A stretch of 64,000 nucleotides of DNA from Gammaproteobacteria bacterium. Lineage in GTDB: Bacteria; Pseudomonadota; Gammaproteobacteria; Thiohalomonadales; Thiohalomonadaceae. The notes below the pieces were generated by a model. It was given only the letters and a program-made list of their open reading frames with translations, had not been told where the DNA came from and searched no databases. Position 1 is the stretch's first letter, and each line of letters opens with the position of its first letter. The translations under genes were made by a program, and so were the position numbers. Positions 1-64,000 of this stretch are shown piece after piece. Location: positions 1 through 64,000 of the forward strand of contig QKED01000076.1 in NCBI GenBank assembly GCA_003252455.1. Reading direction: 5' to 3'.

Positions 1-1767
1 GTGGCCCTACAGCTCAATGTGGACGGGGTCGACAAGCCGGTACTCATCACCCAAGACCGCCTCGCCCGCACGCTGCAGGAGAAGGGCATAGACCCCATCG
101 CCCGCCTCAGGCTCGATGCCGGGCAGGTGGCGGCCCTGCAGGGCGACAGCCGCCACGCCGAGCTGAGCCATATCGATGAGCTGGGGCGCTGGCTGGTGAG
201 CATCTCCCTGCCGCTGGAGAACCCGATCCAGGGCCGCGCCGCACAGCTCACCGGGACCTTCGACCTGAGCCGGACCCTGGCACGGGTGGCCGAACACCCG
301 TTCAACCGCACCGGCCACATCCAGATCATCGACAAGCGCGCCCAACCCCTGCTGGGCCAGGCCCAGGCCAGCGACAAGGCGCTGCTCGACAAGGTCTACT
401 TCCTGCTCACCGCCGGCAACAATAGCGCCGGGGCGGTCACCTACAACGCCGCCGACGGCAGCGCGCACCTCGGCGGCTACGCCTTCACCACCCACCTGCC
501 CTGGGCCGTGCTCGCCTCGCGCGACGCCGAGACCGCCTATCTGGCGGTACAGCGCATGCTCACGACCCTACTCATGTGGATGGCCTTCGGCCTCCTCATC
601 GCCGTGGTGGGGGCGCTCATCTTCGCCCGGCGCATCAGTCAGCCCGTGGTGGCAATCACCAATGTGGCGCACCAGGTCGGGGCCGGTGACCTCGATGCCG
701 AGGTGCCGCCACTCAATCGCGGCGACGAGATCGGTACCCTCGGCGAGCGCATCAACGAGATGATTGCTGGGCTGCGCGAGCGCGAGCGGGTCAAGGATAT
801 CTTCGGTCGCTACCAGACCCCCGAGGTGATGCGCACCCTCCTCTCCAGCCCCGAGGCGCTGGGCCTCGGCGGCGAGTCGCGCCGCATCACCGTGATGATG
901 ACCGACCTGCGTGGCTTCACCGCCCTCTCCGAGCGCCTCGCGCCGCACGAGGTGGTGCGCCTGCTCAACCACTACTTCGAATACATGGTAGAGATCTGCC
1001 AAAGGCACAACGGCACCATCAACGAGATCATCGGCGATGGCCTGCTGGTCTTCTTCGGTGCCCCCATGCGCAGCGACAGCCACGAGCGCCAGGCGATCGC
1101 CTGCGCCCTGGAGATGCAGCTGGCCATGGAACAGGTCAATCGGGAGAGCGCCGCCATGGGCCTACCCGCCCTGGAGATGGGCATCGGCCTCAACAGCGGC
1201 GAGGTGGTGGTGGGCAACATCGGCTCCAGCAAGCGCGCCAAGTACGCGGCGGTGGGCTCCGACGTCAACCTCACCGCGCGCATCGAGTCCTACACCGTGG
1301 GCGGCGAGATCCTCGTCTCCAACGCCGTACTCAGTCGCGCCGGTGAGGGTGTCGAGGTGGTGGAGTCACGCCAGGTGAGCCCCAAGGGGGTGAAGGAGCC
1401 GATGACCATCTACAGCATCGGCGCCCTGCGCGGCGCGGACCAGACGCTGGTACTGGCGCGCCAGGAGGAGGCGTTTCGCGAGCTCGCCACGCCACTGGAG
1501 GTGCTGTTCACCGCGCTGGAGGGCAAACACATGGGGGAGGCGAAGCAGAGTGCGCGCATCATCGCCCTCTCCGCGCAGAGCGCCCTGCTCACCGACTGTG
1601 TCGAACCGCCGGAGCGCCTCACCAATCTGATGCTCAACCTGACCCACGCGACCTGGCAGGGCCGCGACATCTACGCCAAGGTGATGGGCGAGAGGGAGGG
1701 TCGGGTAGAGGTGCGCTTCACCTCGCTACCCGAGGGTTTGGCCCCCTGGCTACTGGCCGCGCCATAG
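1..1767 (+). CDS. Class III adenylate/guanylate cyclase with Cache-like sensor and HAMP (5' truncated by window)
   Basis: This is a membrane-bound sensor cyclase that should make cAMP (or cGMP) from a nucleoside triphosphate. The visible part has a Cache-like extracytoplasmic domain (about residues 1-180), one membrane segment (about 187-209), a HAMP linker (210-262) and a class III cyclase domain (about 290-480). The two metal-binding aspartates are present (D302 in MTDLRGF and D346 in IIGDGLL), and so is the N-x3-R transition-state pair in VNLTAR. The reading frame is open at base 1 and no N-terminal membrane helix is visible. The true start is therefore probably upstream, and the GTG at base 1 is not trusted. 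It converges on a cyclic-nucleotide-binding protein, which suggests a local signalling circuit. ATP versus GTP preference is not decided here. Confidence 0.88.
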   Translation: MALQLNVDGVDKPVLITQDRLARTLQEKGIDPIARLRLDAGQVAALQGDSRHAELSHIDELGRWLVSISLPLENPIQGRAAQLTGTFDLSRTLARVAEHPFNRTGHIQIIDKRAQPLLGQAQASDKALLDKVYFLLTAGNNSAGAVTYNAADGSAHLGGYAFTTHLPWAVLASRDAETAYLAVQRMLTTLLMWMAFGLLIAVVGALIFARRISQPVVAITNVAHQVGAGDLDAEVPPLNRGDEIGTLGERINEMIAGLRERERVKDIFGRYQTPEVMRTLLSSPEALGLGGESRRITVMMTDLRGFTALSERLAPHEVVRLLNHYFEYMVEICQRHNGTINEIIGDGLLVFFGAPMRSDSHERQAIACALEMQLAMEQVNRESAAMGLPALEMGIGLNSGEVVVGNIGSSKRAKYAAVGSDVNLTARIESYTVGGEILVSNAVLSRAGEGVEVVESRQVSPKGVKEPMTIYSIGALRGADQTLVLARQEEAFRELATPLEVLFTALEGKHMGEAKQSARIIALSAQSALLTDCVEPPERLTNLMLNLTHATWQGRDIYAKVMGEREGRVEVRFTSLPEGLAPWLLAAP

Positions 1768-1816
1768 TCGTCGTCCCGCCCTTCTGACCAGCCCGTGCAC
1801 GCCGCACGGTAGGGCC

Positions 1817-2827
1817 TCAGTCCGACGCACCATCGCACGCTGCCCCCGCCCAACAGAGCAGCGGATGACCGAGCGGCGACACCTCGATGCCGTTGAGGCG
1901 GGTCTGCAGCCGCTCCAGCAGGGCCCCGCCCGACTCGTCGCCCTGACGCAGGTCACCGACCACGGTCAGCGAGAGCGCCAGGTCATAACCCGGTAGGTCG
2001 AGTTCACGGCGGCCCAGCGCCGCCATCAGTTGCAGGGCCTGCTGCTGCGCCTCCTCGGCACTCATGTGGCCGAGCAGCAGGGCGAACAGGGAGCCACCGA
2101 GACGACTGGGAAAGACCTTCATGCCGACGCAGTCGCGCAGCGAGGAGGCGAAGTGGTTGAGCACCATGTCGCCATAGTCGTGGCCCAGGGCGGTGTTGAC
2201 CGCCGCGACCCCTTCGAGGCGCATGAGCAGGATGCCGGTGCCCTGCCCGTGCGGGGTGTCGAACAGGTCGATGATACGGTTCTGCAGGCAGCGCATGTTG
2301 TAGAGACCGGTGAGCGGGTCGGTGTCCTGGGTGGTCACCGTCAACCCCAGCTCCTCACGGGTGCGGCGCAGGAAGTCCATGGCCAGCTCCAACTCGTCGC
2401 GCCGCGCCTCCAGCCCCTCGATGAGGGTCTGTTCGGAGGTGAGCAGATAGCGGCAGGTGTTGCGCAACAGGGCGAAGAGGGCATCGGGCATCTGCGCCGA
2501 GAGGGACTCGAAGCCGTGCTGGTTCAGCTCCCAGTAGCGCACCGGGGTGATAGCCAGGGCGGTGGCGCTGCGCTCGTGGTCGCCGATGACGAAGGCCAGC
2601 TCGCCGAACACCTCGCCCGCCTCCAGTCGTTTGGGCTCCTTGCCCCCCTTGAACAGCAGCTCGACACGCCCGTCGAGGAGCATGTACATGCTCTCGCCGC
2701 GGCTACCACGGGCAAACAGCGTGCTACCCGCATCGGCCTGGCCCTGACGCCCGTACTGCTCGAACATCTTGCGCAGCGCGGCGTGGTGGCCGCCTTGCAG
2801 CACCGCATGGAGTGGCGATTCGGACAT
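1817..2827 (-). CDS. Cyclic-nucleotide-binding domain fused to degenerate GGDEF domain
   Basis: The N-terminal half (about residues 15-125) is a CRP-like cyclic-nucleotide-binding domain. It carries a phosphate-binding cassette (FGELAFVIGDHERSATA) that keeps the conserved Glu and Arg. A helical linker leads to a GGDEF-type fold that starts at the typical DPLTGLYN. The catalytic signature itself reads GGSLF, so diguanylate cyclase activity is unlikely and the domain probably serves binding or partner contact. There is no membrane segment and no DNA-binding domain. It lies 15 bp downstream of the GAF histidine kinase, probably in one transcript, and faces the nucleotide cyclase at 1-1767. I infer that it reads out cAMP made by that cyclase. 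The specific partner is unknown. Confidence 0.82.
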   Translation of the reverse strand: MSESPLHAVLQGGHHAALRKMFEQYGRQGQADAGSTLFARGSRGESMYMLLDGRVELLFKGGKEPKRLEAGEVFGELAFVIGDHERSATALAITPVRYWELNQHGFESLSAQMPDALFALLRNTCRYLLTSEQTLIEGLEARRDELELAMDFLRRTREELGLTVTTQDTDPLTGLYNMRCLQNRIIDLFDTPHGQGTGILLMRLEGVAAVNTALGHDYGDMVLNHFASSLRDCVGMKVFPSRLGGSLFALLLGHMSAEEAQQQALQLMAALGRRELDLPGYDLALSLTVVGDLRQGDESGGALLERLQTRLNGIEVSPLGHPLLCWAGAACDGASD

Positions 2828-2842
2828 GGCAGGTGCTCCCGA

Positions 2843-4186
2843 TTACGCGGCCGAGGCCGGGGGCTTGTGGCGCAGCGGCAGGTTGACGATGAACAGCGAC
2901 CCCATCCCCACCACGGAGGAGACATCCACATACCCGCCATGGGCACTGACCATGCGCTTGACGATGGCCAGGCCCAGACCGGTGCTCTTCTCCCCGGCGG
3001 TGGGCGTGGTGCTGGTGCGGCTGAACTCCTCGAACAGTTTGGGCAACTCATCGCGCGGGATGCCGCGCCCCTGATCACTCACGCTCAGCACCAGCCGCCC
3101 CCCCTCCACCGAGAGCGAGAGGGTGATGGTGGTGTGCGGGTCGGAGAACTTGATGGCGTTGTTGATGAGGTTGGTGAGCACCTGCTCGATGCGCTCCGGG
3201 TCGAGCCAGGCGTGCACCGGCTCCTCGGGGATGAGGAGTTCCAGCCGGATCCCCTTGGCCTCGGCCAACAGCCGCTGGTTGGCGGCGAGGCGCGTGAGGT
3301 AGTCGCACAACTCCAGCTCGCGCCAACGCAGGTCGAGGCGCCCCGACTCGATGGCACTGACGTCGAGCAGGTCGTTGATCATGTTGAGCATGCCGCCAGC
3401 GGTCTCTTTCATCAGCGCGACGAAGCCCATCTGCTCGCGATTGAGCGGCCCGACCATCTCTAGGGAGAGGAGGTCGAGATAGCCCTTGATGACGCCGATG
3501 GGGTTGCGCAGGTCGTGGGCGGCGATGCCGAGAAAGCGGTTCTTCAGCTCGTTGAGTTTGACCAACTGGCGGTAGAGGCGGCTCTTTTCGATCACCGTGG
3601 CCAGTTGGCCACTGATCTGGTCGAGCAGGTTGGCGTGGTTCTGTGTGTAGGCGCCGTGGTGGCGATGGCTCAGGACCAGCAGCCCCACCGGGCGCCCGAG
3701 GGCCACCAGCGGACAGACCAGGGCGCTGTGCATCCCCCCTTCACACATCAGGCGATAGAGTGAACCCTGGGCGCAGAGGTTGCCGAGCTGGGCGATCTCG
3801 GAGAAGGTCAGCGTGCGCCCCTCCTTGAGCAACCGCTGCATCTCCGCCGACATCAGATCGACACAGACAGGCGTCTCGGGCAGGGCCATCTCGAAGTCGT
3901 CCCCCAGCCACTCGGCACACGCCTGACCCTCACCACCATGTTCGGTGTCGAGGGTCAGGAGACAGATGCGCTGGTAGGGGATGATCGGGCGCATAGTGGC
4001 GTAGATGGTGCCCATCACCTGATCGGGCAGCAGGCCGGCGTTGACCTGTTCCATGATCTGGTTGAGCGCCTTCACATCGGCGTAGCGCCCCTGCAGGCTG
4101 CGGCTCATCTCCAGCACCTCTTGACCGAGGCGCGTGAGGTCACTGCGCAGATCGCCCGGGGGGTTCCCCGGCCCATTGGCTTTCAT
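2843..4186 (-). CDS. GAF-domain sensor histidine kinase
   Basis: This is a soluble sensor kinase of 447 residues with no signal peptide or membrane helix. A GAF domain (about residues 45-200) is followed by a HisKA dimerisation domain whose H-box AAHDLRNP places the phospho-accepting histidine at H224. The HATPase domain follows, with N-box NLINNAIKF and G-boxes (SDQGRG and TGLGLAI). The H-box with N-P after R is typical of this kinase type. No response regulator is encoded beside it. The next gene in the same direction is the cNMP/degenerate-GGDEF protein, so that protein or a distant regulator may be the partner. The GAF ligand cannot be read from the sequence. Confidence 0.88.
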   Translation of the reverse strand: MKANGPGNPPGDLRSDLTRLGQEVLEMSRSLQGRYADVKALNQIMEQVNAGLLPDQVMGTIYATMRPIIPYQRICLLTLDTEHGGEGQACAEWLGDDFEMALPETPVCVDLMSAEMQRLLKEGRTLTFSEIAQLGNLCAQGSLYRLMCEGGMHSALVCPLVALGRPVGLLVLSHRHHGAYTQNHANLLDQISGQLATVIEKSRLYRQLVKLNELKNRFLGIAAHDLRNPIGVIKGYLDLLSLEMVGPLNREQMGFVALMKETAGGMLNMINDLLDVSAIESGRLDLRWRELELCDYLTRLAANQRLLAEAKGIRLELLIPEEPVHAWLDPERIEQVLTNLINNAIKFSDPHTTITLSLSVEGGRLVLSVSDQGRGIPRDELPKLFEEFSRTSTTPTAGEKSTGLGLAIVKRMVSAHGGYVDVSSVVGMGSLFIVNLPLRHKPPASAA

Positions 4187-4282
4187 GGCTTATCCCCGAA
4201 ATCGCCGTCGATTCGTAGCGATTATACGTCGAATGTCAGTGCAAAGTCAGCCAGTTACGAACCCTGCACCACCCGTTACCCG

Positions 4283-5572
4283 CTACAGATTACGCGCCAT
4301 GGCGACCCCATTTTTCAGGTCTACCCGGCTCAGTAACCAGGCCCCGGCGATGAACAGCAGTAGCAGTGAGAGCATAGAGAGGCGCGGCTCGCCACTCCAG
4401 CTCGCCACCACCCCCACCAGCAGTGGACCGACCACGGCGGCGAACTTGCCGAGCATGTTGTAAAAGCCGAAGAACTCGGCACTCTTCTGCACCGGGATGA
4501 GGCGTGCATAGAGCGAACGACTGAGGGATTGGATGCCCCCCTGTACCAGACCCACCACCACCGCGAGCAGGTAGAACTCCCACACCTCGCGCATCTGCGC
4601 CGCCCAGATCACCACCAGCGAGTAGACGCCGATGGCGACGAAGATGCCCCCTTTGGGCCCGTAGCGCTCGCCCAGACGACCGAACAGGATGGCCGCCGGA
4701 AAGCCGACGAACTGGGTGATGAGCAGGGCGACAATGAGGCTCTCGGAGGGGAATCCAATGGCGATGCCGTAGTCCACCGCCATGCGGATGATGGTGTCCA
4801 CCGCATCGATGTAGCACCAGTAGGCGAGCAGGAAGGTGAACACCACCTTCAACTCACGTACCTCGTCGAAGGTGCGCTTGAGCTGACGAAAGCCGGCACC
4901 GACGATGGCCAGGCCGATGGGGTGACCACGCTCGGCGGGCTCACGCACGATAAACAGCAGCGGCAGGGCGAAGAGGAACCACCAGGCCGCCACCATGAGG
5001 AAGGAGAGACGCACCGCCTCGGCGGCACCCGAGAGGCCGAACAGCGCGGGCTTGAGGGTCATGGCCACATTCACCGCGAAGAGCAGTCCACCGCCGAGGT
5101 AGCCGAGGGCGAAACCGAAGGCGGAGACGCGGTCGAGGCGTGCCGCCCCGGCCACCGCGACGATGAGCGCATCATAGAAGATGATACTGCCGCTGAAGCC
5201 GAGGATGCCGAGGGCATAGCAGATGGCCGCCGCCTGCCACTGCCCCTCGCCGACGAAGTAGAGGCCTGCCGTGGCACTCACACCGATGAGACCGAAAAAG
5301 GCGAGAAACGGCTTGCGCACCGCACCGCTGTCGGCGATGGCACCGAGCACCGGGGAGATGAGCACGATGATCAGGCTGGCCAGGGAGTTGACCATACCCA
5401 GATAGAGGGTCGACTCACCCGCCTCCACCCCGCTCGACCAATACTGCTTGAAAAAGACCGGGAAGAAGCCCGCCATCACCGTAGTGGCGAAGGCCGAGTT
5501 GGCCCAGTCGTAGAGGGCCCAGGCCCACACCCCACGCTCGCCCTGGGGGCGCTCGGCGTCAATCGTGTTCAT
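4283..5572 (-). CDS. UMF1-family MFS transporter
   Basis: A multi-helix permease of the major facilitator superfamily in the UMF1/Atg22-like branch. The diagnostic N-terminal motif ALYDWANSAFATTV is present, and about 12 hydrophobic segments run through 429 residues. The substrate is unknown; related proteins are annotated as efflux or amino-acid-type permeases without firm assignment. A longer frame begins at a GTG at 5590. A strong AGGAGG ribosome-binding site sits just before the ATG at 5572 and inside that extension, so the ATG is chosen. The start overlaps the end of the upstream acyltransferase gene by 14 bp, which indicates translational coupling. Confidence 0.85.
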   Translation of the reverse strand: MNTIDAERPQGERGVWAWALYDWANSAFATTVMAGFFPVFFKQYWSSGVEAGESTLYLGMVNSLASLIIVLISPVLGAIADSGAVRKPFLAFFGLIGVSATAGLYFVGEGQWQAAAICYALGILGFSGSIIFYDALIVAVAGAARLDRVSAFGFALGYLGGGLLFAVNVAMTLKPALFGLSGAAEAVRLSFLMVAAWWFLFALPLLFIVREPAERGHPIGLAIVGAGFRQLKRTFDEVRELKVVFTFLLAYWCYIDAVDTIIRMAVDYGIAIGFPSESLIVALLITQFVGFPAAILFGRLGERYGPKGGIFVAIGVYSLVVIWAAQMREVWEFYLLAVVVGLVQGGIQSLSRSLYARLIPVQKSAEFFGFYNMLGKFAAVVGPLLVGVVASWSGEPRLSMLSLLLLFIAGAWLLSRVDLKNGVAMARNL

Positions 5573-6251
5573 CTGCGCCCTCCTGCTCACTCAACACCAG
5601 TGCCTGTGCCAACCGGTCGAGGCACTCACGCCTCGACGCACCCTCCTCACACACCAACGGCGCACCGAGGCGCAGCCGCGCATGCGACGGGGTCCAGACC
5701 GAGGCGAGCACCGCGCCCGCCGCCCCCACCCCGTCGATGCGCACCGGCAGCACGGCACAGCCGGCCAACTGCGCCAGGCGCACCACGCCCCCCTTGAGCG
5801 GGGGCGAGGGCTCACCGGGGGGCTGGATACGCCCCTGGGGAAAGAGCGCGACCACCTCGCCCTCGGCGAGCCGACGCAGCGCCTCCCGGTAGGCGCGCTG
5901 CGGATTGCCGCCACGGTCCACCGGGATGCAGCCAGCGAGGCGAAACAACCAGGTGAAGCCGAAACGGCGATACTCCTCAGCGGCGATGAGAAAGCGCAAG
6001 GGGCGCGGCGAGGCAGCGATGAGCAGCAGTGGGTCGAGGCCCGAGGTGTGGTTGGCGGCGACCACCGCCGGGCCGCTGGCGGGCAGCGCCAGAGGCTCGG
6101 CCTGGAGCTGGTGCAGGTGACGACAGAGCAGGGTGTTGAGCCCGGCGATGCGGTTCCGCCAGGGTCCGCCCCAGTCGGCGGCACTGTAGCGTGGCAGGCG
6201 CCAGAGCAGCAGCGTGAGCAGGGCGATGGGGAGTAGCCAGAGCACCGACAC
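5559..6251 (-). CDS. PlsC-type lysophospholipid acyltransferase
   Basis: A 230-residue membrane-associated acyltransferase that should transfer an acyl chain to a lysophospholipid or glycerol-3-phosphate derivative. Residues 1-17 form a hydrophobic N-terminal segment. The catalytic H-x4-D motif is visible as NHTSGLD, followed by the second block (PVDRGG) and a third block (LFPQGRIQPPGE, a variant of FPEGTRS). The gene starts with GTG, supported by a GGGAGGG ribosome-binding site. It sits between peptide deformylase and the UMF1 transporter and overlaps the latter. It is shorter and more divergent than housekeeping PlsC and is probably an accessory enzyme. The acyl acceptor is not determined. 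Confidence 0.85.
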   Translation of the reverse strand: MSVLWLLPIALLTLLLWRLPRYSAADWGGPWRNRIAGLNTLLCRHLHQLQAEPLALPASGPAVVAANHTSGLDPLLLIAASPRPLRFLIAAEEYRRFGFTWLFRLAGCIPVDRGGNPQRAYREALRRLAEGEVVALFPQGRIQPPGEPSPPLKGGVVRLAQLAGCAVLPVRIDGVGAAGAVLASVWTPSHARLRLGAPLVCEEGASRRECLDRLAQALVLSEQEGADEHD

Positions 6252-6266
6252 CAGCGCCCTCCCCGC

Positions 6267-6797
6267 TCAATCCTGCGCCGGCGTGTTCTTCGCCTGGGTC
6301 TGGTAGACCTTGCGGCGGAACAGGTCGTTGCGGCGGCTCACCAGGCGGTCGAGGAAGAGCAGACCGTCGAGGTGGTCCATCTCGTGCTGTACCGCCCGCG
6401 CCTCGAACCCCTCGCAATCGAACTCCTGGGTGTTACCGTCGAGGTCTTGTGCCACCAGGTGGATACGCTCGGCACGGATGACGTTACCCGTGTAATCGGG
6501 CACCGACATGCACCCCTCGCGCCCCACCTCCATCCCCTCCCACTGGGTCACCTCAGGGTTGATCAGGACCAGGTAGCCGTGGTTGGGCACCGGCTTACGT
6601 GTCACCGAGCAGTCGACCAGCACGATGCGCTGAAAACGCCCCACCTGCGGGGCGGCGATACCCACGCCGCCAGGGCCGGCGCGCATGGTCTGCTCCAACT
6701 CGCGGACAAAGTCGCGCAACGCCTGATCGAAGAGGGTCACCGGTTCGGAGAGGGTCTTCAGACGCTCGTCGGGGTACTTGAGGATCTCCAACGCCAT
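6267..6797 (-). CDS. def: Peptide deformylase
   Basis: Removes the N-formyl group from nascent proteins using a bound metal ion. All three family motifs are present in 176 residues: GVGIAAPQV (44-52), EGCMSVP with metal ligand C96, and QHEMDH with H138, E139 and H142. The frame remains open to 7166, but that extension lies inside the neighbouring double-ACT gene, and the family starts at MALEILKYPDERL, so the ATG at 6797 is used. The gene is not next to fmt, where the main def copy often lies. This may be a second deformylase; that cannot be settled from this window. It lies 4 bp after the GcvR-like gene. Confidence 0.93.
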   Translation of the reverse strand: MALEILKYPDERLKTLSEPVTLFDQALRDFVRELEQTMRAGPGGVGIAAPQVGRFQRIVLVDCSVTRKPVPNHGYLVLINPEVTQWEGMEVGREGCMSVPDYTGNVIRAERIHLVAQDLDGNTQEFDCEGFEARAVQHEMDHLDGLLFLDRLVSRRNDLFRRKVYQTQAKNTPAQD

Positions 6798-6801
6798 CGC
6801 C

Positions 6802-7326
6802 TCACCCCACCAGGGTCTCGATGGTACGCAGACGCACCTCGACCCCATCCGCGCGCGCCACCTGATCCAGCGCCGTCTGCAGCGCCTCCACACCGTTGGC
6901 CGCGTGCCCCTCGATGTGTAGCAGATAGAAGGGGGCGTCGTCGCTGCCGCCCACATCGCTCTCCAGGTCGAGGATGTGCAGGCCCGCCTCGGCCAGGGCG
7001 CCGGTGACGCGGGCGACGATGCCGGCGCGGTCGGCACCGTAGACGGTGATACGTACGTCCGGCTCCATCTGTTCGTGCAACTGCCCCTCGATGGCATCCA
7101 GGTGGATGTGCAGTCCCAGCGCCTCGGCCACCGGGGCCACTGCGGCTTCGAGTGCCGGCCGCTCACCCTCGAACTGCACCATCAGCATGATGGTGAAGTT
7201 GCCCCCCAGGCGCATCATCGATGCCTCACCGAGGTTGCCACCGGCACTGAACAGGGCCGAGGTGACGCGGGCAACGATGCCGGGACGGTCGTTACCGACC
7301 AGGGTGAGCATGTACCAGTGGCGCAT
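6802..7326 (-). CDS. GcvR-like double ACT-domain protein
   Basis: A 174-residue protein made of two ACT domains (about residues 3-80 and 91-172). Each opens with the characteristic beta strand and D-R-x-G-I-V-A-R-V turn (NDRPGIVARV and ADRAGIVARV). This architecture matches GcvR, the glycine-cleavage repressor accessory protein, and related amino-acid-sensing regulators. No DNA-binding domain is present, in agreement with GcvR acting through a partner. No gcvA or glycine cleavage gene lies nearby, so the target is an inference from family only. It is followed by def with only a few bases between. Confidence 0.8.
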   Translation of the reverse strand: MRHWYMLTLVGNDRPGIVARVTSALFSAGGNLGEASMMRLGGNFTIMLMVQFEGERPALEAAVAPVAEALGLHIHLDAIEGQLHEQMEPDVRITVYGADRAGIVARVTGALAEAGLHILDLESDVGGSDDAPFYLLHIEGHAANGVEALQTALDQVARADGVEVRLRTIETLVG

Positions 7327-7422
7327 GGGGTTACTCCTTGAAGTCTCATTTGGGTCGATGCACGGGGCGGGAGAAGGCGCGCATGATAGTCCATGCCGCC
7401 CGCGAGGGCGAACGCCGAGCGC

Positions 7423-8166
7423 TCACTCCAACCAGATGAGGCTGGCCATACGCCCGGTCAAGCCATCGCGCCGATAGGAGTAAAAGCGCTGTGGCTCGGA
7501 GAAGGTGCAGTAGTCGCCGCCATAGGCGCTGCGCACCCCAGCCTGGGCCAGGCGCCGCCGCGCCAGGGTGTAGAGGTCCGCCAGCCAGCGCCCTTGGGGC
7601 GAGGGGCAAAAGGCGCAGTGGGCGCCGGGGTCCTGGGCGATAAAGGCGTCACGCACCTCTGTGCCCACCTCGAAGGCCGACGGGCCGATGGCCGGACCGA
7701 GCCAGGCGACGAGCTGCGCGCGTGGGGTCGCGAGCGATGCCAGGGTGCGCTCGATCACCCCGTCGACCAATCCACGCCAACCGGCATGGATCGCCGCCAC
7801 CTCCCCGCCCTCGACATCCGCCAGCAGCACGGGCAGGCAGTCGGCGGTCAACACCGCGCAGACCACCCCGGGCGCGGCGGTGAAGGCCGCGTCGCCGCAG
7901 GCGACCTCGCCCAGGGTGTCGGCACGCAAGGCGGTGGTCCCGTGCACCTGCTCCAGCCAGCGTGGGGCCTGCGGCAGCCCCGCCGCCAGCGCCAGGCGAC
8001 GACGATTCTCGGCCACCGCCTGTGGGTCATCCTGCACATGGGTGGCGAGGTTCAGGCTGGCGTAGGGGGAGAGGCTCACGCCGCCGACACGGGTGGTGAC
8101 CAACGCGCGCACGTGCGGCGCCACCGGCCACTCGGGGGTGAGCCAACACAGGCCCGACTCAGGCAT
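7423..8166 (-). CDS. pgeF: Multicopper-oxidase-like / purine nucleoside phosphorylase family protein PgeF (YfiH)
   Basis: Member of the YfiH/DUF152 family. Members have been described as purine nucleosidase/phosphorylases and as an editing factor that clears mis-incorporated L-Ser from peptidoglycan precursors. The metal-binding residues are present: H75 in LEQVHGTT, C110 in LTADCLPV and H127 in AIHAGWRG. The length (247 residues) is normal. The gene overlaps the end of rluD by 8 bp, and the rluD-pgeF pair beside divergent bamD is a conserved gammaproteobacterial arrangement. Confidence 0.92.
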   Translation of the reverse strand: MPESGLCWLTPEWPVAPHVRALVTTRVGGVSLSPYASLNLATHVQDDPQAVAENRRRLALAAGLPQAPRWLEQVHGTTALRADTLGEVACGDAAFTAAPGVVCAVLTADCLPVLLADVEGGEVAAIHAGWRGLVDGVIERTLASLATPRAQLVAWLGPAIGPSAFEVGTEVRDAFIAQDPGAHCAFCPSPQGRWLADLYTLARRRLAQAGVRSAYGGDYCTFSEPQRFYSYRRDGLTGRMASLIWLE

Positions 8167-9190
8167 CGGCCACCTCGTCGCGGTCGTGACGCAGGGCGGC
8201 GATGAGCTGCTGCATATCCTCCGGTAGCTCGGCCCGCCACTCCATGTATGCGCCGCTCAGCGGGTGCACGAGACCCAGACGGGCGGCGTGCAGGGCCTGG
8301 CGCGGGAAGCCACGCAGCGTCTCGATGAGCGCCGGCGAGGCCCCGGGAGGCAGGCGCAGACGCCCACCGTAGAGCGGGTCACCCACCAACGGGTGATGGA
8401 TGTGAGCCATGTGCACGCGGATCTGATGGGTTCGCCCGGTCTCCAACTGCAGGCGCAGCAGGTGGTGGGTACGAAACGCCTCGACGACACGGTAGTGGGT
8501 CACCGCCTCGCGCCCGTCACGGGTCACCGCCATGCGCTTGCGCTCCACCGGGTGGCGACCGATACGCGCCTCTACCGTCCCGCCGCCGGTGAGCACACCG
8601 AAGACCACCGCCAGATATTCGCGGGTGATGCTGCGCGCCTGCAGTTGCTGCACCAGCGAGTTCTGTGCCTCCAGGCTGCGCGCCACCATCAGTAGGCCAC
8701 TGGTCTCCTTGTCGAGGCGATGCACGATACCGGCGCGCGGCACCTTGTCCAGCTCGGGGTCGTAGTGCAGCAGGGCGTTGAGCAGGGTGCCGTCGGCGTT
8801 GCCCGCCGCCGGGTGTACCACCAGGCCGGCGGGCTTGTGCAGGATAATGAGTGCCTCGTCCTGGTAGCGGATGTCCAGCGGGATCGGCTGGGGTTTGTGC
8901 CGCCCATCCGCCTCGGCCTGCGCCTCCAGGTCGATCTGTTCACCGCCGAACAGCTTGGTCTTACCGGCCAGCAGGGCGCCATCCACGCGGACCTTGCCCT
9001 CCTTGTTCCAGGCCTGCAGGCGCGAGCGGGAGTATTGCGGGAAGAGTTCTGCCAGGATCTGGTCCAGACGCCGACCCGCCCCCTCCACCGGCACCTGCGC
9101 TTGGGCGAACTGGGCGCCCGGCTCGTTGTCGAATTCGTTATCGTCCTCGGCCACCTCGGCCTGCAGGTCGTTTATTCCACTGGTGTGCAT
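8159..9190 (-). CDS. rluD: 23S rRNA pseudouridine synthase RluD
   Basis: Converts uridines in helix 69 of 23S rRNA to pseudouridine. An S4 RNA-binding domain covers about residues 38-95. The catalytic domain carries the family signature GIVHRLDKETSG with the catalytic aspartate D160. At 343 residues it is slightly longer than the E. coli protein because of an acidic N-terminal extension (about 35 residues). It is divergent from bamD, translationally coupled to pgeF, and shares the 57-bp intergenic region with the bamD promoter. Confidence 0.93.
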   Translation of the reverse strand: MHTSGINDLQAEVAEDDNEFDNEPGAQFAQAQVPVEGAGRRLDQILAELFPQYSRSRLQAWNKEGKVRVDGALLAGKTKLFGGEQIDLEAQAEADGRHKPQPIPLDIRYQDEALIILHKPAGLVVHPAAGNADGTLLNALLHYDPELDKVPRAGIVHRLDKETSGLLMVARSLEAQNSLVQQLQARSITREYLAVVFGVLTGGGTVEARIGRHPVERKRMAVTRDGREAVTHYRVVEAFRTHHLLRLQLETGRTHQIRVHMAHIHHPLVGDPLYGGRLRLPPGASPALIETLRGFPRQALHAARLGLVHPLSGAYMEWRAELPEDMQQLIAALRHDRDEVADA

Positions 9191-9199
9191 AGGTATACT
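9171..9199 (+). promoter_or_regulatory. Possible sigma-70 promoter for bamD
   Basis: A -10 like TATACT (9194-9199) lies 17 bp after a weak -35 TTTATT (9171-9176), upstream of bamD. The -35 half overlaps the start of rluD on the other strand. The -35 is poor, so the call rests mainly on the -10 and the position. Confidence 0.4.
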
Positions 9200-9247
9200 T
9201 TGGACCTTGCCGCCGACCCGCCCATTGCCAAGCCAGCGACCTAATCA

Positions 9248-10078
9248 ATGACCATCCAGCCCCGCCTCCTCCTCGCCCTGCTCCTCATTACCGGCTTCAC
9301 CGGCCTCACCGGCTGCGCCGCGTTGGGCGAATACGACGAGAGCCGCTGGAGCGCGGAAAAGTACTACAGCATGGCGAAGGAGGCGATGGACCGGGACGAC
9401 TTCTTGAGCGCCCTCGACCTGTTCAACCGCATGGAGGCGCGTTATCCCTACGGTGAGTATGCGGAGCAGGCCCAGCTCGACGTCATCTACGCCCACTACA
9501 AGGCGGACGAACCCGACGCGGCCATCGCCGCCGCCGAGCGTTTCATCAAGCTCAACCCACGCCACAAACATGTGGATTATGCCTACTACATGCGCGGTGT
9601 GGCCAGTTTTGCCCAAGGGCGCGGACTCTTCGAGTACTTCTCCGAGAAGGACCCCGCCGAACACGAGACCCTCGGCGCACGTACCGCCTATCACCACTTC
9701 GAGGAGCTGGCACGCCGCTTCCCCGACAGCAAATACCGCAACGATGCCATCCAGCGCATGATCTATCTGCGCAACATGCTCTCGCGCCACGAGCTGAAGG
9801 TGGCCGAGTATCAGATGAAGCGCGGCAGCTACCTGGGTGCCGCCAATCGCGCCAAGTACGTCGTCGAGAACTACCCGCGCACCCCCTCCGTGGCCCCCGC
9901 CCTGCAGTTGATGGTGGAGGCCTACCACCGCTTGGGGCTGGACGACCTCTCCGCCGACGCCGCCCGCGTGCTGGCGCTCAACTTCCCACAGGGGGCGGGG
10001 CTGAGCCCCTCGGCACAGGACAACAACGGTAGCGAGGTCGGTGACACACCGAGCGCCCCGGTACCGCCACAAGAGTGA
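9248..10078 (+). CDS. bamD: Outer membrane assembly lipoprotein BamD
   Basis: Essential lipoprotein of the BAM complex that inserts beta-barrel proteins into the outer membrane. A type II signal peptide ends in the lipobox LTGC with the lipidated C23. TPR-like helices follow (YYSMAKEAMDRDDFLSALDLF, then AQLDVIYAHYKADEPDAAIAA and later repeats). The conserved YAYYMRGVASFAQGRG segment is typical of BamD/YfiO. Length is 276 residues with a short, low-complexity C-terminal tail. It is divergent from rluD, as in E. coli. Confidence 0.95.
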   Translation: MTIQPRLLLALLLITGFTGLTGCAALGEYDESRWSAEKYYSMAKEAMDRDDFLSALDLFNRMEARYPYGEYAEQAQLDVIYAHYKADEPDAAIAAAERFIKLNPRHKHVDYAYYMRGVASFAQGRGLFEYFSEKDPAEHETLGARTAYHHFEELARRFPDSKYRNDAIQRMIYLRNMLSRHELKVAEYQMKRGSYLGAANRAKYVVENYPRTPSVAPALQLMVEAYHRLGLDDLSADAARVLALNFPQGAGLSPSAQDNNGSEVGDTPSAPVPPQE

Positions 10079-10134
10079 CCTAGCCCCGACGACAAGGCGG
10101 CGGTCACAGCATCACACAAGGGGGGAATAGAACG

Positions 10135-10656
10135 ATGTGGGATTTCTTCGAGACCGTCCGCCACCGCCACTCGGTGCGCAAGTTCCAACAGCAGCGTCCG
10201 GTGGAGCAGGAGAAGCTCCACGCCATCCTAGAGATGGCGAGCGCGGCCCCCACCGCCGGCGACCTGCAGTCCTACCGCATCCTGGTGGTCCAGGATGCGG
10301 GCAAGCGCGCCGCCCTCGCCGCCCTCAGCCCCCGTCAGGCGTTCATCGCCGACGCCCCGGTCTGTCTGCTCTTTTGTGCCGACCCGCTACGTGCCGGTCA
10401 CACCTTCGGTGAGCGTGGACGCCACCTTTACGCCCTGCAAGACGCCACCATCGCCGCCACCTACGCCCAGCTCGCCGTGGTCGCCAGCGGCCTCGCCTCC
10501 ACCTGGGTCGGTGACTTCCCCGAGATAGAGACCAAACAGCTCCTCGGCTGCGCCCCAGAGCTGACCCCCGTCGCCCTGCTCGCCCTCGGCTACCCGGCAG
10601 AGACGCCCGGCGAGAGCCCGCGCCGCCCGTTGGAGCAGGTGGTGGTCTACTGCTGA
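10135..10656 (+). CDS. Nitroreductase family protein
   Basis: A 173-residue FMN-dependent oxidoreductase of the nitroreductase fold. The N-terminal FMN-contact motif RHSVRKF, the substrate-side motif SAAPTAGDLQSYRILVV, and the late ALGYPAE segment that packs on the flavin are all visible. The enzyme probably reduces quinones, nitro-compounds or a related electrophile with NAD(P)H; the physiological substrate cannot be told from sequence. A ribosome-binding site AAGGGGGG precedes the ATG. It stands 57 bp after bamD and is closed by a strong terminator. Confidence 0.87.
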   Translation: MWDFFETVRHRHSVRKFQQQRPVEQEKLHAILEMASAAPTAGDLQSYRILVVQDAGKRAALAALSPRQAFIADAPVCLLFCADPLRAGHTFGERGRHLYALQDATIAATYAQLAVVASGLASTWVGDFPEIETKQLLGCAPELTPVALLALGYPAETPGESPRRPLEQVVVYC

Positions 10657-10701
10657 GGGCGCGGTTCTCGCCCCCAACGGCCCCGAGTGCCCCCCTGAAT
10701 C

Positions 10702-10740
10702 AAAAGGCCCCTCCCCACGGCGTGTGGGGAGGGGCCTTTT
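10702..10740. terminator. Bidirectional Rho-independent terminator
   Basis: A perfect 17-bp stem (AAAAGGCCCCTCCCCAC, 10702-10718, pairing with 10724-10740) has a 5-nt loop and ends in TTTT on both strands. It lies between the convergent nitroreductase and DUF2569 genes and should serve both. Confidence 0.92.
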
Positions 10741-10762
10741 GCCGTCTGGGTGCTCGGCTGTG

Positions 10763-11308
10763 TCAGTCGCGCTCCACCACCGAACGCACCGGCTCCCGTG
10801 GGGCTGGTCGTCCCTCGACGAAGGTCGCCTTGACCCGCGCGGAGAGTCGCATATAGGGGATCCAGATGGCTGCGGCGATGGCGGTGCGCGCCAGCTCGCG
10901 GGTGGTGTCCGGGTCGAACATCGGCAGCTCGGGGATCACCAGACTACCGAGCCAGGCGTCGGCGAGGATGAAGAAGAGGTTCGCCCCCATGAAGGCGATA
11001 TAGGTCATGGGGAAGCGGTAGCTCTTGGTGAAATAGAGCAGCGCCAGGTAGACCCCGAGGAGCATGAAGGCGAGATTGACGCCGATCTCGAAGATCAGGA
11101 AGGCGCCGAAGTAGGGGAGATAATCCTGGCTTCCGGGTGTGGTGAGGGTGTCCCAGAGGCCGCTCTCGAACATAGGCGGATAGGTCATGAAGAGCACCGC
11201 ACCGAGGCGTAGCGGGGTGATCACCACACCGATGCCGACCAGGATCAGCCAGCCACCGAGCCCCTTCGGGCCCTCTGCGGACGCCGCCTTCGGCTCCATC
11301 TCGTGCAT
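10763..11308 (-). CDS. DUF2569 family integral membrane protein
   Basis: A 181-residue inner-membrane protein with four clear hydrophobic helices and the opening motif GLGGWLILVGIGVVITPLR, which is characteristic of DUF2569 proteins. Conserved features include a long loop with Pro/Tyr between the first two helices and a cytoplasmic C-terminal tail rich in Arg. The function of the family is unknown. It is a single gene, convergent with the nitroreductase and ending at the shared terminator. Confidence 0.82.
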   Translation of the reverse strand: MHEMEPKAASAEGPKGLGGWLILVGIGVVITPLRLGAVLFMTYPPMFESGLWDTLTTPGSQDYLPYFGAFLIFEIGVNLAFMLLGVYLALLYFTKSYRFPMTYIAFMGANLFFILADAWLGSLVIPELPMFDPDTTRELARTAIAAAIWIPYMRLSARVKATFVEGRPAPREPVRSVVERD

Positions 11309-11379
11309 TGGGAACTCCTTACCGATACAGGGCCACAGTGGGCGGTGGCCAGACCGCGCATGGGCTTGAGGGGGTGACG

Positions 11380-12633
11380 TCAGCCGAGCGGCACACCACA
11401 GGCGAGCTTGGGTAGACGACCGTTGAGGCCCATCGCCTGTCGGGCGAAGCGGCGCTTGAGCGCGGGGAGTATATCCACTCCCACCAGTCCCAGATTACGC
11501 CCCACGACCAGCGGCGCGAAGTTGTTGGAGAAGAGGCGTGCGAGGCCGTCGGTAAAGGCCATCACCTTGAGGTAGTCGGCACGCCGCCACTGGGCGTAGC
11601 CCTGGAGACGCGCGCTCGCCCCTGGGTCCCCCCCCTCTTGGGCACAGGCGTGCAGCACCTCGGCGAGCACGGCCACATCGCGCAGACCGAGGTTGAACCC
11701 CTGCCCCCCCACCGGGTGGATGGTGTGTGCGGCATTTCCGATGAAGGCGAGGCGCGGGCGCACGTGGTCACGCACATAGTCGAGGGCCAACGGATAGCTG
11801 GCGCGTGGGCCGCAGTCGAGCAGGCGCCCGGTACGCAGTCCGAGGCGCTCCTGCAGGCGCTCCAGAAACTCCTCGTCCTCCAGCTCCAGATGCTCCTCCA
11901 CCTGGTCGTTGCGCACGCTCCAGACCAACGACCAGCGTGCACTCTCGGGCAGGCCGGGGGCGTCGTTGGGGAGCATGGCCAGAGGGCCGGTATCGGTGAA
12001 GCGCTCGAAGGCGCGCTGCTGGTGCGGGGTGTCGGTGTAGACGTTGGCGATCACCGCGCTCTGGCCGTAGTTGAGGCCGAAGGTATTGGCCCCGAGCAGG
12101 GCACGCACGGTGGAGTGGCCACCGTCCGCCGCCACCAGCAGACGGGTAGAGAGACCGAACAGCCCGCCCTCACCATCGAGCGTGAGGTGGGCGGCGTCGG
12201 CCTCGATGGTCACACCGGTGAGCTGTGCGGGGGCGAACAGGGTGAGGTTCTCCAGGGTACCCAGCGCCTCCTCGAAGGCGCTGCCGAGCACCCCCGCTTC
12301 GGCCACGTAGCCGAGCGCCTCGACCCCCTCCTCCTCGGCCCGCAGTCGAGTGGCACCGAAGTGACCCCGGTCGCTGGTGTGGATGTAGCGGATCGGGGTG
12401 ACGCCGTGCTCGAGCATGGTCTCCCAGACGCCGATACCCTGAAAGATGCGCCGCGACACCTGCGCCAGGGCGATGGCGCGGGTGTCGAAGCTGGGGGAGC
12501 AGCCCGAGCCGATGGGCACCGCCTCGACCATGGCCACGCGCAGCGGCAGGCCGCGTAGGGCGCAGGCAAGCGAGGCACCGACCATGCCGCCACCGACGAT
12601 GACGATATCGAACTCTTGATTGGCGTTGGCCAT
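11380..12633 (-). CDS. ubiH: 2-octaprenyl-6-methoxyphenol hydroxylase (UbiH)
   Basis: FAD-dependent aromatic hydroxylase of ubiquinone biosynthesis. The N-terminal dinucleotide-binding motif GGGMVGASLACAL and the second FAD motif (FIGNAAHTIHPVGGQGFNLGLRD) are intact, though the usual Asp in the second motif reads Asn (GN instead of GD). The C-terminal block (ADYLKVMAFTDGLARLFSNN) is typical of the UbiH/UbiI branch. Length is 417 residues. In E. coli ubiH follows pepP directly; here a lipoprotein gene lies between. UbiH rather than UbiI or UbiF is chosen from this gene order, so the exact position hydroxylated is inferred. Confidence 0.88.
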   Translation of the reverse strand: MANANQEFDIVIVGGGMVGASLACALRGLPLRVAMVEAVPIGSGCSPSFDTRAIALAQVSRRIFQGIGVWETMLEHGVTPIRYIHTSDRGHFGATRLRAEEEGVEALGYVAEAGVLGSAFEEALGTLENLTLFAPAQLTGVTIEADAAHLTLDGEGGLFGLSTRLLVAADGGHSTVRALLGANTFGLNYGQSAVIANVYTDTPHQQRAFERFTDTGPLAMLPNDAPGLPESARWSLVWSVRNDQVEEHLELEDEEFLERLQERLGLRTGRLLDCGPRASYPLALDYVRDHVRPRLAFIGNAAHTIHPVGGQGFNLGLRDVAVLAEVLHACAQEGGDPGASARLQGYAQWRRADYLKVMAFTDGLARLFSNNFAPLVVGRNLGLVGVDILPALKRRFARQAMGLNGRLPKLACGVPLG

Positions 12634-12647
12634 GGGGCCCTCCTGGG

Positions 12648-13286
12648 TCAGGGGTTGGCCGGTGCGGCCAGGATCAGGGTCCAGTAGTTGTGTGTCTGCA
12701 GCCCGTCGCTCTGTGCCGCCAGGGCGCCACCGACCTCGCTCACGCCACTGCTCATGAGCAGGGTGCAGTCGTTCGGACTGCTCAGCCAGAGCGTGACCAC
12801 CTGCTGCTCGCTCCCGGCGCTCAGGCTGTAGGTGACCAGTTCGCGCAGCTTACTCGCGCTGTAGCCGGCGGCGGAGACTCGCCCGGTGGTGAAGTAGTCG
12901 TTGAAGCCGTCGCCATTGGAGTCGAGATAGTTGGGGTCGCTGCTATCTTCGGGGGTGTCGGGGTCGGCGGTAGTCAGGTCGTCGGTGAAGTGGCCGACGA
13001 AGGTCTTGTCGAGCATGTTGTCGCTGTGGCTGCGCGCGGCGTTTTGCAGCAGCAGGTTATAGGCGACGAGGCTCACGGCGGGGGTCTCGCGGATCCCGTC
13101 GTTGTCGCAATCTTGGGCGCTGTTACGCGCCTGATTGACATAGCAGATCAGGCGGTTGTTGAAGCTGCTCTGGGTGCTGCAATCGATGCTCACTGGCGGC
13201 GCGTAGGGGGAGTCGCCACCGCTGTCGTCGCCACTACCACAGCCACCGAGGAGCAGTAAGGGGAGGAGGGTGTAGGGGATACGCAT
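12648..13286 (-). CDS. CAP/SCP-domain lipoprotein with two calcium-loop-like segments
   Basis: A secreted lipoprotein: signal peptide with lipobox LLGGC (C16), then a low-complexity Gly/Ser/Asp spacer. The rest resembles the CAP (SCP, YkwD-like) superfamily: a helix with CYVNQARN, a core helix with AARSHSDNM (H87), FVGHF (H99) and the final HNYWTLIL strand. Two DxDxDG-type loops, DCDNDGIRE (59-67) and DSNGDGFND (122-130), match the pattern of calcium-binding loops. The gene is inserted between pepP and ubiH (19 bp and 14 bp gaps), so it is probably co-transcribed with them. No catalytic function is established for bacterial CAP proteins of this kind. Confidence 0.75.
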   Translation of the reverse strand: MRIPYTLLPLLLLGGCGSGDDSGGDSPYAPPVSIDCSTQSSFNNRLICYVNQARNSAQDCDNDGIRETPAVSLVAYNLLLQNAARSHSDNMLDKTFVGHFTDDLTTADPDTPEDSSDPNYLDSNGDGFNDYFTTGRVSAAGYSASKLRELVTYSLSAGSEQQVVTLWLSSPNDCTLLMSSGVSEVGGALAAQSDGLQTHNYWTLILAAPANP

Positions 13287-13305
13287 GGGGCCTCTGGGGT
13301 CGAAA

Positions 13306-14619
13306 TTAGCGGGCCATGATCGCTTCGATCTCGGCGACGGTCTTGGGCGCGGCGTGGGTCAGCACCTCGCACCCCTCTTCGGTGACCAACACATCGTCTT
13401 CGATGCGGATGCCGATGTTCCACCACTTTTTCGCCACCCCCTTGCTCCCCTCGGGGATGTAGAGGCCGGGCTCGATGGTGAGCACCATACCGGGCTCCAG
13501 GATGCGCCAGTCGTCGCCCATTTTGTAGTCCCCGACATCGTGCACATCCATCCCCAGCCAGTGGCCGGTGCGGTGCATATAGAAGCGGCGGTAGGCGTGG
13601 GTTTCGAGCAGCCGCTCCAGACTGCCGCGCAGCAGGTGCAGTTCGAGCAGCCCCTCGGTGAGCACGCGCACCGCCGCCTCGTGCGGGTCGTTCCAGTGAT
13701 TGCCGGGTTTCACCGCGGCGATGGCGGCGGCCTGCGCCTTGAGCACCAGCTCGTAGAGCTGACGCTGGGGGGCGCTGAACCTGCCGTTGATGGGGAAGGT
13801 ACGGGTGATGTCGCTGGCGTAGTACTCGAACTCGCAACCGGCGTCGATGAGCAGCAGCTCACCGTCGCGCAGCAGGGCGTCGTTCTCGGTGTAGTGCAGG
13901 ATACAGCCGTTGATGCCGCCGCCGACGATGCTCGGATAGGCGGTGTGGCGCGCACCGCCCATCATAAACTCGTGTAGCAGCTCCGCCTCCACCTGTAGCT
14001 CGCTGAGCCCGGGCCGGGTGTACTGCATGGCGCGCTTGTGCGCCTTGGCCGAGATGGCGGCGGCAGTGCGCATCGCCTCCACCTCCACCGGGCTCTTGAA
14101 CAGGCGCATCTCATGCAGATGGTGGTCGAGGGCGACGAACTCGCCCGGGGTGTGGACGCCGGCGCGTGCGCGCTTGCGCAGCTCGTTGAGCCACTCCATC
14201 ACCTTGCGGTCGAACTCCGCCTTGCAGCCCATGGTGTAGAAGACCCGCTCGCGGTTCTCCATCAGCCCGGGGATGATCTCGTCGATGTCGCCGATGGGAA
14301 AGGCATCATCGGCACCGTAGCGCGCCCGCGCCCCCTCAAGGCCAGCGCGTCGCCCGTGCCAGGTCTCCTTCTCCGGGTCACGCTCGCGACAGAAGAGCAC
14401 GTACTCCCCCTGCTCGCGCCCCGGGACCAGCACCGCCAGCGCCTCCGGCTCGGGGAAACCGGTGAGGTAGTAGAAGTCGGAGTCGGGCCGGTAGGCGTGG
14501 TCGACGTCGCGGTTGCGCGCCTTTTCGTCCGCGGCGGGGATGATGGCGATGGCCCCTCGCCCCATCACATCCATCAGTTGCGCGCGGCGCTCGGCAAACT
14601 CTTCGGCGGGTAGGCTCAT
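13306..14619 (-). CDS. pepP: Xaa-Pro aminopeptidase P
   Basis: Dinuclear-metal M24B peptidase that removes an N-terminal residue preceding proline. The length (437 residues) matches E. coli PepP. The N-terminal creatinase-like domain is followed by the pita-bread catalytic domain with metal ligands in LIDAGCEFEYYASDITRTF (two Asp), the His of HWLGMDVHDVG, and the Glu residues in TIEPGLYIPEG and the C-terminal GCEVLTHAAPK block. It lies 9 bp after ygfB in the same order as in E. coli. Confidence 0.95.
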   Translation of the reverse strand: MSLPAEEFAERRAQLMDVMGRGAIAIIPAADEKARNRDVDHAYRPDSDFYYLTGFPEPEALAVLVPGREQGEYVLFCRERDPEKETWHGRRAGLEGARARYGADDAFPIGDIDEIIPGLMENRERVFYTMGCKAEFDRKVMEWLNELRKRARAGVHTPGEFVALDHHLHEMRLFKSPVEVEAMRTAAAISAKAHKRAMQYTRPGLSELQVEAELLHEFMMGGARHTAYPSIVGGGINGCILHYTENDALLRDGELLLIDAGCEFEYYASDITRTFPINGRFSAPQRQLYELVLKAQAAAIAAVKPGNHWNDPHEAAVRVLTEGLLELHLLRGSLERLLETHAYRRFYMHRTGHWLGMDVHDVGDYKMGDDWRILEPGMVLTIEPGLYIPEGSKGVAKKWWNIGIRIEDDVLVTEEGCEVLTHAAPKTVAEIEAIMAR

Positions 14620-14628
14620 GGGGTCACC

Positions 14629-15201
14629 TCAGTGCAGGGTGGTCGCGGTGATGGGCGGGGCCTGGGTGGGGTGCAACTCCTCGTTGAGCAGCAACACACC
14701 GGTACGCAGGTACTCCTCCAGCTCGAACAGGGCCTGTTCGTCCTCCTCCCCCCCCTCCAGGTCGAAGCCGTCGGCACGGCTCATCTGTACCAGGTCGGCG
14801 AGGAACTCACGGCTGTCGCTCGGCAGCTCGGCCTCCTTGGCCAGCCCCCCCTCACCCATGCCGAGGAGGAAACCCTGGCACCATTCGGCGAGCCCATTCA
14901 CCCGCCCCTCCAGCCCGGCATCGTCGGCGGCGAGCAGCGGGGCAAAGGCGAGATTGGAGTCCCCTAGGGCGGCCAGGGTGGTGGCGCGCACCCGCTCCCA
15001 CTGTTCGAGGGCCTCCTTGGCCAACAGGTCGCCCACCGGGGCCTGCTCGCTCAGGCGCGCGCGCCAAACGGCGGCCTCCAATCCCCCCGCGGCGCAGGCC
15101 GTGCCACAGAGCAGGCCGTGGCACTCGGCCACCCCCATCTCCAGGTCGAGGGTCTGCAGGGCCTGATGGAGGCCCTGAAAGTCCAGCGGGGTATGACGCA
15201 T
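14629..15201 (-). CDS. ygfB: YgfB/UPF0149 family protein
   Basis: A 190-residue all-alpha protein of the UPF0149 (YgfB/YecA) family, recognised by the ECHGLLCGTACA segment and its place directly upstream of pepP. YgfB in Pseudomonas has been linked to beta-lactam and DNA-damage responses; I do not infer that here. A TTG-initiated extension to 15249 exists, but the ATG at 15201 gives the family's usual length (E. coli 192). The ribosome-binding site (AAAGGG) is modest. Confidence 0.88.
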   Translation of the reverse strand: MRHTPLDFQGLHQALQTLDLEMGVAECHGLLCGTACAAGGLEAAVWRARLSEQAPVGDLLAKEALEQWERVRATTLAALGDSNLAFAPLLAADDAGLEGRVNGLAEWCQGFLLGMGEGGLAKEAELPSDSREFLADLVQMSRADGFDLEGGEEDEQALFELEEYLRTGVLLLNEELHPTQAPPITATTLH

Positions 15202-15402
15202 GCGCGGCCCTTTCACGGTGGTGAGCGGTGAGTAAGGAGGTGGGGCCAAGGGGCCCCCATCCCTAGGCGGGCATGATACAAGGTTCCGTCGCTGCGCTCA
15301 GCATCGACCACCGTCACACGCTCACCATCCTCGCAACGAGGCGCCAAATCGTGCGCCAGGTAGCGATTTTTCCTCGCCGTGGCGGATCAGGCACGTAGGG
15401 AA

Positions 15403-15431
15403 TTGACCCTGTCAGATACCCCCACTATAGT
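15403..15431 (+). promoter_or_regulatory. Sigma-70 promoter for the zapB-like/zapA/6S RNA block
   Basis: A -35 TTGACC (15403-15408), 17-bp spacer and -10 TATAGT (15426-15431) lie 59 bp before the zapB-like start codon. The match is good. The same transcript could read into 6S RNA. Confidence 0.7.
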
Positions 15432-15489
15432 GATTTGCCGCGCAACCTATGCTGCGCGCACGATGAGCGTTTAGTCAGGCTGGGTACGC

Positions 15490-15699
15490 ATGGATAACAG
15501 TGAGATCAAGGTGCTAGAGCGATCGGTGGATCAACTCCTGGGGTTGGTCCAGCGCCTGGAGCGGGAAAACGGCTCCCTGCGCACGCGCGAAGCCGAGCTG
15601 CTCGCCGAACGCGGTCACCTGATCGAAAAGACTGAGAAGGCCCGCGCCCGCGTCGAGGCGATCATCACCCGTCTCAAGGCGATGGAGAAAGAGTCATGA
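15490..15699 (+). CDS. ZapB-like coiled-coil protein (TIGR02449 type)
   Basis: A 69-residue protein that is almost entirely a heptad coiled coil (VLERSVDQLLGLVQRLERENGSLRTREAELL and onward), rich in Glu, Arg and Leu. It directly precedes zapA, with an ATGA start/stop overlap. This short coiled-coil gene upstream of zapA is a recurrent gammaproteobacterial pairing (TIGR02449). By analogy to ZapB it may work with ZapA at the division ring; homology to E. coli ZapB itself is not shown by the sequence. Confidence 0.8.
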   Translation: MDNSEIKVLERSVDQLLGLVQRLERENGSLRTREAELLAERGHLIEKTEKARARVEAIITRLKAMEKES

Positions 15700-16079
15700 G
15701 CAGCAAGTCAGGTGAACTCCTGCAGACCAAGGTGCAGATCCTGGACAAAGAGTATGTGGTGGGGTGCCGTGCCGAGGAGCAGGACTCGCTCATCACCTCC
15801 GCGCACATGCTCGATCGCAAGATGCGCGAGATCCGCTCCAGCGGCAAGGTGGTCGGCACCGAGCGGGTGGCGGTGATGGCGGCGCTCAACATCGCCTATG
15901 AGCTGCTTGAGGAGAAAAACCGCGAGCACAGCTACAATGAACACATGGGCAAGAGGTTACAGGCGATTCAAGACAAGATAGAATCCGCCCTCCTGCGAGA
16001 TGGGACGCGCGTCGGCGACGCTGACGCGGGAGAAGGTGGCGAGGGTGCCACCCCTGAAGTGGAATCAGCGAAAGATTGA
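15696..16079 (+). CDS. zapA: Cell division protein ZapA
   Basis: FtsZ-binding protein that bundles FtsZ filaments at midcell. The N-terminal globular domain is typical: VQILDKEYVVGCRAEEQDSLITSAHMLDRKMREIR, followed by VMAALNIAYELL and a helical C-terminal coiled coil. At 127 residues it is somewhat longer than E. coli ZapA (109) because of an acidic, Gly-rich tail. It is translationally coupled to the preceding coiled-coil gene and followed by 6S RNA, the classic gammaproteobacterial arrangement. Confidence 0.92.
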   Translation: MSSKSGELLQTKVQILDKEYVVGCRAEEQDSLITSAHMLDRKMREIRSSGKVVGTERVAVMAALNIAYELLEEKNREHSYNEHMGKRLQAIQDKIESALLRDGTRVGDADAGEGGEGATPEVESAKD

Positions 16080-16130
16080 TGGGCGGGGTGCGCCGGGTCT
16101 TCGAGGCCCGGGGCGCCGCACCCGAACGGT

Positions 16131-16320
16131 TTGGGTATCCTCTGCAGTGCTCGCCAGTCGCTCGGCAAATTCTTGAGCCACTCTTTCTGCCCTGGGGGCG
16201 AGGCGACGTGGCTGTGTGCAGGTCCGCCTCGTAGCGGAAAGCCTTTTGTCACGACCCACGTCCCCACTTGAACCCTAGGTTCAAGAAGACGGCGACAGCG
16301 GTACGGCGGTCGATACCCTC
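16131..16320 (+). ncRNA. ssrS: 6S RNA (SsrS)
   Basis: Regulatory RNA that binds sigma-70 RNA polymerase holoenzyme as a promoter mimic. Three observations support it. It lies exactly between zapA and fthC. Its ends pair (GGGTATC at about 16133-16139 with GATACCC at about 16312-16318). The 3' part contains the conserved hairpin CTTGAACCCTAGGTTCAAG (16267-16285), which corresponds to the CTTGAACC...GGTTCAAG hairpin of E. coli 6S, followed by a GACAGCGG-like segment. The ends are estimated from pairing and are uncertain by several bases. Confidence 0.88.
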
Positions 16321-16413
16321 TTATCACCCGCAAACGCGCGCTCCGGCGCGCGTTTGCATTTGTGCCCCACGCGTGCCAACAGGCCCGGCGGTCGCTGGGC
16401 CGAGGAGCTCTCC

Positions 16414-17028
16414 ATGGACGCCGATGCCCGGCGCACGATCCGCCGCGACATGCGCGCCGCGCGCCGCGCCCTCCCCCCCTGGCAGCAACGTCTGCACGCG
16501 CGCGACTTGGCGCGGCGGCTGATAGGCAGCGCGCTGTTTCGCCGTAGCCGTCACATCGCACTGTTCATCGCCGCCGACGGCGAGCCCGACCTCGCGCCGC
16601 TCATCGCCCAAGCCTGGGCCATGGGCAAGTGCCTCTATCTCCCGGTGCTCACGCCGGAGCGGCGTAACCGCCTCTGGTTCGCCCCGTATCGACGCGGCGA
16701 GCCGTTGCGGCTCAACCGCTTTCGCATCCCCGAACCTCGCGCCAACTGGTCACAGATGCGTCGCCCCTGGGCCATCGACCTGATCCTCACCCCATTGGTG
16801 GCATTCGACGCGCAGGGGCACCGCCTGGGCATGGGCGGCGGTTTCTACGACCGCACCCTGGCCTATCTGAGCCAGCGTCGACACTGGCGCAAACCGGCCC
16901 TGTTGGGGGTGGCCCACGCACTACAGCAGCACCCCGCCCTGCCCCACGCCGCGTGGGATATCCCCCTGCACGGCGTAGTGACCGAACGCGAGTTGCTCCT
17001 GAGTACCACACGGGGGGATAAAGATTAG
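16414..17028 (+). CDS. fthC: 5-formyltetrahydrofolate cyclo-ligase
   Basis: ATP-dependent conversion of 5-formyltetrahydrofolate to 5,10-methenyltetrahydrofolate. The family signature LGMGGGFYDRTLAY is present, with the N-terminal basic helix (RRDMRAARRALPP) that binds nucleotide. Starting at 16414 after GAGGAG gives 204 residues; an in-frame extension to 16354 reaches back toward the 6S RNA and is not favoured. Location after 6S RNA matches ygfA of E. coli, where the two are co-transcribed. Confidence 0.92.
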   Translation: MDADARRTIRRDMRAARRALPPWQQRLHARDLARRLIGSALFRRSRHIALFIAADGEPDLAPLIAQAWAMGKCLYLPVLTPERRNRLWFAPYRRGEPLRLNRFRIPEPRANWSQMRRPWAIDLILTPLVAFDAQGHRLGMGGGFYDRTLAYLSQRRHWRKPALLGVAHALQQHPALPHAAWDIPLHGVVTERELLLSTTRGDKD

Positions 17029-17114
17029 CGCACGCAACCGTTCTGCCTAGGCGGCAAGTGCCTCTGCGTGTGCAATAATTTGCCCTGGTCACTCTAACCT
17101 GCGGCGCCCGTCTC

Positions 17115-19208
17115 ATGAACCACGTTGTCCCCCCGTCGATGCCCACACGCGCACTCCTTCCGCTCGGCGTGCTCCTGCTGTTCCACACGGCGAGCCAGGC
17201 ACAGACCCTGGACGAGGCGGAGTACTTTCGCGACCTGCCGGTGGTCATCACCGCCACGCGTCTGCCGCAAAAACCGACCGAGTTACCGGCCGCGATCACC
17301 CTCATCGACCGCGAGATGATCGATGCCTCCGGCGCCACCGAGATCCCCGATGTGCTGCGCCTGGCCGCCGGATTTCAGGTCGGGCACTTCTGGGGCAACC
17401 TCACCTCGGTCACCTATCAAGGGATGAGCGACGAGTACGCGCGCCGCATGCAGGTGCTGATCGACGGACGCAGCATCTATCTGGCCGAGACGGGCGGGGT
17501 GAACTGGTCCGACATCCCCATCAGCCTCGCCGATGTGCACCACATCGAGGTGATCCGCGGCCCCAACGGCACCAGCTTCGGCAACAACGCCTTCCTCGGC
17601 ACCATCCACATCTTCACCTACCGCCCGGAGGAGGTGCTCGGTACCCTGGTGCAGCACACCTACGGTGACGACGGTCTACGCCGCACGACCCTGCGCCACG
17701 CCGAGAAGATCGACGCCTACCAATACCGCGTCACCCTGGAGCGGCAGAGTGACCAGGGTTACGACGACTACTACGAACCGGGCAACCGCTTCTGGCAGTT
17801 CTACGACGCCAAGGCCTCCACCACTCTCAACTACCGCGCCGAATACGTCCCCCAGACCAACGACCTGCTCACCGTGCAGCTCGGCGCACGTAGCGGCTAT
17901 CAACAGGAGGGGTACTACGGCAACCTGACCGAGGGGCCGCACGAGGACGAACACAAACGCTACTTCGCCCACGTGCGCTGGGCGCGCAAGCTGCTTGGCG
18001 GCAACGACCTGGAGGTCTCGCTCTACCACATCGACGCGGACTACAGCACCGTCTATCAGACCGCCCTGCTTTCGCAGATCTTCAACACCACCCCGGCCAA
18101 CATCCTCGCCCTCACCGGGCACAACGACCAGGCCATCAACCTCGACCGCAGCCTGCACACCGAGCGCTACGACCTGGAGCTGCAGCACCGCTTCAACCCC
18201 TGCAGTGGCTGCCGCTTCGTCTGGGGGCTGGAGGCACGCATGGACCGCGTCGACGGCTACGGCTACACCGGGACCACCGATGTACTGACCAACAACTTCA
18301 GCCGCGCCTTCCTGCACAGCGAGTGGCGTCTGGGTGCGGAGAGCCTGCTCAACCTCGGTGCTATGTACGAGCGCAGCGACCTGGGCGGAGACCTGGTCTC
18401 ACCGCGCATCGGCCTGCTGCACAACCTCAACCGCGAGCACACCGTGCGCATCGGCTGGACCCGTGCCTATCGCGCCCCGGTGATGATCGAGGAGTACGCC
18501 GACTACGCCGCACGTTATCCCGACGGTAGCGTCCTCGACCAGATCTGGTGGAGCCCTGGCGAGATCGACCCGGAGACCATCTCACGCACCGAGATCGGCC
18601 TCGCCGGTCAGGCGCAGAGCGGCCTCTGGCGCTACGACCTGAGCCTCTTCCGCAGCACCCTGCGCGACCTGATCAGCACCCCCACCGACCTCGCCTACGT
18701 GGAGCCCTACAGCTACCTCTGTGCGATCAACGGCCAGCTACACAACTTCTGTCGTTCCACCGTGGTGGGCAACGATGCCAGCGCCGAGGCCGAGGGCATC
18801 GAGCTACAGGCCTACCTCCACCCCAAGCCCGAGCAGCTCTTCAGCCTCGGCATCTCGCGCGTGCGGGCGGTGGATCACGGCATCCGCAACCTCAACCCCA
18901 CCGACCTCTACGACAACGAGCTCACCACCCCCGAGACCACCCTCTCTATGCTCATGGAGCAGGGCTTCGGCGCGGGCTATCGGCTGAGTATCGGCTACTA
19001 CATGATGAGTAATATGCTATTCATGGGCGGCGACGAGACCGGCCCCATCAGCCGTATCGACCTGCGCCTGGCGAAGCGTACCCGACTGTTCGGAAAGGCG
19101 GCCACCTTGGAGCTGATCTCACGCCACATCGGCGCGGACGATTTCGACTACATCTATCGCATCGAACAGAAGAACCGCACCTACCTGCGCCTGGGCATGA
19201 ATCTCTAA
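17115..19208 (+). CDS. TonB-dependent outer membrane receptor
   Basis: A 697-residue outer-membrane barrel with a plug. The signal peptide ends around SQAQ. The plug domain follows (TATRLPQKPTELPAAITLIDREMI, then DVLRLAAGFQVGHFWGN, VLIDGRSIY and VEVIRGP-like IEVIRGPNGTSFG), and then the beta-barrel, ending in a terminal aromatic-containing strand (YLRLGMNL). Similarity of the plug to vitamin B12/siderophore-type receptors is visible, but the ligand is unknown. It heads a three-gene run with a periplasmic ABC-type binding protein and a hybrid histidine kinase. No TonB, ExbB, ABC permease or ATPase gene is present, so a sensory use of the receptor is inferred. Confidence 0.9.
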   Translation: MNHVVPPSMPTRALLPLGVLLLFHTASQAQTLDEAEYFRDLPVVITATRLPQKPTELPAAITLIDREMIDASGATEIPDVLRLAAGFQVGHFWGNLTSVTYQGMSDEYARRMQVLIDGRSIYLAETGGVNWSDIPISLADVHHIEVIRGPNGTSFGNNAFLGTIHIFTYRPEEVLGTLVQHTYGDDGLRRTTLRHAEKIDAYQYRVTLERQSDQGYDDYYEPGNRFWQFYDAKASTTLNYRAEYVPQTNDLLTVQLGARSGYQQEGYYGNLTEGPHEDEHKRYFAHVRWARKLLGGNDLEVSLYHIDADYSTVYQTALLSQIFNTTPANILALTGHNDQAINLDRSLHTERYDLELQHRFNPCSGCRFVWGLEARMDRVDGYGYTGTTDVLTNNFSRAFLHSEWRLGAESLLNLGAMYERSDLGGDLVSPRIGLLHNLNREHTVRIGWTRAYRAPVMIEEYADYAARYPDGSVLDQIWWSPGEIDPETISRTEIGLAGQAQSGLWRYDLSLFRSTLRDLISTPTDLAYVEPYSYLCAINGQLHNFCRSTVVGNDASAEAEGIELQAYLHPKPEQLFSLGISRVRAVDHGIRNLNPTDLYDNELTTPETTLSMLMEQGFGAGYRLSIGYYMMSNMLFMGGDETGPISRIDLRLAKRTRLFGKAATLELISRHIGADDFDYIYRIEQKNRTYLRLGMNL

Positions 19209-19242
19209 CCCATAGGTCGCCGATGGCGTCTCAAGGAGTCAC

Positions 19243-20211
19243 ATGAAGCCTCAAGGAGTGAGCCAGATGGTCAAGGGCCTGACCCGCCGCGTGGGCCCCC
19301 TGCTACTGCTCTTGTGTAGCCAGTGGCCGCACGCCTTCGCCCTCGACCTGCTGCTGGTGGGGGAGCGCGAGGCCGCCCCTCATCAAGAGGTGGCCAATAG
19401 CCTGCTGGAGATACTCGACGCCGAGGGCAACGCGCTCGAACACCAGGTCGTGTGGCTCGATGAACTTGAGGCGGCACGCGCGGAGGGTACGCTACCCGAG
19501 GCACCGCTCCTGGTCACCATCGGTTATGACAGCGCCCTGGCACTGCGTGCGCAGCCCAGTCAGGCGATCCTGCACACCCTCATCTCCCCGGAACAGTTCG
19601 ACGAACTCTACCCCAGTGGTGCCCCGGCGCGGGTCGGCGCGCTCTTCTTTACCCAGCCGCTGGAGCGCCAGCTCAACCTCATCAGTCTGCTGCTACCCGA
19701 GCGCCGAGAGGTCCTCGCCCTACTCGGCCCGCGCAGCGGCAAGCAGTTGCCGGCCCTACTTCAGGGGGCGAACCAGCGCGGCATCCAACTGGAGACGGTG
19801 GAGCTGGTCGACGAGGCCGAACTGGAAGGGCTGCTGCGCGAGCACCTCAAGCCACGCCAAGTACTCTTCACCCCCGCCGACCCGAGCGTGGTCAATCGGC
19901 GTACTATTCAGACTCTGCTGCTCACCGCATTTCGCTCCGGCGCCCCGGTGGTCGGCTACTCCAATGCCATGGTCAAGGCGGGGGCACTCATGGCGGTGCA
20001 CACCACCCCGGAGATGATCGGCGAGGACGCGGCAGAGATCATCCGCCGCTGGTTCGCACAGGCGGGGACGACGCCCCTGCCACGGCGCAGCTCGAAGCGC
20101 TTCGAGGTCGCCGCCAACTACCAAGTCGACGAGTTACTGGATATGGGCCTACCGAAGCGAGAAGTACTCAGAGAACGGCTGCAACAGCTCGAAACGGAGC
20201 ACCAACCGTGA
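19243..20211 (+). CDS. ABC-type periplasmic binding protein (PF04392-like) without transporter
   Basis: A 322-residue exported protein: basic N-terminus, hydrophobic stretch PLLLLLCSQWPHAFA, then a Rossmann-type binding fold recognisable from LVTIGYDSALALR, VLALLGPRSGKQLPALL, RQVLFTPADPSVVNRRTIQTLLLTAFRSGAPVVGYSNAMVKAGALMAV. This last block is typical of the ABC substrate-binding family PF04392. There is no permease or ATPase gene. Two candidate ATGs (19243 and 19267) each have a copy of CTCAAGGAGT in front, so the start is ambiguous by 8 residues. It overlaps the hybrid kinase gene by 4 bp (GTGA), so the two are translationally coupled; I infer that the protein senses a ligand for that kinase. 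Confidence 0.8.
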   Translation: MKPQGVSQMVKGLTRRVGPLLLLLCSQWPHAFALDLLLVGEREAAPHQEVANSLLEILDAEGNALEHQVVWLDELEAARAEGTLPEAPLLVTIGYDSALALRAQPSQAILHTLISPEQFDELYPSGAPARVGALFFTQPLERQLNLISLLLPERREVLALLGPRSGKQLPALLQGANQRGIQLETVELVDEAELEGLLREHLKPRQVLFTPADPSVVNRRTIQTLLLTAFRSGAPVVGYSNAMVKAGALMAVHTTPEMIGEDAAEIIRRWFAQAGTTPLPRRSSKRFEVAANYQVDELLDMGLPKREVLRERLQQLETEHQP

Positions 20212-22523
20212 TCAAACAGACCATCCGCGCGCGCCTCTTCCTGCTCGCCCTGCTGCCCGCCGTGCTCGCCAGCGGCATGCTCTATTTCTACTTTCTCACC
20301 AGCCAGTTGCAACTGATCCGCGACAGTCTGGTGGAGGCTGGCACCAGCAGTGCCGAATACCTCGCCGTCGCCAGCGAGTGGCATCTGATCGCCAACAACC
20401 AAGAGGAGCTGATGCGTCTCACCACCCGCCTGCTGAAGCGTGACGACCTCAGTGGGATCGCCATGGTCATCGGGAAAAACTGGCGCATCCGCGAGGGGAG
20501 CTTCAAGGGCGCCCCGCCACCCAACACCGAGCACTGCCTCAACGACTCGCCAGCCCCCGTCCTCGACCAGATCGACTGGGACGAGCCACTGCTCTTCTGC
20601 AGCCCGATCGCGCCCAATTGGCTACAGGTGGACGATTTCGATACCGGTCCCACGCAGGCGGAGCTCGGCAGGGTGGTGATCCGCATGAGCGCAGACCACT
20701 ATCGCCAACTGCACCACGAGGCCCTGGCCCAGGCCACGCGCCTCGGCCTGGTGCTGTTTCTGGTGATGCTCGCCATCGCCTACCGCGTGGCGGACCAGAT
20801 CGCCCGCCCGCTGGTCGACCTCGCCCGCCTGGTCGGTGAGGTGGCCGATGGCGACCTCAACCGCCGCAGCGAGGTGCGCGGCCTCGGCGAGATCGGCGAC
20901 CTTCAGCGCGGCGTCAACCAGATGGTCGAGCACCTCGAAGCGAACCAACACGACCTGGAGGCACGCATCCAGGCGCGAACCGCCGAGCTGGAACAGCGCA
21001 ACCACGAACTGGACGAACAGCGCCAACTGGCGCAGCAGGCGAGCCAGGCCAAGAGTCAGTTCCTGGCGGTGATGAGCCACGAGATTCGCACCCCCATCAG
21101 CGGCGCCCTGGGCATGCTGGAGCTACTCGGCAAGACCGACCTCGACCGCCGCCAGCAGCTCTTCTTCAGTAACCTCTCACTGGAGGCGCGGGCGCTGAAG
21201 GCACTGATCGACGACATCCTCGACTTCTCGCGTATCGAGGCGGGCAAGATGCCCATCGAAGCGGCCCCCTTCAGCCCCGAAGAGGTGTGCAACGAGGTGG
21301 TCGGCATGCTCGCCCCCAACGCCCATCGCAAGGGGTTGGACATCAGTCTATTTATCGACCCGACCACGCCGGGCCAGGTGGTGGGCGACGCCCAGCGCCT
21401 GCGCCAGGTGCTCACCAACCTCACCTCCAACGCCATTAAATTCACCAGCAAGGGGCGTATCTGGGTGGAGCTGGTGCGCCTCGACGCCCCCAACGGGCAG
21501 GCACGCATGCGCTGCACCGTACACGACACCGGCATCGGCATGAGCGAAGAGCAGTTGCAGAACATCTTCGATGGCTTTACCCAGGCCGACACCTCGACCA
21601 ACCGCACCCATGGCGGCAGCGGCCTCGGCACCACCATCGCCAAACGCCTGGTGGAGCTGATGGGCGGCGAGATCGGCGTACGCAGCAAGAGCCAGGAGGG
21701 GAGCTGCTTCTGGTTCGAGTTGAGCTGGCCCTGCCTGGAAGAGGCGCCGCAGAAGGGCCCCGTGCGTGGGCGCATGGAGCTGCTGGAGCGAAACCCCGAG
21801 TGCGCCCACGCCACCACCAGCCTGCTCGAACGCGCCGGCTGGAGCGTGACCGTGCACACCAGCAGCGAGGGGCTCAAGGAGGCGCTGGAGCAACAGAAAA
21901 GCGACTGGGTCCTGCTCGCGGAGAACAGCAACGAGCCGCGCCACTACCCCCTTGCGGAGTGGCTCAGTGGCCACCTGCAGGGTTTGGGGACGCGCCTCTG
22001 TCACCTGATCCACTTCGGCAGTCCCATCGACACCAGCCTGTTCGACTACACCCTCTATAAACCGCTGCAGATGGAGGTGGTCGACGAGGTGTTCGGCGAC
22101 CATGCCCATGACCTGCCGAGCACGCCGAGCGATCAACCCGACGCCGAGCTGCGCCGGGCCCGCGTGCTCATCGCCGAGGATAGCCACATCAACGCACTGG
22201 CCCTGCGCAACTTCGTCGAGATGGCTGGTCACGAGGTGGAGGTGGTGGGAGACGGGCACGCGGTATTGGCACGCATGCGCAGTGGTGATTACGACCTGGT
22301 GTTCATGGACATGCGCATGCCGGTGCTCGACGGCCTAGAGGCGACCCGCCGCTGGCGCGAAGAGGAGCCTGCGGGGAGTCACCTCCCGATCATCGCCATC
22401 ACCGCCAACGCCACGGTGGAGGACCGCGACCTCTGCCTGGGCTCGGGGATGGACGACTTCCTGAGCAAACCGGTGACCCCCGTACAGGTGAGCGAGCTGA
22501 TCACCAAGTGGGCGCGTAGTTAG
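20208..22523 (+). CDS. Hybrid sensor histidine kinase with receiver domain (BarA-like architecture)
   Basis: A 771-residue membrane kinase. Two membrane helices (about 9-30 and 176-193) flank a periplasmic domain of about 145 residues with two cysteines (C110 and C131). Then come HAMP (about 196-250), a coiled coil, HisKA with H-box SHEIRTP (H291), HATPase (N-box LTSNAIKF; G-boxes), a degenerate receiver-like linker (about 530-640) and a C-terminal receiver with phospho-acceptor D701 in MDMRMPVLDG, T732 and K754. It lacks an Hpt domain, so an external phosphotransfer protein is expected. It is coupled to the binding-protein gene by a GTGA overlap. Confidence 0.9.
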   Translation: MIKQTIRARLFLLALLPAVLASGMLYFYFLTSQLQLIRDSLVEAGTSSAEYLAVASEWHLIANNQEELMRLTTRLLKRDDLSGIAMVIGKNWRIREGSFKGAPPPNTEHCLNDSPAPVLDQIDWDEPLLFCSPIAPNWLQVDDFDTGPTQAELGRVVIRMSADHYRQLHHEALAQATRLGLVLFLVMLAIAYRVADQIARPLVDLARLVGEVADGDLNRRSEVRGLGEIGDLQRGVNQMVEHLEANQHDLEARIQARTAELEQRNHELDEQRQLAQQASQAKSQFLAVMSHEIRTPISGALGMLELLGKTDLDRRQQLFFSNLSLEARALKALIDDILDFSRIEAGKMPIEAAPFSPEEVCNEVVGMLAPNAHRKGLDISLFIDPTTPGQVVGDAQRLRQVLTNLTSNAIKFTSKGRIWVELVRLDAPNGQARMRCTVHDTGIGMSEEQLQNIFDGFTQADTSTNRTHGGSGLGTTIAKRLVELMGGEIGVRSKSQEGSCFWFELSWPCLEEAPQKGPVRGRMELLERNPECAHATTSLLERAGWSVTVHTSSEGLKEALEQQKSDWVLLAENSNEPRHYPLAEWLSGHLQGLGTRLCHLIHFGSPIDTSLFDYTLYKPLQMEVVDEVFGDHAHDLPSTPSDQPDAELRRARVLIAEDSHINALALRNFVEMAGHEVEVVGDGHAVLARMRSGDYDLVFMDMRMPVLDGLEATRRWREEEPAGSHLPIIAITANATVEDRDLCLGSGMDDFLSKPVTPVQVSELITKWARS

Positions 22524-22553
22524 CGCCCCGGGGCGGACGGTGCAGCGCTGCGG

Positions 22554-24806
22554 CTAGGCCTCGACCGTCACCTTGTCCACCCGCTGGAATCCGCGTGGCA
22601 GTTTGCTGCCGCGCCGCCCACGCTCCCCGGCATAGAACTCGATGTCGGTGGGCTTGAGGGTGAGGTGGCGCTTGCCGGCGTGGATCACCAACGACTGACC
22701 GGCGGCGAGTAGGGCCAGGGCCATGACGTAGTCCTCGCGCGCCGCCGCGCGCAGTGAGGAGATGCTGATGATGCGATTGCCCTTGCCGCGCGCCAGTCGC
22801 GGCAACTGCTGCACCGGGAAGATGAGTAGACGGCCCTCGTTGCTCACCGCCGCCAACAGCGCCCCCTGGTAGTCGGGCACCGGCATCGGCGTGAGCATGC
22901 GCGCGCCGTCGGGCAGGCGCAGTACCTGTTTGCCGACCTTCTGTCGCGCACTCAACTCTTCGAGGCTGACCACGAAACCGTAACCGGCGTCGCTGGCGAG
23001 CAGGTAGAGGTCATCGTCAGCCCCCATCAGCGCCGCCTCGAAGGTGGCACCATCCGGGGGTGAGAGACGCCCGGTGAGCGGTTCGCCATAGCCACGTGCG
23101 CTAGGGAAGGTGTGCGCCGGCAACGAGTAGGTGCGCCCGCTGGAGTCGATGAAGGTGGTGAGCTGGGTGCTCTTGCCGGTCACCGCCAGCCGGAACCCAT
23201 CACCCGCCTTGTAGGCGAGACCGGCGCCGTCCAGGTCGTGGCCCTTGCCGGCACGCACCCAGCCTCGTTCCGAGAGCACCACGGTGATCGGTTCGCTCTG
23301 CACCAGGGCGCTCTCGTCGAGGGCCTTGGCCGCCATCCCCTCCACCAGCGGTGAGCGGCGTGCATCGCCGAACTTCTCCGCGTCCGCCTCCAACTCCTTG
23401 CGCACCAGGGTACGCATGCGCCGCTCAGAGGCGAGGGTCTTGGTCAGCCAGTCGCGCTCCTTCTCCAGCTCCGCCTGTTCGCCGCGGATCTTCATCTCCT
23501 CCAGCTTGGCCAGGTGGCGCAGTTTGGTCTCAAGGATCGCCTCGGCCTGGATATCACTGAGGCCGAAGGTGGCCATCAACACCGGCTTGGGCTCCTCTTC
23601 GGTGCGGATGATGCGGATCACCTCGTCGAGGTTGAGGTAGGCGATGAGCAGACCGGCGAGGATATGCAGGCGCTTCTCGACCTTGTCGAGGTGGTACTCC
23701 AGGCGCCGACGTACGGTGTCGATGCGAAACTCCAGCCACTCCACCAGCAGGGTGCGCAGGTCCTTCACGCGCGGGCGCCCATCGAGGCCGATGAGGTTGA
23801 TGTTGACCCGATAGCTGCGCTCCAGGTCGGTGGTGGCAAAGAGGTGGGCCATCAGTGCCTCGGCATCGACCTTGCGCGAGCTGGGGACGATCACCAGACG
23901 GGTCGGGTTCTCGTGATCCGACTCGTCGCGCAGGTCCTCCACCAGGGGCAGCTTTTTGGCCTGCATCTGCGCGGCGATCTGCTCTAGGATCTTCGCCCCG
24001 GAGACCTGATACGGCAGTTCGGTGATGACGATGTCGCCCTCCTCCCGCTCCCACTTGGCACGTTGGCGCAGGGAGCCACTACCGGTACGGTAGATTTTCT
24101 GCAGTTCGTCACGCGGGGTGATGATCTCCGCCCCGCTGGGGTAGTCGGGGCCCGGGAGGTGTTCGAGCAGCTCGTCGAGGCCGGTGGTGGGCCGTTCGAG
24201 TAGGGCGACGCAGGCGTTGACCACCTCGCGCAGGTTGTGCGGCGGGATATCGGTGGCCATGCCCACGGCGATGCCGGTGATGCCGTTGAGCAGCACGTGC
24301 GGGACCCGCGCCGGGAGGATGGCGGGCTCCTCCAGGGTGCCGTCGAAGTTGGGCACCCACTCCACCGTGCCCTGCCCCACCTCGCTGAGCAGCAGCTCGG
24401 CGAAGGGTGAGAGGCGCGACTCGGTGTAACGCATGGCGGCGAAGGATTTGGGGTCGTCCTGTGAGCCCCAGTTACCCTGCCCATCGATGAGCGGGTAGCG
24501 GTAACTGAAGGGCTGCGCCATCAGCACCATAGCCTCGTAACAGGCGGAGTCGCCGTGGGGGTGGAACTTACCCAACACATCACCGACCGTGCGTGCCGAC
24601 TTCTTGTACTTGGCGGTGGCCTTCAGACCCAGCTCGGACATGGCGTAGACGATGCGCCGCTGCACCGGCTTGAGCCCGTCGCCGATATGCGGCAGGGCAC
24701 GGTCCATGATCACGTACATGGAGTAGTCGAGATAGGCCTTCTCGGTAAAGGCGGCGAGGGGGAGTTGCTCGACCCCCTCGTAGCTGATGGCGTTGGCTGG
24801 ACTCAC
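22554..24806 (-). CDS. parC: DNA topoisomerase IV subunit A
   Basis: Subunit of the type IIA topoisomerase that decatenates daughter chromosomes. The DNA-breaking tyrosine is Y127 ([15 protein letters not shown]). The quinolone-resistance region reads [13 protein letters not shown] with S87 and E91, equivalent to E. coli S80 and E84, so the wild-type residues are retained. The 750-residue length, the ParC-type N-terminal domain and a shorter C-terminal blade region (rather than the longer GyrA box) favour ParC over GyrA. parE is not within the window. It converges with the hybrid kinase. Confidence 0.93.
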
Positions 24807-25069
24807 GGCACCCCCGATAACAGACGCGCCGGGTGGGCCCCGGCAGGGGCTTGGAGTATAAGGCTTTTAGGCCCGGATGGCAGGTGTGCGGGGGGGGGGG
24901 CCACGCCTACGGCGACGAACTAGCGCGAAACTCGCCATGCAGGTGCAATGCGTAGCGAGCGGCGTGTGGCAATGATCAGCGAGGTACCCGTGTGCCGAGA
25001 AGCCGCGTGGGTGGTGGCCCTGGTGGTGTATGCCGACGCGCGCCACGGGGCGGCGTCGGCCGCAGGGTT
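24807..25069. other. Gene-less interval between PstS-like gene and parC
   Basis: It contains a G11 run (24890-24900) and an 8-bp inverted repeat GCCGACGC/GCGTCGGC (25032-25039 with 25053-25060, 13-nt loop) just downstream of the PstS-like gene. This hairpin lacks a T tract, so a terminator is possible but unsupported. No ORF or RNA gene is recognised. Confidence 0.5.
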
Positions 25070-26020
25070 TCAGCCATTGGGCAGGTAGAGTCCGCTCTGC
25101 TCCAGCACGTCGAGCGACTGCAGATAGCTATCGCTGGCGCCGGTACGCAGCAGATTGAGGCCGTACTGATACGGCAGGGTACCGGAGTCGCGGATCACCT
25201 TTTGTCCAGCGGCAGAGAGGGCGAAGTCGACGAAGGCCTTGACCTGCGCATCACGCTTGTAGTCGGCCGGTGCAGTGAGGAAGAGGATGCGATATAGGGC
25301 GTACTTGCCGCTGCTGAGGTTCTGCATGGTCGGCGCCTGACCATCGAGGTTGAGCATGCGCACCGTACGGTGGCGGCTGCTGCTCACGCCGCTGACGGCA
25401 AAGGCGTCCACGTCCCCCTCCACGGCCTCCTCGATCTTGCCCGAGGAGGCGAGGCGCTGAGCGTCGGCACTGAAGACCTGGTCCGGGTCGTTGAACAACT
25501 GCTGACGCAGGGTCAGCCCCACACCCGAGATACCCCCGGCGCGCACATAGAGGTGGATGCGCCGATCCGGCGGGGCCACTGGGTTGAGCTGGAACCAGTG
25601 GGTGATCTGTCCGGTGAGGATGGCACGCAGTTGTTCACGCGAGACGTCACTCACCCAGGGATTGCGCGGATGCACGATGGGAGTGAGCACATCCCAGCCC
25701 ACTGGGATCATCGCCACCGCCGCCTCGGCACTATGCACCTGGTAGTAGCCATCGCCATCCTTGAACACCAGCGGCATACGACAGCTACCACCCAGGTCAC
25801 TCTGCCCCTCCGCCACGTCACGGATCCCCTTGGTCGCCCCGCCCCCTCTGAGCACCAACTCGACGCCACTCTTGGCCTTATAGGCCGCGGCCAACTCCTC
25901 CATGAAACCGAGCTTGGCGATACCGCAACCGGTCCACACCAACTGGCGGGCGTGTCCCACCTGGCTCAGGGTTAACAGGGTGACAATAGTCACACACTTG
26001 AACAGTTTGGCTCCCAGCAT
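25070..26020 (-). CDS. PstS-like periplasmic substrate-binding protein, orphan
   Basis: A 316-residue exported protein with a signal peptide (hydrophobic TIVTLLTLSQVGHA) and a PBP-like (PF12849-type) fold. The domain includes GGGATKGIRDVAEGQSDLGGSCR, a ligand-contact segment similar to that of phosphate- or oxyanion-binding proteins. The segments AVAMIPVGWDVLTPIVHPRNP and LTGQITHW match the PstS-type lobe that helps form the oxyanion pocket. No pst genes are adjacent, so phosphate transport is not claimed; phosphate or another anion as ligand is plausible. It sits alone between parC and a large intergenic region. Confidence 0.8.
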   Translation of the reverse strand: MLGAKLFKCVTIVTLLTLSQVGHARQLVWTGCGIAKLGFMEELAAAYKAKSGVELVLRGGGATKGIRDVAEGQSDLGGSCRMPLVFKDGDGYYQVHSAEAAVAMIPVGWDVLTPIVHPRNPWVSDVSREQLRAILTGQITHWFQLNPVAPPDRRIHLYVRAGGISGVGLTLRQQLFNDPDQVFSADAQRLASSGKIEEAVEGDVDAFAVSGVSSSRHRTVRMLNLDGQAPTMQNLSSGKYALYRILFLTAPADYKRDAQVKAFVDFALSAAGQKVIRDSGTLPYQYGLNLLRTGASDSYLQSLDVLEQSGLYLPNG

Positions 26021-26599
26021 GTCGGCGCTCCCCTTCGGTGAATGGGCCCTGGGTGATAACCCCAGAGACGGGGAGGAATCTAGGCGTAGCGGGGCGCCAT
26101 TACCAGTACACCAGATAGACCTCGGTCACATTTTTACGAATTATACCTACATCAAGTCCGACGCTTGTAAGCCTCGCTTAAGCAACACGTCGTCATTCCC
26201 ATCGTGCAGGTAAGAAATAGCCGACATCCTATGGATATGCGTCATTAATATATTGATTTAACGGTCGGTAACCCTGCGCACACTAACTCGATGCGAAAGC
26301 GCACTCACGCTCTGCACCTCAGAGCAAGAGCCCCGCCAGGCCAGCCAAACCCACAGAGGGGACGACGCTTGATGTAGGTCAATTTATACGCCTACTAGGT
26401 CATCTGTCGGCTTGGTCATCGTTGGCCGGGAACGGTCGACCTCGGACAGCGTCGCCGTGCAGACATAGACAGGGTAGTCCCTGTCCCTGCGTCGCTCTTG
26501 GCGGCAAACCTGGGCGCTGGCCCTGCCCCCTTCGCAGCAGCCAGCGGCCAATGCCCATCTGGTGTAGAATCGCCCCTTTCCACTCAACGCCCCTTTGTC
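26021..26599. other. 579-bp intergenic region with FNR/ANR-type box and AT-rich segment
   Basis: No gene is visible. The region is noticeably AT-richer than the rest, particularly 26130-26270. It contains the inverted repeat ACCTACATCAAG (26145-26156) and CTTGATGTAGGT (26368-26379), an FNR/ANR-like box at 26369-26382 and a small hairpin GACAGGG/CCCTGTC (26468-26474 with 26479-26485). A TAGAAT (26565-26570) 30 bp before prfC could be a -10, but the -35 is poor. Confidence 0.5.
26369..26382. promoter_or_regulatory. Candidate FNR/ANR/DNR-family binding site
   Basis: TTGATGTAGGTCAA matches the dyad TTGAT-N4-GTCAA, close to the FNR/ANR consensus TTGAT-N4-ATCAA with one change in the second half. 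Neither flanking gene (PstS-like at 26020, prfC at 26600) is an obvious oxygen-regulated target. The box is 217 bp from prfC and 348 bp from the PstS-like gene. Confidence 0.4.
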
Positions 26600-28183
<1,584 letters not shown>

Positions 28184-28203
28184 TCGGCGGGCCACAAACG
28201 TAA

Positions 28204-28236
28204 AAAGGCCCGGTAGGCAGCGCCTACCGGGCCTTT
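28204..28236 (+). terminator. Terminator after prfC
   Basis: A 15-bp perfect stem AAAGGCCCGGTAGGC (28204-28218) with 28222-28236, 3-nt loop AGC, followed by a short TTT. The A-rich start and T-rich end allow use in both directions; it lies between prfC and the convergent small hypothetical gene. Confidence 0.8.
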
Positions 28237-28260
28237 GACACCTCGACCGAAGCGGCTGGA

Positions 28261-28827
28261 TTACAGCGCGCCGCGCTCCTCACGGGTGATATCACCGGTG
28301 TTGGTCAGGGCGGTCTCGAAGTCCATCTTCTCGCCCTTGGGCTTGTAGTTGGCCAGCAGCTCGGCGTAGACCTTGCTCACCTTCTCGCCGGAGGACATCT
28401 TCTTCATGTCGCTCTTGTCGAGCAGGGCGAAGTCCATCAGCTCGTTCCAGGAGACGCCCTCACGCATCGGGATGAGGGAGAAGGTGGTCCCACCCATCTC
28501 CACCTGCATGGTGGCGGTGGCGTTGACCACGAAGATGATCGCCAGGGTGTCGGCGTCGATGTTGGCCTGATACATCTCGACCAGCTTGGGCAGATCGGCG
28601 AGGCGATCGAGTGAGCCGGAGAGCAGCTTCAGCTTGTCGCCCTTGGAGAGCAGGGTGGTCTGCTCCATGACGAAGGGCGGGGTCTTACGGTTGCCGGAGG
28701 CGTCACCGACCTCGGCCTCGACCAGCGCCAGACGCCCACGGAAGCCGAGGGTATCGGCCTCACCGGCGGACTCGACAAATGCGACGTTGAGCAGCAGACC
28801 CTTATTCTCATATTCTTTGATGACCAT
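28261..28827 (-). CDS. Uncharacterised 188-residue protein
   Basis: I do not recognise a family. The ATG at 28827 is chosen because AAGGG lies 8 bases upstream; a longer frame to 28896 would place a short VGLVIAGCG stretch in front that only loosely resembles a lipobox and lacks a proper signal peptide. The protein has no membrane segment, is mixed charge with several Lys/Glu pairs, and the segment IDADTLAIIFVVNATATMQVEMGG looks like a beta-rich core. It is a single gene, convergent with prfC, with the prfC terminator between them. Confidence 0.65.
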   Translation of the reverse strand: MVIKEYENKGLLLNVAFVESAGEADTLGFRGRLALVEAEVGDASGNRKTPPFVMEQTTLLSKGDKLKLLSGSLDRLADLPKLVEMYQANIDADTLAIIFVVNATATMQVEMGGTTFSLIPMREGVSWNELMDFALLDKSDMKKMSSGEKVSKVYAELLANYKPKGEKMDFETALTNTGDITREERGAL

Positions 28828-28998
28828 GGCGAAACCCTTGTTTGGTTGTGGAAGTTGTGAATACAGCCCGCAACCAGCAATTACCAGGCCAACCAAAAAA
28901 CCCGCATAACCACGCGGACTCTAGGCCCTTCACCCCCATACGAGTGTGGCCTCTCGCCCCGCACTTGTCGCATACCCTACAACGCCGAGCCCGTGCCC

Positions 28999-29442
28999 AT
29001 GCAACACCTATCCATCACCCTCTACCAACCCGAGACCATCCTCAAGCAGCGCATGCCCGCTGGCGCCGCCCCGCTCAAGGCCTACATCGAGGCACTCGAA
29101 GAGCGGCTCTCGCAGCCGGAGTTCGGCCCCGATCAGCCCGATGGGCGCGCCCTCGTAGTGGCCCTGCACGCCGATGGACGCACCCTCGGTTGGGCCATCG
29201 ACGCGCGCGGCCTCGGCCTCGCCACCGAACAGGGCTACCTAGAGCAGGCACTCTCCAGCCTGCCCCGACCCGAGGTGTGTGAGGGCCTGGTGATGTTCGC
29301 CATCCACTATGCCGCCGAGCCCGGTGTACCGCTCTGGTCGCCACTGCCGCGCAGTTGGTTCGCACTGGCCGGAGTGCCACAGGAGCAGACCGAGATCGAG
29401 GCGTTCGTGCTGCGCTGCTTCGACCCTCAACCGACGTCCTGA
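28999..29442 (+). CDS. Uncharacterised small protein upstream of slyX
   Basis: About 147 residues (starting at ATG 28999; a GTG two codons upstream is possible). The family is not recognised. There is no signal peptide or membrane helix. The N-terminal YQPETILKQRMPAGAAPLKAYIEALEERL appears helical, followed by a beta-like GRALVVALHADGRTLGWAID and an acidic C-terminus. Codon use and GC content match the neighbours. The gene lies 115 bp before slyX and could share its transcript. Its function is unknown; it reads like a genuine gene rather than a shadow because no overlapping gene competes. Confidence 0.6.
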   Translation: MQHLSITLYQPETILKQRMPAGAAPLKAYIEALEERLSQPEFGPDQPDGRALVVALHADGRTLGWAIDARGLGLATEQGYLEQALSSLPRPEVCEGLVMFAIHYAAEPGVPLWSPLPRSWFALAGVPQEQTEIEAFVLRCFDPQPTS

Positions 29443-29557
29443 GCGTCACAGGGCGCCCGATGTATGCCAGCGCACACCCACGGCCCCACGGCATTTGAAT
29501 GCCCCCCTTCGATTTGGCACACTCGCGCATACCATCCGACCTAGAGCAAAGGCAGCC

Positions 29558-29767
29558 ATGGCCATAGAGGAGCAACTGATCGACCTTGAGAGTCGCTTCG
29601 CCTTTCAGGAGCAGACCATCGCCGAACTCAATCAGGTGGTGGTCGAGCAGCAGAACCAGATCGACCTGCTCACGCGCCAGCTCGCCCACCTCATCGCCCA
29701 GCTGCGCGCGGGCGAGGTGAGCCCCATCGCCAGACCCGAAGAGGAGCGGCCACCGCCGCACTACTGA
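29558..29767 (+). CDS. slyX: SlyX-family coiled-coil protein
   Basis: A 69-residue protein with heptad coiled coil MAIEEQLIDLESRFAFQEQTI and onward (QVVVEQQNQIDLLTRQL) and a Pro/Glu tail ending PPPHY, all hallmarks of SlyX. Its function is unknown despite wide conservation. The start at 29558 has AAAGG upstream; a longer in-frame ORF beginning at 29309 overlaps the previous gene and is not used. Confidence 0.85.
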   Translation: MAIEEQLIDLESRFAFQEQTIAELNQVVVEQQNQIDLLTRQLAHLIAQLRAGEVSPIARPEEERPPPHY

Positions 29768-29829
29768 GCGCACGCCAGACGCGCCACACCACACACGCCC
29801 CACCCGGGCCTCAGACGATATTCAGGACG

Positions 29830-30282
29830 ATGACGAAAAAACGCGTACTCATGGTGGCCTCCTTCGGTGGCCACTGGATCCAGCTCATGCGCATGCGCAG
29901 TGCCTTCGCCGAGCACGACTGCTACTACCTCACCACCAACCCCGAGATCGCCCCCGACTACCCCACCGGGCGCTTTTTCACCGTACCCGACGCCTCGCGT
30001 TGGAACAAGTTGCGGCTGCTCTACCAACTGCTGAAGATGGCCACTATCCTGCTGCGCGTGCGCCCGCAGGTGGTCATCTCCACCGGTGCGGCCCCCGGCT
30101 ACTTCGCCCTGCGCATCGGCAAGCTGCTCGGCGCACGCACCATCTGGGTCGACAGCATCGCCAACGCCGAGGAGCTCTCCATGGCCGGGCGTATCGTCCA
30201 GCCCTATGCCGACCTCTGGCTCACCCAGTGGGAGCACCTGGCCAGGCCCGAGGGGCCGCAACACAAGGGGAGCGTGCTGTGA
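29830..30282 (+). CDS. Alg14/PssD-like glycosyltransferase subunit
   Basis: A 150-residue protein that resembles the Alg14/PssD/EpsE half of split glycosyltransferases (GT28-type). The opening KKRVLMVASFGGHWIQLMRM matches the nucleotide-sugar lipid-acceptor subunit, with a hydrophobic segment (RPQVVISTGAAPGYFALRIGKLLG) and the motif WVDSIANAEELS. In known systems this subunit anchors the catalytic Alg13/PssE partner at the membrane and recruits the lipid-linked acceptor. The next gene, coupled by a GTGA overlap, is that partner. Acceptor and donor sugar are unknown; a polysaccharide or glycolipid pathway is inferred. Confidence 0.85.
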   Translation: MTKKRVLMVASFGGHWIQLMRMRSAFAEHDCYYLTTNPEIAPDYPTGRFFTVPDASRWNKLRLLYQLLKMATILLRVRPQVVISTGAAPGYFALRIGKLLGARTIWVDSIANAEELSMAGRIVQPYADLWLTQWEHLARPEGPQHKGSVL

Positions 30283-30758
30283 TCTTCGTAACCATCGGGG
30301 CGCAGCTCCCCTTCGACCGCATGCTCAAGGCCATCGACCGCTGGGCCGGGGAACACCCACAGGTGGAGATCTACGCCCAGATCGGCGACACCGACTGGAC
30401 CCCGACGCACATGCCCTGGTGCCGCCTGATGAGCCCGGCGGAGTTCGACGCCAAGGTAGAGGCGGCCGACACCGTCATCGCCCACGCCGGCATGGGATCG
30501 ATCATCTCTGCATTGATGAAGAGCAAACCGATCCTGATCATGCCCCGACGTGCCGACCTACGTGAGCACCGTAACGACCACCAGCTGGCCACTGCACGCC
30601 ACCTGTTGCGCCGCGAACTGGTCACCGTGGCCGACGACGAGGCGCAGCTCTATGACTGGCTCGACCGCCTGCACGCCCTACCCGCGCCCAAGACCATCGG
30701 CGACAAGGCCCAACCGGCCCTGCTCGACGCCCTGCGCACCTTCGTCGACCAGGCCTGA
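30279..30758 (+). CDS. Alg13/PssE-like glycosyltransferase catalytic subunit
   Basis: A 159-residue GT28 C-terminal-domain protein starting with GTG inside the preceding stop codon. It shows the conserved opening IFVTIGAQLPFDRML and the nucleotide-sugar motif VIAHAGMGSIISALMKSKPILIMPR, followed by HRNDHQLATARHL. The UDP-sugar donor contact is expected in the H-A-G-x-G-S segment. It pairs with the Alg14-like gene upstream. Bacterial members act in exopolysaccharide assembly (for example PssD/PssE), but no other polysaccharide genes lie close by, which makes this an isolated pair. Confidence 0.85.
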   Translation: MIFVTIGAQLPFDRMLKAIDRWAGEHPQVEIYAQIGDTDWTPTHMPWCRLMSPAEFDAKVEAADTVIAHAGMGSIISALMKSKPILIMPRRADLREHRNDHQLATARHLLRRELVTVADDEAQLYDWLDRLHALPAPKTIGDKAQPALLDALRTFVDQA

Positions 30759-30770
30759 GGCCAGAGACGC

Positions 30771-30808
30771 CAACGCCCCCGTGACCACCTCTGATCACGG
30801 GGGCGTTG
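30771..30808. terminator. Bidirectional terminator between the Alg13-like gene and the feo/der operon
   Basis: A 14-bp stem CAACGCCCCCGTGA (30771-30784) pairs with 30795-30808 (TCACGGGGGCGTTG), with a 10-nt loop. It sits between convergent genes and should act for both. The T tracts are short. Confidence 0.8.
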
Positions 30809-30835
30809 TTGCGTCGGGGAGGGGAGCAGCGCGGC

Positions 30836-31048
30836 TCAGTCGCGCCGCTCACCTGCGCGTGACTTGGGATCGAAGTGCACCACCTGTTCACTCGGAGGCT
30901 TCGGCAGGCAGGCGTCACCGCCGCTGCAGCAGTCGTCACTGCAGCGGCGGCTGTCGAACACCTTGCGCACCCAGCGGTAGAGGTAGGCGAGGCAGATGAG
31001 CAGGATCAGCCCGAGCAGCAGCAGTTCGGTGACGGTGATCTGATTCAT
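30836..31048 (-). CDS. FeoB-associated Cys-rich membrane protein
   Basis: A 70-residue protein: an N-terminal helix (LLLLGLILLICLAYLYRWV), then a basic stretch and the cysteine cluster RRCSDDCCSGGDACLPKPP, with four Cys in a short soluble tail. This matches the small FeoB-associated Cys-rich proteins (PF12669-like) that replace FeoC in many bacteria. It is coupled to feoB by an ATGA overlap. The cysteines could bind Fe(II) or an Fe-S cluster; this is inferred from the family. Start chosen at ATG 31048; an upstream in-frame ATG (31057) is 3 codons longer and less likely. Confidence 0.8.
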   Translation of the reverse strand: MNQITVTELLLLGLILLICLAYLYRWVRKVFDSRRCSDDCCSGGDACLPKPPSEQVVHFDPKSRAGERRD

Positions 31049-33180
31049 AGCAGCCAACCTCCGACCTTGATGACCAGGAATGCCAGCACCCAGGCGATGC
31101 CGAGGCTAAAGCCCATGGAGAAGAACGTCCAGCCCCAGGAGAGGGTCTCGCGACGGATCGCCGCGATGGTCGCCAAACAGGGCATATAGAGCAGGGTGTA
31201 GACCATGAAGGCGAAGGCCACCAGGGGACTCATGGCACCGGACATGGCCGCACGTAGCGAGGCATCCTCTTCGTCCACCTCCCCGCCCACGCGATAGAGC
31301 ACGCCGAAGGTGGAGACCACCACCTCCTTGGCGACAAAGCCGGTGAGCAGGGCGATGGTGGCGCGCCAATCGAAGCCGAGCGGCTCGAACACCGGCTGGA
31401 CCGCCTGGCCCAGGCGACCGAGGTAGCGCGCCTGCTGTAGATCGGCGTCGCGCTGACGCTCCAGCTCGGCGACCTGGGCATCGCGTTGCGCGGGCTCGCT
31501 CACCTGCGCCTCGACCTGGGCGATGGCGGCGGCGTAGTCGGTGTCGAGCTGCACGTCACGCGGAAAGGCCTGCAGGAACCAAATGAGGATCGAGCCGACC
31601 AGGATGATGCCGCCCATCTTTTTCAGGAACTGCACCGCCCGCTCCCACATGTGCAGCATCAGTGAGCGCAGGGTGGGCAGGCGGTACGGGGGCAGCTCCA
31701 GCACGAAGGCATCGGCCTCGCCCTGGAACAGGGTGCGCTTGAGCAGCAGCGCCGCGCCCATGGAGACCAGCACGCCGATGAGGTGCATGAGGAAGACCAC
31801 CGTACCCGCCATGTCGGCGAAGAAGATCCCGGCGATGAGGACATAGACCGGCAGACGCGCCGAGCAGCTCATGAAGGGGTTGATGAGGATGGTCACCAGC
31901 CGGTCACGGGGATTCTCAATCGTGCGCGTGGCCATGATCGCGGGCACGTTGCAGCCAAAGCCCATGAGCAGCGGGATGAAGGCCTTACCGTGCAGACCGA
32001 TACCGTGCATCAGCCGGTCGACCAGGAAGGCGGCGCGTGCCAGGTAGCCGGTGGTCTCGAAGAAGGCGATGAAGAGGAATAGCAGAAGGATATTGGGCAG
32101 GAAGATGACGATACCACCGAGCCCGCCGAGCACCCCCTCGATCACCAGGTCACGCACCAGCCCGGGGGTGAGGGTCGCCTGCAGCCAGTCGCCGAGGGCG
32201 CCGACCCCGGCGTCGATCCACTCCATCGGGTAGGCACCGAGGGTGAAGGTGCCCTGGAACATCAGCCAGAGCAGCCCGAGCAGGATCGGCAGACCGAGCA
32301 CGCGATTGAGCAGCAGCGCGTCGATGGTGTCGGTGACGCTGGCGCGCGGCCCCTCGTGGCGGTGGACCTCGCCCACCGTCTCGCGGATCAGGCCGAAGAT
32401 GAAGCCGTAGCGGGCATCGGCCAGGAGGATGCCGATCTCCTCGTCATAGGTGGACTCCAGCTCGTCACGCAACAGTTTGGCCTGGGCCAGCAGCTTGGCG
32501 TGGGCGCTGAGCTGCTTGATGATCACCTTATCCCCCTCCAGCAGCTTGATCGCCAGCCAGCGGTGGTTGGGTTCGTGCGCGCCGAGCTGCTCCAGCACCC
32601 CGGCGTGGATCTGCTCCACGGCATCGCGCAGGTGGCTCTCCAGCGGGATGGCGATATGGCGCTGCACACAGCCGCTCTCACAGCGCCCGACGATGGCGTC
32701 GAGCAGCTGATCGAGCCCCTTGCCGACACGCCCGACCGTCTCCACCACCGGGCCGTCGAGCAGTTCGGCAAAGCGCGCCGTGTCGATCTGGATACCCTTG
32801 GCCTGCGCCTCGTCGATCATGTTGAAAACATAGACGCGCGGCACATCCATCTCGATGAGCTGGGTGGTGAGGAAGAGGTTGCGCTCCAGGTTACCTGCAT
32901 CGAGCACGTTGAGGATGATGTCCGGGCGCTCGTTGTGGATATACTCGCGGCAGACCAGCTCGTCCGGCGTCTGCGAGGAGAGCGAATAGGTGCCGGGGAG
33001 GTCGACAAAGGTGAGCTTCCACCCCTTGTGGTGAACCACCCCCTCCTTGCGTGTGACCGTGACGCCGCTGAAGTTGCCTACCCGCTGGCGCGCGCCGGTA
33101 AGGTGGTTGAACAGGGTGGTCTTGCCGCAGTTGGGGTTGCCGGCGATGGCGATAGTGAGCGCCTTGGGCGTAGTGGCCAT
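31045..33180 (-). CDS. feoB: Ferrous iron transporter FeoB
   Basis: Imports Fe(II) across the inner membrane. Residues 1 to about 270 form the GTPase domain with G1 GNPNCGKTT (14-22), G3 DLPGTYSL (60-67) and G4 NMID, followed by the helical guanine-dissociation-inhibitor region and two Nucleoside-recognition/Gate motifs in the membrane part. Length (711) is somewhat shorter than E. coli FeoB (773). It abuts feoA with no gap and overlaps the Cys-rich protein gene downstream, so the three are translated as a unit. Confidence 0.93.
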   Translation of the reverse strand: MATTPKALTIAIAGNPNCGKTTLFNHLTGARQRVGNFSGVTVTRKEGVVHHKGWKLTFVDLPGTYSLSSQTPDELVCREYIHNERPDIILNVLDAGNLERNLFLTTQLIEMDVPRVYVFNMIDEAQAKGIQIDTARFAELLDGPVVETVGRVGKGLDQLLDAIVGRCESGCVQRHIAIPLESHLRDAVEQIHAGVLEQLGAHEPNHRWLAIKLLEGDKVIIKQLSAHAKLLAQAKLLRDELESTYDEEIGILLADARYGFIFGLIRETVGEVHRHEGPRASVTDTIDALLLNRVLGLPILLGLLWLMFQGTFTLGAYPMEWIDAGVGALGDWLQATLTPGLVRDLVIEGVLGGLGGIVIFLPNILLLFLFIAFFETTGYLARAAFLVDRLMHGIGLHGKAFIPLLMGFGCNVPAIMATRTIENPRDRLVTILINPFMSCSARLPVYVLIAGIFFADMAGTVVFLMHLIGVLVSMGAALLLKRTLFQGEADAFVLELPPYRLPTLRSLMLHMWERAVQFLKKMGGIILVGSILIWFLQAFPRDVQLDTDYAAAIAQVEAQVSEPAQRDAQVAELERQRDADLQQARYLGRLGQAVQPVFEPLGFDWRATIALLTGFVAKEVVVSTFGVLYRVGGEVDEEDASLRAAMSGAMSPLVAFAFMVYTLLYMPCLATIAAIRRETLSWGWTFFSMGFSLGIAWVLAFLVIKVGGWLL

Positions 33181-33432
33181 CTAGCCCTCCTCGGGGACGG
33201 CCACCAGAATCTGCTCTGCCTCTTCGTTGCGCAGGCTGATTCGGTAGCCACGAATGGTGTAGATACGGGGATTGCCGAACGGTGCGGCCTGTTCCACGCG
33301 CACCTCGGCACCACGCACGAAGCCCATCTCCGCCAGGCGCAGTTTGAGGCGGTTGTCGCCGGTGATACGTACCACCAAGGCGACCTGGCCACGCTGCATC
33401 TGCGCCAGGGTCGGGGCAGAAAGGGCACTCAT
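33181..33432 (-). CDS. feoA: Ferrous iron transport protein FeoA
   Basis: An 83-residue SH3-like protein that assists FeoB. It shows the FeoA-type strands [52 protein letters not shown]. The start codon overlaps the stop of der by ATGA, and its stop abuts the feoB start. Iron uptake is therefore wired to the der/bam operon by translational coupling, which is not the arrangement of the E. coli feo operon. Confidence 0.9.
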
Positions 33433-34856
33433 CCGCGCCCCACCTTGCGCTTGCGTTGCGCCTCCTTCTTCTTGAAGAAGGTGATGTTGCGTTGACGCTT
33501 GGCCAACTGGCGCTTATTGAGGGCGTTCTTGCGCCCGGCGTAGGGGTTCTCGCCGCCCTTGAACTCGATGCGGATCGGTGTCCCGACCAGCTTGAGCTTG
33601 TCACGGAACCACTTCTCCAGGTAGCGCTTATAGGCCCCGGGGACATCGTCGGTCTTGTTACCGTGGATGACGATGATCGGCGGGTTGCGCCCGCCCTGAT
33701 GGGCGTAGCGCAACTTGATGCGCCGACCACCGACCATAGGCGGCTGGTGGGCGAACATGGCCGCCTCCAGCATCTCGGTCAGACGCGGGGTGGAGAGGTC
33801 GACCATGGCCGACTCGTAGGCCTTGTCGACCGAACCGAAGAGGTCGCCTACACCGCTGCCATGCAGGGCGGAGATGAGATGACGCTTGGCGAAGTCGAGG
33901 TAGGGGAAACGCCGTCCCAACTCCTCTTTGACATGCTCGCGCGCCTCCAGGGTCATGCCGTCCCACTTGTTAACCGCCACCACCAGCGCCTTACCGGCGT
34001 CCATGACGAAACCGAGTAGGTGGGCGTCCTGCTCGCTCGGCCCCTCACGGGCGTCGATCACCATGATCACCACATTGGCGTCGGCGATCGCCTGCAGGGT
34101 CTTGATCACGCTGAACTTCTCGATACCCTCACCGACACGGGCACGGCGCCGCACACCGGCGGTGTCGATCAGCGTGTAGGGTTTGCCGTCGCGCTCGAAG
34201 GGCAGATAGATACTGTCACGGGTGGTCCCTGGGAGGTCGAACACCACCACGCGATCTTCGCCGAGCATGCGGTTGACCAGGGTCGACTTACCCACGTTGG
34301 GGCGCCCGACGATGGCCACCTTACACCCCTCCTGCTCCTCCAGCGCCAGCTCCTCCTCGCTCGGCTCGGGGAAGGTTTCGAGGGTCTGTTCGATGAGCTG
34401 GCGCACACCGCGCCCATGCACGGCGGCGATGGCCACCGGCTCACCGAGACCGAGCTGGTGAAAATCGGCCAACGCCACATCGGCGTCGAGCCCGTCGGTC
34501 TTGTTCACCACCAGGGTGGTCGGCTTGCCCTGGTTGCGCAGGTGCTGGGCGATGGGGTGGTCTCTGGCCAGCAGGCCCTGCCGGGCGTCGAGCATGAAGA
34601 AGACGTGGTCCGCCTCGGCGATTGCCTGCAGTGCCTGGCTCGCCATGTGGATGTCGATCCCCTCCTCCTCGCCGCTCAGACCACCCGTGTCGACCACCAA
34701 ATAGGGGCGGTCACCGACCCGCCCGGTACCGTACTGACGGTCACGGGTGAGGCCGGCGAAATCGGCGACGAGGGCGTCGCGGGTACGGGTGAGGGCGTTG
34801 AACAGTGTCGACTTGCCCACATTGGGTCGACCCACGAGTGCGATAACCGGTTTCAT
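33429..34856 (-). CDS. der: Ribosome biogenesis GTPase Der (EngA)
   Basis: A double-GTPase of 475 residues that assists 50S subunit assembly. Both G domains are complete: GRPNVGKST (8-16) and a second GRPNVGKST near 185, with NKTDG and NKWDG G4 motifs and DTGG/DTAG switch II regions. A KH-like C-terminal domain ends in a Lys-rich tail. Gene order der-bamB matches E. coli. It is coupled to feoA on its downstream side. Confidence 0.95.
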
Positions 34857-34874
34857 TGAGGGTCCGCTGTTGTG

Positions 34875-36104
34875 TCACTCTGCGGCGTTCAGGGGTGTGA
34901 CCCTGTACGCCTCCAAAACACCGCGCTTGTCCATGGCGAAGACCTGTCCGTCGCCCACCAGGGGGGCCACCAACAGGGTGCGATCCTCCGGGAAGCCGTT
35001 GTCCGGCTGCTCCGAGTCCTGCAGACCGTGGCGCTCGGCCACCCGCTCCACGCGCGTGCGCGCCACCAAGCCACCATCACTGCGGCGCAGCCAGTGCAGG
35101 TAGCCGCCGTAGTCGCCCACCAGCAGGTAGTCGCCCTGCTGCACCGGGGCGCTCAGGTCACGGTGGGCCAGCGCCTCCTGCTTCCACAGGGTGGCGCCGT
35201 CACGCCAGGCGAGCGCCCAGAGGGTGCCATTGCTGTCGCTGACGTAGAGCGCCTCGTCGGTGAGCAGCAGGTCGTTGACCACCGAGAGGTCCGGGCGACT
35301 CCAATACTGGCGCCCGTTGATCAAACTATAGGCCCCCACCTGTCCTTGGTAGGCGGCAGCAAAGACCATGCCGTGGCCTACCTGCAGGCGTGCATCCAGA
35401 TCGACCATGCGCTCCAGCTCGTTGCGCCCACGGGCGCTGGCCACCTGGGCGGTCCAAATGGGTTCACCGTCGTCCAGGCGTAGGGCGCGCAGGCGCCCGT
35501 TGGCAAATCCGGCGAAAACACGCTCACCGGCCACCACCGGCGCGGGGGCACCGTGCAGCGAGAGCGGCGGCATCTTCTCTTGTTGATCCCAGAGCGGGCG
35601 ACCATCGATGCTGTCGACCACCTGCAGCGTACCGTCTACCAACATCAGCAGCAGTTTGTCGTCGGCGCGTATCGGTCGGCTGGCGAGGGCGCTGGGCAGA
35701 CGCTTGCGCCACAGCTCATGCCCATCCGCCTTGGCCAGGGCGATGAGCTCGGCGCCGCTGCCGAGCAACAACTGGTTACCGCTCTCGCCGATGCCGACGC
35801 TGAGGTCGAGCCCGAGGTCGTGGCGCCACAGCAGGTGGCCGTCGTCGCTGTCACGGGCATAGACCCACCCGTAGCGGTCGGCCAGGTAGAGGCGTCCGGC
35901 ATCGAGCAGCGGGGCCAGTGGGGTGTGGCGATAGCCGACGCCGTCGCCCACCTCGACACCCCAGTGGCTGTGCACCGTCAGCTCGGGGGTAATAGTGCCG
36001 AGTTCGACGGCACCACGGGGCACCAGGTTGACACTGCTGCAACCGCCGAGGCCAAGCGCTAGGGCGAGCAGTGCGAGGGGGACGAGACGGCGGCGCGGGG
36101 TCAC
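34875..36104 (-). CDS. bamB: Outer membrane assembly lipoprotein BamB
   Basis: A PQQ-type beta-propeller lipoprotein of the BAM complex (409 residues). The signal peptide ends at lipobox GLGGC (C22). Repeated blade motifs follow (GWVYARDSDDGHLLWRHDLG, LLIALAKADGHELWRKRL-like, DGTLQVVDSIDGRPLWDQ). The GTG start overlaps the stop of the YfgM gene (GTGA). It cooperates with BamD encoded at 9248-10078, although the two are not neighbours here. Confidence 0.93.
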   Translation of the reverse strand: MTPRRRLVPLALLALALGLGGCSSVNLVPRGAVELGTITPELTVHSHWGVEVGDGVGYRHTPLAPLLDAGRLYLADRYGWVYARDSDDGHLLWRHDLGLDLSVGIGESGNQLLLGSGAELIALAKADGHELWRKRLPSALASRPIRADDKLLLMLVDGTLQVVDSIDGRPLWDQQEKMPPLSLHGAPAPVVAGERVFAGFANGRLRALRLDDGEPIWTAQVASARGRNELERMVDLDARLQVGHGMVFAAAYQGQVGAYSLINGRQYWSRPDLSVVNDLLLTDEALYVSDSNGTLWALAWRDGATLWKQEALAHRDLSAPVQQGDYLLVGDYGGYLHWLRRSDGGLVARTRVERVAERHGLQDSEQPDNGFPEDRTLLVAPLVGDGQVFAMDKRGVLEAYRVTPLNAAE

Positions 36105-36745
36105 GACTGGGCGTCCTTGGCGTCGGCCAGGTCATCTACCTTCATCTGCATCAGGTCACGCTTGGTCGGGTTGCTGGCGTAGCCGAACAGCGCCTTGGCG
36201 TAGGCGCTGCGGGCACCACGGCGGTCACCCTGACTCAGCAGCACATCGCCCAGGACCTCCTGCTGCAGGGCCGGCAACAGGGCGTCGTCGAGGCCATCGA
36301 GCACCCCCTTGGCCGCAGCGGCGTCGCCCTTGGCCAGCAGGACACGGGCCAGGCGCACGCTGGCGAGGGCCTGCAGCTCCTTGTGCTTGCTGTTGTCGGC
36401 GACGCTGTGCAGGTGCGCGGCAGCGGCCTCCAGGTCGCCCCCCTCGACCGCCTGCTTGGCGAGCAACAGCTCGGCCAGCTCGGCATATGTGCTACCGGAG
36501 TAGCTGCCCAGCAGTTGGCGCGCCTGCTCGCTGGCCTTCTCTGGATCGCTCTCCATCCCCTGCAGCACCACCTGATACTGCAGTGACGCGGCCTCGGCCT
36601 GGGCCAGTTGATGGCCCTGCCACCACCGGTAACCACCGACGCTGGCGAGCACTACGGTAAGTGCCACCAGGGCCTGCTTGCCGTTCTCGTCCCACCACTT
36701 CTTGATGGCCTCGACCTGTTCCTGTTCGGAGGAGTAGATTTCCAC
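36101..36745 (-). CDS. yfgM: YfgM-like ancillary SecYEG translocon subunit
   Basis: A 214-residue bitopic membrane protein: short cytoplasmic N-terminus with a coiled coil (MEIYSSEQEQVEAIKKWW), one membrane helix (about 27-42, ALVALTVVLASVGGYRWW) and a periplasmic TPR-like domain. This matches YfgM, which links the Sec translocon to periplasmic chaperones. Its position between hisS and bamB is the same as in E. coli. It ends with a GTGA overlap onto bamB. Confidence 0.88.
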   Translation of the reverse strand: MEIYSSEQEQVEAIKKWWDENGKQALVALTVVLASVGGYRWWQGHQLAQAEAASLQYQVVLQGMESDPEKASEQARQLLGSYSGSTYAELAELLLAKQAVEGGDLEAAAAHLHSVADNSKHKELQALASVRLARVLLAKGDAAAAKGVLDGLDDALLPALQQEVLGDVLLSQGDRRGARSAYAKALFGYASNPTKRDLMQMKVDDLADAKDAQS

Positions 36746-36793
36746 CGGCGACTCCTTAAATCGGCTGTATTGGATAGTTGAATCTGTCGCGCC

Positions 36794-38074
36794 TCAGGCG
36801 CCGAGCAGCCCCTGCAGACGGGCGATGAGGCCCGCCTCGTCCAGGCGCTCCTGTTCGCCCTCGCTGCGCAGCGGCTTGAAGACCACGCGCCCCTCGGCCA
36901 GCTCCTGCTCGCCGATGATCAGCGCCCATTCGGCACCGGACTTGTCGGCCCTCTTCATCTGGCTCTTGAAGCTGCCACCGCCGCAATGGGTCTGCAGGCG
37001 CAGGCCGGGCACTGCATCGCGCAGACGCTCGGCGAGCTGGAGACCGGCCCGCTCGGTACCCGTCCCGGCCAGGGCCAGGTAGAGTTGCGGCCTGTACTGA
37101 CCACGCGGCACCTCGGTGAGTTCATCGAGCAGCGCCACCAGGCGCTCCACACCCATGGCGAAGCCCACCGCACTGCCGGGCTTACCGCCGAGCTGTTCGA
37201 GCAGGCCGTCGTAACGGCCACCGGCGCAGACCGTGCCCTGGGCACCGAGCTTGTCGGTGACCCACTCGAAGACGGTCTTGCTGTAGTAGTCGAGGCCACG
37301 TACCAGGCGCGGGTTGACGCGATAGGCGATACCGGCGTCGTCGAGGAAGGCGCAGAGCGCGGCGAAGTGCTCGCGCGAGGGTGCATCGAGGTGCTCCATC
37401 AGCTTGGGGGCCGCCTCGCACAGCGCCTGCATCTCCGGGTTCTTAGTGTCGAGGATGCGCAGCGGATTGCTCTCCAGGCGCCGACGGCTATCCTCATCGA
37501 GCTGGTCGTAGTGGCTCTTGAAGTAGTCGACCAGGATCGCGCGATAGGCGACACGCGCCTCGCTGCTGCCGAGGGTGTTGAGTTCGAGGCTGACGAACTC
37601 ACTCAGGCCCAGGGTGCGCCACAGGCGCGCGGTCATCAGGATCAGCTCGGCGTCGATATCCGGGCCGTCGAGGCCGAACGCCTCCACGCCGATCTGGTGG
37701 AACTGGCGATAGCGCCCCTTCTGCGGGCGCTCGTGACGGAACATCGGCCCGGTGTACCAGAGACGCTGGACCTGGTTGTGCAGCAGGCCGTTCTCGATAG
37801 CGGCGCGCACGCAGCCCGCCGTGCCCTCGGGGCGTAGGGTGAGGGAGTCACCGTTGCGGTCGTCGAAGGTGTACATCTCCTTTTCGACGATGTCGGTCAC
37901 CTCGCCGATGGAGCGTTTGAACAGCTCGGTCATCTCGACGATGGGCATACGCACCTGGTCGTAGCCGTAGGCGCCCATCAGGCGTAGCACGGTACCTTCG
38001 AGGTATAGCCAGGTGGGGCTCTGCTCCGGCAGCAGGTCGTTCATGCCGCGGATGGCCTGGATCTTCTTGGACAC
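36794..38074 (-). CDS. hisS: Histidyl-tRNA synthetase
   Basis: Class II aminoacyl-tRNA synthetase that charges tRNA-His. 426 residues, close to E. coli HisRS (424). Visible motifs are [12 protein letters not shown] at the N-terminus, [11 protein letters not shown] (motif 2 region), the His-specific [15 protein letters not shown], and [14 protein letters not shown]. The C-terminal anticodon-binding domain follows. The gene lies between ispG and yfgM as in E. coli. A 42-bp gap separates it from ispG. Confidence 0.95.
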
Positions 38075-38116
38075 TGTCGCTCCGAATGAAATCTATGGTC
38101 GCAGGGGCGGGCCGGT

Positions 38117-39211
38117 TCAGCTCTCGGCCTGTTGGCGGGCGGCGATGCGGGCGCGGATCTGCCGCTCCAGCTCGTCGATGAGGGCGCTGTTGTCGACCTT
38201 GTGCGCGGGCTTACCGTCGAGGTAGAGCAGATTGGGCTGGCCACCGGTGACCCCGACGGCCACCTCTTTGGCCTCGCCGGGGCCGTTGACTACGCAGCCG
38301 ATCACCGCCACGTCGATGGGCTCCAGGATGTCCTCCAGACGCTCCTCCAGGGCATTGACCGTGGCGATCACATCGAAGTTCTGCCGCGAGCAGGAGGGGC
38401 AGGCGACCAGATTCACCCCCTTGGCGCGCAGGTGCAGGCTCTTGAGGATATCGAAGCCCACCTTGATCTCCTGCACCGGGTCGGCGGCCAGCGAGACGCG
38501 GATGGTATCGCCGATGCCATCGGCCAACAACATGCCGAGGCCGATGGCCGACTTGACCGTGCCGGAGCGAAAACCGCCCGCCTCGGTGATGCCGAGGTGC
38601 AGCGGCTGCTCGATCTGCCCGGCCAGCGCGCGATAGGCGGCGACGGTCATAAAGACGTCGGAGGCCTTGAGGCTCACCTTGAAATCGGGGAAGTCGAGGC
38701 GGCTCAGGATGTCGATGTGGCGCAGCGCCGACTCGACCATCGCCGCCGGGGTCGGCTCGCCATACTTCTGTTGCAGCTCCTTCTCCAGCGACCCAGCGTT
38801 GACGCCGATGCGGATCGGGATACCCTTGTCGCGGCAGGCACTCACCAGACCACGCACGCGATCCTCTTTACCGATATTGCCGGGATTGATGCGCAGGCAG
38901 TCGACGCCCAGCTCGATGACGCGGTGGGCGATGCGGTGGTCGAAGTGGATATCCGCCACCAGCGGCACCTGGGCCTGGGCACGGATCTGCCCAAACGCCT
39001 CGGCCGCCTCCATGCTCGGTACGGAGACGCGCACGATGTCGGCGCCCGCCTTCTCCAGTGCCCGTACCTGAGCGAGGGTGGCGGCCACATCGGTGGTCTC
39101 GGTGTTGGTCATGCTCTGCACACTGATGGGGGCATCGCCGCCCACCGGCACAGCGCCGACCATGATGCGCCGGCTCACGCGACGTTTGATCGGGGATTCA
39201 CCGTGCATCAC
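38117..39211 (-). CDS. ispG: 4-hydroxy-3-methylbut-2-en-1-yl diphosphate synthase
   Basis: Fe-S enzyme of the MEP isoprenoid pathway that converts MEcPP to HMBPP. The TIM-barrel N-terminal part is followed by the [4Fe-4S] ligands: the CPSC pair ([11 protein letters not shown]) and the Cys of [12 protein letters not shown]. Length is 364 residues. The start is GTG at 39211, which overlaps the rodZ stop by GTGA; ATG at 39208 directly follows and is an alternative. Its Fe-S cluster is plausibly supplied by the isc genes nearby. Confidence 0.95.
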
Positions 39212-40278
39212 GGTTGCGGCACCTTGTTGTCGCTCGCCTTGCCCACGGTGAGGCGCACCACGCCGCGACCGCTGTAGTCGAAGGCACTGCCGTTGAGGTA
39301 GACCTTGGAGCCGGCGGCATTGCCGAGCAGCAGTTTGAACGGTGCCGTGCCCTTGAGGGTCAGACGGCTGCCCGCTTTGGCCACGTTGAAATATAGCGCG
39401 CGACCGGCGTCGTCACGCACCTCGGTCCAGCAATCCTCGGCCATCTCTAGGCGCAGCTCGGCCTGGGCCTCGCCAGCGCGCAGCGACTTGGGTACCACCA
39501 CGGTGGTCTCGCCACTGCTGGGCTTGGGTGCGGCGGCAGGTGCGCTGGCCGCTCCCTCGCCACTGGTCGGCGGATCCACCTCGACCGGCGGCTCCTCGGC
39601 GGGGCCCTCGGTGGTAGGCAGGGCTGGCTCGGCGCCACTCCCCTCCTCGACCGGTGCATCGGGGTTCTCGCTCGCCTCGCCCGGGACGCCGCTATTGAGC
39701 CCCGCCGGGTTCTCGCCCACCGGCGGCTTGGGCACCACGGGTGCCGGGGCAACGACGGGCGGCTTGGGGGTCACGGGGGGGGTGATGCGTGTGTTGCTAT
39801 CGGCCGCACCACGCGGCGGGGTACCCACCGCGTTCTGTGCAGAGAGCATCTCCGGGGTCAGCTCGGCCGGCTTCTCCTGACCCAGCCACCAGACCGAGAC
39901 CAGCACCATCAGCACCAGCACGATGAAGGCGGTGAGTGCCTTGACCGGGGTGCGCCGACCGCCCATCTCCTCGTCACTGCTGACGTTGGCCAGGGTGGGC
40001 ATGCTGCCGCCGCCGCTACTGTTCGCCTCGCAGGCGTACACCACCTGTTCGCACGGCACACCCACCAGGCGCGCGTAGTTGCGCAGATAGCCGGTGATGA
40101 AGGGTGGTGGCGGCAGGCGTTCGAGGTTTTCGTTCTCGATATCGTGGATCAGCGTCACACGCAGGTAGAGCTGCGCGGCGATGTCATCCGGCGAGAGCCC
40201 TTTGGCCATGCGCGCCTCACGTAGGCGTGCACCGGCCCCCTGGGGGAATGAACCTGCATCCGTCGAGGCTTCGCTCAT
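39208..40278 (-). CDS. rodZ: RodZ-like cytoskeletal membrane protein
   Basis: Links the MreB cytoskeleton to the cell wall. The N-terminal HTH_25 domain ([25 protein letters not shown], ending before about residue 85) is followed by one membrane helix (114-132, [18 protein letters not shown]). A long Pro/Ala/Glu-rich periplasmic linker leads to a C-terminal DUF4115-like domain ([15 protein letters not shown] and following). Length is 356. The start overlaps the pilW stop. Confidence 0.92.
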
Positions 40279-41024
40279 CGTTTCAATGACTCCTGATAGA
40301 AGCGGAATTCGGCGCTGTCACGGAAGTTGGCCTGGAGCAGCTTCTCGTAACGGGTCAGTGCCACCTGGTCACCCAACTTGCGCTCGATACGGATGCCGAG
40401 CCAGAGGGTCTGGGCGGTCTCGGGGCCGATGGAGAAGTAGCGCTGCAGGTAGGCGCGGGCGGACATGTAGTTGGCGCGGGCGAAGCTCAGCTCGCCCATA
40501 CCGATGAGAGACTTGGGCAGACGCGGGTTGATCTGCAGGGCACGGCGCAGATAGTTCTCGGCGCGGTCGTAGTCGGGCTTACGCTGCCAGCAGAGACCGA
40601 GGTTCTCGTAGACATGCTCAGGTCCGGCATAGAGCGGGTCGCGCAGCACGGTCTGGAACTGCTCGTCGGCCTCGGCGAAGCGCCCGGTGGAGCAGAGGAA
40701 CACACCATAGTTGTTGTGCAGCGCGGAGTTGTCCTCACCGTACTTCATCGCCAGGCGGTAGTGTTCATCGGCCTTCTCGCGCTCCCCCAGACGCCGATAG
40801 AGTTCGGCGATGTAGTGGTGGGCGACGCCGTACTTCTCGTTGTACTTGAGGGACTTCTGCAACTTCTCCATAGCCGTGTTGAGGTGGCCCTGCGCCATGT
40901 AACGCACGCCCAATTCGGCGTTCAGCTCGGCGGCCTTGTCGCGGTCCGCGTCGGGGCTGATCGTGTTACTGGCGCAACCACCCAGCAGCAGTGAGAAGAG
41001 CAGGATGCTGAACGTCCAATTCAT
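40275..41024 (-). CDS. pilW: Type IV pilus biogenesis/stability lipoprotein PilW (PilF)
   Basis: A TPR lipoprotein that helps PilQ secretin assembly. Lipobox LLGGC gives C17, followed by several TPR units (for example AELNAELGVRYMAQGHLNTAMEKL and AHHYIAELYRRLGEREKADEHY). 249 residues. This position, between rlmN and rodZ, is conserved in gammaproteobacteria even where the pilus is absent. No other pilus genes are in this window. Confidence 0.9.
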   Translation of the reverse strand: MNWTFSILLFSLLLGGCASNTISPDADRDKAAELNAELGVRYMAQGHLNTAMEKLQKSLKYNEKYGVAHHYIAELYRRLGEREKADEHYRLAMKYGEDNSALHNNYGVFLCSTGRFAEADEQFQTVLRDPLYAGPEHVYENLGLCWQRKPDYDRAENYLRRALQINPRLPKSLIGMGELSFARANYMSARAYLQRYFSIGPETAQTLWLGIRIERKLGDQVALTRYEKLLQANFRDSAEFRFYQESLKR

Positions 41025-42136
41025 GAGACACTCCTGATGTCGGCTCCGGCGTGACGGGCGGAGCGGCGTGTGCGGTCGAGCACCTTGCCCGCCAGCTGAC
41101 CGCAGGCGGCGTCGATATCCTCGCCACGGGTCTTGCGCACCATGGTGGATAGGCCGCTGCGGATGAGGATCTCCTGAAACCGCGCCAGCGCCTCGGGGGT
41201 ACTGGTGCGGTAGGGGGAATTGGGGAAAGGATTGAAGGGGATCAGATTGACCTTGGAGGGGATCCCTTCGAGCACGGCGATCAGCTTGCGCGCGTGCTTG
41301 GGTGTGTCGTTGACGCCATCGAGCATGACGTACTCGAAGGTGATGGCACGGTGCGGCTTGTCGTCGATGTAGCGTCGGCAGGCGGCCATCAGTTCGGCGA
41401 TGGGGTATTTTTTGTTGATCGGCACCAGCGCATCGCGCAGGGCGTCGTCGGGGGCGTGCAGGGAGACCGCCAGACTCACCCCGCCGCCCTCCTGCAGCAG
41501 TCGGTCGATACCCGGCACCACCCCGGCAGTGCTCAGGGTGACGCGACGCTTGGAGATGCCGAAGGCGAGGTCGTCCTGCATGATGTTCATCGCCGGGAGC
41601 ACCGCCTCCATATTGAGCAGCGGCTCACCCATGCCCATCAACACCACGTTGGTCAACACGCGTTCGCCACGGTTCTCGGGCAGGCCGACGCGGCGCTGGG
41701 CCACCACCAACTGGGCGATCATCTCACCGGCGGTGAGGTTGCGGTTGAACCCCTGGCGCGCGGTGGAGCAGAAGCTGCAGTTGAGCGAGCAACCGGCCTG
41801 TGACGAGACACAGAGGGTGGCCCGCTCGCCATCGGGGATGTAGACCATCTCCACGGCGTTGCCGTCGCTCAGGCGTAGCAGCCACTTACGCGTACCATCG
41901 CGGGAGGGTTGGTCGGCCTCGATGGTCGGCAGGCGCACCTCGCAGCGCTCGTTGAGTCGGGCACGCAAGACCTTGCTGAAGTTGGTCATGGCATCAAAGT
42001 CATCGACGCCGTCGTGGTAGACCCACTTCATCAATTGATCCGCGCGAAACCCCTTCTCACCCAGTTCGATGAAGAGGGCGTGCAGCCCGGCTCGATCCAG
42101 GTCGAGGAGGTTGATCTTGTCGCTCGGCTCAGCCAT
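41021..42136 (-). CDS. rlmN: Dual-specificity RNA methyltransferase RlmN
   Basis: Radical SAM enzyme that makes m2A2503 in 23S rRNA and m2A37 in tRNA. The radical SAM Cys motif CSLNCSFCSTARQGFNR is present, with the conserved MGMGEPLLN block. Start at ATG 42136 with AGGTGG upstream gives 371 residues (E. coli 384). A 33-residue in-frame N-terminal extension to 42235 has no support. It is the first gene of the long minus-strand operon. Confidence 0.94.
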   Translation of the reverse strand: MAEPSDKINLLDLDRAGLHALFIELGEKGFRADQLMKWVYHDGVDDFDAMTNFSKVLRARLNERCEVRLPTIEADQPSRDGTRKWLLRLSDGNAVEMVYIPDGERATLCVSSQAGCSLNCSFCSTARQGFNRNLTAGEMIAQLVVAQRRVGLPENRGERVLTNVVLMGMGEPLLNMEAVLPAMNIMQDDLAFGISKRRVTLSTAGVVPGIDRLLQEGGGVSLAVSLHAPDDALRDALVPINKKYPIAELMAACRRYIDDKPHRAITFEYVMLDGVNDTPKHARKLIAVLEGIPSKVNLIPFNPFPNSPYRTSTPEALARFQEILIRSGLSTMVRKTRGEDIDAACGQLAGKVLDRTRRSARHAGADIRSVS

Positions 42137-42288
42137 TGACCACCTGTGGTGCGCGTAGGTTGGCGTGTCCCGGCGCCGCGTGCGGGCGCCTCGATGTTCG
42201 GACTTTGACCAGGCAAAGGCGCGAACGCTCCCCATCGACAGACGGGGACCGCCGATTATACGCAGGCGCGCCGCGCACTACCAGTGAC

Positions 42289-42312
42289 ACGGGCCCCACA
42301 CCGGGGGCCCGT
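42289..42312. terminator. Candidate hairpin terminator between iscX and rlmN
   Basis: Stem ACGGGCCCC (42289-42297) pairs with GGGGCCCGT (42304-42312), 6-nt loop. It follows the last isc gene. It has no T run on either side, so it may only pause transcription or act in another way. The rest of the 42137-42367 interval shows no gene. Confidence 0.4.
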
Positions 42313-42367
42313 AATAGTACTTAACTCGTTGAATTGTCACCGATTGGTGTCTTTGCGTCGGGGGAGA

Positions 42368-42562
42368 TTATTCGCGCTCTTCGATCCATGCCATCTGGAT
42401 CGCCTCCAGCACCTTCTCGCCACCGTGCTCGTGGTCGTCGTCGAACTCGGGCAACTCGACGACCCAGTTGTGCAGGTCGGTGAAGCGCACGTATCGCGGG
42501 TCCACCTCCGGGTGGCGCTCGTCCAGTTCGGCGACGATGTCGTAGATATCGGTCCAGCGCAT
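42368..42562 (-). CDS. iscX: Fe-S cluster assembly protein IscX
   Basis: A 64-residue acidic protein that binds iron and IscS. The full length matches the family, with the typical opening MRWTDIYDIVAELDE and acidic LPEFDDDHEHGGEKVLEAIQMAW. Last gene of the isc operon. It lies 12 bp after fdx. Confidence 0.93.
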   Translation of the reverse strand: MRWTDIYDIVAELDERHPEVDPRYVRFTDLHNWVVELPEFDDDHEHGGEKVLEAIQMAWIEERE

Positions 42563-42574
42563 GGGGCCCTCCTC

Positions 42575-42913
42575 TTAGTGGTTCTCGGAGACCATGTTGA
42601 TGGTGTACTTGGGGATCTCGACCACCAGGTCGCTGTCACCCACCTTGGCCTGACAGGAGAGACGCGACTCCGCCTCCAGCCCCCACGCCTTGTCGAGCAT
42701 ATCCTCCTCCAGCTCGTCCGCCTCGTCGAGGGAGTCGAAACCCTCGCGGATGATCACGTGACAGGTGGTGCAGGCGCAGGACTTTTCGCAGGCGTGTTCG
42801 ATCTCGATGCCGTTGGCATTGGCCGCATCGCAGAGGGTGACACCCGGTTCCACCTCGATCACCGCCCCCTCCGGGCAGAGCTCCTCGTGGGGCAGGAAGA
42901 TGATTTGCGGCAT
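42575..42913 (-). CDS. fdx: [2Fe-2S] ferredoxin of the isc system
   Basis: Adrenodoxin-type ferredoxin that gives electrons for Fe-S cluster assembly. Ligands are C42, C48, C51 and C87 (HACEKSCACTTCHV and LSCQA), the same positions as in E. coli Fdx. 112 residues. An ORF in the same frame extends 297 bp further upstream, but this is not part of the protein because the family starts at MPQIIFLPHEE. Confidence 0.95.
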   Translation of the reverse strand: MPQIIFLPHEELCPEGAVIEVEPGVTLCDAANANGIEIEHACEKSCACTTCHVIIREGFDSLDEADELEEDMLDKAWGLEAESRLSCQAKVGDSDLVVEIPKYTINMVSENH

Positions 42914-43004
42914 AGGGGACTCCTCGACGTTCGGTACGCCGCCGATGGTTGGCGACGGCTCAGGGCATGGGGGTGACGGCAGGTCGGGACAAGGACGAGG
43001 GCGA

Positions 43005-44903
<1,899 letters not shown>

Positions 44904-44933
44904 GGGCGTCGATCCCTTGAGTCTGGAGTGGGC

Positions 44934-45476
44934 TTAGGAGTGGACCAGTCGCTCTTCCAGGTCGCCGCACTCTTCGAGCAGGCGCTGGATGAACTGCATC
45001 TTACGCACCGTCTGCTTGGCGGCACCGAGCGCCTCCGCAGTGGCACGCCCGAGGTCGACCGAGAGGCTGGCGACGAACGCGCGCTCCATCCCCTCCAGAC
45101 GACCACGTACCCCGTCGAGGGCGGCGAACGGGTCGGCGGCCCCCCTCACCTCGGCCAGGGCCTCACGCAGCTCCATCTGCTCCATGAGGAACAGCGGGTC
45201 CATGGCCGTATCCTGGTCGTCGATCACCACGCCGTGCAGCGCCAGCAGGTAGCGCGCACGGCGCAGCGGCGCACGCAGGGTCTGGTAGGCCTCGTTGACC
45301 TGGGCGGTGAGCTGTACGGAGAGACGGCGCTCCTGGTCGGAGGCGCTGGCGTAGCGGTCGGGATGAACGGCCCGTTGTAGCTCGCGATAGCGAGCGGCGA
45401 GTTGGGCCTGGTCGAGGTCGAAGGCGGCGGGGAGCTCGAAGAGTTCGAAGTGGGTCTTCTTCAGGTCGGCCGTCAT
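44934..45476 (-). CDS. hscB: J-domain co-chaperone HscB
   Basis: Delivers IscU to HscA and stimulates its ATPase. The J domain carries the HPD triad (H38-P39-D40, in RAVHPDRYA). The C-terminal helical domain is predicted to bind IscU. 180 residues. It lies between iscA and hscA as in E. coli, with a 62-bp gap from iscA. Confidence 0.93.
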   Translation of the reverse strand: MTADLKKTHFELFELPAAFDLDQAQLAARYRELQRAVHPDRYASASDQERRLSVQLTAQVNEAYQTLRAPLRRARYLLALHGVVIDDQDTAMDPLFLMEQMELREALAEVRGAADPFAALDGVRGRLEGMERAFVASLSVDLGRATAEALGAAKQTVRKMQFIQRLLEECGDLEERLVHS

Positions 45477-45538
45477 GGCGCTTGCATCCGGTTACGCGAT
45501 GCGGGGGCCTCGGCCCCCGCTGCTAGGTCAGACGGGGC

Positions 45539-45862
45539 TCAGACGGTGAAGCTTTCGCCACAGCCGCAGGAGTCCTTGACGTTGGGATTGTTGAATTTGA
45601 ACCCCTCGTTGAGTCCGTCACGGGTGTAGTCGAGTTCGGTACCGTCGAGGTAGAGATAGCTCTTCTCGTCGACGATGATCTTGATGCCGTCATGTTCGAA
45701 GACCCTGTCGTCTTCGTTCAGGTCATCGACGAACTCCAACACGTAGGCGAGACCGGAACAGCCGGAGGTCTTCACCCCGAGGCGCAGGCCGAGCCCTTTG
45801 CCCCGGTTGTCGAGAAACTTACGCACGCGCTCGGCGGCGGGTGGCGTCATGCTGATGGCCAT
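45539..45862 (-). CDS. iscA: Fe-S cluster assembly protein IscA
   Basis: A-type carrier protein. The three cluster/iron cysteines are C35 (TSGCSG), C99 and C101 (SCGCGESF). 107 residues, the normal length. It is 38 bp downstream of iscU and is followed by hscB. It transfers clusters to apo-targets, mainly [4Fe-4S] types. Confidence 0.95.
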
Positions 45863-45900
45863 GAGAGGTCTCCCCTGATATGGAGCGGAGGGTGGGCGCC

Positions 45901-46296
45901 TCAGGCGCCGCCTTTGCCGCCCTTCTTGGCTTGGTAGTCGTTGATGGCGGCGCGGATGGCGTCTTCGGCCAGTACCGAGCAGTGGATCTTCACCGGCGGC
46001 AGGGCCAGCTCTTCGGCGATCTCGCTGTTCTTGATCTCCAACGCCTGGTCGAGGGTCTTACCCTTGACCCATTCGGTGACCAGGGAGCTGGAGGCGATGG
46101 CGGAGCCGCAGCCGTAGGTCTTGAACTTGGCATCCTCGATGATGCCGTCGTCGCTCACCTTGATCTGCAGACGCATCACATCGCCGCAGGCCGGGGCGCC
46201 GACCATGCCGGTGCCGACATTCTCTTCCTCTTTTTCAAAGGTGCCGACGTTGCGCGGGTTTTCGTAGTGGTCGATGACCTTGTCGCTGTAAGCCAT
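45901..46296 (-). CDS. iscU: Fe-S cluster scaffold IscU
   Basis: Scaffold where new [2Fe-2S] clusters form. Ligands C37, C63 and C106 are present with D39, and the HscA recognition motif LPPVK is at 99-103. 131 residues, starting with [14 protein letters not shown]. The ORF can be read further upstream to 46341, but the ATG at 46296 matches family length. Together with iscS it forms the core complex. Confidence 0.96.
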
Positions 46297-46390
46297 GGTT
46301 GCATACCTCGTCTGGCAGTTTGCCCCGGTCAGGGGCGGCATCTTAACTCAAAGCGGTGGGGGGGCTGAAGCCTCACCCCATTCGCCGCCC

Positions 46391-47608
46391 CTAGTGGGCG
46401 GCCCACTGGATCTTCGACAGGTCGACCCCGTCCTTGAACATCTCCCACAGCGGGGAGAGGTCACGGAGCTTGTCGATCTTGGCGCGGATCAATCCGATGG
46501 CGTAGTCGATCTCCTCCTCGGTGGTGAAGCGACCGATACTGAAGCGGATCGAGCTGTGCGCCAGCTCATCGCTGCGCCCTAGGGCGCGCAGCACGTAAGA
46601 GGGCTCCAAGCTGGCAGAGGTACAGGCCGAGCCCGAGGAGACCGCCAGATCGGAGAGGGCCATCATCAGTGATTCACCTTCGACGAAGTTGAAGCTGATG
46701 TTGAGGTTGTGCGGGATACGCGTCTCCATGGTGCCGTTGATATAGACCTCCTCGATCCCCTTGAGCCCGGCGAGCAGGCGGTCACGCAGGGCGCGGATGC
46801 GCTCATTGTCGGTGGCCATCTCCTCGCGGGCGAGGCGAAAGGCCTCACCCATGCCGACGATCTGATGGGTCGGCAGGGTACCGGAGCGCATGCCACGCTC
46901 GTGGCCGCCACCATGCATCTGCGCCTCGATACGCACGCGCGGCTTGCGTCGCACGTAGAGGGCACCGATGCCCTTGGGGCCGTAGATCTTGTGCGCGGAG
47001 AGCGAAATCATGTCCACCTTCATGGTCTGCACATCGATCGGCACCTTGCCGGCGCTCTGGGCGGCGTCCACATGGAACAACACCTTGCGCTTGCGACAGA
47101 GCTCGCCGATGGCGGCGATGTCCTGGATTACACCGATCTCGTTGTTCACATGCATGATCGAGACCAAGATGGTGTCATCGCGCATGGCCGCTTCGAGCTT
47201 GCCGAGGTCGACCATACCGTCGCTCTCGGGGTCGAGGTAGGTCACCTCGAAGCCGTCGCGCTCCAGATGGCGGCAGGTGTCGAGCACCGCCTTGTGTTCG
47301 GTCTTGCAGGTGATGATGTGCTTGCCCTTCTTCTGGTGAAACTGGGCAGCCCCCTTGATGGCCAGGTTGTCCGACTCGGTGGCCCCGGAGGTCCAGACGA
47401 TCTCTTTGGGGTCGGCATTGAGTAGCGCGGCCACCTGGTTGCGCGCCTCATCCACCGCCTCTTCGGCCTTCCAGCCGAAGTGATGGGAGCGCGAGGCAGG
47501 GTTGCCGAACAGGCCGTCCTCGGGGATGAGGAAGCTACACATCTTCTGCGCGACCCGCGGATCGACCGGGGTGGTGGCGGAGTAGTCGAGATAGATTGGC
47601 GTCTTCAT
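46391..47608 (-). CDS. iscS: Cysteine desulfurase IscS
   Basis: PLP enzyme that removes sulfur from cysteine for Fe-S clusters and thionucleosides. PLP lysine K207 (SAHKIYG) and catalytic C329 ([10 protein letters not shown]) are at the same positions as in E. coli IscS within one residue. 405 residues. The start at 47608 has GAGGA upstream; an in-frame 22-residue extension is not used. Confidence 0.96.
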
Positions 47609-47651
47609 GTGCGTCCTCAAGCTATGTGTCGTGCTCTGTAATCGTGGCCGT

Positions 47652-48791
47652 TCATGCCCAGCCGACGGCGGCAAACGCCTTGAGCTGGGTCACCTGAGCA
47701 GCGAGCTGCTCGGTCGTCCGGTCGACCTCCGCCACCGTGCTCTGCGGCCCCAGGCTGATACGCAGGGCACAGCGGGCCAGCTCGGCGGGGATACCCATCG
47801 CCGCCAGCACGTGGCTCGGCGCGTCGTGGTGATGACCACAGGCCGAGCCACTGGAGAGGGCGATGTCGAGCCGGTCCAGGGCCATGATGAGGGTCTGCCC
47901 CTCCAACCCCGGCACGGCAAAGAAACTGGTGTTGGGTAGGCGTGGTGCCTCGGCACCGAACACCACCAACTCGGGGATGCGCGCCTTGAGCTGCGCCTCC
48001 AGCCGATCACGTAACTGGGCCTCGGCCGGGGCCGCAGCCAGGCGCTCGGCGGCCAGGGCCGCCGCCGCGCCGAAGCCGACGATGGCGGCCAGGTTCTCGG
48101 TGCCGCCACGCCGCCCGCGCTCCTGACCCCCGCCCTGGATGAGCGGCTCCAGGTCGACCGCCTTGTCGACCACCAGGGCTCCGGCCCCCTTCGGGCCACC
48201 GATCTTGTGCGCCGAGAGGCTCATCAGCTGGGCGCCCGTGGCGGCAAAGTCGATCGGCTGTTTGCCGAGCCCCTGCACCGCATCACAGTGGAGCAGACCA
48301 CCCGCCGCATGCACCCTTTCGGCCACCTCGGCCAACGGCTGCACAACGCCGGTCTCGTTGTTGGCCCACATCAGGCTCACCAACCCGGCGGCCCGTATCG
48401 GGTCGAGGGGGTCGATGCGCGTCACCCCTTGGTCGTCACAGGGCAGCAGGGTGAGGTCGTGTCCCCTCCCCGCCTCGGCACGTGCGGCATCGAGCAGCGA
48501 GGGGTGTTCGATGGCGGAGACGCTCAGGCACAACCCCGGTCGGCGACGCAACACCCCGGCCAGGGCGGTGCTGTTCGCCTCGCTGCCACCACTGGTAAAG
48601 ATAAGCTGTGAGGGGTGAGCCCCGACCAGGGCGGACACCTGCTCGCGGGCCCGTTCGAGGGCACGGCGCGCCTCGCGCCCTAGGCGATAGGGGCTGGAGG
48701 GGTTGCCAAAGCCCTCGCGCAACCAGGGCAGCATCGCCTCCAGAACCCGCTCGTCGAGCGGGGTGGTGGCATTGTGGTCGAGGTAGATCAC
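47652..48791 (-). CDS. Second NifS/IscS-like cysteine desulfurase
   Basis: A PLP-dependent desulfurase of 379 residues. K196 (SAHKIGG) and C318 ([17 protein letters not shown]) are the PLP and catalytic residues. It is a group I NifS-like form but diverged from the iscS that follows, sharing fold rather than close identity. Inserted between iscR and iscS, so it should be co-transcribed with the isc operon. It starts 18 bp after the iscR end. Whether it supplies sulfur to IscU or to another acceptor is unknown. Confidence 0.9.
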
Positions 48792-48809
48792 ATCGCCACC
48801 CGTACGGGC

Positions 48810-49277
48810 CTACTGCAGGGTGGCACCCTTGCCGGTGCCGCTCTTGGCGTCCTGGATCAGCGCCACCTCCTGGACACCCTTACGCGCCACCAGCTGGGCC
48901 AGGTCGATGGCCTTGAGGAAGTCGTAGATCTGGTTGCTCAGGTCGCACCACAGCTCGTGGGTGAGACACTGACCGTCGTTCTGGCAATTCCCCTTGCCGC
49001 CACAGCGCATGGCGTCGACCTTCTCGTCGACTGCAGTGATGACGTCGGCGACACAGATCTCACTGGCCGCACGGCTCAGGCGATAGCCACCGCCCGGGCC
49101 ACGGGCGCTGTCGACCAGACCATTCTTGCGCAGGCGCGAGAAGAGCTGCTCCAGATAGGAGAGGGAGATACCCTGGCGCTTGGAGATATCGGCGAGGGTG
49201 ATCGGACCATCGGTGTAGTGGATCGCCAAGTCGAGCATGGCGGTGACGGCGTAACGGCCTTTTGTGGTCAATCTCAT
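48810..49277 (-). CDS. iscR: Iron-sulfur cluster regulator IscR
   Basis: Rrf2-family repressor that binds a [2Fe-2S] cluster and controls isc. The winged HTH is at the N-terminus ([29 protein letters not shown]). Cluster ligands C92, C98, C104 and H107 match E. coli exactly. 155 residues. An IscR-type operator and promoter lie directly upstream, consistent with autoregulation. Confidence 0.96.
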
Positions 49278-49311
49278 GGCGAATTCCCTACCTGCGTCTA
49301 GCGTTGGGTTC

Positions 49312-49340
49312 TATATATGGTACGGGGTGCAAGGTATCAA
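49312..49340 (-). promoter_or_regulatory. Sigma-70 promoter of the isc operon
   Basis: On the minus strand -35 TTGATA (49335-49340), 17-bp spacer, -10 TATATA (49312-49317). The transcript would start near 49305, leaving about a 28-nt leader before iscR. The promoter overlaps the IscR-type operator. Confidence 0.8.
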
Positions 49341-49363
49341 GTCCGACTTTATTAGTCAACTAT
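49339..49363. promoter_or_regulatory. IscR type 1-like operator
   Basis: On the minus strand, starting at 49363, the sequence matches the published type 1 IscR motif (ATASYYGACT-RWWWY-AGTCRRSTAT) closely: ATAGTTGACT, then AATAA, then AGTCGG. The mismatches are in the last positions of the second half. It overlaps the -35 of the isc promoter and the 3' end of cysE. This supports IscR autorepression. Confidence 0.75.
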
Positions 49364-50184
49364 TCCCCGTCGGCCCTCGTCTGCCCCTCTTCATTGCGTA
49401 GTGCGGCCTCATCCTCGGGGGTGAGGAGTGCGCTACGGATCTCGCAGCGCTCCAGCTCGGGAAGCTGGCTGCCGGGGATCTCCGCTCCGAGCTGCTTGAT
49501 GGCACCACACATCTGTTCCATGCGTGAGTCCATCAGGTGTACATGGTCGAGCAGGCAGTTGATGGCATGGGCTACGGGGTCGGGCATGTCGGCGGTGGTG
49601 CCGTAGGCGTCGAAGCCGATCTTGCGCGCGATGGCGTGGCGCTTCTCCTCCTGCTCATCGCTCGGCGGGGTGCGTCGCTGGACGATGCGCCCAGGGATGC
49701 CCACCACGGTGTTCTGCGCCGGGACATCCTTCACCACTACGGCGTTGGAGCCGATACGCGCGCCATCGCCGATGGTGATGGGGCCGAGTACCTTGGCCCC
49801 GGCGCCCACCACCACATCGTTACCCAGGGTCGGGTGGCGCTTGCCCTTCTGCCAACTGGTGCCGCCCAGGGTGACGCCGTGATAGAGGGTGCAATCGTCG
49901 CCGATCACCGCCGTCTCGCCGATCACCACCCCCATCCCATGGTCGATGAAGAAGCGTCGACCGATGGTGGCCGCCGGGTGGATCTCGATACCCGTAAACC
50001 AGCGGGCAGAGAACGAGAGAAAGCGCGCCAACCACTTCCAGTCGTGGCGCCACAGCACATGGGCGCCGCGATAGACCAGCATGGCGTGGACACCCGGGTA
50101 GGTGGTGAGGATCTCGAACAGGTTGCGGGCTGCCGGGTCGCGGTCGAACACACAGCTCACATCCTCACGCAGTCTCTCGAACAT
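49360..50184 (-). CDS. cysE: Serine O-acetyltransferase
   Basis: Makes O-acetylserine, the sulfide acceptor for cysteine, using acetyl-CoA and serine. The hexapeptide-repeat (left-handed beta helix) domain is clear: [61 protein letters not shown] at 50184 is preferred over a GTG 2 codons upstream because AAGGG lies before it; 274 residues. It is located directly before iscR, as in Azotobacter-type isc loci, where CysE supplies cysteine to IscS. Confidence 0.9.
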
Positions 50185-50303
50185 GGGCACCCTTACGTCG
50201 GCCTTTGCGCCGTCTATAACCGTATACTCTACTCATGTATTGTCGCATGCAGGGGCGACGCTGAATAGATCTCCTACCTGCACATAGGGACATTTTTCCG
50301 CCT

Positions 50304-51053
50304 TTAATCCCCACCCCTCCCATAGTGGATACCGCGCGCCTTCTTCTGCGCCGCCGTGAGTATCCCGCGCAGGATATTCACCTCCACCACCTGCAGTGCC
50401 GTACGGTTAAAGAGCCGTCGCAGACGGCGCATCAGCTGGCGCGGATTCTCCGGGTCGAGGAACTCCAACTCCACCAGGGTCTGCTCCAAGTGGTCATAGA
50501 AGCGCTCCACATCGGTGTGATCCGCCAGAGGCTCCCCCTCCGACGCCTCCTCGGGACCCGGCTCCAAGAGTGCCTGACGCAGCTCGTAGCTCACCACCTG
50601 CACAGCGGCGGCGAGGTTGAGCGAGCTGTAGTCCGGGTTGGTGGGGATGTGCAGCAGTGCGCTGCAGCGCTCCAATTCGGCGTTGGTCAACCCAGAGGAT
50701 TCGCGCCCGAAGACGAACGCCACCGTCTCGTCACCGGGCACCTCGGCCACCTGGGCGGCACACTCGCGTGGGGAGAAGAGCGGCCACGGGATGGTGCGAC
50801 TGCGTGCGCTGGCGCCATAGACCCGCGTGCATCCGGCCAGGGCGCTCTCCAGGTCCGGGCAGACCACGGCCCCCGCCAATAGGTCGTCCGCCCCCGAGGC
50901 GCGCGCCGTCGCCTCGGCGCTGGGGAACTGCTGCGGGGCCACCAAATAGAGGCGCGAAAGACCCATCACCTTCATCGCCCGTGCCGCCGCACCGATGTTG
51001 CCGGGGTGGGATGTCTCGATAAGCACGATACGGATCTGCGCCAAGGTCGCCAT
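50304..51053 (-). CDS. trmJ: tRNA (cytidine/uridine-2'-O-)-methyltransferase TrmJ
   Basis: SPOUT-fold methyltransferase that 2'-O-methylates position 32 of certain tRNAs. The N-terminal SPOUT part begins IRIVLIETSHPGNIGAAARAMKVMGL and includes FVFGRESSGLTNAELERC with the knotted SAM-binding segment. 249 residues, close to E. coli TrmJ (246). Ribosome-binding site AGGAGGGG precedes the start. Divergent from suhB as in E. coli. Confidence 0.93.
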   Translation of the reverse strand: MATLAQIRIVLIETSHPGNIGAAARAMKVMGLSRLYLVAPQQFPSAEATARASGADDLLAGAVVCPDLESALAGCTRVYGASARSRTIPWPLFSPRECAAQVAEVPGDETVAFVFGRESSGLTNAELERCSALLHIPTNPDYSSLNLAAAVQVVSYELRQALLEPGPEEASEGEPLADHTDVERFYDHLEQTLVELEFLDPENPRQLMRRLRRLFNRTALQVVEVNILRGILTAAQKKARGIHYGRGGD

Positions 51054-51465
51054 GGGACCCCTCCTCGATTACCTAGTGGGCGGCAAGGATAACGGATCCG
51101 CGCTTGCGAGGGGGACCACACAGGACCCCGCACGCGCTTGCGACGGTGACTCGGCGGATGTGGAGTGGACTTCAGGTACTCAAACCCTCCACTACCCACC
51201 TCGGCGGAGCCCCTGCACGGGGCGTGTAGGCACGACGCCATGTCAGTGGCTCGGTATAGGATGGTATTCCCAGGGGGGGGACAGGTTGGGGCACGCGGCA
51301 TCGACCACGACGGGCCAGGCGGATGCAATGGGAGACGGATCGTCCCTCTGGGTGAAAGACCTACCGCTCATTCTGACTCTGACGGTATAATGTTCGGCTG
51401 ATGTCCCGCAGTGGACCCGCTCTTTTCCCATCACCAGTTACGCCCCAAATTTGCGGAGGTTCTCC
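51054..51465. other. 412-bp intergenic region between trmJ and suhB
   Basis: Contains a G8 run (51273-51280) and a -10 candidate TATAAT (51386-51391) facing suhB. No gene or RNA is recognised. Confidence 0.5.
51386..51391 (+). promoter_or_regulatory. Candidate -10 of the suhB promoter
   Basis: TATAAT lies 75 bp before the suhB start codon. No convincing -35 is found at 15-18 bp spacing, so only the -10 is claimed. Confidence 0.4.
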
Positions 51466-52269
51466 ATGCTTCATCCGATGCTCAATATCGCCGTGCGCGC
51501 GGCCCGCGCCGCCGGCAACCACATCGCCCGTTCGATGAATCATGTGGACACCCTCACCGTCACCAGCAAATCGCGTAACGACTTCGTCAGCGAGGTGGAC
51601 CGCGCCGCCGAACAGATCATCATGGCCGAGATCCACAAGGCCTATCCAAGCCACGCCTTCCTCGCCGAAGAGAGTGGCGAGAGCGGTGACAACGAAGAGT
51701 TTCTTTGGATCATCGACCCCCTCGATGGCACCACCAACTTCCTCCACGGCTTTCCCCAGTTCGCCGTCTCCATCGCCCTGATGCAGAAGGGCCGTCTGGA
51801 GCACGGCGTGGTCTACGACCCAGTCAGCCAGGACCTCTTCACCGCCACCCGTGGTGGCGGTGCCGCGCTCAACGAGCGACGCATCCGCGTCACCCCGCGC
51901 AAGGGGCTCGAAGGCGCGCTGCTCGGCACCGGCTTCCCTTTCCGTCAGCCCGAGATCCTCGAAGACTACATCAACACCTTCCGCGCCATGCATGAGGGCA
52001 CTGCGGGCATCCGCCGCGCCGGTTCCGCCGCGCTGGACCTCGCCTACGTCGCCTGTGGCCGCCTCGACGGCTTCTGGGAGTTCGGTCTGAGCAAGTGGGA
52101 CATGGCCGCTGGCGCCCTGCTCGTGCGTGAAGCGGGCGGTCTGGTCAGCGACATGGGCGGTGGCCACGACTTTCTGGAGAGCGGCAACATCGTCGCCGGC
52201 AACCCCAAGATGCTCAAGGCGATGCTGCAGACCCTGCGTCCACACCTACCGGAACATCTGCGCAAATAA
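51466..52269 (+). CDS. suhB: Inositol-1-monophosphatase / NusA-binding factor SuhB
   Basis: Mg-dependent phosphatase family member; in E. coli SuhB is also part of the rRNA antitermination complex. Metal site residues are in EESGE (EE pair), IIDPLDGTTNFLHG (D-x-D-G-T), and WDMAAGALLVREAGG. 267 residues, identical in length to E. coli SuhB. Start at ATG 51466 with GGAGG upstream. Confidence 0.94.
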   Translation: MLHPMLNIAVRAARAAGNHIARSMNHVDTLTVTSKSRNDFVSEVDRAAEQIIMAEIHKAYPSHAFLAEESGESGDNEEFLWIIDPLDGTTNFLHGFPQFAVSIALMQKGRLEHGVVYDPVSQDLFTATRGGGAALNERRIRVTPRKGLEGALLGTGFPFRQPEILEDYINTFRAMHEGTAGIRRAGSAALDLAYVACGRLDGFWEFGLSKWDMAAGALLVREAGGLVSDMGGGHDFLESGNIVAGNPKMLKAMLQTLRPHLPEHLRK

Positions 52270-52935
52270 CCCCCCGTGAGCGTGGTGGCGGGCTCCCCCC
52301 GCCGCCTACACTCGATCCAAACCCCACCACCCCTATCCGTATCCCAGCACCACACACTCAGGCTGTTAGCGCGCGAAATCTCGTTTGCCACAGAGAGCGG
52401 ATACCGTCACGGACCCCAACCTGCGGTCTCTATACCGCAACGACAAAGACCTCGATGTGCAGCCCGCACCAGGTGACTCAAGCTCCGTCGCTCGCACGCC
52501 TACACTCCGCCACCACGCGGCTCTTCAGTCCAGCCGTTGCGCGACTGATGCGCACCGATGGCATGACCTGCCCAAACAGGGCGTGCCGAGGCTCAACGCC
52601 TTCGGGCGCCAGTTCCAACCCACCGGCGCCACCCTCGCCACCAGTGACAAATCGCTGATCACCTGCAGGGCTCTCGACCCACTCACGCCAGCGGCGGCCA
52701 GCGCCGAAAGGACACCAACGCTATTAACAGCAGGTGATATCCCACAGCGCCAGGGGTATGCACGTCGGCAAAATACAACGCCACCAGCACCAAAGACCTT
52801 AGCGGGACCCTGCTTGGCCCTTTGACGAAACCTCGTGCATGCCCATCACGGGTGCGAGGAGGGCAACGCGACCCAGCGGTCTCACGGTGGGATCGTCGCT
52901 TCAGGTGTCACAGCTGATCCGTCAGTCAGCGCGCG
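52270..52935. other. 666-bp gap with no recognisable gene
   Basis: Less GC-rich than its neighbours and lacking good coding signals. A small GGCGGG/CCCGCC hairpin (52287-52292 with 52298-52303) follows suhB. A 146-codon ORF (52385-52825) is probably spurious. Possible remnant of decayed or acquired DNA; no mobile element is seen. Confidence 0.5.
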
Positions 52936-53391
52936 TTAGCCACGCTCGACCAGGGTGTGCACGTACTCCAGAACACCATGGTGGTTGCCGATCACCGTAT
53001 CGAAGGTACTGGAGAGAGCGGCGACCTTGTCGTCGGGCACCTCCAACGCGAGCAGGAACATGTTGGCGCGGTCGAGCTTGAGGCGCTTGCGCATCTCGAC
53101 GTACTTGCCAATGGCACTGCGATATTCGCCGGATTTGCACTCGACCCAGAGTGGTACCTTGCCATCGATGAGAAAGAAGAGGTCGATCTCGAACGTATCA
53201 CCGTTGGGCATCTGCAGGATGGCGTTCTTCAGACAGGAGAAGGTGTGGTTACCTGCGCTCAGCTGGGTGGCGATCTTCATGAAGGCGTACCACTCCAGCC
53301 ACTCTCCTGCAAAAAATGCACGTAGGTTCAGCTGAATATTCACGCTCTTAACGAAGTCGTCGAGGATAGCAGAGTAGCCGTTCTGATCCAC
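52936..53391 (-). CDS. Card1-like PD-(D/E)XK nuclease-domain protein, possibly 5' truncated
   Basis: Resembles the C-terminal nuclease domain of Card1/Can2/DUF1887 proteins: FFAGEWLEWYAF (compare the F-x-x-G-x-W-L-E-x-Y motif), then the catalytic block EIDLFFLIDGKVPLWVECKSGE with the D and E-x-K. No CARF domain is encoded. The GTG at 53391 (151 residues) is used; the longest frame starts at TTG 53412, which lies inside the groEL terminator hairpin. The reading frame remains open through that hairpin and the groEL end until a stop inside groEL, so the true 5' end may be missing and the gene may be a fragment. No CRISPR or cyclic oligonucleotide genes are nearby. Confidence 0.65.
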   Translation of the reverse strand: MDQNGYSAILDDFVKSVNIQLNLRAFFAGEWLEWYAFMKIATQLSAGNHTFSCLKNAILQMPNGDTFEIDLFFLIDGKVPLWVECKSGEYRSAIGKYVEMRKRLKLDRANMFLLALEVPDDKVAALSSTFDTVIGNHHGVLEYVHTLVERG

Positions 53392-53410
53392 CGCACCCTG
53401 GCCAAAACGC

Positions 53411-53443
53411 AAGAGGCCCCGCGGGCGACCGGCGGGGCCTCTT
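53411..53443 (-). terminator. groEL Rho-independent terminator
   Basis: A 12-bp GC-rich stem, AAGAGGCCCCGC (53411-53422) with GCGGGGCCTCTT (53432-53443), 9-nt loop. On the minus strand the tail is GCGTTTT. It directly follows groEL and overlaps the 5' end of the longest nuclease frame. Confidence 0.88.
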
Positions 53444-53474
53444 TGTGTGCGACTAGGGGCTAGTCGGCAGGGGC

Positions 53475-55127
<1,653 letters not shown>

Positions 55128-55176
55128 TTACTTCCTCAAACGGTTGCGTGTCGGATGTGAACGGTCAGCGCTCGGT

Positions 55177-55467
55177 TTACTTTTCGAGGACGGCCATCAG
55201 CTCGTCTTCGCTCATCACCAGCAGCTCTTCACCCATGTGCTTGATCTTGGTGCCAGCGAACTGGCCGAACAGCACGGTGTCACCCACCTTGACGTCCATC
55301 GGGCGCACGTCGCCCTTATCGTTCTTCTTGCCGGGGCCCGCAGCCAGCACCTCGCCCCAGTTGGGCTTCTCGGTGGCGGAGTCGGGGATGACGATACCGG
55401 CGGCGGTGGTGCGCTCCTCTTCCTTGCGACGAACAATCACACGGTCGTGTAACGGACGAATGTTCAT
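55177..55467 (-). CDS. groES: 10 kDa co-chaperonin GroES
   Basis: Cofactor of GroEL, 96 residues: [21 protein letters not shown] and the mobile loop ([18 protein letters not shown]) are intact. An upstream in-frame extension (to 55554) overlaps the leader and is not used. First gene of the groESL operon, preceded by promoter and CIRCE element. Confidence 0.97.
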
Positions 55468-55543
55468 GCTGTTTGAGTCTCCTGAAAAATGGATCTGGGT
55501 TGTGGTTGCCCCGAGGGGCGGTTTAAGGGGCGGGAGGGTGCTG

Positions 55544-55570
55544 TTAGCACTCACCCTTTGTGAGTGCCAA
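55544..55570. promoter_or_regulatory. CIRCE element (HrcA operator)
   Basis: TTAGCACTC - 9 nt - GAGTGCCAA, one mismatch from the consensus TTAGCACTC-N9-GAGTGCTAA. It lies upstream of groES and just downstream of the -10 on the minus strand, so HrcA binding should block transcription. No hrcA gene is in the window. Confidence 0.88.
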
Positions 55571-55597
55571 TAATAATAACGAATCCTGCCGAGTCAA
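55570..55597 (-). promoter_or_regulatory. groESL promoter (sigma-70 type)
   Basis: On the minus strand -35 TTGACT (55592-55597), 16-bp spacer, -10 TATTAT (55570-55575), placing the start near the CIRCE element. No clear sigma-32 promoter was identified. Confidence 0.65.
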
Positions 55598-55636
55598 GGC
55601 CCCCGTCGGCAAAAAGTGCCTGACGGGGGGATTGGC

Positions 55637-56140
55637 TCAGTCATCCAGGTGGGTATATTCGCCCTCGATGGTGGTCGGGGTGTGTGCCTGCCCGCGCTCG
55701 CGACCCGCCTGAGGACGCTCAGCCGCGTGGTCGGTACGGGTCTGGTGCGGCGCCCCGCCCTGGCGATGGACTCCATTGACGGCACCACTGACCACGCGCC
55801 GCAACAGACCGGCCATCAGTGCCTGACGCACGGCGGGGATCAACAGTAGCAGACCGAGGGAGTCGGTAAAAAAACCAGGGGTGAGCAGGAGGGCGCCGCT
55901 CAACAGCAGGAGGATCCCCTCGAACATCGCCTGCGTCGGCATCTCTCCTGCGGCGATCTGCTGTTGCGCCTTGGTCATGGTGTAGAGCCCCTGGTGGCGC
56001 AGCAGCAGGGTACCGATGACGGCGGTGAGCAGGACCAAAAAGATGGTGCTGCCCGCACCGATCACGCTACCGACGCTGATGAGCAGGTAGATCTCCAAGA
56101 TCGGGACGAGGATAAAGAGGATGAGCAGGGACTGAAGCAA
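55637..56140 (-). CDS. fxsA: FxsA-family inner membrane protein
   Basis: A 167-residue membrane protein with hydrophobic segments LLILFILVPILEIYLLI, GAGSTIFLVLLTAVIGTLLL and GILLLLSGALLLTPGFFTDSLGLLLLI, and a polar tail. Start chosen at TTG 56140: an AGGAG site lies 7 nt before it, and the resulting N-terminus (MLQSLLILFILVP) matches the short FxsA N-terminus. ATG at 56167 is the alternative. Beside groESL as in E. coli; FxsA is known to modulate phage T7 exclusion by F plasmids. Confidence 0.85.
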   Translation of the reverse strand: MLQSLLILFILVPILEIYLLISVGSVIGAGSTIFLVLLTAVIGTLLLRHQGLYTMTKAQQQIAAGEMPTQAMFEGILLLLSGALLLTPGFFTDSLGLLLLIPAVRQALMAGLLRRVVSGAVNGVHRQGGAPHQTRTDHAAERPQAGRERGQAHTPTTIEGEYTHLDD

Positions 56141-56475
56141 CGAGGGTCTCCTTGGTTTGCGCTGCATGGTAGCACAGCTGTTTATGCCCGATTGGCCGAC
56201 CCGTGCGGGCCACAAATCGCCCTCAGGGCGGGAGGGCCGTTCACGTCGGCGTATGCCACGGATGTCCAGACGGCCATACTCCCTTCCCGACGCGGTCCGG
56301 CCCGTGATGACCGGTATATGGGGACATAATATGTCAGAAAAAGCCCTCTCATTGAGGGACTTTCCTACAGAAGTACAAAACCGGTCACCCTGGATGGGGT
56401 TTGCCCTACTCGTCATCCCCCCGCGCTTGCCTTACCCTATCTCGCTGTCCCCCTGTGACCGATGAGGGATGCCCG
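56141..56475. other. Divergent region between fxsA and cutA
   Basis: 335 bp with no gene. It contains GACATA-A-TATGTC (56323-56335), a 6+6 inverted repeat with a 1-nt centre, which could be a regulator site, and a small hairpin (CCCTC/GAGGG) at about 56345-56359. No promoter is claimed. Confidence 0.45.
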
Positions 56476-56799
56476 ATGTCACCGCTGCTGCTCATCACCA
56501 CCTGTCCGGACCAGGCCTCGGCGGAGCACCTCGCCGAGATACTGGTGCAGACACGCCATGCGGCCTGTGTCAGCGTCGTGCCCGGGCTCACCTCCTTCTA
56601 TCACTGGCAGGGTGCGGTGCGACGCGACGCGGAGTGGCTGCTGCTGATCAAAAGTAGCGACTCGGCCTACCCGCAACTGGAGCAGGTCCTCCTCGCCCAC
56701 CACCCCTACGAACTTCCCGAATTGGTGGCGGTCCCAATCGCACGGGGCCTACCCGGCTACCTCGATTGGCTCGCACAACAAGTAGAAGCACACGGATAA
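56476..56799 (+). CDS. cutA: CutA1 divalent-cation tolerance protein
   Basis: Trimeric ferredoxin-like protein linked to metal tolerance. Characteristic segments: LLITTCPDQASAEHLAEILVQTRHAACVSVVPGLTSFYHWQG and LVAVPIARGLPGYLDWL. 107 residues, the usual length. It is followed by dsbD within 6 bp, as in E. coli where cutA lies upstream of dsbD (dipZ). Confidence 0.92.
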   Translation: MSPLLLITTCPDQASAEHLAEILVQTRHAACVSVVPGLTSFYHWQGAVRRDAEWLLLIKSSDSAYPQLEQVLLAHHPYELPELVAVPIARGLPGYLDWLAQQVEAHG

Positions 56800-56805
56800 T
56801 CGCCC

Positions 56806-59055
56806 ATGAAGACCCTCAGCCGACTGCTCCTCGCCCTCCTTCTCCTCTCGCTACACGCCGTTGGCTGGGCGGAAGAGGAGCCTCTCGACCCCGAAGAGGC
56901 CTTCGCCCTCACCCTGGAGGCGAGCGCCCCGGATCAGGTGCGTGCCCATTGGGTCATCGCCGATGGCTACTACCTCTACGCCAGCAAGTTCAAGCTTCGC
57001 AGCCTCACCCCTGGGGTCGAAGTGGGCACCCTGGTACTCCCCGAGGGGATCCAGAAACACGATGAGTTCTTCGGCGATATCGTCATCTACAAACACGATG
57101 TGGCACTCACCGCCCCTCTCACCCTCCCCGCCGGGGTGACACGGGTCGAGCTGGAGGTGACCTCGCAGGGGTGCGCCGAGATCGGCATCTGCTACCCCCC
57201 CGTACGGGTCAAGCAGACGCTCGACCTACCCGCTGCCCGCACGGCCCCTGCCCTCGCCCCGCTCAACCCAGACCTGCTCGGCGGCGGTGCGGTCGAGGAG
57301 GAGGACGAGGTCCTCGACCCCGACGTGGCCTTCCCGCTGGAAGTGACCCCGACGGGCGATACACTCCGCGTGGTGTGGAACATCGCCCCGGGCCACTACC
57401 TCTACCACGACAAGCTGGAGTTCACCCTCAAAGGCGCCGGTGGTGCACAACTGGGCGCCGCCCAACTCCCTGCGGGCGAAGAGAAGCACGATGAGTTCTT
57501 CGGGCTAATTCGGGTCCATCATGACCGTTTGGAGGCCATCGTGCCGCTATCCGGCGCCCTTCCTGCCGTTGGTGCCCAGCTCGAAGTAAAGTACCAGGGT
57601 TGCTCTGAACGAGGCATCTGCTACCCGCCGATGCGTAAGAGCTTCGACCTGAGTTCAGGGGCAAACCATACTGAAACGACGGCTAAAGTGGCGGCAACCG
57701 CGTCGAACGGTGTGACCTCTGCTCCCACCAGCGCTGAGCCCCTGTCGGAGCAGGACTCCCTCGCCGCGGCCCTGGCCGGTGAAAACAAGGGGCTGACCAT
57801 CCTGACCTTCTTCGGCCTCGGGCTACTGCTCGCCTTCACCCCGTGCGTCTTTCCGATGATCCCGATCCTGTCGAGCATCATCGTCGGCCAGGGCGAGGCA
57901 CTGACCACGCGCCGCGCCTTCACCCTCTCACTCGCCTATGTCCTGGCGATGGCTGCCACCTATACCGTGGCCGGGGTTGTCGCTGGGCTATTTGGCTCGA
58001 ACTTGCAAGCAACGTTCCAGAACCCCTGGATTCTGGGGAGCTTCTCCGGTCTCTTCATGTTGCTCTCACTCTCCATGTTCGGCTTCTACGAGCTACAGTT
58101 GCCGAGCAGTTGGCAGAGCAAGCTCAGCGACATCTCTAACCAGCAGCAGGGCGGCACGCTGCTGGGCGTGGCGATCATGGGGGCACTCTCTGCGCTCATC
58201 GTCGGCCCCTGCGTCGCCCCTCCGCTGATGGGCGCCCTCATCTATATCGGTCAGACCGGCGACGCCCTGCTCGGCGGTGGCGCATTGTTCGCCATGAGCC
58301 TCGGCATGGGCCTGCCACTCCTCGCGATCGGCTCCTCTGCTGGCAAGCTCCTGCCTCGGGCCGGGGCGTGGATGGATGCCGTGAAGGCGGTGTTCGGTGT
58401 GGCCATGCTCGCCGTGGCGGTGTGGATGCTGGAGCGCATCATCCCCGCTGCCGTCACCATGCTGCTGTGGGCGGGCCTACTCATCGTCTCTGCCATCTAT
58501 ATGGGTGCCATCGAACCGGTGCGTGAGGGGGCCTCGGGCTGGACCAAGCTGTGGAAAGGTTTGGGCTTCATCATGCTGGTATATGGCGTGATCTTGCTGC
58601 TCGGTACCGCCTCTGGCTCGCACAACCCGTTGCAACCGCTGGATAAGATGCGTGCAGGCGTGGCGATGGCCGGGGGCACCACCCCGAGCGAGCTGCACTT
58701 TACCCGTATCAAGTCGGTGGCCGACCTCGAACGCGAGCTGAACACCGCCAAGGCCGCTGGCAGACCGGTAATGCTCGATTTCTATGCCGACTGGTGCACC
58801 TACTGTAAAGGCTACGAACGTGACGTCTTCCCCCACCCCAGGGTGGTGGCCACCGCCGGCAACGGCGTGATGCTGCAGGCGGACGTGACCGACAACGACG
58901 ACCTGGATCAGGCCCTGCTCAACCACCTGGGACTCACCGCCCCGCCCGCCCTGCTCTTCTGGGGCCACGACGGCCAGGAGCGCAAGGCGATGCGTGTGGT
59001 AGGCCCCATGGACGCGGAGGCTTTTGCGGCCCATATGGGGCGTGCCTTCGAGTAA
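56806..59055 (+). CDS. dsbD: Thiol:disulfide interchange protein DsbD with duplicated N-terminal domain
   Basis: Transfers electrons from cytoplasmic thioredoxin to periplasmic reductants. 749 residues versus 565 in E. coli because the N-terminal alpha domain occurs twice: residues about 24-142 with C123/C129 (QGCAEIGICYPP) and about 168-283 with C266/C272 (QGCSERGICYPP). Then the membrane beta domain with redox cysteines C347 (FTPCVFP) and C469 (VGPCVAPP), and the C-terminal thioredoxin-like gamma domain with CTYC (C664, C667). A signal peptide is at the N-terminus (cleaved after WA). The gene lies directly after cutA. Confidence 0.92.
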   Translation: MKTLSRLLLALLLLSLHAVGWAEEEPLDPEEAFALTLEASAPDQVRAHWVIADGYYLYASKFKLRSLTPGVEVGTLVLPEGIQKHDEFFGDIVIYKHDVALTAPLTLPAGVTRVELEVTSQGCAEIGICYPPVRVKQTLDLPAARTAPALAPLNPDLLGGGAVEEEDEVLDPDVAFPLEVTPTGDTLRVVWNIAPGHYLYHDKLEFTLKGAGGAQLGAAQLPAGEEKHDEFFGLIRVHHDRLEAIVPLSGALPAVGAQLEVKYQGCSERGICYPPMRKSFDLSSGANHTETTAKVAATASNGVTSAPTSAEPLSEQDSLAAALAGENKGLTILTFFGLGLLLAFTPCVFPMIPILSSIIVGQGEALTTRRAFTLSLAYVLAMAATYTVAGVVAGLFGSNLQATFQNPWILGSFSGLFMLLSLSMFGFYELQLPSSWQSKLSDISNQQQGGTLLGVAIMGALSALIVGPCVAPPLMGALIYIGQTGDALLGGGALFAMSLGMGLPLLAIGSSAGKLLPRAGAWMDAVKAVFGVAMLAVAVWMLERIIPAAVTMLLWAGLLIVSAIYMGAIEPVREGASGWTKLWKGLGFIMLVYGVILLLGTASGSHNPLQPLDKMRAGVAMAGGTTPSELHFTRIKSVADLERELNTAKAAGRPVMLDFYADWCTYCKGYERDVFPHPRVVATAGNGVMLQADVTDNDDLDQALLNHLGLTAPPALLFWGHDGQERKAMRVVGPMDAEAFAAHMGRAFE

Positions 59056-59283
59056 ATGAGAGACGTCTCACACAGGCGCAAAGACGACAAAGGGTGGTGA
59101 AACTGCGCTGAACTCCTTGGAACGGCAAGTATCTGGACTTTGGCACCGCTTTTGGTGCAGAATTCCGCCGTTCCCTGCCGAACGGTCGCTGGCCGTGTAC
59201 GGCGACCGAACAACCCCCTCGGGCTCTTGCCGAGCACCCGAGGCCCGACAATCACCTCTCCCACCCCGCGAGGAGCAGTGCAG
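59056..59283. other. dsbD-aroQ interval with a predicted double hairpin
   Basis: Within the 228 bp is an outer repeat GGAACGGC (59119-59126) / GCCGTTCC (59167-59174) enclosing an inner GCACC (59143-59147) / GGTGC (59154-59158) with a 6-nt loop. It could be part of the aroQ leader. No gene seen. Confidence 0.5.
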
Positions 59284-59730
59284 ATGGCCCTGTTGCTGGT
59301 GTTGAACGGCCCCAACCTCAACCTGCTCGGCATCCGTGAGCCCGAACACTACGGGCGCGATACCCTGGACGATATCACCCGACGCCTGGCGCAGCGCGCC
59401 GAGGCGCTCGGGCATCGGCTCGATGCGCTGCAGAGCAACGCCGAGCACGTCTTGGTCGAGCGCGTCCACCAGGCCTACCTTGAAGGGGTCGACTTCATCA
59501 TCATCAATCCGGCCGCATTCACCCACACCAGTGTGGCGCTGCGCGATGCCTTGGCCGGGGTGAAGATCCCCTTCATCGAGGTCCACCTTTCCAATATCCA
59601 CAATAGAGAGCCGTTCCGACGCCACTCCTATTTCAGCGATCTGGCCGTCGGCCTGATCAGCGGGCTCGGTGCACACGGCTATGAACTGGCACTGGAGGCA
59701 GCGCTTGCGCGCCTCGCCACCCCCCAATAA
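59284..59730 (+). CDS. aroQ: Type II 3-dehydroquinate dehydratase
   Basis: Shikimate pathway enzyme (3-dehydroquinate to 3-dehydroshikimate). The type II hallmarks are [17 protein letters not shown] (catalytic Tyr at 23), [17 protein letters not shown] and [20 protein letters not shown] (His). 148 residues. GAGGAG precedes the ATG. Followed by accB, accC as in E. coli. Confidence 0.95.
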
Positions 59731-59749
59731 ACGAGAGCAGGTCACGACT

Positions 59750-60202
59750 ATGGACATTCGCAAGGTCAAGAAGCTGATTGAGTTGCTGGAAGAGTCCGGC
59801 ATCGCCGAGATCGAGATCCACGAGGGCGAGGAGTCTGTGCGCATCAGCCGTCATAGCTCCGGCGCCCCGGTGGCCTACGCCGCGGCCCCTATGCCCATGG
59901 CCGCTCCGGTCGCGCCCCCCGTGGCGACGCCAACCGCCGCCGAAGCCCCCAAGGAGGAGAAGCTCTCCGGTCACGCGGTCACCTCGCCCATCGTCGGGAC
60001 CTTCTACCGTGCCGCCACCCCGGGTGGGCGCTCCTTTGCCGAGGTGGGTCAGCCGGTCAGCGTCGGCGACACCCTCTGCATCATCGAGGCGATGAAGATG
60101 ATGAACCAGATCGAGGCCGACAAGGCCGGTGTGGTGAAGGAGATCCTGGTGGAGAACGGCAGCCCGGTCGAGTACGGCCAGCCCCTGTTCATCATCGGCT
60201 AA
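59750..60202 (+). CDS. accB: Biotin carboxyl carrier protein AccB
   Basis: BCCP subunit of acetyl-CoA carboxylase. The C-terminal biotinyl domain carries the biotin attachment site EAMKMM with K116. The Ala/Pro linker ([13 protein letters not shown]) is typical. 150 residues. ATG at 59750 fits the family's opening [13 protein letters not shown]. Confidence 0.96.
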
Positions 60203-60231
60203 TCGACTGCCAACGGGGTCTAATTACGCTT

Positions 60232-61572
60232 ATGTTTGAGAAAATCGTCATTGCCAATCGCGGCGAAATTGCCCTGCGCATCCTGCGTGCCTGCCGCGAA
60301 ATGGGGATCAAGACGGTGGCGGTGCACTCCTCTGCCGACCGTGATCTGAAACATGTCCGCCTGGCCGACGAGTCGGTCTGCATCGGTCCGCCCTCCTCGC
60401 TGGAGAGCTACCTCAACATGCCGGCGCTGATCAGCGCCGCCGAGGTGACCGATGCGGTGGCCATCCACCCCGGCTACGGCTTCCTCTCCGAGAATGCCGA
60501 CTTCGCCGAACGGGTGGAGCAGAGTGGCTTCACCTTCATCGGCCCGCGCCCGGAGACCATCCGTCTGATGGGCGACAAGGTTTCGGCCATCGAGTGTATG
60601 CGCGCCGCTGGCGTCCCCTGCGTGCCAGGCTCCGATGGTCCGGTGGGCGACGACCCGGACGAGGCGGTACGTATCGCCCGTCAGATCGGCTATCCGGTGA
60701 TCATCAAGGCCGCCGGTGGTGGCGGTGGTCGCGGCATGCGCGTGGTCCACAGCGAGGCCAACCTGCTCAACGCCATCTCCCTGACCAAGTCCGAGGCGGG
60801 CAGCGCCTTCGGTAACGATATGGTCTATATGGAGAAGTTCCTGGAGAACCCGCGTCACGTGGAGATCCAGGTGCTGGCCGACACCCACGGCAACGCCATC
60901 CACCTGGGCGAACGCGACTGCTCCATGCAACGCCGCCACCAGAAGGTGGTCGAGGAGGCCCCGGCCCCCGGCATCTCCCCCGAGCTGCGTGCCGAGATCG
61001 GTGGTCGCTGCGCCCGTGCCTGTATCGAGTTCGGTTATCGCGGTGCCGGTACTTTCGAATTCCTCTACGAAAACGGGGAGTTCTACTTCATCGAGATGAA
61101 CACCCGCGTGCAGGTGGAGCACCCGGTGACCGAACTGATCACCGGCGTGGATATCGTCAAAGAGCAGATCCGCATCGCCGCCGGTCTACCGCTCTCCTAC
61201 ACCCAGGACGACATCCAAATCCGCGGGCACGCCGTGGAGTGCCGCATCAACGCCGAAGACCCGGCCACCTTTATGCCCTCCCCCGGCACCATCACCAGTC
61301 TGCACTTCCCTGGTGGCCCGGGTGTGCGCGTCGACTCGCACATCTATAACGGCTACAAGGTGCCGCCCAACTACGACTCCATGATCGGCAAGCTCATCTG
61401 CCACGGCGAGACCCGCGATGCCGCCATGGCACGCATGCGCACCGCGCTCTCCGAGCTGATCATCGAGGGCATCAAGACCAATACCCCGCTGCACATGGAC
61501 ATCTGTGCCGATGCCAACTTCCTCGCCGGTGGTACCAACATCCACTACCTGGAGAAGAAGCTGGGGCTGTGA
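60232..61572 (+). CDS. accC: Biotin carboxylase AccC
   Basis: ATP-dependent carboxylation of biotin on AccB. 446 residues; motifs include [33 protein letters not shown] (ATP-grasp Gly loop) and [20 protein letters not shown]. Located 29 bp after accB, co-transcribed. Confidence 0.97.
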
Positions 61573-61629
61573 CCCGATGTGGGTGTGGGATCGCCCCACA
61601 CCCACCCCGGCCCCAGCCAAGGAGCGCCC

Positions 61630-62502
61630 ATGGCCTGGCTACAACTGATCCTCGAATCCGACAAGGCCCACGCCGAACCGTGGTCCGACCTCCTGAGCGA
61701 ACTGGGTGCCGCCGCGGTGACCCTGCTCGACGCCGCCGACCAACCCCTCTACGAGCCGCCCCCCGGCGCCACACCGCTGTGGGATGCCATGCGCGTGGTC
61801 GGGCTGTTCGATGCCGAGACCGAGATGGAACCGGTTCTGCTGCAACTCGCCGCCACCCTCGAACCCGAACCGCTGCCGCCCCTGCGCATCGAGCAACTCG
61901 AAGAGAAGGACTGGTCGCGCGTCTGGATGGACGCCTTCAAACCGATGCGCTTTGGCCAGCGCACCTGGATCGTCCCCTCCTGGCACCAACCACCCGAGCC
62001 CGAACAGGTCAACATCCTGCTCGACCCAGGCCTCGCCTTCGGCACCGGTACCCACCCCACCACCCACCTCTGCCTGGAGTGGCTCGACGGCCTCGACCTG
62101 ACAGGCAAGGTGGTGCTCGACTTTGGCTGCGGCTCCGGCATCCTCGCCATTGCCGCCAGCCTGCTCGGTGCCGCCTCTGTCTATGGCATCGACAATGACC
62201 CCCAAGCGCTCCTCGCCAGCCGCGACAACGCCGAACGCAACCAGGTCGAGCTACCCGTCTATCTGCCTGAGCAGGACCCGGGTGGCAAGGTCGATATACT
62301 GGTGGCCAACATCCTCGCCGGCCCCCTGGTCTCACTGGCCCCCCTGTTCGCCACCCGGCTCGATGCGGGCGGGCTCATCGCCCTCTCCGGCATCCTACCG
62401 ACCCAGGCCCAGATGGTGCTCGACGCCTATGCCCCATGGTTCGACCTGGCACCGCCGGTTGAGTACGACGAGTGGGTACGCATCAACGGAGTGCGTAAAT
62501 GA
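61630..62502 (+). CDS. prmA: Ribosomal protein L11 methyltransferase
   Basis: SAM-dependent methyltransferase that modifies L11. 290 residues. SAM-binding motif [15 protein letters not shown] and NILA (VANILAGPL) are present. ATG at 61630 has AAGGAG upstream; a 17-residue in-frame extension is not favoured. It overlaps the next gene (ATGA). Confidence 0.94.
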
Positions 62503-63896
62503 GCGAGCCGACGACCATCCACATCCGCTGCCCCGGCTGCGGCTCTGTCTACCAGAGCACGCCGGAGATGTGGCCACGCTTCAGCGGACATGTGGAGTGT
62601 CACGACTGCCATAAGGTGTTCACCGGACGAGCCAACCGCGTCCAACCAGACCCCAACGGCGGCTGGAAACGACAGGTCGTCGAGGAGCCCGAGCCTCAAG
62701 AGGCGGACGAGGGTGACGAGGTGATCACCCTCTCCGCGAGCATGGAGCTACCCGCCGATGAAGATATGACGGGGGCACTGCCGACACTCGGCGCACACAA
62801 GGCGAGCCCTGCCCCTGTGGAAGAGCTGGCGGGGCTGACCGCCGGGCGCGACGCCCCGAGTCTGGACCACCTCGACCCCATCGCGCCCCTCAGCGCCAAG
62901 GAGGAGGCCGACGTGAAGGGCGAGCGCACGCCGCTCACACCCATCCAAAATCCCCCGCCTGCGCCAAAGCGGCCTGGGACCAAGGCCGGGCACAGCGCCG
63001 CGCTTGGCGTGCTCTACTCCACCCCGAACATCCCCAAACGTACATCGGCCAAGCCGACTCTACCCGCCGGGGACGGCGCTCCGGGCCCCACGGACAAGGC
63101 GGGCATACCGAGAGAGGCGAACGCGTCAACGGCGCCGACCACCCCGGTCGACGCGGCCACGGTTGTGCAGGCTACCGCCCAGGCCCCCGTTACGCCGCCC
63201 GCACCCGTAAGTACGACCCCGTCGGTCATGCAGACCCCACAGAGCACTGGCCGACCGACCAAGACACCGGATGTCGCGCCCACCCCTGCCATAGCGGGTA
63301 CGACGCAGCCGTTGAGCCTAGTCGCCCCTCCCCCGAGCCTACGTGAGCGCCTGGTCGCCTTCGATGGGCAGGTCGAGCGCGCCCTCGAACCACTGGCACG
63401 GCGCCCTTGGATGCGCCGAGCCCACGCACGCTGGCCACGCCAACGGGTGATGAGGTACGGCAGTCTGCTCCTCGGGTTCATCTTGCTGGCACAGGTCGCG
63501 CTGGCCGCCCTCTCGTACGCCCTGCTGGAACCGGAGTCGAACCAGAGTGTGGTCAACCTCTGCCGCGCCCTGGGTTGTCCCATCCCGGAGCGCTTCGACC
63601 CGCACTCTTTTGTCATCGATGGTGTGGCCCTCGGGCCACACCCCGATCACCCCAATGCCCTTCTGCTGGAGGCGGAGCTGACCAACGGGGCCCCCTTCGC
63701 TCAGGGCTGGCCGATCCTGGAGATGCAGCTGCTCGACGCCGAGGGTAAGACTATCGCAGGCCGCCTGCTTGCCCCTCAGGAGTACCTCGGCCACCCCGAA
63801 GAGGGACAATTGGCGCCCGCCCAGAAGAGCCATTTCGAGCTCGCCCTGCTCGCCCCACCACACCCGGTGGCACGGGTCGAGCTGCTCCCACGCTGA
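62499..63896 (+). CDS. Zinc-ribbon and DUF3426 domain membrane protein
   Basis: An N-terminal zinc ribbon with two CxxC pairs (CPGC and CHDC, residues 11-37), then a long Pro/Ala/Thr-rich low-complexity region (about 60-290), one membrane helix (about 322-343) and a C-terminal periplasmic DUF3426 domain (about 347-465). It is translationally coupled to prmA. This architecture occurs next to prmA or dusB-fis in many gammaproteobacteria; function unknown. Confidence 0.85.
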
Positions 63897-63997
63897 GGAT
63901 GCGATGCGTCGTCATGGGCTGCGGACAGCCGCGCACGCGGGCCCGACGCCCACCCTGCCGGCGCCCCGAGTGACCTGCGTCAAGGTGTTCGCATCCT
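63896..63997. other. Inverted repeat and possible structured RNA at end of window
   Basis: AGGATGCGA (63896-63904) pairs with TCGCATCCT (63989-63997), enclosing 84 bp. The following TTA may start a T-rich tail cut off by the window. In the conserved order, dusB-fis would be expected next. Confidence 0.4.
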
Positions 63998-64000
63998 TTA

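Follow-up and report, generated by a model that had tools for sequence, protein, structure and literature searches.

The question raised by this locus is what is accomplished by a TonB-dependent receptor (T), a periplasmic binding protein (S) and a hybrid histidine kinase (K) that are encoded one after the other in a gammaproteobacterial genome. The DNA analysed is a stretch of 64,000 nucleotides (positions 1 to 64,000 of contig QKED01000076.1), referred to below as the window. The reading favoured here, at a probability of roughly two in three and based on gene order, domains and trees, is that the trio forms an envelope-spanning sensory unit, in which T would import a ligand, S would bind it and S would set the activity of K; the trio probably carries a signal across the cell envelope.

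The trio in the window

T, S and K are collinear on the plus strand (Table 1). The order of the genes and the GTGA overlap between S and K had been described in the initial annotation, with which the open reading frame (ORF) positions and Pfam domains agree; the flanking ORFs agree with its statement that no ABC permease, ATPase or TonB gene is adjacent, and genes for FecR or a response regulator do not directly adjoin the trio either. S scored 40.7 bits against the Pfam family PF04392 (cut-off 25.9), and the Pfam domains of K are sCache_4, HAMP, HisKA, HATPase_c and one receiver. Further along the window, a PBP_like_2 protein (25070-26020, minus strand) adjoins a 603-aa ORF without a Pfam match (26384-28195, minus strand).

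Table 1. Features of the trio and its neighbours in the window
Feature	Position	Strand	Basis
T: TonB-dependent receptor, 697 aa	17115-19208	+	PF07715 (Plug) 62 bits, PF00593 (barrel) 79 bits
TonB-box-like stretch LPVVITAT in T	17235-17258	+	by eye in translation
S: periplasmic binding protein, 322 aa, signal-peptide-like N-terminus	19243-20211	+	PF04392
GTGA overlap, S stop / K start	20208-20211	+	stop TGA 20209-20211, start GTG 20208
K: BarA/GacS-type hybrid histidine kinase, 771 aa, no Hpt	20208-22523	+	Pfam, NCBIfam
K periplasmic sCache_4 (PDC) domain	20316-20717	+	PF09984, structure model, fold matches
K HAMP domain	20787-20942	+	Pfam
K HisKA + HATPase_c	21048-21722	+	Pfam
K receiver domain	22164-22499	+	Pfam
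5-formyltetrahydrofolate cyclo-ligase-like ORF, trio neighbour	16354-17028	+	judged from sequence
parC-like topoisomerase ORF, trio neighbour	22554-24806	-	judged from sequence

Regarding T, the nearest solved structures were Cir and BtuB, and the LPVVITAT stretch resembles the TonB box of BtuB. Only the Plug and barrel domains were found in T by Pfam, with no STN signalling domain. Since T lacks STN and carries a TonB-box-like stretch, it should act as an importer into the periplasm and not as a transducer of the FecA type; the latter reading was rejected, and neither neighbour of the trio looks like FecR or FecI. TonB genes are present elsewhere in the genome, as are two other T-like regions.

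The AlphaFold model of S (pLDDT 92.4) has the two-lobed fold of a binding protein and matched CD0873 in its open state best (Z 24.2, rmsd 3.4, 271 aligned), followed by 3lkv and by tryptophan-bound 3lft; among solved PF04392 relatives whose ligand is named, 3lft is the nearest. The invariant residues of S are Q138, P139 and R142, of which Q138 and R142 differ from 3lkv in a profile alignment. The model of the K input (pLDDT 82.9) has the PDC fold; many matches tied, WalK, CitA and LuxQ among them.

Conservation of the unit and the sensor that accompanies it

Homologues of S (E up to 1e-10) were present in 72 of 369 genomes of the class Gammaproteobacteria. Of the loci with enough sequence for each count, 45 of 52 have T upstream of the S gene and 53 of 58 have a membrane sensor downstream of it; both partners are present in 40 of 50. 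A second set of 80 loci from named hosts gave similar tallies for T (67/76), the sensor (71/75) and both (61/72); this set shares part of its loci with the class sample, so that neither tally is an independent check on the other. Among the hosts are Rhodoferax, Methylotenera, Thiobacillus, Denitromonas, Sedimenticola and Marinobacterium, and the unit is present in Betaproteobacteria, too. At locus L059 an additional sensor fell outside the distance allowed in the tally, and at L073 the sensor lies upstream rather than downstream. Across 141 loci, a motif test (Walker A plus signature) of the 4 kb around S detected no ABC ATPase-like ORF on the strand of S. The two observations named in the initial annotation as speaking against a sensory unit, namely a trio not conserved as a set and S genes that elsewhere sit with ABC permeases, were thus not made.

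T is optional: some loci have only S and K (e.g., L102, L104, L105, L138, L168 and L182) and two, L089 and L099, have T and S without K. At L089, trmO, fabA, ketoacyl synthase and rlmL-like genes follow T and S, near the site that T-S-K occupies at L308 and L309; at L326 the gene order is S-K-T, with the receptor downstream of the kinase. The flanks of the unit vary (fabAB, rlmD/cysM, acpS/pdxJ or parC-like genes) and are also conserved in some lineages. Exactly 4 nt are shared by S and K in 79 of 131 pairs. Longer open frames were inspected for S-K gene fusions as proof of contact and were start-site artefacts; no fusion was found.

Among 20 other PF04392 loci of the same class, an ABC permease plus ATPase accompanied the PF04392 gene in 3, whereas a kinase or GGDEF-EAL sensor adjoined it in about 12; the initial annotation's view that PF04392 proteins normally serve ABC importers is therefore not borne out in Gammaproteobacteria. 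T adjoined the PF04392 gene in only one of these 20 loci (L287, probably itself a trio) as compared with 45 of 52 in the S subfamily, which makes the association of T with S more than chance. PF04392 genes with ABC permease and ATPase occur at L282, L284, L286 and L319-L322. Four ABC-linked loci outside the 20 stand near the bottom of the S profile's score range, with 82-96 bits versus 200-365 for the S genes of the unit. In the window genome, no ABC genes were seen beside either of the two PF04392 genes. The second of these (L245, 3388-7914) directly precedes a dCache-HAMP-PAS-GGDEF-EAL protein. The same contig (11801-15001) encodes a PF12974 phosphonate-type binding protein with a 4-nt overlap to an sCache_3-HAMP-PAS-GGDEF protein, which is another transporter-less pair of binding protein and sensor, from a different family.

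All 131 partners of S resemble the first 245 residues of the window K, and for 117 of them the similarity extends over 100 or more periplasmic residues. The outputs comprise 104 histidine kinases, 22 GGDEF-EAL proteins and five short, truncated or other proteins, one of which (L182) has a PAS-GGDEF-like output as judged from sequence; ten partners were checked with Pfam. The output type changes at least five times on the S tree, while the sensors keep a related TM-sCache_4-TM-HAMP input. Because the input is kept and the output exchanged, the conserved partner of S is a periplasmic input and not a transporter. This pattern should be expected of a signalling front end, and the modularity of the output lends independent support to an action of S on the sensor. 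The relay from S to a hybrid kinase proposed initially is therefore upheld as to the conserved trio, the missing ABC genes and the retained input, but has to be widened, as a kinase is only one output besides GGDEF-EAL and PAS-GGDEF.

Relation of K to BarA and GacS

By its sequence K is a BarA/GacS-type kinase, a point absent from the initial annotation. It matches the layout TM-sCache_4/PDC-TM-HAMP-HisKA-HATPase-REC, and the best NCBIfam model was NF008318 (BarA) with 478.8 bits, below the cut-off of 890. E. coli BarA found its best match in the window genome in K, over BarA residues 4 to 785 and thus including the N-terminus, with a small lead (331 vs 325 bits). Pfam gave no match to a C-terminal Hpt domain in K, whereas Hpt was found in the relatives at L061, L064, L073 and L184; the genes of the BarA locus (rlmD/relA/cysM or acpS/pdxJ/recO), present for many relatives, are absent from the differing flanks of the window K. 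As Hpt, score and locus all fail to identify K as BarA, it is called BarA/GacS-type.

In E. coli, relA, rlmD and barA are neighbours. A gene for rlmD, relA, mazG, cysM or a PolB-type exonuclease lies near S in about 45 loci and acpS/pdxJ/recO/era in 25, with both groups in 21; the same kind of locus without T and S was observed among L216-L230, L232, L233 and L235. In a tree of kinase cores, the solo BarA/GacS genes, which lack T and S, branch from among the trio kinases, with seven state changes. A single origin of the solo genes was rejected (p-AU 0.0003, on a quick tree with the group chosen by lack of S), and the direction in which T and S changed, read as loss or gain, depends on the placing of the root, for which five kinases from a single genome served. 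The window K lies in a strongly supported cluster that comprises 13 trio kinases, most of them from its own family; kinases of this family measure 767-810 aa.

The signal of GacS is still described as unknown (PMC7695008, PMC8639471), and E. coli BarA senses acetate directly through its sCache_4-type domain (PMC8639471), so that this domain can work without S. A tentative reading, rather doubtful at present, is that the original input of BarA/GacS-type kinases was a ligand brought in through a dedicated TonB receptor and presented by a binding protein, not a free small molecule. On this reading, BarA of E. coli and GacS of Pseudomonas would be reduced descendants, the front end having been lost several times, and enzymes of c-di-GMP turnover would have been coupled to that front end as well.

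Proposed relay, alternatives and known systems

In the proposed unit, T would move the ligand over the outer membrane using TonB energy, S would bind it in the periplasm, and S, either ligand-bound or ligand-free, would dock on the sCache_4 domain of K and set its balance of kinase and phosphatase; import into the cytoplasm by the trio would not be needed. The likely downstream partner of K would be the single GacA/UvrY-type regulator, for which one UvrY orthologue (55% identity) was found in the window genome beside uvrC (the latter judged from sequence). Since K has no Hpt domain, a phosphorelay to GacA would need a separate Hpt protein, through which K may reach it. That S touches K, which way control runs, that T supplies the ligand and that GacA is the target are predictions from gene order, domains and trees.

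An unlikely alternative, if consistent with the lineages that have S and K without T, is that only S and K form the unit proper. T would then be an uptake gene within their regulon, and K, together with S, would sense a ligand that enters otherwise and control the operon including T. The gap between T and S, which reaches about 150 nt whereas S and K mostly overlap, fits such a division; T nevertheless precedes S in most loci despite very different flanks, and scores as one subfamily across them. That the trio stays together passively, because the locus rearranges slowly, is highly improbable: flanks are conserved too in some lineages, but the trio occurs beside many different flanks, its order survives swaps of the output domain, and most S-K pairs overlap by 4 nt.

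As a component of an ABC importer, S was rejected, given that neither the window trio has a linked permease or ATPase nor the 141 loci an ABC ATPase nearby. An unlinked importer could still use S. In a wider form of this idea, T and S capture a nutrient for an importer encoded elsewhere and K senses the ligand directly by its Cache pocket and regulates the pair. ABC-linked PF04392 genes do exist and small-ligand binding is common in Cache domains; the 141 loci, the lower profile scores of the ABC-linked relatives and the surroundings of both PF04392 genes of the window genome nonetheless make it quite improbable.

Transporter-less periplasmic binding proteins that control a hybrid kinase through its periplasmic domain are represented by LuxP-LuxQ and TorT-TorS, and in Vibrio cholerae the transporter-less NspS is encoded beside the GGDEF-EAL sensor MbaA. 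The trio is similar to LuxP-LuxQ in that the S gene adjoins a sensor and no transporter, with LuxP and LuxQ among the fold matches, but it uses the PF04392 and sCache_4 families, and LuxPQ and TorTS have no dedicated TonB receptor. The GGDEF-EAL versions of the unit are comparable to NspS-MbaA, in which the binding protein is of another family and a TonB receptor is lacking. With FecA-FecR-FecI the trio shares a TonB receptor that would take part in signalling; T is without Pfam STN, however, and in place of an anti-sigma factor the inner membrane has a sensor accompanied by a binding protein. BarA/GacS corresponds in the domain order of input and kinase core, the chromosomal locus of many relatives and the kinase tree, and differs in that T and S are missing from the locus of E. 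coli BarA as from the remaining solo loci, whereas the window K lacks Hpt and lies outside the BarA locus.

At L308 and L309, T-S-K directly precedes fabA-fabB-like genes. In P. aeruginosa, the gene pair PA1612-PA1611 (one operon) lies just upstream of fabAB (PMC3462791); its member PA1611, a hybrid kinase related to GacS, acts on RetS (PMC4866733). The match to L308 and L309 is positional only. One published receptor survey did not confirm PA1613 as a TonB receptor, and a description of the trio was not found in the open-access literature, mostly represented by titles and abstracts.

The trio would be a signalling route from outer to inner membrane different from FecA-FecR, and an example of a single periplasmic front end that can feed into a phosphorelay or, alternatively, into the turnover of c-di-GMP. 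It would also offer a new handle on the signals of GacS-type kinases, as many GacS relatives in the BarA/GacS locus have their own receptor and binding protein, and hence purifiable proteins for ligand fishing.
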